This document shows positions 1 through 35,960 of a stretch of DNA of 35,960 nucleotides, one piece after another (position 1 is the first letter of the stretch; the number at the start of each line of letters is the position of its first letter). The notes beneath the pieces are model-generated. The model did no database searches. It saw only the letters and a program-made list of their open reading frames with translations, and was not told the origin of the DNA. The DNA is taken from contig JAAFKJ010000120.1 in the NCBI GenBank assembly GCA_021399395.1, positions 1 to 35,960 on the forward strand, given 5' to 3'. Both the position numbers and the translations under genes were made by a program. The DNA is from Candidatus Heimdallarchaeota archaeon. Lineage in GTDB: Archaea; Asgardarchaeota; Heimdallarchaeia; Heimdallarchaeales; Heimdallarchaeaceae.

Positions 1-55
1 ATAACGCACAGAAGAAACCGAAAAAGAAAAAGAAAAAAGAAAAAAAATATTTAGA

Positions 56-340
56 TTATGCCTTTGGAAATAGATCAGGCACATCATCTGTTGCTGCTAG
101 GAAGTACATGTATAGATGTCCTATCCACTTAGCAATTCTTAATACGAAATCATAATGCAGTTTGAATCTCTTACCCATTATCAATACTGTTATACAATTA
201 ATAAAGAAGGTAATTCCAATGATGAAATTGAAAATCATCATCACTAATCCAATGATTATGCCGTATAGAATCTGCAACAAAGGTCTTATGATACAGAAGT
301 TTAATCTACTTGCTGCTTCTTTGAAACCAGGTAGCGACAT
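56..340 (-). CDS. Small membrane protein, DUF4389-like
   Basis: 94-aa ORF with two hydrophobic helices. The C-terminal motif GKRFKLHYDFVLRIAKWIGHLYMYFLAATDDVPDLFP resembles the DUF4389 pattern (TGRxPxxxxDFVxxxxRWxxRxxAYxxLLTDxYPPF). Confidence 0.6.
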   Translation of the reverse strand: MSLPGFKEAASRLNFCIIRPLLQILYGIIIGLVMMIFNFIIGITFFINCITVLIMGKRFKLHYDFVLRIAKWIGHLYMYFLAATDDVPDLFPKA

Positions 341-445
341 AGTACTTTAAAGAAAAACAAACTTCTATATAAAATTATGTGCAGAGGTATGAACAGTGGT
401 AAAAATCGGATTTCTATGTGAGATAAAATAGCACACTTTTCAGTT

Positions 446-456
446 GGTATATAAAC
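446..456 (+). promoter_or_regulatory. Putative archaeal TATA box for the SDR gene (ggtatataaac)
   Basis: TATA-like element about 110 nt upstream of the ATG at 567; no experimental support. Confidence 0.4.
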
Positions 457-490
457 AGCTGACTGAAACGTTTTTTCAATTTTCTGAAAT

Positions 491-524
491 CAGTAATTAC
501 AATTCCAATTTCTTGGAATTACTG
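491..524 (+). promoter_or_regulatory. Inverted repeat / hairpin in the SDR leader
   Basis: AATTCCAA (501-508) TTTC TTGGAATT (513-520) is a perfect 8-bp stem with a 4-nt loop. It can extend with CAGT (491-494)/ACTG (521-524) across a bulge. Confidence 0.45.
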
Positions 525-566
525 TTTCACTGGATTTTTCATAAGTGTCGATGTGCATATTGACTC

Positions 567-1592
567 ATGAAGGTCTTGGTTACTGGGGCATTTGGTAATG
601 TAGGTCAGAATGCAGTGAAAGTTTTACTTGAACGGGGGTACTCGGTACGTTGTTTTGATCTAAAAAATCCAAAAAACCAACGAATAAAAAATAGATTGTT
701 GAGACATGGAAAATTTGAGGTAGTCTGGGGTGATATTAGAGATTCTAATACAATTGTTAAATTAGTTCCTGATGTGGAGTTTATAATTCATCTTGCTGCA
801 ATAATCCCACCTCTAGCATATGAAATTCCTAAACTTGCATATGATGTAAATGTAAAAGGATCGATAAGTTTGATTAAGGCAACTGCGAAGATGAAAACAC
901 CTCCGAAATTTGTTTATGCTTCATCAATTGCAGTACATGGAAATAGAATGGAGAAAAATCCACCTACTAAGGTTAATGATCCTCTTAAACCACTTGATTA
1001 TGATAATTATGCTCAGCATAAGATAGAGGTAGAAAAATTTCTTAGGAAAATGGAAATTCCTTGGACTATCTTGCGTTTTGCAGCAATAACACCATATGAA
1101 CTAGGATGGACAATTCCTGATATAATGTATGATATACCTTTAGATCAAAGGATTGAGGTTGCTGATTCAAGAGATGTTGCTTTAGCATGTGTTAATGCAC
1201 TATCAGCTGAAACTATAGGAAAAACACTATTTATAGGAGGTGGGGAAGGAAATCAGCTGTATCAAAGAGATTTTGTTTCATTGATTCTAGAAGCAGTAGG
1301 AGTTGGAATGCTACCTGAGGAAGCTTTTAAGAAAGCAAAAAAAATGTCAGACTATTATCATTGCGACTGGATGGATACTGAGGAAGCACAGGCACTTCTA
1401 CAATTCCAGAGATTTACCTTTAGCGATTTTATTAAAAAGTTTAGGAGAAAAGTGAGTTTCAGAAGATTCATAATTATTATCTTCAGACCAATAGCGCGTG
1501 CAGTAATCTTGGCAAAATCTCCATACTATCAAAAACCCAAGAAGAAGAAAAATAAAACAAAGAATCAGAACAAGCGCTCAATTGTTAATTGA
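567..1592 (+). CDS. NAD-dependent epimerase/dehydratase (extended SDR) with hydrophobic plus polybasic C-terminal tail
   Basis: N-terminal Rossmann motif VTGAFGNVG, catalytic-type YDNYAQHK (YxxxK), C-terminal KPKKKKNKTKNQNKR tail. Confidence 0.85.
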   Translation: MKVLVTGAFGNVGQNAVKVLLERGYSVRCFDLKNPKNQRIKNRLLRHGKFEVVWGDIRDSNTIVKLVPDVEFIIHLAAIIPPLAYEIPKLAYDVNVKGSISLIKATAKMKTPPKFVYASSIAVHGNRMEKNPPTKVNDPLKPLDYDNYAQHKIEVEKFLRKMEIPWTILRFAAITPYELGWTIPDIMYDIPLDQRIEVADSRDVALACVNALSAETIGKTLFIGGGEGNQLYQRDFVSLILEAVGVGMLPEEAFKKAKKMSDYYHCDWMDTEEAQALLQFQRFTFSDFIKKFRRKVSFRRFIIIIFRPIARAVILAKSPYYQKPKKKKNKTKNQNKRSIVN

Positions 1593-1738
1593 GACATTTT
1601 TCTTCAATTATTTCTTCTTTTTCATATTTTTTCATAATGCCAAGATATATATATCACTAAATGACATCTAAACCATAAAAATAGTTTAGAGCTATAAAAT
1701 ATATTCACAAAAACTAACGTACCTTATTAGGTGATTTA

Positions 1739-3631
1739 ATGAGCGAAGATACAAAGAAAGAACTCGTTGTAGGAATTGATTTAGGAACTACTAACTCTGG
1801 TATTGCTTATATGGTTGCAGGCAAGCCTGAGATTATTCCAAATATAGAGGGAGGAAGAATTACTCCTAGTGTTATCATATTTAATGAAGATGGTACTCGA
1901 ACTGTCGGAATTCAAGCAAAAAGACAAGCTATATCTATGCCTGATCGAACTCAGAGAAGTATTAAGAGAAAGATGGGTACTGATTACACATTCAAAGTTG
2001 ATGACAAAGTATACAAACCTGAAGAGATGTCAGCAATGATTTTGTCAAAACTTAAAGAAGACGCAGAAGCTTATCTTAACCAAAAAATTGAGAAAGCAGT
2101 TATCACTGTTCCAGCTTATTTTAGCGACTCACAAAGACAAGCAACAAAAGACGCAGGAGAAATAGCTGGATTAGATGTTCTAAGAATTGTAAATGAACCA
2201 ACTGCAAGTGCTCTTGCTTATGGTTTGGACAAGGAAGGAGCTGAAATAGTGCTAGTGTTTGACTTAGGTGGTGGAACATTTGATGTTTCCATACTAGAGC
2301 TTGACGATGGCCTATTTCGTGTTATTGCTACCAGTGGGAACAATCTTCTCGGAGGAGATGATTGGGATCAACGAATTATCGATTGGATTATTGCTGAATT
2401 CAAGAAGAAAGAGGGCATTGATTTAGCAAAGGACACCAAAGTTGTTCAAAGACTAAAAGATGCAGCTGAAGAAGCTAAAATTGAACTCACTTCTAAAGTT
2501 AAAACAAACATAAGTCTACCATATATTTCAGCTGACGCTTCTGGACCTAAACATCTTGATTTAGAGTTATCAAGAGCTAAGTTTGAAGATATGACTAAAG
2601 ATTTAGTCGAAAAATGTGCTGGACCTTCAAGACAGGCTATGAAAGACGCTAAGGTTAAAGCTGGCGACTTAGATAAAGCTATACTTGTTGGTGGAGCAAC
2701 AAGGATGCCAATGATTAGAGATATGGCTAAAGAGTTATTCGGAAAAGAACCTCACAAAGGTGTTGCACCAGAAGAGGTTGTAGCCTTAGGTGCAGCAGTT
2801 CAAGCTGCTGTTCTTGCAGGAGAAGTTAAGGATATCTTGCTTCTAGATGTTACCCCACTATCTTTAGGTGTTGAAACTCTTGGAAATGTTATGACTCCTC
2901 TTATTGAAAGAAATACTACTATTCCGGTCACTAAGAAGAATGTCTTTACAACAGCTGCAGATATGCAAACTTCTGTTGAAGTACATGTTCTACAAGGAGA
3001 ACGTACAATGGCAGCTGATAATATTACTCTGGGTAGATTTCAACTAGTAGGTATTCCTGCTGCTCCTCGTGGTATTCCACAAGTCGAAGTATCATTTGAT
3101 ATTGATGCAAATGGAATATTACAAGTTTCAGCAAAAGATCTTGGTACTGGGAAAGAACAAAGTATAGTTATTCAATCCTCTCATCTTTCCGATAGTGATA
3201 TTGATAAGATGAAAGCTGATGCTGAGCAGTATAAGGAAGAAGATGCTATTCGTAAAGAGCAAATCGACGCACGCAATACTGCTGAACAAGCTGTTTATTC
3301 AACTGAAAAGACCATTAAAGAATTAGGTGAAAAACTATCTGATTCTGAGAAGAAAGCTCTAGAAGATAAGATGGAAGCACTCAAGAAAGAAATGGAAACT
3401 GAGGATACTGAGAAGATTAAGGCTAAAACAGAAGAGTTAATGCAAGAAATGATGCAAATTTCTCAAAGGATCTACGCTGAAACAGGACAAGCTCCTGGTG
3501 CAGAAGGTCCTCAACCAGATGCAGGTGCTTATGGTCCCGGAGATCCTCAAGGACAACCTCCAACACAACCAGATATTAATGAAGAACAAGTTATCGATGT
3601 TGATTATGAACCAGTAGACGATGATGAGTAA
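1739..3631 (+). CDS. dnaK: Molecular chaperone DnaK (Hsp70)
   Basis: 630 aa; [53 protein letters not shown]-terminal [16 protein letters not shown]. Confidence 0.98.
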
Positions 3632-3721
3632 TTCTTCTTCTATTTCTTTTCTCTTCAACCGATAATATTTTTATTACTTAGCTTTTTTATTCATATATCT
3701 CCATATTATTGAGGATAGAAA

Positions 3722-4897
3722 ATGTCGAATAAAAGAGATTACTATGAAGTTCTAGAAGTATCAAAGGATGCAACTGAAAATGACATAAAAAAAGCCTTCA
3801 GAAAGAAAGCGATGGAGTATCATCCTGACAGGAATCCCGATAATCCTAAAGCTGCTGATAAATTCAAAGAAGCAACAGAAGCCTACGATATTCTGTCCAA
3901 TCCTGAGAAAAGATCCTCATATGATAGATTTGGTTTCGCAGGAGTTCAATCAGACTTTTCCTCTGTAAACATGGGAGATTATTCAACATTTTCAGATCTA
4001 TTTTCTTCATTATTTAGAGATGATTTCTTTGGTGATGACATATTTAGTCAATTCTTTGGAGGAAGAGGTCGCTCTCGTCGTTCTTCAGGGCCACAAAAGG
4101 GTTCAGACTTGCTAATGGATTATAAGATTGATTTTGAAGAAGCAATCTATGGAACAAAAAAAGTTGTTGAAGTCCCGATTAAGAAAGAATGTGTAGAATG
4201 TAAAGGTAGTGGTGCTCAAGAAGGTTCTTCTCCTAAGAGTTGCCCAAACTGTCAAGGTTCTGGTGTTGAAACTGTACAAAGACAAATGGGTTTTACACGT
4301 TATATCTCTCAACAAGCATGTAGTAAATGTAGAGGGAAGGGGTCGATAATCGAAAAACCTTGTAAGACTTGCCGTGGTTCAGGTAGATCTGATGAGAACG
4401 AAAAAATCAAACTTGAAATTCCATCTGGTGTAGATTCTGGTTTTAGGTTAAGAATAAGAAACAAAGGTGAAGAAGGGAGATCAGGGGGTACAAGAGGAGA
4501 CCTCTATGTTAGATTGATAGTTGACAGTCACGAATTCTATAAACGCCAAGGAGACAATCTCATCGTGGAATTAGAAATACCATTTGCAATAGCAGTTCTT
4601 GGGGGAGAAATAAAGGTTCCAACTCCATATGGAGCTGAAAAAGTCAAAATCCCTAAGAAAACTAAAGAAGGTCAAATTCTCAGATTACAAAGAAAAGGTA
4701 TTCAACGTAAAACCCAATATGGGATGAGTTATGGAGATTTTCTTATTCTTGTACATTATAGTATCCCTGGTAAATTGAATGATGAAGAGAAAGAACTTCT
4801 CGAAAAATTGAAAGAAATCTCGAAAATGCCTTCAAAACAAGAAAAATTGTTCAAGAAGCTTATTGATACATCAAAAGCGAACAAAGTTGATGAATAG
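3722..4897 (+). CDS. dnaJ: Chaperone DnaJ (Hsp40, type I)
   Basis: J-domain with HPD (YHPDRNPDNP), G/F-rich linker, four CxxCxGxG-type zinc motifs (CVECKGSG, CPNCQGSG, CSKCRGKG, CKTCRGSG). Confidence 0.98.
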   Translation: MSNKRDYYEVLEVSKDATENDIKKAFRKKAMEYHPDRNPDNPKAADKFKEATEAYDILSNPEKRSSYDRFGFAGVQSDFSSVNMGDYSTFSDLFSSLFRDDFFGDDIFSQFFGGRGRSRRSSGPQKGSDLLMDYKIDFEEAIYGTKKVVEVPIKKECVECKGSGAQEGSSPKSCPNCQGSGVETVQRQMGFTRYISQQACSKCRGKGSIIEKPCKTCRGSGRSDENEKIKLEIPSGVDSGFRLRIRNKGEEGRSGGTRGDLYVRLIVDSHEFYKRQGDNLIVELEIPFAIAVLGGEIKVPTPYGAEKVKIPKKTKEGQILRLQRKGIQRKTQYGMSYGDFLILVHYSIPGKLNDEEKELLEKLKEISKMPSKQEKLFKKLIDTSKANKVDE

Positions 4898-4950
4898 TAA
4901 CTCAATTCCTTCAGATACTTTTTTATTTCAAAGTTAACAAATATCTATTG

Positions 4951-5742
4951 ATGAGTGAAGAATTTATTCGCTGTAAAGATTGTGGAAACCTCAATATTGT
5001 GGGTTCTACAAGATGTGTTTTTTGTAACAATCCTTTTGGTGGGGAAGAAACAGAGCCTAATAAAGACCCTGTTCCAGAGGTTTCGATTGCACCTTCAGTC
5101 GATAGCATTCCTGCCCCAGATGAGAAAAAGGAAGAGGTTGAAATGTCTCTACCAAAACTCCCAGATATTGATGTTACTCAACAAAAACCAAAGAAAAAGG
5201 AAGTTATTCTTACAGACACAACTTTTGTTGAACCAACCCTTACAAGAAAATTCTTCATGATCTCTCTTTATTCAATCCTAGTTGCGGTTGTGCATTATCT
5301 ATTGAATCTTTTGGTTTCTATAATTTCAGTTAGAATAGAAAATCCCAGTGTTGATGCTTTTCCTATAAGTGCAGATTTGAATCAATACATCGCTATTAAT
5401 GCAGTTAGTATTATCTTAGGTGTTCCTTTCGCAATAGCTATCGGTTATGTAATAGGGAAGATAATTAGAAAATACAATAGTAAGAAGTCAAGTTTCATAA
5501 AATGGTTCAGTTTCGCAGTTGTTATTGACTTGATCATTAATGTTGGAATCACCATTGGTTTAGTATTTGCTTTCAATACTTTGAATGAAAATGATGTTCT
5601 CTTTCTTAAACTGATAGGAGCTGCATTCATCTTTCTGGTAGTTAGCGTTATTACGCTATTCATCCCCATGATTTCTGGTTCATTTCTAATATTCACCGAG
5701 ATTGATAAAATATTCTTTCCAAAAAAATATGTTGAATTTTAG
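4951..5742 (+). CDS. Zinc-ribbon membrane protein of unknown function
   Basis: N-terminal CKDCGNLN...TRCVFCNNPFG zinc ribbon, acidic linker, then about four hydrophobic TM segments. ATG at 4951 preferred over the TTG at 4948 in the ORF track. Confidence 0.7.
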   Translation: MSEEFIRCKDCGNLNIVGSTRCVFCNNPFGGEETEPNKDPVPEVSIAPSVDSIPAPDEKKEEVEMSLPKLPDIDVTQQKPKKKEVILTDTTFVEPTLTRKFFMISLYSILVAVVHYLLNLLVSIISVRIENPSVDAFPISADLNQYIAINAVSIILGVPFAIAIGYVIGKIIRKYNSKKSSFIKWFSFAVVIDLIINVGITIGLVFAFNTLNENDVLFLKLIGAAFIFLVVSVITLFIPMISGSFLIFTEIDKIFFPKKYVEF

Positions 5743-6194
5743 TGGTGAATTTTTTGGGATATGAAGATAGCAAATTAACAAAGTTCCTCAAACATGAAAT
5801 AGATTCCATAAACATGCATCTCCCAAAGAAACGAGTAAGTCTGGAGATGGCACTGAAAGGTTTTAATCTCTATGTTAGTAAAGAAAATAATCAAATTCAC
5901 ATAGATATGAAAGAAGTGCAACTTCTAAAGGAACTGTGTCCCATCGAGAAACTCAAGAGCGTATACCTCCCTATTCTTATTATTAGACGAAGAGACCTTG
6001 GAACTGGAACCTACGTTATATCTGGGGAACTTATTGAGCAATATCTGGTTCTCAAAGCGATAAGCAAAATTGACGAGGATTGGGATAAATTCACCCAAAA
6101 AGAACTTAAATCTAGTTCATTGTTTTTATACAAGCCAAATTTAATAGAATTAAGAAAAGTTCTACCAACAAGTACAGTTATTGGATTTTCATAG
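5742..6194 (+). CDS. DUF61-like archaeal protein
   Basis: LPKKRVSLEMALKG...KEVQLLKELCP...LPILI...GTYVISGELIE...LFLYKPNLIELRKVLPTSTVIGF matches the DUF61 layout from memory. GTG start overlaps the upstream stop codon (TAGTG). Confidence 0.65.
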   Translation: MVNFLGYEDSKLTKFLKHEIDSINMHLPKKRVSLEMALKGFNLYVSKENNQIHIDMKEVQLLKELCPIEKLKSVYLPILIIRRRDLGTGTYVISGELIEQYLVLKAISKIDEDWDKFTQKELKSSSLFLYKPNLIELRKVLPTSTVIGFS

Positions 6195-6196
6195 AA

Positions 6197-7390
6197 GTGG
6201 TGAAAATGAATAAATATGAAATATCAAAAGAAAATCATCTTAACAGAATTGAAAGATTAAGGAAATTCATGAACGAAAATGAAATGGGATCATTTGTCTT
6301 CTTCAACCCATTATCAATATATTATTTGACAGGGTATCATTTTATCGCAACAGAACGGCCTGTAGCTCTAGTTCTTCCAGTTGCTGAAGAACCATGGTTC
6401 TATGTACCAAGATTAGAGCAAGAGCATCTAATTGAAAAAATTCCTTGGGTAGGAAGAGAATTATATTTCGAATATCCTGATGAGAAACATCCTGCAAATA
6501 TTTTCATTGAGAAACTTATCGAACGTAAGTTAACTGAGAAAAAAATTGGGATGGAATCACCATCATTTTCAAGCTATTGGGGATATGAAGGACCAAAATT
6601 AACTGATCTACTCGAGAATAAAGCAAAAACCGAATTACATCCATTTTTAGTAAGAAATATAAGGAAAATTAAGGATGAAGAAGAACTCAAACTGATAAAG
6701 ATATCAGCAAAATATGGTGACCTAGCACACCGACTATTACAAGAGTATACAGCTGAAGGGAAAAATGAAGTAGAAGTATCTCTTCAAGCTAACATTGAAG
6801 CTTCGGAAAAACTATTTGTGGACTTGAAAGGTTTTATCCCACGGGGACTACTTCCTGCAAGGGCGGGATATCGAGGTCAGATAGGAGCTTGGTCAGCTAT
6901 TCCCCATTCTGTTCTACAGAAAACTATTTTCAAAAAAGGTGATGTTCTAGTTACAGGAGCTTCTGCAAATATTTCTGGTTATCACTCAGAGCTAGAACGA
7001 ACAATGTTTATAGGTCCTCCTAGTGATAAACAGAAACGGTTCTTTGATGTTATGAAAAAATCTCAAGATGCTGCTTTAGATGCTTTCGGTCCAAATATAC
7101 CTTGTAGTGATGTAGATAAAGTTGCAAGAAAAGTACTCAAAGACGAAGGGTTCTTTCACTTAGTTCAACATCATACAGGACATGCTATAGGTTTGGAAGG
7201 CCATGAAGCACCATTTCTAGATATAGGTATTGATGAAATTATCAAACCCGGAATGGTCTTTACCTGTGAACCTGGAATTTACGAATACAAATTTGGAGGT
7301 TTCAGACATTCAGATACAGTAATAATAACAGAAGAAGGATCTGAACACATAACCCCTTATCCCAGAGATCTTGAAGATTTGATTATTTGA
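6197..7390 (+). CDS. M24-family creatinase/Xaa-Pro aminopeptidase-like protein, metal ligands altered
   Basis: Creatinase_N-like N-domain (GSFVFFNPLSIYYLTGYHF) plus pita-bread C-domain (HHTGHAIGLEGHEAP, CEPGIYEYKFGGFRHSDTV). Start may be the ATG at 6206. Confidence 0.85.
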   Translation: MVKMNKYEISKENHLNRIERLRKFMNENEMGSFVFFNPLSIYYLTGYHFIATERPVALVLPVAEEPWFYVPRLEQEHLIEKIPWVGRELYFEYPDEKHPANIFIEKLIERKLTEKKIGMESPSFSSYWGYEGPKLTDLLENKAKTELHPFLVRNIRKIKDEEELKLIKISAKYGDLAHRLLQEYTAEGKNEVEVSLQANIEASEKLFVDLKGFIPRGLLPARAGYRGQIGAWSAIPHSVLQKTIFKKGDVLVTGASANISGYHSELERTMFIGPPSDKQKRFFDVMKKSQDAALDAFGPNIPCSDVDKVARKVLKDEGFFHLVQHHTGHAIGLEGHEAPFLDIGIDEIIKPGMVFTCEPGIYEYKFGGFRHSDTVIITEEGSEHITPYPRDLEDLII

Positions 7391-7405
7391 CAAATCTTCT
7401 TTTAA

Positions 7406-8326
7406 TCATTTTTTACTGGTTATTACATACACTTGTTTCTTTCCAACAAAGAGCGTTTCTTCTTCCTGAGTAACTGGATTTTTTGTTGCTTCAATTAGGA
7501 CTGGGTAACCGTGGATAACATGATCGTTATGTAATCGCTTATCGGCTTTTTCTATGTCTTCTATTGAGAACCCTGCATTATACAACCACCTCCAACTGAA
7601 AGGAAGTCGATGAAAGTTCTCGTCTATAAATTGATAAATCTCACTGATTTTTGCACTCATATTATTGCTTTTTGATTTTCGGAATTGTCTGAATATGGTT
7701 TCTTCAGCACTGTCAGTTACCCTACCTATTCCAGTAGTTACAAAGGGTTCTATTGCGTAAGCTGTACCAATCTGAAAACGATGAGAATCGTCTCTAATTT
7801 TCTTTGATACACTATAGTTTGGTATTGATACACCATCGTGGAGAGAATATTGAGACATGGAATGGCCACTAAGATTGACAATTGGTTTGAACCCTTCAGC
7901 TTCTATACATTTCTGAACTATTTCACCAACACGAAAGACACTCTCATTCGGTTTTACTATCTCAATTGCTTCATCCAATGCTTTCCTTGCTGTATCTTTC
8001 ATATGTTGCCATTTATCATCAAAAATGAAAGTTCTTGCTGCATCAGATAGATAACCATCAACTGATACTCCAGCATCTACTTTTACAATTGAGTTTTCAG
8101 GTATTGTACTGTCATCATTGATTATAGGAGAGTAATGGGCTGCTATTTCATTTATTGAAATATTAACAGGAAAAGCTGGTTGTGCTGATTGCTCTCTGAT
8201 GTGTTTTTCAGCTCTCTCAGCTATTTCCAATAAATGTATCCCCGGTTTAATAATTGACCCTACGAGTTCGAAGGTTTTTGCTAAGATCTCACCTGATTTC
8301 TTGTAGTTTTGGAAAGCATCGTCCAT
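7406..8326 (-). CDS. map: Methionine aminopeptidase type II
   Basis: NEIAAHYSP, VDAGVSVDGYLSDAARTF, LSGHSMSQYSLHDG, AIEPFVTTG, EEETLFV: all five M24 ligands (D, D, H, E, E) can be placed. Confidence 0.92.
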   Translation of the reverse strand: MDDAFQNYKKSGEILAKTFELVGSIIKPGIHLLEIAERAEKHIREQSAQPAFPVNISINEIAAHYSPIINDDSTIPENSIVKVDAGVSVDGYLSDAARTFIFDDKWQHMKDTARKALDEAIEIVKPNESVFRVGEIVQKCIEAEGFKPIVNLSGHSMSQYSLHDGVSIPNYSVSKKIRDDSHRFQIGTAYAIEPFVTTGIGRVTDSAEETIFRQFRKSKSNNMSAKISEIYQFIDENFHRLPFSWRWLYNAGFSIEDIEKADKRLHNDHVIHGYPVLIEATKNPVTQEEETLFVGKKQVYVITSKK

Positions 8327-8383
8327 TTGAATCGTTTCTCTCTAAGTTTTGAGTTTCTATTTGTCATATATTATTTTGTGTTG

Positions 8384-8818
8384 TTACAGATTTTTACCAT
8401 TTGATTGCGCCAGAAAGGAATGGAAAGTTTTACCTAATGATGTTGAAATCAAAATTGTCTTTGTATTTCCTCTAGAACCAATAGTTTCAAAGAATCCAAT
8501 ATCACGTAATCTTGTTATATTCCACTTTGTTGTAGAAAAAGACATTTCTAATTTACCAGATATTATCTCTGAAAGCTTGTTCAAAGAGATAGTTTTCTTC
8601 TCTAATATTCTAAACCCAGTAAAGAAAATCTCTCTCTGTTTCTTGTTTAATTGGTCAAAAAGTAAAAACATACTCTTATTCAATAATTCGAGCAAAAGTA
8701 GGTTGTCTTTTTCAAGCTCTCTTATTCTCTCTTGCGCAAAGGCGATCCCTTCTTTTAAATAATCTGGATCTTCCAGCTGTTCGCTTATGAATTTCGCTGG
8801 GGTTAACAAAACGTTCAC
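8384..8818 (-). CDS. wHTH transcriptional regulator-like protein
   Basis: 144 aa; leucine-rich helix followed by a winged-helix pattern (REIFFTGFRILEKKTISLNKLSEIISGKLEMSFSTTKWNITRLRDIGFFETIGSRGNTKTILIS). Coding preferred over the antisense 8349-8762 ORF. Confidence 0.65.
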   Translation of the reverse strand: MNVLLTPAKFISEQLEDPDYLKEGIAFAQERIRELEKDNLLLLELLNKSMFLLFDQLNKKQREIFFTGFRILEKKTISLNKLSEIISGKLEMSFSTTKWNITRLRDIGFFETIGSRGNTKTILISTSLGKTFHSFLAQSNGKNL

Positions 8819-8854
8819 CTATCATCTTTACACCTCTGTTTTTGAGTATGATAG
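8819..8854. promoter_or_regulatory. Inverted repeat CTATCAT-N22-ATGATAG upstream of the wHTH gene
   Basis: CTATCAT 8819-8825 and ATGATAG 8848-8854, directly 5' of the start codon at 8818 (-). Confidence 0.35.
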
Positions 8855-8964
8855 TTTAAGGTAAAGGTGCTTTTATGTTTTTCTAATTACAAGTAAGATA
8901 TAGTTTAAGAATATAAATTAACAAAGTCAGTTTTGTTAAATGGAATCTAAGAGCTTACAGTAGA

Positions 8965-8980
8965 CTATGTACGTTCATAG
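8965..8980. promoter_or_regulatory. Near-palindrome CTATGTACGTTCATAG (putative operator 1)
   Basis: 14 of 16 positions match the reverse complement; lies immediately 5' of the TATA-like element. Confidence 0.45.
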
Positions 8981-8981
8981 G

Positions 8982-8990
8982 TTTTATAAG
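8982..8990 (+). promoter_or_regulatory. Putative TATA box (ttttataag) of the 9032-16051 operon
   Basis: About 42-50 nt upstream of the ATG at 9032, between two palindromes. Confidence 0.45.
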
Positions 8991-8997
8991 ATAAGTA

Positions 8998-9015
8998 CTA
9001 TATCTAATGATATAG
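8998..9015. promoter_or_regulatory. Perfect palindrome CTATATC-TAAT-GATATAG (putative operator 2)
   Basis: 7-bp perfect inverted repeat with 4-bp spacer, where the transcription start would fall relative to the TATA box. Confidence 0.5.
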
Positions 9016-9031
9016 AAATATGTGAGGATAA

Positions 9032-10807
9032 ATGAGCACTCAAGAAAACAACCTTTTCCAACCATGTTCTCCTAATGATTTCTATGGATTAAGAGAAATT
9101 CTTAGTGAGTTTAACAAAGTTGTTGAACAAATGAAGAAAGAAGAGGGAAGAACCCATTCCATTTTAGTTGTTGGTGATGAAGGAACAGGAAAAAGCTCTC
9201 TGTTATCAAAACTGCATTCGACTCTGATTGGAAGAAAGGATATTGGACATTCAATAACACTCATACCTGAAGAAAACATGATTTTGGGATTCTTCAAAGA
9301 GTGGAAAAATGCAATAGATGAACTGTCCCCTGATTGGCGTTCTATGATCGAAAAAGTTGGGAAGAAGAAACTAGGTGATGATTTACCAGCTTTGAAGGAG
9401 ACAATAAAAAAACAAAGTTCTCAATCTTACACTGAAGTAATGGTAAAATTATTCTTCGAAAATCTTGATAAAGTTGATCAAAAATTGAAAGAAACGCAAA
9501 CAAATCTGTTTTTCTTTTTTGACAACTTACATCTATTCAAATTAATGGATGTCCAAGAATTTTATCCTATTTTTTCCTCTATTATCAAGGAAATTGTAGA
9601 AAGAGGCTATAATATTGTAGTTATTCCCGCATTCAATGAACGTTTTCTTTATGACTTTGATTATGAGAAGAATTTAACAAACAATTCGCTTATATTGAGA
9701 ACAGAATCTCTTTCTGTATCCGAAACAGAAATTTTCTTACGAAGAAAAGCACCAGCGCTTCTAAATAAGGGTCTTTTAGACCTTGTAACTAACAGTCAAA
9801 GATCATTTTTTGATTTGAATTTAGGTACAGGTTTTGTTGAAACGGGATATGGAATCGATGACTTTGTGGAAAGAGATATTCCTGCTTTATTCAAACTTGA
9901 TGAAGATGAGGAAGCTGCATTGCTTGAAATGTCTTCCTATAATGAAAACCTCTTTCTTATAGAACAACTGACAGCTTATGTCCCACATGAAGCTTTGAAA
10001 TCACTTGAATCTAAAGGAATACTTTGGATCGGAACTAAACATGCTAGATTGTATCAAGAATCTTTGCTTACTGCTATGAAGTTCAGAATGAGACTCTTTA
10101 GTCCATTGACAACCTTAATGGTTTCATTAGATTCAATCTTGGATGATTTAGACAAGTTCATTGCTCCCACAGACAAAATGATAGCTCAGGTTTCAGAATT
10201 AACTGTTAAAATAAGAGATAGACTCGCTGACTTTGCTATAGCTGCAAAAGTAAAACGAGTTGCCAATATGTGCATTCAAAGAAAAATGTATCAAAGAGCA
10301 TATGACTTTGCATTGATCAATGCGATGCAATTTGAACAAATCAGTGAGCTAGAACAAGCAGGTGGATTCTGTGAGCAGATAGCAAGAGAATTTGAAGAGA
10401 AAAACTTCTATTTTGCAGCTAAACTCTACATGAAATCTGCATCGTATTATAGTGCTGTTGATGAAGAATTGAAGGCCAACAGATCATATGCAAGAGCAGC
10501 TGATCAGTTTGAAAAACAAGCGATGTCTCTACCAATTGAAACAAGTGAATATGCTGTTCGTGGGTATATGAAGTCCAGTTTAAACTGCTATAAGAGTATG
10601 GGAGATGCAACTAACTTTGAGAAAGTTAGAAAGAAAGCAATTGAGTTGTATGACCAAGATAGCATTCATCACAATTACTTTACCAATATGGTATATGAGA
10701 AAGAAGAAGAAAAAACTGTTCTAGAAATAGAACCTTCAAAAGAAGAAGAAACTGAGAAAGTAGAAGAAATCTCTATTGATAATATTGAAAAGGAGTTAGA
10801 TTTTTAG
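9032..10807 (+). CDS. STAND/AAA-family P-loop ATPase with C-terminal TPR/SNAP-like helical repeats
   Basis: FYGLREIL entry motif, Walker A GDEGTGKSS, Walker-B-like LFFFFDNLHLF. C-terminal helical repeats (NFYFAAKLYMKSASYYSAVDEELKANRSYARAADQFEKQA...GYMKSSLNCYKSMGD) followed by an acidic tail. Confidence 0.75.
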   Translation: MSTQENNLFQPCSPNDFYGLREILSEFNKVVEQMKKEEGRTHSILVVGDEGTGKSSLLSKLHSTLIGRKDIGHSITLIPEENMILGFFKEWKNAIDELSPDWRSMIEKVGKKKLGDDLPALKETIKKQSSQSYTEVMVKLFFENLDKVDQKLKETQTNLFFFFDNLHLFKLMDVQEFYPIFSSIIKEIVERGYNIVVIPAFNERFLYDFDYEKNLTNNSLILRTESLSVSETEIFLRRKAPALLNKGLLDLVTNSQRSFFDLNLGTGFVETGYGIDDFVERDIPALFKLDEDEEAALLEMSSYNENLFLIEQLTAYVPHEALKSLESKGILWIGTKHARLYQESLLTAMKFRMRLFSPLTTLMVSLDSILDDLDKFIAPTDKMIAQVSELTVKIRDRLADFAIAAKVKRVANMCIQRKMYQRAYDFALINAMQFEQISELEQAGGFCEQIAREFEEKNFYFAAKLYMKSASYYSAVDEELKANRSYARAADQFEKQAMSLPIETSEYAVRGYMKSSLNCYKSMGDATNFEKVRKKAIELYDQDSIHHNYFTNMVYEKEEEKTVLEIEPSKEEETEKVEEISIDNIEKELDF

Positions 10808-10817
10808 GTGAAATGAA

Positions 10818-12272
10818 ATGTCTGAACGAATAATAAAAGATTTAGATAAATTGAGAAGAGATATAGGAAATCTAGATGGAGAAATAACTAATTTCAGAGA
10901 ATCTCTAGATAATTTGCAAGAGTTGCATCAATTCTATCAGACTCTAGCAACTTTAGTTCAAAATAAATTCATAGGTTTGAATGAGAAGTTGCGTGCGTTA
11001 ATAGAAGAAAACAAAAATGCATTAGATGAGTCAATTATTTCTTCGACTTCAACAGAAAGGAAGTTGATAGATGAATGGACAACTACCCAAACTGAATTTG
11101 TGGGTAGTAAGTTAGATTCAACCAAAACTGAATTAGCAAAACTGCAAGATTCCATAGTGTCTCTTTTAACAGAAAGTAGAACGAATTTTGAGGATTATTC
11201 AAAATCATTTAGTCAAAAATTAACAACCACTCTAGGATCCCATGAGAAGGATCTAGAACGCTTGGCGAACAATCAGGTTAACGCATTTAGAAAAGCAGTT
11301 GACGATGTGAAGGAAAACGCAAACCAGATAAAAACAACTAATCTTTCTTCATTCCAGAAGAATACAGAGGATATGAGAAAGCAGCTTGATACGAATATTA
11401 ACATTGCTGAAAACATTATGCAAGAATCTATTGAGCACATGCGTTCTGAATATGGAGATAAATTGACTGAAAATATGGAATCTATATTTGAAAGTTTCAA
11501 TCGAATTAAAAGCGAGCTTGGTCAATTGGTTAGTAACGCAGTGCAAAGAATTCAAGCTGAGCTTTCTGGGGTTACAGATACTATGGACAAATACCTAATT
11601 GATGAGATTGCTAAAATTCAAGATGTTCTCGCTGAATATGAAACAGGTATGATCGACGTCAATGAGGTTGCATTAACTAATTTTAACACTTCTAAAGATT
11701 CAATGCTTGACACTTTTGATACTTTGACAAAAGACCAATATAATACTAAAAACTCTGAATTATCTGAGTTTGAAACAGAGTTTAACAAAGAAGTTGACGG
11801 AATTTTAGTGACCTTATCAGATCAATCTGATACAGTTAAGGGTGAAATTAAAGAATATGTTTCAAACGAACAATCTGATTTGAGTAATCATTTTGAATCA
11901 ATTTTATCGGATATAACAACAAAAATCGATGGTATTCAAAAAGATGCCAACAAGTTAGTAACAGATAAAACTGCTAGTATTGAGGAAGATGTGGTTAGTT
12001 TGAAAACATCTATTGATCGAACTACTCAACAGATAACTTCCCAAATTGACTCAGCTCAAAAAGATGCTTCAGCAGCGGTCGTATCACTATCATCTAACGC
12101 TAAAAGCAGAATCTCTGAGACTCAAAATTCTACAATTTCAGATCTTGAAATTGAAGCTAAGAGTCATATCAAGGGCGCTGAGCAAGCGGAAAAAATGAAG
12201 AAAGATATGGTTGGAAAAATAGAGAAGTTAGAAAGAACTCTCGAAATTATGAAAAATGAATTAGGATCGTGA
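10818..12272 (+). CDS. Coiled-coil protein (484 aa)
   Basis: Almost entirely heptad-like polar/aliphatic sequence lacking Cys; 10 nt downstream of the ATPase gene. Confidence 0.8.
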   Translation: MSERIIKDLDKLRRDIGNLDGEITNFRESLDNLQELHQFYQTLATLVQNKFIGLNEKLRALIEENKNALDESIISSTSTERKLIDEWTTTQTEFVGSKLDSTKTELAKLQDSIVSLLTESRTNFEDYSKSFSQKLTTTLGSHEKDLERLANNQVNAFRKAVDDVKENANQIKTTNLSSFQKNTEDMRKQLDTNINIAENIMQESIEHMRSEYGDKLTENMESIFESFNRIKSELGQLVSNAVQRIQAELSGVTDTMDKYLIDEIAKIQDVLAEYETGMIDVNEVALTNFNTSKDSMLDTFDTLTKDQYNTKNSELSEFETEFNKEVDGILVTLSDQSDTVKGEIKEYVSNEQSDLSNHFESILSDITTKIDGIQKDANKLVTDKTASIEEDVVSLKTSIDRTTQQITSQIDSAQKDASAAVVSLSSNAKSRISETQNSTISDLEIEAKSHIKGAEQAEKMKKDMVGKIEKLERTLEIMKNELGS

Positions 12273-12277
12273 ACTAA

Positions 12278-15200
12278 ATGGAATCAACACTAGAAAATCT
12301 TGGTTTATCAAAAGATGAGGTTCAAGTATATGCAACAATTGTTCAATACGGTTATAGAACCTTAGGACAAATACAATCTTACTATAAACAACCAGCAGAT
12401 ATAATTAATGCAGCTTTATCAAGTTTAGCTGGTAAAGGTTACATAAAAGAGATCAAGGCTAAAAATCAATCAGGAACTCCTTATTTTATACCGCTTCCAC
12501 CTCAAATTAAATTGACGGAAGATGTATCTATACGTCTTGAAAATGAATTAAAAGCTCTAAGCGATGATGTAAAAGCTGATTGGAATAAGACAATGGTTAA
12601 TTTCAGGTCTCAACTAACAACATTTCATAATAAAATAACTGAAGATGTTGATGGACACGCAACTGAGATTACAGCAACTGCTGCAAAATTCTTAGAATCT
12701 CTTGCTAGTGTTGTTTCCTCTGGAAAAGCTGAAACATCTGAAATAATCGGTCGATTGAAGACAGAGACTTCTTCAATTTCCTCCACAAATAGCGATGCAA
12801 TAGCAAAAACTGCTCAAAGAGTGAAAGATAATGTTCAAACATCCTTTGATTCTACTATTCATAAAATTGGTGAGCATCATGATTCTTTCAAACTAAAGAT
12901 TGAGGAAACTCTTAGTTCTCTACAAACTGAACATGATACAAGGACACAAGCTCAGCTGGACGCACTTCTAGAAAAAGTAGAGGGAATTAAAGAGAGTTTA
13001 ATTGTTCAAGTAGAGGAATTTAATGCAACTGCCGCTGGGCAAAAAACACTTATTGATACAATGACAGATGAGACTGTTAAGAAAATTTCAACAGATTCAT
13101 CTGCAGTTTCAAGAGATTCATCAAAGAAGCTTTCTGATACAGTTAACAAAATCATCTCAAATTATGAGAATAAATTGGATGAATATCAAGCAAAAGTCAA
13201 AGAAATCTTAGTGTCGCTGAATGATGAACTGAAAAAACTTGAAGAAGCAACAACCAATAGAATAAGAACTTCAATTGATAAATCAAAAGAAACAGCAGTT
13301 AATATCCTGAAAGAAAATGAGACCAACTTTGTTGATTTACTCAATGTTACAAAAGTTGATTCTGTTGAGAAATTAGGAAAGCTCATCACGCAAACAGAAG
13401 CTAAAACAGAGGAAATGAAAGGAAAATTAAGTAACGATTTAACTTCCTATCTGAAAGATTTCAAGAAGAATAGCGATAGTCTTCTATCTTTGCTTAACTC
13501 TGGAATAGAAAATGGTTTTACTCTATTTGAAGAAAATCTATCTTCTTCAATTGAAAACGTTAGTAACCAGATAGAACAATTTGTAGAAGAAATAATGTCT
13601 GTTTTCAAAGAATCAACTAATACTTATCTAGAAAAATTATCTAAAACTACAACCAAATACGAGAAAACTTTGAAAGGCAGAAAAGAAAAATTCCTTACTT
13701 CACACGAGGAGTTTCAGGAAGGTTTTGTCAATCATATTACCGAGTTAAAGACTTCCGTAATATCAAATATTGAGAAAAATGTTAATGAGAATGATGAGAC
13801 TATTAAGAATCTCTTAACTCAAAATGAAAATAAGTTCATTGCAGATGTTGAGACTTTCTTAGATGAATTTTCAAAAAGAGGAAGAGATGTAAGAGATGAG
13901 GTTCCAAATATAGTTCAAATCAACTATCAAGCAAGTCTCGATAGATTGAATGAACTAGATGACCAACTGAAATCAACGATCACTAAAATAGAGTCGATTA
14001 ATGAAGCATTCCAAGGTTTGGAAGAGAAACAACTGCAAAAAGTGTTTGGAAAAGATGAAGGACCAAAGATGGCTCAGTTAATCGGAAGTATGAGAAGAGA
14101 TATTGAAATAGTGAAGGAAAGCGTAGGAACAAAAGTCGGAGAGATGATTCAAACCTTTTCTAGTTCAATGACTTCCTTATCCAGTGAAATTTTTGATAAG
14201 TTGAATTCCAAACTGGAAGATCTTTCAAGCTTTACATCTAGTACAGTTCAGGCAACCGGTCAGACTTTTGATAACTCTAGAACTCAAATTAACAAGCAAT
14301 TTAATGAATCCTTGGCAGATATGAAGAACACAATAAACGAAACATATGGTACTTATGAAGAACAGTTCAATGAACTACAAGGTACAAGCACCAAAGCATT
14401 GTCAGATGTAGTAGGTGCCGAGTCTAAGGCTTTTACTGAAGTAACTAAATCAATAAGTGGATCACTGGATGAACTTCTTACACCCTCCGATACAGCCGAT
14501 GATGGTAGCGAACAACCTGCTGTTCATGTTACAATTAAAGAAGGATTAGATGCTCTTCAAACAACTAAACAAGAAATATTTGAACTTATGAAGAAAAACA
14601 ATGCTGAAGTTACAACAAAACTTCAGGAGACTCTTAAGACCAATATCGATGAGCACTCTCAACTTGTAACCAAAACCACTGCAACTATGGATAAAACAAT
14701 GAAATCCCTGCAAAGTGAATTTGCATCAGCTAAAAACGCACTTGATACAGATGTTTCTGTCGCTTTAGACGAAGCAGCCAAGAATTACAGCGTACAAACT
14801 GCAAAAGTTGAAGGGGAAATTAGCAATTTAATCGAACAAGATGTCCAACAATTTATGGAAAATACTGAAGATGTGATTGCTGAACTGAATGTATCTCCTG
14901 AGAAATCCTCTCAATTAGATGAAGCTATTGCACAAACTAAAGGAGAACTACAGAAAGTTGGTAGTAGTTATCCAAACTGGATAAAAGCAGACACTGATTC
15001 TTTTGCATCATCACTTGGAACTACAATAGCAGAATTTCAAGAAAGTGCACAAAAAGAGTTAGATACATTATATGTAAGAGTTCAAAGTGATTTACAGAAA
15101 TCATATGATCGTATGGATACAGATTTTGTAAATAATGTAACAGAAATTCAAGGTGAGTTTGACAAAGAAAGGAATGATTACGAGTTAAATATCACACATC

Positions 15201-16051
15201 AGATAAATAGTTTTATCACCAATTCGGATTCAAATTCTTCTGCTTTGGTAACCAATATTCAAGGAACTAAAGATGCTCTAACAGAAGCCATAACCACAGG
15301 AGATAATACAGTTAATGCTGATCTTGGTAACTTAGAAAAAACTCTTACAGATTTATTTGATTCATACCTGGGTTCATTTGAAGAAAAATTGAATGCAGCT
15401 GAAACTGAATCTAAAATTGTTGAAGCTCAGAAAGAACAATATAATTCCAAACTTATGGGATTCAAAGAGGAATTCATCAAAGGCACTCAAAAAGAAATAG
15501 AGAGTGTAGATGCGAATGTCTCTGGGACCTTGAGTTCTATACCAAACAAAATCAGTGGAGCACTCGATGCAACAGGTGAGTCAATGAAACTAATCAAGAG
15601 TGTCCTTACTCTTGGTTCAGGAATTGAACCCAGTCCAATAGAGGATATGTGGATTGTAACTGGAACTGAACAGGTAAATGGGACTATGATGTCTCTATTG
15701 AGAAATACTAAATCTTCAGCAACCATTATCTGTCCAAGAATCAACTGGATAGATCCCGAATTTATAGAAACTTTTGCAAGAAAACTAGAACTTGTAACAA
15801 ATACCTCAATTCATACGGAAGAAGATAAAGCTATCTTAAGTAAGTTGTTAGGGATGGGCAATGTAGTAGTTAAAGACGATCCTAACCTAACTGTAATGAT
15901 GGCAACCAGAGATGGTATTGAAGAAGGTTTCTTAGGACACAAGGCTCCAAGTGGAGAACCTCTTTTAATCGTAACTTTCAATGAAAAAATGGTTGGAGAG
16001 ATTACCAAGATTTACTATGACTTCAGAAGTAGAGCTCCTATACGACAATAG
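12278..16051 (+). CDS. Giant coiled-coil protein with N-terminal TrmB-like wHTH and C-terminal TrmB-effector/PLD-like domain
   Basis: wHTH about aa 1-86 (LENLGLSKDEVQVYATIVQYGYRTLGQIQSYYKQPADIINAALSSLAGKGYIKE), about 1000 aa of heptad-rich sequence, C-terminus from about aa 1114 (IEDMWIVTGTEQVNGTMMSLLRNTKSSATIICPRI...). 5 nt downstream of the previous gene. Confidence 0.8.
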   Translation: MESTLENLGLSKDEVQVYATIVQYGYRTLGQIQSYYKQPADIINAALSSLAGKGYIKEIKAKNQSGTPYFIPLPPQIKLTEDVSIRLENELKALSDDVKADWNKTMVNFRSQLTTFHNKITEDVDGHATEITATAAKFLESLASVVSSGKAETSEIIGRLKTETSSISSTNSDAIAKTAQRVKDNVQTSFDSTIHKIGEHHDSFKLKIEETLSSLQTEHDTRTQAQLDALLEKVEGIKESLIVQVEEFNATAAGQKTLIDTMTDETVKKISTDSSAVSRDSSKKLSDTVNKIISNYENKLDEYQAKVKEILVSLNDELKKLEEATTNRIRTSIDKSKETAVNILKENETNFVDLLNVTKVDSVEKLGKLITQTEAKTEEMKGKLSNDLTSYLKDFKKNSDSLLSLLNSGIENGFTLFEENLSSSIENVSNQIEQFVEEIMSVFKESTNTYLEKLSKTTTKYEKTLKGRKEKFLTSHEEFQEGFVNHITELKTSVISNIEKNVNENDETIKNLLTQNENKFIADVETFLDEFSKRGRDVRDEVPNIVQINYQASLDRLNELDDQLKSTITKIESINEAFQGLEEKQLQKVFGKDEGPKMAQLIGSMRRDIEIVKESVGTKVGEMIQTFSSSMTSLSSEIFDKLNSKLEDLSSFTSSTVQATGQTFDNSRTQINKQFNESLADMKNTINETYGTYEEQFNELQGTSTKALSDVVGAESKAFTEVTKSISGSLDELLTPSDTADDGSEQPAVHVTIKEGLDALQTTKQEIFELMKKNNAEVTTKLQETLKTNIDEHSQLVTKTTATMDKTMKSLQSEFASAKNALDTDVSVALDEAAKNYSVQTAKVEGEISNLIEQDVQQFMENTEDVIAELNVSPEKSSQLDEAIAQTKGELQKVGSSYPNWIKADTDSFASSLGTTIAEFQESAQKELDTLYVRVQSDLQKSYDRMDTDFVNNVTEIQGEFDKERNDYELNITHQINSFITNSDSNSSALVTNIQGTKDALTEAITTGDNTVNADLGNLEKTLTDLFDSYLGSFEEKLNAAETESKIVEAQKEQYNSKLMGFKEEFIKGTQKEIESVDANVSGTLSSIPNKISGALDATGESMKLIKSVLTLGSGIEPSPIEDMWIVTGTEQVNGTMMSLLRNTKSSATIICPRINWIDPEFIETFARKLELVTNTSIHTEEDKAILSKLLGMGNVVVKDDPNLTVMMATRDGIEEGFLGHKAPSGEPLLIVTFNEKMVGEITKIYYDFRSRAPIRQ

Positions 16052-16097
16052 TATTTCTTCTTTTTCCTTTCTTTTTAATTTTTCATTCATTTTTCTT
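16052..16097 (+). terminator. T-rich archaeal-type termination region
   Basis: tatttcttctttttcctttctttttaatttttcattcatttttctt directly after the 1257-aa ORF. Confidence 0.45.
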
Positions 16098-16114
16098 ACA
16101 GCACTTCTGTAAGA
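16094..16114. promoter_or_regulatory. Perfect inverted repeat TCTTACAG-CACTT-CTGTAAGA
   Basis: 8-bp perfect stem, 5-nt spacer, followed by TTTTTA, just upstream of the next TATA-like element. Terminator or operator. Confidence 0.5.
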
Positions 16115-16134
16115 TTTTTATGTGCATATTCTGC

Positions 16135-16147
16135 TTATATATTATAA
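16135..16147 (+). promoter_or_regulatory. Putative TATA box (ttatatattataa) for the 16161 gene
   Basis: 14-26 nt from the ATG, a spacing consistent with a leaderless transcript. Confidence 0.5.
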
Positions 16148-16160
16148 GGCGTAGATTCGA

Positions 16161-16526
16161 ATGTGGAGAATGCAACCTTGCCCCATGCACAGAGAGATTG
16201 AAAACACCACTTATTGTGTCTTAGATGATGAATTTGAGATGATTCTTCTAATTTCATTCTATGATCCTGACGAGCTCTTTGCTGCAGATTTGGATGAATT
16301 TGCCAATCCTACATTTTGTTTAAACGCAGTAGTTGCTGATGAGTCGGGTTTTATCTTTTGTCCAACCAAAAATAAGCGAATTGAGATAAGAGGAAAACCT
16401 ATTGCTCACAAAGTCTATGAGAATACAAGAGAAACACTATTGTTTATGGATCCTGAGGCTCAGGGTTGTTCTGACTGTTTGTATAAAGCTTTTGTTGCTT
16501 TAATAAAAAGTTTAGAAGAGATGTAA
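16161..16526 (+). CDS. Conserved-looking small protein of unknown function with several Cys
   Basis: 121 aa starting MWRMQPCPMHREIENTTYC with CSDC near the C-terminus; good upstream TATA-like element. Confidence 0.65.
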   Translation: MWRMQPCPMHREIENTTYCVLDDEFEMILLISFYDPDELFAADLDEFANPTFCLNAVVADESGFIFCPTKNKRIEIRGKPIAHKVYENTRETLLFMDPEAQGCSDCLYKAFVALIKSLEEM

Positions 16527-17537
16527 TTATTTCTCTCCTAGAATATATTTTGTAAGTCCAATCATTCTGTTTGAATACCCTGTTTCATTGTCATACCATG
16601 CGATAACTTTCACTTGGTTTTTGTGACACATAGTTAGAGATAGATCAACAGTTGCTGAGAATTTTACACCATTGTAATCCGTTGAAACTAAGGGCTCATC
16701 AGAAACAGCAAGAATACCTTTCAGTTCTCCTTCTGCAGCTTTCTTGAATATATCATTCACTTCTTCAACAGTTGTTTCTTTATCAAGTGTATATACTGCA
16801 TCAATCAAAGACACATTAGGTGTTGGAACTCTGATAGACATTGCTTGAAGTTTTCCTTCTAAGTGTGGGAGAACTTTACCTACAGCTTTGGCAGCACCTG
16901 TAGATGTTGGGATCATTGATAGCGCAGCAGAGCGAGCTCTACGCAGATCACCATGGGGTAGATCTAGTATTCTTTGATCAGTTGTATAAGAGTGAATAGT
17001 TGTCATAAAACCAGATTGAATACCAAAAGCTTGATCTAAAATTTTTGTTACTGGTGCATAACAGTTAGTTGTGCAGCTTGCATTCGAGATAATTTTATGT
17101 TCTTCTGGATCGAATTTCTCTTCATTAACACCAAGAACAAAAGGAGGAATAGGTTTGATTACTCCTTTATCAGGAGCTGAAAGAATAACTCTCTTAACAC
17201 CTCTTTCAAGATGTTTGGAAGCTAATTCGTAAGTACGGAATACACCTACACACTCAAAAACCAATTCAGCCCCCCATTTATCCCATGGGATGTTTGCAGG
17301 GTCTCTTTCCTTAGAAATTGGTATTTCCTTGCCTTTCACTTTGAGTGAGTTTTCAGATGCCTTTACATCATATGGAAATTTACCGTGAACACTATCATAT
17401 TTGAGGAGATGTGCCATAGTCTTAGAATCACCAATATCGTTGATTCCAACTACTTCTATTTCAGAATCATCAAAAGCTGCTCTGAAAATACCTCTTCCTA
17501 TTCTTCCAAAACCGTTTATACCTACACGTAATTTCAT
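16527..17537 (-). CDS. gap: Glyceraldehyde-3-phosphate dehydrogenase, class I (bacterial/eukaryotic type)
   Basis: RVGINGFGRIGRGIFRAAF, SNASCTTNCYAPV, HSYTTDQRILD, WYDNETGYSNRM. Confidence 0.97.
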   Translation of the reverse strand: MKLRVGINGFGRIGRGIFRAAFDDSEIEVVGINDIGDSKTMAHLLKYDSVHGKFPYDVKASENSLKVKGKEIPISKERDPANIPWDKWGAELVFECVGVFRTYELASKHLERGVKRVILSAPDKGVIKPIPPFVLGVNEEKFDPEEHKIISNASCTTNCYAPVTKILDQAFGIQSGFMTTIHSYTTDQRILDLPHGDLRRARSAALSMIPTSTGAAKAVGKVLPHLEGKLQAMSIRVPTPNVSLIDAVYTLDKETTVEEVNDIFKKAAEGELKGILAVSDEPLVSTDYNGVKFSATVDLSLTMCHKNQVKVIAWYDNETGYSNRMIGLTKYILGEK

Positions 17538-17617
17538 GTATTCACCAAGAAATCACTACTAAATAAATACTACTCTTAAATCAAATAAAAAAGTGAAGGA
17601 AAAAAAATCCTTCAAAA

Positions 17618-18637
17618 TTATTTTTCTTTCTTAATTGGAGATGTAGAAACACCATGAACGATGTTAAAGAACCAAGTAGCAAAAATACCTACTCCAGCAA
17701 AGAGCATTGCTGCTGCAAAGGAGGCAAACCTCATAATATCTATCTGAGCCCACAATCCATCAATCATGTAGAATTTTACAACAAGGTATATTGAGAATAT
17801 CAGGAAGAATAATGTAACGAGAACTTGTAAGAAAACATTAACCCAGAAGAAATTCTTTGATCTTGTTTCTATGTATTTCTCACCGATAAGATACTTCAAC
17901 ACAAATTTTCTAACGGCATCATGTGCTTTTACAATTCCATTCTTGATTTTAACAAAGAAGTTCTTAATTACTTTGAACACCTTTCCTTTTCTAGCAAGAT
18001 TGACTAAAAGAATGATTAATCCTGTACCAACTACAAGAATTGCAAGTAAAACAAAAGCAGCAACCCATTGTCCGGAATTGATGAAATCTGCGAATCCAAA
18101 AATAACATCATACTTTATGAATATACCAATAGGTAGTAGAATTCCATTATATATCCCAACAAAGAAGTCTGCAATACCTTGACCTATGGATGCCCAAAAA
18201 CCATAATCAGCAATAATTTCCTTTGTTGCTTCCCAGAAATTATAGATAGAATCTAGATAAAATACAAGATATACAATAATTATACAAATTGCCATCATAA
18301 AGAATAGTGTGGGTATCAATGACAAGTATTTTTTATCATCTTCAGTAAGAGGACCTTTGCTTCGCACTCTCAGGAATTTATAGGTTTTAACAAATAGAAC
18401 TCCAGTATACCAGAATGGAAATAGAACGTATTTCAAGAAGAATTTGAGTATTTTCCAGAAAATTTTTAATACGAATAAAATTCCAACCCAAATGGCACTG
18501 AAAAACCCTTTGGCATCGATTTTTGAAACTTTACCTTTTTTAGGCTTTTTCTCCTTTTTAGGCTTCTTTTCCTTCTTAGGCTGAGTTTCGACCTCTACTA
18601 TTTCTTCTTCCTCCATTTCTATAGCTTTTTCACTCAT
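17618..18637 (-). CDS. Multi-TM membrane protein with Lys-rich cytosolic N-terminus
   Basis: 339 aa; EEEEIVEVETQPKKEKKPKKEKKPKKGK followed by several hydrophobic helices. Confidence 0.75.
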   Translation of the reverse strand: MSEKAIEMEEEEIVEVETQPKKEKKPKKEKKPKKGKVSKIDAKGFFSAIWVGILFVLKIFWKILKFFLKYVLFPFWYTGVLFVKTYKFLRVRSKGPLTEDDKKYLSLIPTLFFMMAICIIIVYLVFYLDSIYNFWEATKEIIADYGFWASIGQGIADFFVGIYNGILLPIGIFIKYDVIFGFADFINSGQWVAAFVLLAILVVGTGLIILLVNLARKGKVFKVIKNFFVKIKNGIVKAHDAVRKFVLKYLIGEKYIETRSKNFFWVNVFLQVLVTLFFLIFSIYLVVKFYMIDGLWAQIDIMRFASFAAAMLFAGVGIFATWFFNIVHGVSTSPIKKEK

Positions 18638-18725
18638 ATCTGTATAATATTATGATGTCATATTAAATTTTTTTGCAAATGCAAAGGGTTTATAGTGCGA
18701 AAATGCGATAAAGTATTAGAAGAAA

Positions 18726-19715
18726 ATGAAAAACAGAAAATCAGTTGCTTTTATGTTGTTAATGTTGTTTAGTATCAGTGTATTTATCAGCTTGACTGAT
18801 ATTTCTGCAGACTTTCAACCTTCAAGTGAGGATGTTGATAAATGGTCTAAATCAGTTACTTCAGTAGCATTCTCCAAAGATAATTATCTTAAATTGAATT
18901 TAGCAATAGCAGATGAAACAGGAGAGTATGCTCTTGTCTCATATTTATCATTTCATACAATCCTCAACCTTCCTTTAGAAGTCGTTTCATACCTAAACCA
19001 CAATAAAGGCGATCAAACAGCTGATTATGGTCTGCAAGTACAAACAACCCAAGGTAATTTCTCTTTAGGCGTAAATGGAACAATAATAGTTGATACTCCT
19101 TTTACAGGACCAGTGTTCATCGAAATTGAGGAAGGAGAACAAGAAACTATTGCAGATTTTTCTAGTTTTTTGGGAGAGAATGTAACAATACCAGTTAATT
19201 TCATTCCTTTTGTTTTCCCAATTGATATAGAGGGGATTCCAGGAATAACGGGTATTAGCCTTATTTTTGCACCATCTGCCGAACTAAATGCATCAAGTAG
19301 TTTGGAGGCAAGAGTAATGGATCAAGATCTAGTTTTTACTGATTCTCAAGATGTATACATAAACACATTTCCTGTTAGTGAGGATTTTACATCATTTAAC
19401 ACTGAGATGAGAGATATCTATCTAGATATCGATAATGTGACACTGTTTATGAAGACAATAAATCTTGGAATAGTAGTAAGAACAGATTTAGGTGATATAA
19501 GAAAAAATTTCGCAATTGATCTGAGTTCAATTGATACTTCCGTTATTATGGATCCAATTGGTGAGATTTTACTATTGTATGTTAGTAGTACATTTTATCT
19601 TGGAGATTTGTCACTTAATGTGGTTCTAGATTCAGCATCTTTTGCGTTTATCTCTCTACTTATTGCAATAGTTGTATTTGCTAGTTTCGCATATTGGAGA
19701 AAAAGGAAGAAATGA
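18726..19715 (+). CDS. Secreted/surface protein with signal peptide and C-terminal TM anchor
   Basis: N-terminal SVAFMLLMLFSISVFISLTDISA, C-terminal FAFISLLIAIVVFASFAYWRKRKK. Confidence 0.75.
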   Translation: MKNRKSVAFMLLMLFSISVFISLTDISADFQPSSEDVDKWSKSVTSVAFSKDNYLKLNLAIADETGEYALVSYLSFHTILNLPLEVVSYLNHNKGDQTADYGLQVQTTQGNFSLGVNGTIIVDTPFTGPVFIEIEEGEQETIADFSSFLGENVTIPVNFIPFVFPIDIEGIPGITGISLIFAPSAELNASSSLEARVMDQDLVFTDSQDVYINTFPVSEDFTSFNTEMRDIYLDIDNVTLFMKTINLGIVVRTDLGDIRKNFAIDLSSIDTSVIMDPIGEILLLYVSSTFYLGDLSLNVVLDSASFAFISLLIAIVVFASFAYWRKRKK

Positions 19716-19776
19716 AAAAAATAACTTTTCATCTAAAATTTTAAAAGCCTACTTCTTAATGAATGCTTGAGAAGTT

Positions 19777-21018
19777 GTGGAAATAATGGCTAAAAAGAAG
19801 AAAGACTTAGCAAAATACTATCTAGAATTGGATAAGAAATGGACAGCTCACAATTATAAACCTATACCAGTAGTTGTAGAAAAAGCTAAAGGTATGTGGG
19901 TCTGGGATGTTAATGGTAAAAAATACATGGACTGTTTGAGTGCCTATTCCAGTCAAAATTTTGGTCATAATCATCCAAAATTGATAAGAGCTTTAGTAAA
20001 ACAATCAAAGAAAGTAGTACTTACCTCAAGAGCGTTTTGTAATGATGCAATGGGAGAAGCTGCAAAAAATCTGTGCGAATTAACAGGATATGAAGCTTTT
20101 CTTCCAATGAATACTGGAGCAGAAGCAGTAGAATCAGCACTAAAAATTGCTCGAAAATGGGGATACGAAAAGAAAGGAGTCAAAGAAGATAAAGCTGAGA
20201 TTATTGTTTGTGAAAATAACTTCCATGGAAGGACAATAACCATTGTAGGATTTTCAACAGATCCAGATGCTTCTCAAGGATTTGGTCCTAAAACTCCGGG
20301 ATTCAAAGTTATACCTTACGGAGATACAGAAGCTTTAGAAAAAGCAATCACAAAAGAGACTGTAGCATTTCTTTTTGAACCAATTCAAGGAGAAGCTGGT
20401 GTTTTAATTCCAACGAAGGATTATCTCAAAGAAGTACAAAAGATATGTGAGAAAAATAATGTTCTTCTGATAGCTGATGAGATACAAACAGGATTTTGTA
20501 GAACTGGTGCCTTAATGGCATGCGATCATGCTGATATTAAACCTGACGTTACACTCGTAGCTAAAGCAATGGGTGGTGGTGTCTTTCCCGTTTCGGGTGT
20601 TCTATCCAGTTGGGATATAATGGATGTATTGACTCCTGGAACACATGGTTCAACTTGGGGTGGAAACAGCTTAGGAATGGCTGTTCTAAATGCTGTATGT
20701 GACCTTCTAAGAAAAGAAGATTTTGCAGCTAGATCATTAGAACTAGGAGAGTATTTTGTAGAAGGCTTAAAACGTGTTCAATTAAAACATCCTAAGAAAA
20801 TTAAGGAAGTACGTGGATTAGGGTTGCTTATAGCTATCGAACTCAATGAAAAAGCTCGTCCATATACTGAAGCAATGATGAATAATTCTCCTGTAGGACT
20901 TTTAGCAAAAGAAACTCATGAATTTTCTATACGTTTTGCCCCACCATTGGTTGTGACAAAATCAGAAATTGATTGGGCACTAAGTGTGATAGAGAAAGTT
21001 TTCGATGAAGTAAACTAA
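19777..21018 (+). CDS. rocD: Class III aminotransferase, ornithine aminotransferase-like
   Basis: LSAYSSQNFGHNHPKL, LPMNTGAEAVESALKIARKWGY, FHGRTITIVGFSTD, LIADEIQTGFCRTG, KAMGGGVFPVSG. ATG at 19786 is an alternative start. Confidence 0.88.
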   Translation: MEIMAKKKKDLAKYYLELDKKWTAHNYKPIPVVVEKAKGMWVWDVNGKKYMDCLSAYSSQNFGHNHPKLIRALVKQSKKVVLTSRAFCNDAMGEAAKNLCELTGYEAFLPMNTGAEAVESALKIARKWGYEKKGVKEDKAEIIVCENNFHGRTITIVGFSTDPDASQGFGPKTPGFKVIPYGDTEALEKAITKETVAFLFEPIQGEAGVLIPTKDYLKEVQKICEKNNVLLIADEIQTGFCRTGALMACDHADIKPDVTLVAKAMGGGVFPVSGVLSSWDIMDVLTPGTHGSTWGGNSLGMAVLNAVCDLLRKEDFAARSLELGEYFVEGLKRVQLKHPKKIKEVRGLGLLIAIELNEKARPYTEAMMNNSPVGLLAKETHEFSIRFAPPLVVTKSEIDWALSVIEKVFDEVN

Positions 21019-21260
21019 AATCTATCACTTTTCGATTTTTCTCTATAGTAAAAATCTGCTTCGGAATAGTCATAGTCGTTTTTCTTCAATATAGTATATG
21101 CACGCTCTATTGAAGTCGTGAAAATTTTTCTATTTGGTTCTTTGAATAATTTGACTTGGAATATTGATTTGTTTATAGAAATAATCTCACCATTCTTGTG
21201 GATTAGTACAACTTCCTTCTCTATTTGATTGGCTGTTGGTACAATCTGTTGACTATCCAT
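21015..21260 (-). CDS. Hypothetical small protein
   Basis: 81-aa ORF filling the gap; its stop overlaps the convergent aminotransferase stop (ctaa). Confidence 0.5.
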   Translation of the reverse strand: MDSQQIVPTANQIEKEVVLIHKNGEIISINKSIFQVKLFKEPNRKIFTTSIERAYTILKKNDYDYSEADFYYREKSKSDRF

Positions 21261-21378
21261 GATTTACATTCTATTGTTTGATATTTAAACCCAGAAAGGA
21301 AAAGTGTGCAAATTAATTTCAATGAAGTCTTGAAAAAATGAAAGTAGATGAAGAAGGTTTTCTTCTCCACAATAATTA

Positions 21379-22656
21379 CTAGACTAATATAGCGATATCT
21401 TCGAATAGTATGACAAACACTAGTATTTGTAGAATTATAATCATAATTCCTTCAAAGACATCGAATTTCCGGTCCTGAATACACCGTTTGACAAACCAAA
21501 GCGTTCCTGCTATTGAAGCTAGCTGAATCAGTACGAATGGATGTAATACAATCTCAGTGATAACTCCAAGAATACCGAAGATTAGTAATGCTGATTGAAG
21601 TATTCCGCCCATTGCATTACCTATTCCTACTTCTATTTCTCCTTTTACGGAAGATAGAACCGCGATACTATGTTCAGGAACAGCTCCAGCTGCACCTAAA
21701 ATCAAAGCCAATGAAATCTCACCTTTAGCAGTTAAAAAGAAGTCTGAATGTTCAGTGATGTGTTGTACGCTCTCTGTTAGGATCTCTCCTGCAAAGAAAA
21801 TACCTACAAAACCCATGACAAGTAGTAGGATGGTAAATGGAATTGATAATTTTCCATGTTTATCTTTGTGTTCTTGTTCATCTTCACTATTCTCAGAATC
21901 TGCTTTTTCTTCTGGATCTGAACTGTCATGTTCTGCCTGATCTGCATGTTCATCTAATCCTTTTGACATTTTGTTATTATTTTCTTTAACTGCAATTAGA
22001 TAAACAAGATAAATGAGGTAACTTGTGGCTAACATTGCAGCTACTGGAATGGTTAAAACTGCATTTTCCAAACTAGAAGGAACATAACCAGGATCTAGAA
22101 AACCAAAAACATTGACCTTCTGTGAACCAAGGACAGCATATTGTACAAGACCAAAGATAACGGTCATAAGTAAAGCAACAATTGCCCACCTAATAATGGG
22201 TGATTCTCTTTTTTCAAGCTCTTCAGGTACCTTGATACTTCCTTTATTCTTGATAGTTGAAATTAAGATTGCAATCCCAAGAATAAGTGTATTAAAACCT
22301 GCAGCTGATAAGACAGTAATAACTGCAATAAGCTGTTGTCCATTTATGATTAGGAATATCGCAATTACAGCTTCTGGAAGATTTGATGCTAAACTAGATA
22401 AAACACCAGCTACATAATCTGATAAGCCTACATATTTTGCTCCACTATTTAAACCAGATACAGCCCATTCAGATGGTCTAAAGGCTAACCAAGTACCTAC
22501 AACAAATCCTGAGATTGTCAACCAGAGAGGAGGATGACCTGCATAAACAGCTTTAGCTAAGATAAAGTAAGTAGTTATTACTGCTGCAGCTATTATCGCT
22601 TCCCAAAGAGTGATGTGAAAAATACTCTTGAATTTCTTCAGAAAACTCATGTTCAA
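21379..22656 (-). CDS. Ca2+/cation:H+ antiporter (CaCA superfamily, CAX-like)
   Basis: Two inverted alpha-repeats (LSSLASNLPEAVIAIFLIINGQ and ALILGAAGAVPEHSIAVLSSVKG...GNAMGGILQSALL), central acidic/His loop. Confidence 0.85.
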   Translation of the reverse strand: MNMSFLKKFKSIFHITLWEAIIAAAVITTYFILAKAVYAGHPPLWLTISGFVVGTWLAFRPSEWAVSGLNSGAKYVGLSDYVAGVLSSLASNLPEAVIAIFLIINGQQLIAVITVLSAAGFNTLILGIAILISTIKNKGSIKVPEELEKRESPIIRWAIVALLMTVIFGLVQYAVLGSQKVNVFGFLDPGYVPSSLENAVLTIPVAAMLATSYLIYLVYLIAVKENNNKMSKGLDEHADQAEHDSSDPEEKADSENSEDEQEHKDKHGKLSIPFTILLLVMGFVGIFFAGEILTESVQHITEHSDFFLTAKGEISLALILGAAGAVPEHSIAVLSSVKGEIEVGIGNAMGGILQSALLIFGILGVITEIVLHPFVLIQLASIAGTLWFVKRCIQDRKFDVFEGIMIIILQILVFVILFEDIAILV

Positions 22657-22704
22657 AAGTATAAATAGAGTAATATATAAATTGTTGGGAAATGACTTCT
22701 CAAC

Positions 22705-25700
22705 CTATTCTTCTTTGCTTTCACCATTTTGTTGATCAGAGTTATTATTATCCCCTATCAAGTCGATTTGTTCTTTGATTATCTTTCTTACTTGCTCAGT
22801 TTCCAAATAACTTTCAGAAATCTTTTTAGTGATTTCCTCGATTTTCTTTGCTTCTTCAATTATTACTTCTGAGTGCATGGACTCAGAAAGTTCGGCATAT
22901 CCCATAACACCCATGAGTGGGTTCCTAATCCTGTCTACTAATTCTGCAAAATCCTCAATGTTTTGGGCAATTTGAGAATAAGCTTGATTTCGTAGAACCT
23001 CATCTCTTTTTCTCTCAGTAATGTCTCTTGCAGTAACTAGGACACTTATTTCACCTTTGAGCATGAAAGGTGTTGCATTAATTTCAACTGGAAAATTGGT
23101 CCCATCTTTTCGTTGAAGCTCTCTTTCAAATGTTATAAAGTCCTTTTCAAACATCTCTTTGAAGTAAGCTTTTATTTCTTCAATCTTGATATCTTTGATA
23201 ACTTGATCTAATTGCAATTTGGTAATTTCTACCTGACCATATCCAGTTTTTGTTAGAGCTACTTGATTCACTTCAACAAATTTACCAATGGTTCCATCTC
23301 GTGGAACACTAATGACTGCAATGATATCGTTTGCATTATGGAAAAGCTGACGATATCTCTCTTCACTCTCTTTTAGTAGAGCTTCAGCTTGTTTTCTTTC
23401 CGTGATGTCGCGCAGTACTGATAAGGCCACTGTTTCATCTCTTAGTTTGAAAATATGGGAACTAATCTCTGTAGGAATCCTTACTCCAGACTTAGTAACT
23501 TGAAATGATTCAAAAGTTGCAGAACCACTCTTAATAAATTGCTCAATGCTACCTGCAAGTGCATCTCTATCCTCTGGAGCTGTTATATCTAGAGATTTTT
23601 TATCTAATAATTCCTCTCTACTATACTCCATCAATTTACATGCTACATCGTTCACTTCTATGAAATTACCAGTAGTTTTAGTTGCCTTATCTACTCGTGT
23701 CAAGAAAATAGCATCATTTGCATTATTGAAGAGTTGTCTGAATTTTTCTTCACTTTCCACTAATTCTTGTTCAGCTTTCTTCCTTTCAGTGATATCTCTA
23801 ACTATTCCTTGTATAACTGGTATTCCACCAACTTCGAAGAAACTTGAAGAAACATCAGCTGGGAATTGTGAACCATCTTTTCTTCGGAAAACAGTTTCAA
23901 ACTGAACTGAACCTTTATCTTGAACCTCCTCAAAAGCATCTTTGGAAGCTTCATGTTCTGTAACAGGATGCAGTTGTGCAATTCTTAATGATAGAAATTC
24001 TGTCTTTGAATAGCCTAATAGATCTTTAGCTCGTTGATTTACATCTATAATATTTCCCTTTACATCATGCAGCATTATTCCATCATTCGATAAATCAAAA
24101 GTTTGCCTGAATTTCTCTTCGCTTTCTTTGAGTGCTAATTCAGCTTTAGCTCTTTCAGTTATGTCTTCTATTACTGCGATTACACCTAAGGTTTTTCCTT
24201 CTTCATCAGCAACATAGGAAGCATTGACTTTAACTGGAAAACGTGTTCCACCTTTCTTTAATGCATTCAGATTTATTATTTGGGAATATTTTTGATTTAT
24301 AATGTCTGATATGGTTGAAAAGGCATCTTCTAAGTCTTCTCGAACAATTATATCTATAGGCGTTAAATCAATCATTGAATCAACATCATCATACTCAAAC
24401 ATCTGAGCAGTTTGAGGATTCGCAAATTGAATTTTATAATCTGTATCTACTAGAACAATAGCATCTGGGGATGTTTCTACAAGTGTACGGTAACGCTCTT
24501 CACTTGCCTTAATTGAATCTTCTGCTTTCTTTTGTTCAGTGATATCACGTGCGATTGAAAGCAAAACTTGTTCGTTATTCAAAGTAAAGAGATGTGAACT
24601 GAATTCAACTGGTTTGATGGAACCTGATTTATTTTGTATTCTACTCTCAAAAGTAACGCTTCCTACATCCAAGATATTGTCTTTCATTTCGAGAAGGAAA
24701 TGCAGATCTAAAACTCCCTGGTTAGCAACTTCAGATTCTAACAGCTCTTCCCTCGAATATTCCAACCAGAGACATGCTGTTTCATTGATCTCTAGAAGAT
24801 TATCAATATCTCCATCCTTTGTTATACTATGAATGAATATTGCATCTTTAGCATTTTGGAATATTTGTCTAAATTTCTCCTCACTCTCTTTCAATGCTTC
24901 TTCTGCTTCTTTTCTTTCTGCAATATCAATGACTACACCTATAAATCCTGTAATACTACCTTCAGTACTCTTTATGGCTGCTGCATGGAATTCTGCAGGG
25001 AGAGTCGTCCCATCTCTTCTTTTAATATTGTATTCTACATCATGTACAAAACCATCTTCTATGCATTTTTGCATTATTATCGAAGCGAACCCCTTATCTT
25101 CATCAGAGACAAGGTCATTAGTTTTCTTACCCAATATTTCATCTTCAGAATTATAACCATGAATCTCAACAGCTTCTAAATTCACAAAAGTAATGTTGCC
25201 ATTTGAATCAGAACTGATGATAGCCGCTGGAATAGTGTCAACCAATCGTCTATATTTCTCTTCGCTTTCTTGTAGATCTCTTCTTGCTCTCTTCCTCTCT
25301 GTTATGTCTCGGGCTATTGATAGAATGACTTGTTTGTCTTCGAGTTTGAAGATATGCGAACTTATTTCTACAGGAATTCTCTTTTTATCTTTTGAGAAGA
25401 GCATTGTTTCAAAGGTTGCAAATCCTTTATCAATAATCCTGCTAATTATCTCAGGATTTGTTTCTCTTTCTTCTGGGGCAGTAATGTCAATAGAAGACAT
25501 CGTAAGAAGCTCATTTCTTTCAAACCCTAACCATCTGATGGAAGCATCATTAACTTCCACAAATTGACTGGATTCATTTTCAGAAGTGAGATGTGAAAGG
25601 AAAATTGCATCGTTTGTATTATGAAAAATCTGTCTGAATCTTTCTTCAGATAGCTCAACCTCTTTCTGAGCTCTCTTTCTCTCGGACATATCTCTAGCTA

Positions 25701-27246
25701 GAGCTAAAATTACTTTCTCTCCTCGAAGTGTAAAAACATTTAAATTATATTCGACTGGTTTTTTACTTCCATCTTTATGGATTAAAAATCCTTCAAAAGT
25801 TACTTCTCCAAATTGTAGTAGACTTTTACCTATATCAGATTGACCTATAGTTTCTTCAGGACTTTGTAGTTCCTGAGGCGTCATCATCAATAATTCTTCT
25901 CTTGTGTAACCTGTCCATTTGCAAGCATTTTCATTGACTTCGATAAACTTACCGAGTTTGTTATCCTCAGTAATAGGATAAATTAGGATTGAATCAGCTG
26001 CATTCTCAAAAATCTGTCTGAATTTCTCTTCACTTGCAACCAGTTCAGCATTTTCTCTCTTTCTCTCTGTTATATCTCGTACAACCGTTAAACTAACTGT
26101 ATCATCACCTAATTCAAATAGATGCGCACTAATCTCAACAAAGAGCTCGTCACCCTTTTTTGTTATGTGATGACGCTCGAAAGTAAGTTTCTTTTTCTCA
26201 AGTAATTCTTGAGCAAATTCTGTTGTTTCCTCCTCACCTGACATATTGAAATTAGAAGGTTTAAGATCTGATATCTCATCTCTAGTATATCCATACATTT
26301 CTAGAGCTATATCATTAACTTCCATAATTTCATCAAAGGTACCATCAGTGTCTCTTCTAACAACAACCATACCGTCATTAGTATTGTGAAATATCTGTTT
26401 GAATCTTTCTTCACTAACTTGTAACTCATCACTGGTTAGTTTGGTATCAGTAATATCGGTAGCTAGTTCTACAGCTCCAATAAGAACACCATCATCACTG
26501 AAAACTGGATAACCTCTGATAAACCATATTTTATTGTCTGGTGTGATGACCTCAGCACTGTGTTCTACACCTGTATTCAAAGCTTTGACAACTGGACAAT
26601 TGTTACAGGGTATATCTGATTGATACCAGAGTTTATAGCAAATTTCACCCATTATTTCATTCGAGGTTTGACCAAGCAAATCACTAGCTATTTTATTTGA
26701 CCATATTATTTTAAGATCTGTGTCATAGAAAATAATGTGCTCTGTAAGAAAATCTAAAAACATCGATTTTTTAAATTCAGATGCAAGAAGTTTTGTTTCT
26801 CTTTGTTTGATTCTAGTAATATCTTCTGTTATTATAAAATATCTATTACTATTTTTTTCTTCTTTTACTGGATATAGGGTGTTTCTGATATACTTCCTTT
26901 TGTCATCCTTTAAGTCAATCCAAAATTCAATTTTTTGAGGAGAAGAGAGACTAGCTTCCTCGATAGTTGTCTTGATTTTCTTCAATCTATTTTTCTCATC
27001 TTTTGCAGCGTAAAATGTACAATTTTTCCCTAAAACTTCATCTATCTCTCGATCGATAATTTCTAAGAAGAATTGATTCGCATGAATAATCTTATCGTCT
27101 TTTACGATAGATATACCTATGTTTGTTTTATTGAATACCTCCCCTAGACCTTCTTCTGACATCTGATTCACTTGAATAGATTTTTTTTTACCCCAGACTG
27201 AGAACCTTACTAATATACTAGTTGGTTCTACAAGAAGGTGTAGCAT
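22705..27246 (-). CDS. Multi-PAS sensor protein (about 11 PAS/PAC units) with degenerate HisKA-like C-terminus
   Basis: Repeated E(E)xFRQIFxNxxDAI... and xxRDITERKxAE; C-terminus NIEDFAELVDRIRNPLMGVMGYAELS with no HATPase motifs. Confidence 0.9.
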   Translation of the reverse strand: MLHLLVEPTSILVRFSVWGKKKSIQVNQMSEEGLGEVFNKTNIGISIVKDDKIIHANQFFLEIIDREIDEVLGKNCTFYAAKDEKNRLKKIKTTIEEASLSSPQKIEFWIDLKDDKRKYIRNTLYPVKEEKNSNRYFIITEDITRIKQRETKLLASEFKKSMFLDFLTEHIIFYDTDLKIIWSNKIASDLLGQTSNEIMGEICYKLWYQSDIPCNNCPVVKALNTGVEHSAEVITPDNKIWFIRGYPVFSDDGVLIGAVELATDITDTKLTSDELQVSEERFKQIFHNTNDGMVVVRRDTDGTFDEIMEVNDIALEMYGYTRDEISDLKPSNFNMSGEEETTEFAQELLEKKKLTFERHHITKKGDELFVEISAHLFELGDDTVSLTVVRDITERKRENAELVASEEKFRQIFENAADSILIYPITEDNKLGKFIEVNENACKWTGYTREELLMMTPQELQSPEETIGQSDIGKSLLQFGEVTFEGFLIHKDGSKKPVEYNLNVFTLRGEKVILALARDMSERKRAQKEVELSEERFRQIFHNTNDAIFLSHLTSENESSQFVEVNDASIRWLGFERNELLTMSSIDITAPEERETNPEIISRIIDKGFATFETMLFSKDKKRIPVEISSHIFKLEDKQVILSIARDITERKRARRDLQESEEKYRRLVDTIPAAIISSDSNGNITFVNLEAVEIHGYNSEDEILGKKTNDLVSDEDKGFASIIMQKCIEDGFVHDVEYNIKRRDGTTLPAEFHAAAIKSTEGSITGFIGVVIDIAERKEAEEALKESEEKFRQIFQNAKDAIFIHSITKDGDIDNLLEINETACLWLEYSREELLESEVANQGVLDLHFLLEMKDNILDVGSVTFESRIQNKSGSIKPVEFSSHLFTLNNEQVLLSIARDITEQKKAEDSIKASEERYRTLVETSPDAIVLVDTDYKIQFANPQTAQMFEYDDVDSMIDLTPIDIIVREDLEDAFSTISDIINQKYSQIINLNALKKGGTRFPVKVNASYVADEEGKTLGVIAVIEDITERAKAELALKESEEKFRQTFDLSNDGIMLHDVKGNIIDVNQRAKDLLGYSKTEFLSLRIAQLHPVTEHEASKDAFEEVQDKGSVQFETVFRRKDGSQFPADVSSSFFEVGGIPVIQGIVRDITERKKAEQELVESEEKFRQLFNNANDAIFLTRVDKATKTTGNFIEVNDVACKLMEYSREELLDKKSLDITAPEDRDALAGSIEQFIKSGSATFESFQVTKSGVRIPTEISSHIFKLRDETVALSVLRDITERKQAEALLKESEERYRQLFHNANDIIAVISVPRDGTIGKFVEVNQVALTKTGYGQVEITKLQLDQVIKDIKIEEIKAYFKEMFEKDFITFERELQRKDGTNFPVEINATPFMLKGEISVLVTARDITERKRDEVLRNQAYSQIAQNIEDFAELVDRIRNPLMGVMGYAELSESMHSEVIIEEAKKIEEITKKISESYLETEQVRKIIKEQIDLIGDNNNSDQQNGESKEE

Positions 27247-27302
27247 TATAATTTTAATAAGATTGTGTTGGTTCTAGTCGTAATTTTTTAAGTAGAAGAA
27301 TT

Positions 27303-28418
27303 TTATATGGTCCTTAAACCGGCTCTATCGAAAACATAGATGCTTTCAGCATAAACAATTATCTGAATTGTTGATTTTCTTTCAAATTCCTTTATAGTTT
27401 TTGTTACAAAAACGATTCTCTCTTCATTAAAATTAAGTGTTAAAATCTGCTGGTCTAGAACTTTTTCAACGTCTTCTATTATACATTCAAGAATGAGCAT
27501 ATTTTCTTCAATAGGTCGTTCAGAATCTAGTTCTCTCACTAACTCTGCTCTGAATCCAATTTCACCCTCTTCCAAACTATTTCTTGATACTATTTCTTCT
27601 ACTGAATTTGGTAATTCTATTTTCTTATCATTGTTTAATATCAGATTCTTATCCTTTTTGTGGAAAGATAGGAAATTCATAGGAAAATTACCAATAAATT
27701 CCGCCACAAATCTATTTTTCGGATTATTATATAATTCATCAGGAGAACCAATTTGAACTATCTCACCTTCATTCAGTAGAACAATTATATCTCCCAAAGC
27801 CATAGCTTCTGATTGATCATGTGTAACATAAATCATAGTTCTGTTTATCATTCCATGTAGTGTTCTGATCCATGTTCGCATTTCGTATCTTAATCTAGCA
27901 TCTATATTACTTAGAGGTTCATCAAATAAGAATAAAACTGGTTCTCGGATCAATTCTCTACCTATTGCAACTCGCTGTTTTTCCCCTCCTGAAAGCTGAG
28001 AAGGATATTTGTTTGTGTGTTCTTCGATATGAAGTAGTTTCAAGGTTTCTTCTACCTTTGCTTTTATTTCTTCATCACTGTAAATTCTCTTTTTGAAGAT
28101 TTGACCTTCTCTTTGACTCTCTAAAGGAAATCTAAGATTTTCACGTACTGTCATGTGGGGAAAAAGAGGATAGTTTTGAAAAACCATTGCTATATTTCGT
28201 TTATTTGCTGGTTTCTGTGTGATATTATCCTCTCCAAAAAATATTTTTCCTTCTGAAGGATATAGAAGTCCTGCTATTAATCTAAGCAAGGTTGTTTTTC
28301 CACTACCAGAGGGACCTAATATTACAAGGAAACTACTGTCTGGTATCTCTAAATTTACCTTATTGAGAGCTATCTTCTCCCCATATCTTTTTGTTAGATT
28401 TTTTGTTGTTACCTTCAT
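27303..28418 (-). CDS. ABC sugar importer ATPase (MalK/UgpC/MsmX-like)
   Basis: Walker A GPSGSGKTT, LSGGEKQRVAIGREL, FLFDEPLSNID, MALGDIIVLLNEGEIVQIGSPDELYNNPKN, TOBE-like C-terminus. Confidence 0.93.
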   Translation of the reverse strand: MKVTTKNLTKRYGEKIALNKVNLEIPDSSFLVILGPSGSGKTTLLRLIAGLLYPSEGKIFFGEDNITQKPANKRNIAMVFQNYPLFPHMTVRENLRFPLESQREGQIFKKRIYSDEEIKAKVEETLKLLHIEEHTNKYPSQLSGGEKQRVAIGRELIREPVLFLFDEPLSNIDARLRYEMRTWIRTLHGMINRTMIYVTHDQSEAMALGDIIVLLNEGEIVQIGSPDELYNNPKNRFVAEFIGNFPMNFLSFHKKDKNLILNNDKKIELPNSVEEIVSRNSLEEGEIGFRAELVRELDSERPIEENMLILECIIEDVEKVLDQQILTLNFNEERIVFVTKTIKEFERKSTIQIIVYAESIYVFDRAGLRTI

Positions 28419-31400
28419 TTAAATCTCCCTAATATTTGTTGAACTGCCAAAACCACTTAGAAGATAATTTCTAAGGAATACAAAGATGATTAATAATGGA
28501 ATTACTACAAGGATAGAGGCTGCTGCAAACAATCCCCATTCAGGTGAACTTGACTCAATAGAACCCACAAACGTGAATATTTTTATCGGTAGAGTATATT
28601 TTGCTGGTGATTGTAAAAGAACAAAGGCTAATAGAAAACCATTCCAAGTTCTCAAGAAACTAAGAAGGAATGTTATTGCGATTGCAGGACCTGCTAAAGG
28701 TAATATTATCTTTCTTAAAACTCTGAACTTTGAGTTCCCCATTAATGTCGCAGATTCATCCAATTCTTTTGGTATAGAATCCATATACCCTTTTATTACC
28801 CAGAGAGCCAGAGGAATTGTATGTGTGCTGTAAGCTAGAATTATTCCAAAGTATGAGTCAATTAAACCCATATTATACATGATTAAAAAGAATGGAATTA
28901 GGGTCAAAATTCCTGTAAACATTTTTAGTGTAAAAACCCCGACCATAATCTCTTTTTTACCAGTGAAAGTATACCTAGAAAAAGCATATGCGGCCAGAGA
29001 AGTTAAACCAACACATAAGGTTGCAGATCCCAAGGAAATGAGCAATGAATTCAAGAAGTTTAAGTGAATTTGCTCTTGTGTAAATAATGAAGTAAAGTTC
29101 TCTAGAGTTGGATTATCTGGGAAAAATGATGTTGGAACCAGACTATCTCCTTTGGAAAAAGCAATCCAGAATATATTCCAAAGAGGTAAAAGAGTAACTA
29201 GCAAAATAGTAACTAAGAAGATAGTAATATTTCTGGGTTTTAAGATATTTTTTGCTAATTTCTGTATTTTGCTCTTATCAGAATCTGCTAAAGCAGTTAA
29301 ACCAAAACATAAGATTGCTGATCCCAGGAAAATGAGTAGTGGATTTAGGAAGTTTAGCTGAACTTGTTCTTGGGTGGATAACAGACTAAACCCAACATTG
29401 GAGAAATTATCCGGAGAAAAGATTATTGGTACCAAGCTACCTATGTTCGATAAAGCAATTCCGAATACATTCCAAAAGGGTAGAAGAGTAACTAGTAGAA
29501 TAACAATAAATAATATAGAATTAAATCGAGGTTTTGCGATATAATTTATCAGTTTCAGAATTTTGCTATTTAGGAACTCTATCCCTTTTTGATAGATCTT
29601 CGCTGCTCCTAATATATATGCTAATGAAAGTAAACTCAAGATAACAGTCCATCCCATAGGAACATTAGAGAATATAAATCCACACCAAAGTAGAGGCTGT
29701 AGAATAATTGCAGTCTTAAGTATGATTTTTGAAAAAAGACTGGCACATAATACTGTAACATAAACACCAAAAATCAACCACACTAACCATATATTTGCTT
29801 CTATCGTAAAAGCTGAAAGAAAGATGAAAATCGTTTGTAGAGTTACTATGACATGTAAAGGTGACAGTGTAATTAAATTCTGATCAATTTTATACAATAC
29901 ATTTTTGATCTTCTTAACTGCATTATTGGCAACAGTCTTAACCCTTTCAAGCAATTCTGGAAGAGTAAATGGGATTTTCGACAATTGAATATTTGATAGA
30001 ATATACATCTCTGCAACAATTATGAAAATATTCCAGTTGAATGCATACCACATCTGATAGAAGAAGAATTGCATTAAAGCCAGTATCAGATCAAGCAATA
30101 AAATATATCTCACCGTTTTGATGACTTGACTTTTGATCACGATACAAAAAATTGCCATAGTAAAATACAATCCTGCTAATATATAGTTTAAATAGGGATT
30201 CCAATAAATTCCAAAGTACCTGAACCCAAAGATTCCTGCTACAAGATATCCAATAGCTTGCAAGAAAAAGAGAACTATTATTATACTTCTATTCTTTGAA
30301 ACAGATTTTTTCTTTTCTGGATTGAATGTACTCTGTGTTCCCCTTGACATCTTTAACCATACCAAAACGAAAAAGAGCGTTAATAGACTCATAATTGTAG
30401 AGTATGCAGCTGCTATCCCGATATCTCTCCTCTCATAAAACATATAGAAAGTGAAAGTACTGAAAAGATCCGTAGCTCCAATTACACCAGCTTCGCTCGT
30501 ACCATATGATAATAATGGATAACCTTTCGTTAGTAAAAATGCTACATTGAAACTACCAAACGTTTTGATAATTTCGAGGATTATAGCTGGTAGTATAATA
30601 GGTTTGATTAAAGGAACAATTACCTTTCGTATTTTTGTTCCTTCAGAAATTTGGTCTATTTCTGCTAGGTCATTTATCTCCTTTGGTATGCTGCTTAAGC
30701 CACCTAAGAAGAGAGTAGTTATCAATGGTATTGAATCCCATACTTCCACAAAACAAGCTATAAACAACGTTGCATAAGGCTGTGTTAGAAGATTAAAATT
30801 GGTACCAAATAGAGTATTGAATAGAGACACACTTCCATTCCCGTGAATGAAGGTTCGCCAAGATAATATCTTGATGTATGATGGTATAGCCCATGGGATG
30901 TACAACATAAGATACCATAATTTTTTCCTTTTTACTTTGTACTGGATAATGTATGCTAAAATAAATCCCAAGATAATTTTCGCAACTATAATCAAAACAC
31001 TCCATACGAGGGTTGTGGTGAATGTTATGGGTAATTGAGGGTTTTCTGCAATGTGAGCATAATTATCAAACCCTGTTAATACAGGAGTTTCTCCTCGTTG
31101 TAAACTATAATCTGTAAAGGATAGAAAGATACCATAGAGTATGGGGTATACTTCCAATAGAACTAGTGCTAGGAGTGCTGGAAAAATAAAGATGTAGGCA
31201 ATCTTGTTGAAAGGAATATCTCTTTTAGCTATGAAAAAGAAGATAGCTACGAAAATAATGACAATGACTAATAACGATAATGAAGTTGCAAGTTTCGAAT
31301 ATTCCAAATTATCATCAAAACTTAAAAGAGTTTCAAATTGCTCAGATTCCCAGTATTGAACTTCAGATTCTGTGGTTATGAGGTAATCTCCTTGGTCAGA

Positions 31401-31880
31401 TGTTAAAGATACATTGACCAAATGAAGTGATATAGAATAAAGACTCGTAGGTTCAAGTCCTGTTATCCTAGTTTGAATAGTTTCTGCACCCTCATCTACA
31501 AGATATATTGAAAAATTCGAAGTCTGAAATTTTTGTGAGATGAATGTTTCATCCCCAATAGAGTAATTGACTTGAGAAAAATATTCTAGAGTTATATCTT
31601 GAGTGTCATTTAATATCACCATAGACCAAGTAAAGCTTTGATTTAGTGCAACATCATAGTAATCAATTCTGAAGCCATGGTAAATAGAAGAACTAGGACA
31701 AGTCCAATTAACTATAGCATATCTATCCCCTATTTCTATTAAGGAAGTTTCTTCAGATTGAGCGCTAACATTGTAATGATTTTGGAATAGCAGAGATACA
31801 AGCACAATACTGCCTATTATCAAAAACATAGACAGTTTCTTTTTAGCTATTTTTCTCTCTCTACTCCTATTACTATTCAT
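28419..31880 (-). CDS. Fused MalF-MalG-type ABC permease with FN3-like N-terminal ectodomain
   Basis: Two EAA-type loops in one ORF (EINDLAEIDQISEGTKIRKVIVPLIKPIILPA and ELDESATLMGNSKFRVLRKIILPLAGPAIA). ORF extends to 31913, but ATG at 31880 overlaps the upstream gene less. Confidence 0.88.
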   Translation of the reverse strand: MNSNRSRERKIAKKKLSMFLIIGSIVLVSLLFQNHYNVSAQSEETSLIEIGDRYAIVNWTCPSSSIYHGFRIDYYDVALNQSFTWSMVILNDTQDITLEYFSQVNYSIGDETFISQKFQTSNFSIYLVDEGAETIQTRITGLEPTSLYSISLHLVNVSLTSDQGDYLITTESEVQYWESEQFETLLSFDDNLEYSKLATSLSLLVIVIIFVAIFFFIAKRDIPFNKIAYIFIFPALLALVLLEVYPILYGIFLSFTDYSLQRGETPVLTGFDNYAHIAENPQLPITFTTTLVWSVLIIVAKIILGFILAYIIQYKVKRKKLWYLMLYIPWAIPSYIKILSWRTFIHGNGSVSLFNTLFGTNFNLLTQPYATLFIACFVEVWDSIPLITTLFLGGLSSIPKEINDLAEIDQISEGTKIRKVIVPLIKPIILPAIILEIIKTFGSFNVAFLLTKGYPLLSYGTSEAGVIGATDLFSTFTFYMFYERRDIGIAAAYSTIMSLLTLFFVLVWLKMSRGTQSTFNPEKKKSVSKNRSIIIVLFFLQAIGYLVAGIFGFRYFGIYWNPYLNYILAGLYFTMAIFCIVIKSQVIKTVRYILLLDLILALMQFFFYQMWYAFNWNIFIIVAEMYILSNIQLSKIPFTLPELLERVKTVANNAVKKIKNVLYKIDQNLITLSPLHVIVTLQTIFIFLSAFTIEANIWLVWLIFGVYVTVLCASLFSKIILKTAIILQPLLWCGFIFSNVPMGWTVILSLLSLAYILGAAKIYQKGIEFLNSKILKLINYIAKPRFNSILFIVILLVTLLPFWNVFGIALSNIGSLVPIIFSPDNFSNVGFSLLSTQEQVQLNFLNPLLIFLGSAILCFGLTALADSDKSKIQKLAKNILKPRNITIFLVTILLVTLLPLWNIFWIAFSKGDSLVPTSFFPDNPTLENFTSLFTQEQIHLNFLNSLLISLGSATLCVGLTSLAAYAFSRYTFTGKKEIMVGVFTLKMFTGILTLIPFFLIMYNMGLIDSYFGIILAYSTHTIPLALWVIKGYMDSIPKELDESATLMGNSKFRVLRKIILPLAGPAIAITFLLSFLRTWNGFLLAFVLLQSPAKYTLPIKIFTFVGSIESSSPEWGLFAAASILVVIPLLIIFVFLRNYLLSGFGSSTNIREI
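28990..29577 (-). repeat. Internal tandem duplication in the permease gene (2 x about 294 bp)
   Basis: Several landmarks recur at an exact 294-bp offset: agttaaacca (29001/29295), tgaa.ttg.tcttg (29065/29359), agagtaacta (29191/29485), ggtttt (29236/29530). Confidence 0.9.
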
Positions 31881-33138
31881 CTTTATTTGCCTCAATATTC
31901 TGCTGAGCTTCATCTAATGTTGCCTGTATATCTTGATGATCTAATAAGATGAAGTTCAAAGCTGCTCTCATAAATTCTGAGTAAATTATGTAATAAGGGT
32001 CGAGGGGGTAATATTGACTATATTCTATTTGTTTCATTTGTTTGAGAATTAAAGGTTCATCCTGAACCAAAGGAGAACTTTCAAGTTCTTTCAAAGTTGG
32101 TACCTTATATTCCTCTGTCAATAGATTTTCTTGAACAGATGCTGAAGTTAAAAATCTTACAATGTCATAGCAAATATCTGGATTTTGTGTATCTTTTGAC
32201 ATACCCCACCCTTTAACTTCAACCATAGGTGTAATCCTCTGGTTTGTAGACGAGATTGTAGGTAAAACCTCTACTCCATAATTTACATCAAGTTCATTTA
32301 AAGCTGGAATATACCACCCTCCATAAATTAACATCCCTGCTTTATCGGTGGAAAAAGCCTGTGTTGCAGAACTGCTACTATCGTCGTATTTAACACATCT
32401 GTGAGTATATTTGAGGTCGTAGATATACTCTAGAGAATTGACAGAAGCAGTGTCATTTACTACAATATCACCTCCTTGGTATAATGGCCCATGATCAAAT
32501 CCATATTGAAAAGCAGGCCACATATATGGTGAAATGGTGGCCCAAGAAAGGCCGTAAACATCTTCTGGTCTATTGGTTAGATTAAGAGCAGTTTCCAATA
32601 ATTCTACACTTGTCCAATTTTCTTGTGGATAAGACTGAGCATTATTATCAAATAGATCTTTGTTATAGAAAAGTAGGATAGAATCAAACCAAAGAGGAAG
32701 ACCCCATAATTCATTATTATAACTCAACCCATTAATCCCAGAAGTAATGTATTCGGCTTCTTCTGATGGGGTGAGGAAATTAGTTAAGGACTGGATATAA
32801 CCTAGTTCAGCAAGTTCACCAAACCAAGATCCTTTAGCGAGAAAAATATCCGGAGCGTTCCCCGTTTGCGCGACATTGATGAATTTATCAATCCAACTTG
32901 ATGATGGTTGTTCAATAAAATTAATACTAATAGAAGGATTGCGAAGCTCATATTCTGCAATTGCTTCTCCAATAACATCTCCCCCTTCATACGTGTACCA
33001 TAATTCTATTACAATCTCATTGTCTCTTTGATTATAAAAACTGAAAAAAATCGCAGGAACTATCAAACTTAGTATTAGAACTGCAACTAGTGTTATTTTC
33101 AGATATTTTGAAACCATATCATGATTCACTTCTTTCAT
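31873..33138 (-). CDS. Extracellular solute-binding protein, family 1 (sugar ABC importer)
   Basis: N-terminal TM/signal, IVIELWYTYEGGDVIGEAIAEYELRNPSISINFIEQPSSSWIDKFINVAQTGNAPDIFLAKGSW, ending next to the permease gene. Confidence 0.9.
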   Translation of the reverse strand: MKEVNHDMVSKYLKITLVAVLILSLIVPAIFFSFYNQRDNEIVIELWYTYEGGDVIGEAIAEYELRNPSISINFIEQPSSSWIDKFINVAQTGNAPDIFLAKGSWFGELAELGYIQSLTNFLTPSEEAEYITSGINGLSYNNELWGLPLWFDSILLFYNKDLFDNNAQSYPQENWTSVELLETALNLTNRPEDVYGLSWATISPYMWPAFQYGFDHGPLYQGGDIVVNDTASVNSLEYIYDLKYTHRCVKYDDSSSSATQAFSTDKAGMLIYGGWYIPALNELDVNYGVEVLPTISSTNQRITPMVEVKGWGMSKDTQNPDICYDIVRFLTSASVQENLLTEEYKVPTLKELESSPLVQDEPLILKQMKQIEYSQYYPLDPYYIIYSEFMRAALNFILLDHQDIQATLDEAQQNIEANKDE

Positions 33139-33276
33139 TGAAAACTTTCTAATGAACGATAAAAGAAGAATTATTTAATCAATGTTTTGCATAGAACATG
33201 ACAGATATCTTTCATAAATACTTTAGAACTTGGGCTCTAGCAAAAATTTAAAACTATTATAATAGATTTACAATCA

Positions 33277-34293
33277 ATGAGCTTAAAGACAAAAATTCTG
33301 TTAGGGGTAATCTCACTTTTAGTCTTAACTGGAATAGGTTTAGGAGTCTATTTTGGTGCTTTTTATGCGCCTAATGGAGAACCTGACCCTGACCCTGACC
33401 CTGACCCTGTAGTTCTTACTATTTATGGTGATAATTCTGAAGCTAATTTTACATTAACTGAGTTGAAAAGTCTAGCAAATGTTACAGGATATGCTGGTTA
33501 CAGAAAATCTACTGGAACTATTGTGGGACCTAATTTATTCAAAGGTGTCTTATTAACGAATTTAATTGCAGAAGTTGGAGGTCTTTCAGCTGGTGAGGAA
33601 CTTGAGGTCATATCAGGTGATCAATACAAAGTAACGTTCACAAACGCAATGATTAATGGTCAATTTCCTGCATATGATAACATAACCGGGGATTATCTAG
33701 GTATCAAAGATTTTAGAGTTATTGTAGCTTATGAAATGGATGGACAGAAACTTTCTACTTCAGATGGTGTTTTAAGAATTGCTTGTTTAGCCGAAGAAGG
33801 TGAGGGTTACCTGTCAGATGGATCACCTTGGGTGAAAGATGTTCAAACAATTAAAGTAATCTCTTCAGCTTCATGGAATGTTTTTCTTTATGGGGCAATC
33901 AATGATAGTATAGACAAAGCAACGTTTGAAGCTTTCATGTATATGAATGATGAAGCCAATTTACTTGTTTATCAATTACTAGAAGATGGCAGAACCAATA
34001 CTTATGAGGGTTTAGCCCTTTGGAGAATATTGGCACTTTTTGATGATGATGATCCTTACACATTCAATGAAACACTTGCTTCAAATGGATATTCAATAAT
34101 TCTGAAGAATGCTCTGAATGAGAGTATAATACTTGATTCTACAGCTGTTTCTTTGAATGAGAGTTTTATTCTAGCTGCTAAGAAAAATGCTATATTTTTG
34201 TCTGACGATCTAGCACCATTAATACTAGTTGGTCCAGGTATTTCTGAGATGCAAATGATTAATGGGATAGACAGAATTGATCTTGAATTCTAA
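33277..34293 (+). CDS. Membrane-anchored extracellular protein with tandem SUOX/molybdopterin-binding-like domains
   Basis: N-terminal TM, (DP)n linker, FKGVLLTNLIAEVGGL...GDQYKVTFTNAMINGQFPAYD...GVLRIACLAEEGEGYLSDGSPWVKDVQTIKV. Second, weaker copy around YEGLALWRILALFDDD...NGYSIILKNA. Confidence 0.65.
   Translation: MSLKTKILLGVISLLVLTGIGLGVYFGAFYAPNGEPDPDPDPDPVVLTIYGDNSEANFTLTELKSLANVTGYAGYRKSTGTIVGPNLFKGVLLTNLIAEVGGLSAGEELEVISGDQYKVTFTNAMINGQFPAYDNITGDYLGIKDFRVIVAYEMDGQKLSTSDGVLRIACLAEEGEGYLSDGSPWVKDVQTIKVISSASWNVFLYGAINDSIDKATFEAFMYMNDEANLLVYQLLEDGRTNTYEGLALWRILALFDDDDPYTFNETLASNGYSIILKNALNESIILDSTAVSLNESFILAAKKNAIFLSDDLAPLILVGPGISEMQMINGIDRIDLEF
33382..33409 (+). repeat. Hexanucleotide microsatellite (CCTGAC)n encoding (DP)n
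   Basis: cctgaccctgaccctgaccctgaccctg, four complete units plus a partial. Confidence 0.95.
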
Positions 34294-34461
34294 TCAGTTT
34301 TCTAAATCTATTCTTCATTTTAATAATACAACTTATTAGCAATAATAAACTTAATAATCAGATATGAAAAAAATTGAAACGAGCAAAGCTTCTTTTAGAA
34401 GTTTAATTAATCTGGTTCTTTATATAACCAAAACAAATAACTAATATTGAGTGGGAAAAGA

Positions 34462-35960
34462 GTGACTGAGAGTTTTTCCAATAACGTTACCGGTGAATTT
34501 TACGACGAGGTTATGGATAAATATAGTAAGAAAAGTAACCTCAAATGGGTTCTTAGTCATGTTTTGGCTCACAAAGGAATGATTGCACTGTTTTTTGTAT
34601 TCGCAACAGTAGGTGCAGCAGTTGGAGCAATATCCCCCTTGATTCTCGGAAATCTCATTAATGAGATTCTTCTACCATCTGGAACATGGGAAAGAATAAC
34701 TTATCTTGCTTTCATTCTATTAATACTAACAATAGTGGGTGGTTTGGGAAGTTTCGCCTCTGGCTTGATTATTGAGGTGACATCTCAACGAGTAGAGAGA
34801 GATATAAGAAATGAATACTACGCTTCAATGCTCTCAAAATCAATGACTTTTCATGATGAAGTGAAAGCTGGAGATGTGATGGCTAGAGCAACATTTGATA
34901 CAAGAATGGTAAACTTTTTTGTAAATCCAGTTATTCATCTAGCATATGCAGCAATTTTTGGAGTATTATTTGCAGTAGGAATAATGTTTTTCATAACTCC
35001 ATATTGGTACGGAATGCCAGTGTTAATTATTATTCCAATTATAATTTCAATTCCAATTTTCTTCTTTGCACGAGGATTCTATAAATCAGTTGGACCTATA
35101 TCTATGCAGATCCAACAATCTTATTCCAACCTATCTGCTTATTTACAAGAGAAATTACTAGGTATAAGTGTAATCAAAATCTTTGCTAGAGAACCTTTTG
35201 AGAGAGTTTCATTTAGAGAAAAGAATAATAAATTGTCTGAAGAGATTATTACTAGAGGAAAACTAAGATCAAGATATTTTCCTGTTTTGTTTGTTGGTTT
35301 AGGTGTAGGGCTTTCAGTTCTATGGGGAAGTCTGTTAATCAGTTGGGGAATAGGAAATCCTGTAACCCAAGTTGCTTGGAGTTTAAGTGCTCTTGAAGTA
35401 GGTGGAGTGGCAGTAGCAAGTTTTGGAATAGGCGAATTAATAACCTATTCGCTATTAGCTGGAAATCTATTCTTCCCCGTATGGGTGATGTCTTGGATGC
35501 TTGTACTAATCCAGATGGGATTTGCAGGTGCTAGCAGAATCGTCGATATTCTAACTAAAGAAACAATCATACCTGCTCCCGAAAAACCTGTAATTCTAGA
35601 TGCTGTTAAGGGAGATATTAGTTTCTCTGATGTTACATTTTCATATGATAATAATGTGAAAGTTGTGAAGAACGTTTCATTCAATGTCCCTGCTGGTAGT
35701 AGAATAGCAGTCGTTGGTCCAGCAGGTTGTGGAAAAACTACGATAATGAAGTTGCTAACTAGGCTCTATGATGTTGATTCAGGGAGTATTCAAATTGATG
35801 GAGTGGATATTAGAGAATTGTCTCTAGATACAATTCGAAGAAACGTAGGTGTAATTGAGCAAGATATAGTCTTATTTTCTGCAACAATTCAAGAGAACAT
35901 ATCCTATGGTAAGCCTGAAGCTACAGATGAAGAAGTATTTGCAGCTGCAAGGATGGCTCA
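34462..35960 (+). CDS. ABC exporter-type transporter (fused TMD-NBD), truncated at the window end
   Basis: Open frame from GTG at 34462 to the end. TM region then ISFSDVTFSYDNNVKVVKNVSFNVPAGSRIAVVGPAGCGKTTIMKLLTRLYDVDSG...VIEQDIVLFSATIQENISYG. Absent from the ORF track because it has no stop in the window. Confidence 0.92.
   Translation, partial: MTESFSNNVTGEFYDEVMDKYSKKSNLKWVLSHVLAHKGMIALFFVFATVGAAVGAISPLILGNLINEILLPSGTWERITYLAFILLILTIVGGLGSFASGLIIEVTSQRVERDIRNEYYASMLSKSMTFHDEVKAGDVMARATFDTRMVNFFVNPVIHLAYAAIFGVLFAVGIMFFITPYWYGMPVLIIIPIIISIPIFFFARGFYKSVGPISMQIQQSYSNLSAYLQEKLLGISVIKIFAREPFERVSFREKNNKLSEEIITRGKLRSRYFPVLFVGLGVGLSVLWGSLLISWGIGNPVTQVAWSLSALEVGGVAVASFGIGELITYSLLAGNLFFPVWVMSWMLVLIQMGFAGASRIVDILTKETIIPAPEKPVILDAVKGDISFSDVTFSYDNNVKVVKNVSFNVPAGSRIAVVGPAGCGKTTIMKLLTRLYDVDSGSIQIDGVDIRELSLDTIRRNVGVIEQDIVLFSATIQENISYGKPEATDEEVFAAARMA

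Follow-up and report, generated by a model that had tools for sequence, protein, structure and literature searches.

The locus analyzed here raises the question of whether an archaeal sugar importer can have both of its permease subunits, MalF and MalG, made as one chain and, if so, what the additional domains of such a chain might do. The window, i.e., the whole stretch of 35,960 nucleotides under study, is contig C25 of a draft metagenome assembly (2.8 Mb, 201 contigs) of a Heimdallarchaeota archaeon.

A Single Reading Frame Carries Both Permease Halves

The frame and its segments are as follows (aa, residue numbers in the fused chain):

28419..31913, minus strand: fused MalF-MalG permease, 1164 aa, with two BPD_transp_1 domains and matches to the MalF and MalG models
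31776..31835, minus strand: signal peptide or signal anchor, aa 27-46, a hydropathy peak
31296..31775, minus strand: FN3-like ectodomain, aa 47-206
30309..31295, minus strand: MalF-like half, aa 207-535, matching SugA and MalF
30594..30689, minus strand: EAA loop 1, aa 409-440
29535..30308, minus strand: 8-TM linker domain, aa 536-793, 4+4 helices flanking a basic helix
29241..29534, minus strand: extra 98-aa segment, aa 794-891
28422..29240, minus strand: MalG-like half, aa 892-1164, matching SugB and MalG
28680..28775, minus strand: EAA loop 2, aa 1047-1078

Zero internal stops interrupt the 1164 residues encoded from 31913 to 28419, and the single frame indeed holds, as the earlier note had claimed, one MalF-like and one MalG-like EAA loop, with the MalF-like half first and the MalG-like half second. 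That note's start at 31880 is an in-frame ATG, codon 12 of the longer frame, and both starts are possible. The two BPD_transp_1 matches (E 4.5e-18 at 28461-28922 and 5.5e-12 at 30366-30977) have sugar permeases as their top relatives (MalG, GlcU, MalF, SugA/B), and the NCBIfam MalF and MalG models align to aa 278-525 (5e-26) and aa 897-1157 (2.4e-34), respectively, both under their equivalog cut-offs. Among solved structures the halves are nearest to the trehalose permeases SugB (8.8e-38) and SugA (2.5e-24) and to the maltose permeases MalG and MalF. EAA loop 2 keeps its glycine; EAA loop 1 retains the D-x-A element but carries glutamine in place of the canonical glycine in all family members, a feature that counts against the functional reading proposed below. 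AlphaFold2 modeling of the full-length chain was poor (pLDDT 47, pTM 0.32) and is unusable for domain arrangement or packing.

A Compact Operon with Binding Protein and ATPase

The permease gene is flanked in a compact operon by two partners, the first overlapping its upstream end and the second abutting it downstream:

31873..33138, minus strand: MalE-like sugar-binding protein with an N-terminal TM anchor
27303..28418, minus strand: MalK-like ATPase

The binding protein matches MalE and the acarbose/maltose-binding protein GacH, and its membrane anchor, already noted from the window, is confirmed from the N-termini; the ATPase has complete Walker A, Q-loop, LSGGEKQ signature, Walker B and H-loop elements. 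As no sugar-catabolic gene was recognized beside the operon, a maltodextrin- or trehalose-like substrate is a guess.

Two further genes frame this cassette. A 1513-aa protein with 11 PAS_9 matches, in which no kinase domain was found (window 22705-27246), travels with the transporter, and a protein with an anchor at its N terminus, which weakly matches Oxidored_molyb (7e-4), lies divergent to the MalE-like gene (33277-34293). In the complete genome of a relative (G022) a Na/Ca exchanger directly adjoins an ABC exporter at the corresponding site, and that site lacks the entire block that begins with the PAS gene, runs through the MalK-like, permease and MalE-like genes and ends with the gene for the small anchored protein (window about 22705-34300), indicating that this block was gained or lost as one unit.

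As a separate observation on ATPases of this type, MalK-like proteins from order- and class-level Heimdall relatives (L028:1793-3265, L031:1425-2792, L067:3982-5364 and L068:7785-9140) bear roughly 80 additional aa, with TM-like hydrophobic stretches, inserted between Q-loop and LSGGQ signature. The two motifs are 135-138 residues apart in these proteins, compared with 63 in the window and 54 in L029. It would be unusual for an ATPase subunit to have a membrane hairpin of its own.

An FN3-Like, Probably Glycosylated Ectodomain

The possibility that the N-terminal domain is not FN3-like fails against the Pfam profile: fn3 (PF00041) is matched by 14 of 17 family members (best E 2.7e-8) and is the sole Pfam family matched by a majority of their ectodomains, with the window copy at E 4.7e-4 and 20.8 bits, short of the gathering score of 25 bits. 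PDB profile matches point to fibronectin, titin and tencon, all weakly, and secondary structure in the low-confidence full-length AlphaFold2 model is all-beta here (blocks of pLDDT about 36-75). The earlier description of a region that ends with an FN3-like signature is somewhat inexact as to extent, as the match spans aa 57-169 and accommodates an insertion inside the domain.

The ectodomain also concentrates N-X-S/T sequons. Counting as conserved those present in at least 60% of alignment rows, we find five (aa 69, 102, 116, 133 and 167), every one in the ectodomain and none elsewhere in the chain, at 4.67 sequons per 100 aa vs. 0.1-0.6 in the rest; without exception, the invariant asparagines of the domain (69, 116, 133 and 167) are sequon asparagines. 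An STT3/AglB oligosaccharyltransferase gene is present in the same genome, and Asgard archaea are known to encode oligosaccharyltransferase homologs (PMC10307638). The domain is probably N-glycosylated. A near-invariant AQ right after the first hydrophobic stretch suggests signal-peptide cleavage, and the ectodomain is outward-facing whether the signal peptide is cleaved or the anchor retained.

A Family-Specific Linker Joins the Halves

The additional TM helices proposed between the halves number eight in the AlphaFold2 model of the linker region (mean pLDDT 80), in agreement with the hydropathy peaks, and in our reading the predicted K/R-rich loops lie where cytoplasmic loops would be expected. 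The linker was found in no family but the fused one, whose 19 genomes all conserve it as part of the fused chain. Most of its 29 invariant columns lie within the first 4-TM unit, which is rich in invariant polar and aromatic residues (FRYFG, Q-FF, QMW, NW), and a poorly conserved loop separates this unit from the second.

Searches for the origin of the linker returned no relative among PDB sequences, no Foldseek match to its model with E below 0.001, and no counterpart in viral contigs. Assignment to a known Pfam domain was rejected, with one stray DUF2721 match in 1 of the 19 members, as was an internal duplication of one 4-TM unit from the other (hhalign probability 0.2%). Multi-TM additions do occur on other permeases: MalG-like proteins of related genomes carry long N-terminal extensions of about 4 or about 10 helices (L033-L036, L028, L067:5368-6909 and L068:6261-7775), and a DppC-like permease of the window's own genome repeats 4-TM units over a long stretch at its N terminus (L005:40-2076, contig C20). 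Kinship of the linker to either group was likewise rejected (hhalign probability at most 2.3% for each).

Two alternative readings of the fusion hinge on this domain. The linker could be a membrane module with a role in sensing or regulation, and the fusion would then be a transporter-sensor that is coupled to the co-traveling PAS protein; the linker's invariant polar and aromatic residues exceed the needs of a spacer, and PAS protein and transporter are missing together from the same site in G022. However, no sensory domain is recognizable in it by Pfam, Foldseek or PDB sequence searches, few neighbors are less conserved across genomes than the PAS protein (36-76%), which has no known contact with the linker, and we consider this reading unlikely. 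Alternatively, the chain may be a polyprotein cut within the linker to yield ordinary separate MalF and MalG subunits, as the variable loop between the 4-TM units and the resemblance of both halves to normal subunits would allow; with neither a protease site nor a protease gene evident, and with the linker itself so consistently conserved and fused, we regard such processing as very unlikely.

The Fusion Is Conserved Among Related Heimdallarchaeota

Although the source is a draft metagenome assembly, the recurrence of the same single ORF across 18 further genomes, which come from different assemblies, in practice refutes an artefact of assembly or frameshift joining two genes. These related Heimdallarchaeota share the one-ORF architecture at 54-74% identity; 16 of the copies are full-length (1051-1067 aa) and two are cut by contig ends. 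Nearly all 18 have a MalE-size ORF ahead of the permease and a same-strand ORF at the MalK position, and in six named contigs the flanking MalE/MalK homology and gene order also match. The fused permease was not found in three same-genus genomes, in one of which the contig stops inside the MalE gene, and when 228 genomes of the phylum were searched (threshold E 1e-15), the remaining matches proved to be single permeases, either ordinary or extended at the N terminus.

The earlier note's statement that two separate permeases are the norm in this importer family is in line both with other Asgard genomes, where MalF and MalG are separate genes, and with plasmid-borne relatives: 2695 plasmid records match, none over 80% of the fused query in one place, and among the annotated matches listed most have two separate permease genes. 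No report of fused MalF-MalG was found within an open-access library. Sequencing error does not account for the fused permease, which is genuine and conserved, a variant on an importer type that is well known.

A Duplicated TM Hairpin in the Window Copy

Peculiar to this genome is the segment at aa 794-891, a diverged tandem duplicate of TM1-TM2 of the MalG-like half, which, like the five conserved sequons, had escaped the earlier note. It aligns gap-free to aa 892-989, with 51 of the first 83 residues identical, and at 68% DNA identity between the copies it is not a collapsed or repeated read. Synonymous divergence (dS) is 0.90 between the two hairpins vs. 2.0, near saturation, between the second copy and its G001 orthologue, whereas dN/dS is 0.29 vs. 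0.06 for the same comparisons; most likely, the duplication postdates the split from G001 and evolved under weaker constraint with the frame kept. By hydropathy the segment brings two more hydrophobic stretches, an even number, so that the topology need not change.

Comparison with Known Importers

E. coli MalFGK2-E shares with the Heimdall system the MalF- and MalG-like halves, two EAA loops, a MalK-type ATPase, a MalE-type binding protein and an extracellular domain on the MalF half, but encodes MalF and MalG as separate genes and has no linker domain. The extracellular P2 domain of E. coli MalF sits between TM3 and TM4, whereas the FN3-like domain is N-terminal. The mycobacterial trehalose importer LpqY-SugABC provides the closest solved sequences for both halves, yet its permeases are separate and lack both the FN3 ectodomain and the linker. 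Two BPD_transp_1 domains per chain are found in FbpB/AfuB, ThiP and PhnU2 (TIGR03262), with three examples in this genome; these, however, belong to other substrates and sequence families, measure about 550-600 aa and join their halves directly, with no 8-TM linker. The single ORF, in 19 genomes, departs from the usual two-polypeptide CUT1 layout, and the claim of an unusual architecture is borne out for the fusion, the FN3-like ectodomain and the anchored binding protein; taken by itself, the fusion is less exceptional than the earlier note implied, since two-domain permeases exist in sister importer families and in this very genome, and it represents a new variant and not a new kind.

An exception in size among these two-domain permeases is a fused permease of 975 aa in this genome (L065:3701-6625, minus strand, contig C171), which combines two BPD_transp_1 domains with an LVIVD-repeat, beta-propeller-like ectodomain in place of a linker.

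Proposed Mechanism and Implications

In light of the fusion, operon, FN3 match, sequons and conservation, all evident from sequence, we propose, at a probability of roughly 75%, that the locus encodes a single-chain CUT1 (type I, MalFG-type) sugar-importer permease that would work as MalFGK2E does. Synthesis of MalF and MalG as one chain would guarantee 1:1 pairing of the halves, and an even-numbered, 8-TM domain could join them with the topology unchanged, as the MalF end and the MalG start are both cytoplasmic. A homodimer of the MalK-like ATPase would be seated on the two EAA loops, and sugar would be captured by the membrane-anchored MalE-like protein. The FN3 domain, placed outside just ahead of the MalF-half core, would most likely give the binding protein a post to dock on or act as its spacer. 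In the E. coli importer, the P2 loop of MalF moves around MalE (PMC8134467) and is described as interacting with it in the course of catalysis (Daus et al. 2009, as cited in PMC3328499); by analogy, the FN3 domain might serve like this MalE-contacting loop. A more far-reaching version, in which an N-glycosylated FN3 domain independently took the P2 role, the linker is a new regulatory membrane domain and the window copy captures the gain of a TM hairpin through tandem duplication within the gene, is tentative and, taken as a whole, doubtful.

By fixing the pairing of importer halves, the fused chain offers a naturally occurring single-chain construct with which asymmetric MalFG-type importers could be studied, and its window copy a datable case of internal TM-hairpin duplication in a transporter. 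It further suggests that in archaea close to eukaryotes, which have no outer membrane, permeases are fitted with extracellular domains that are glycosylated.
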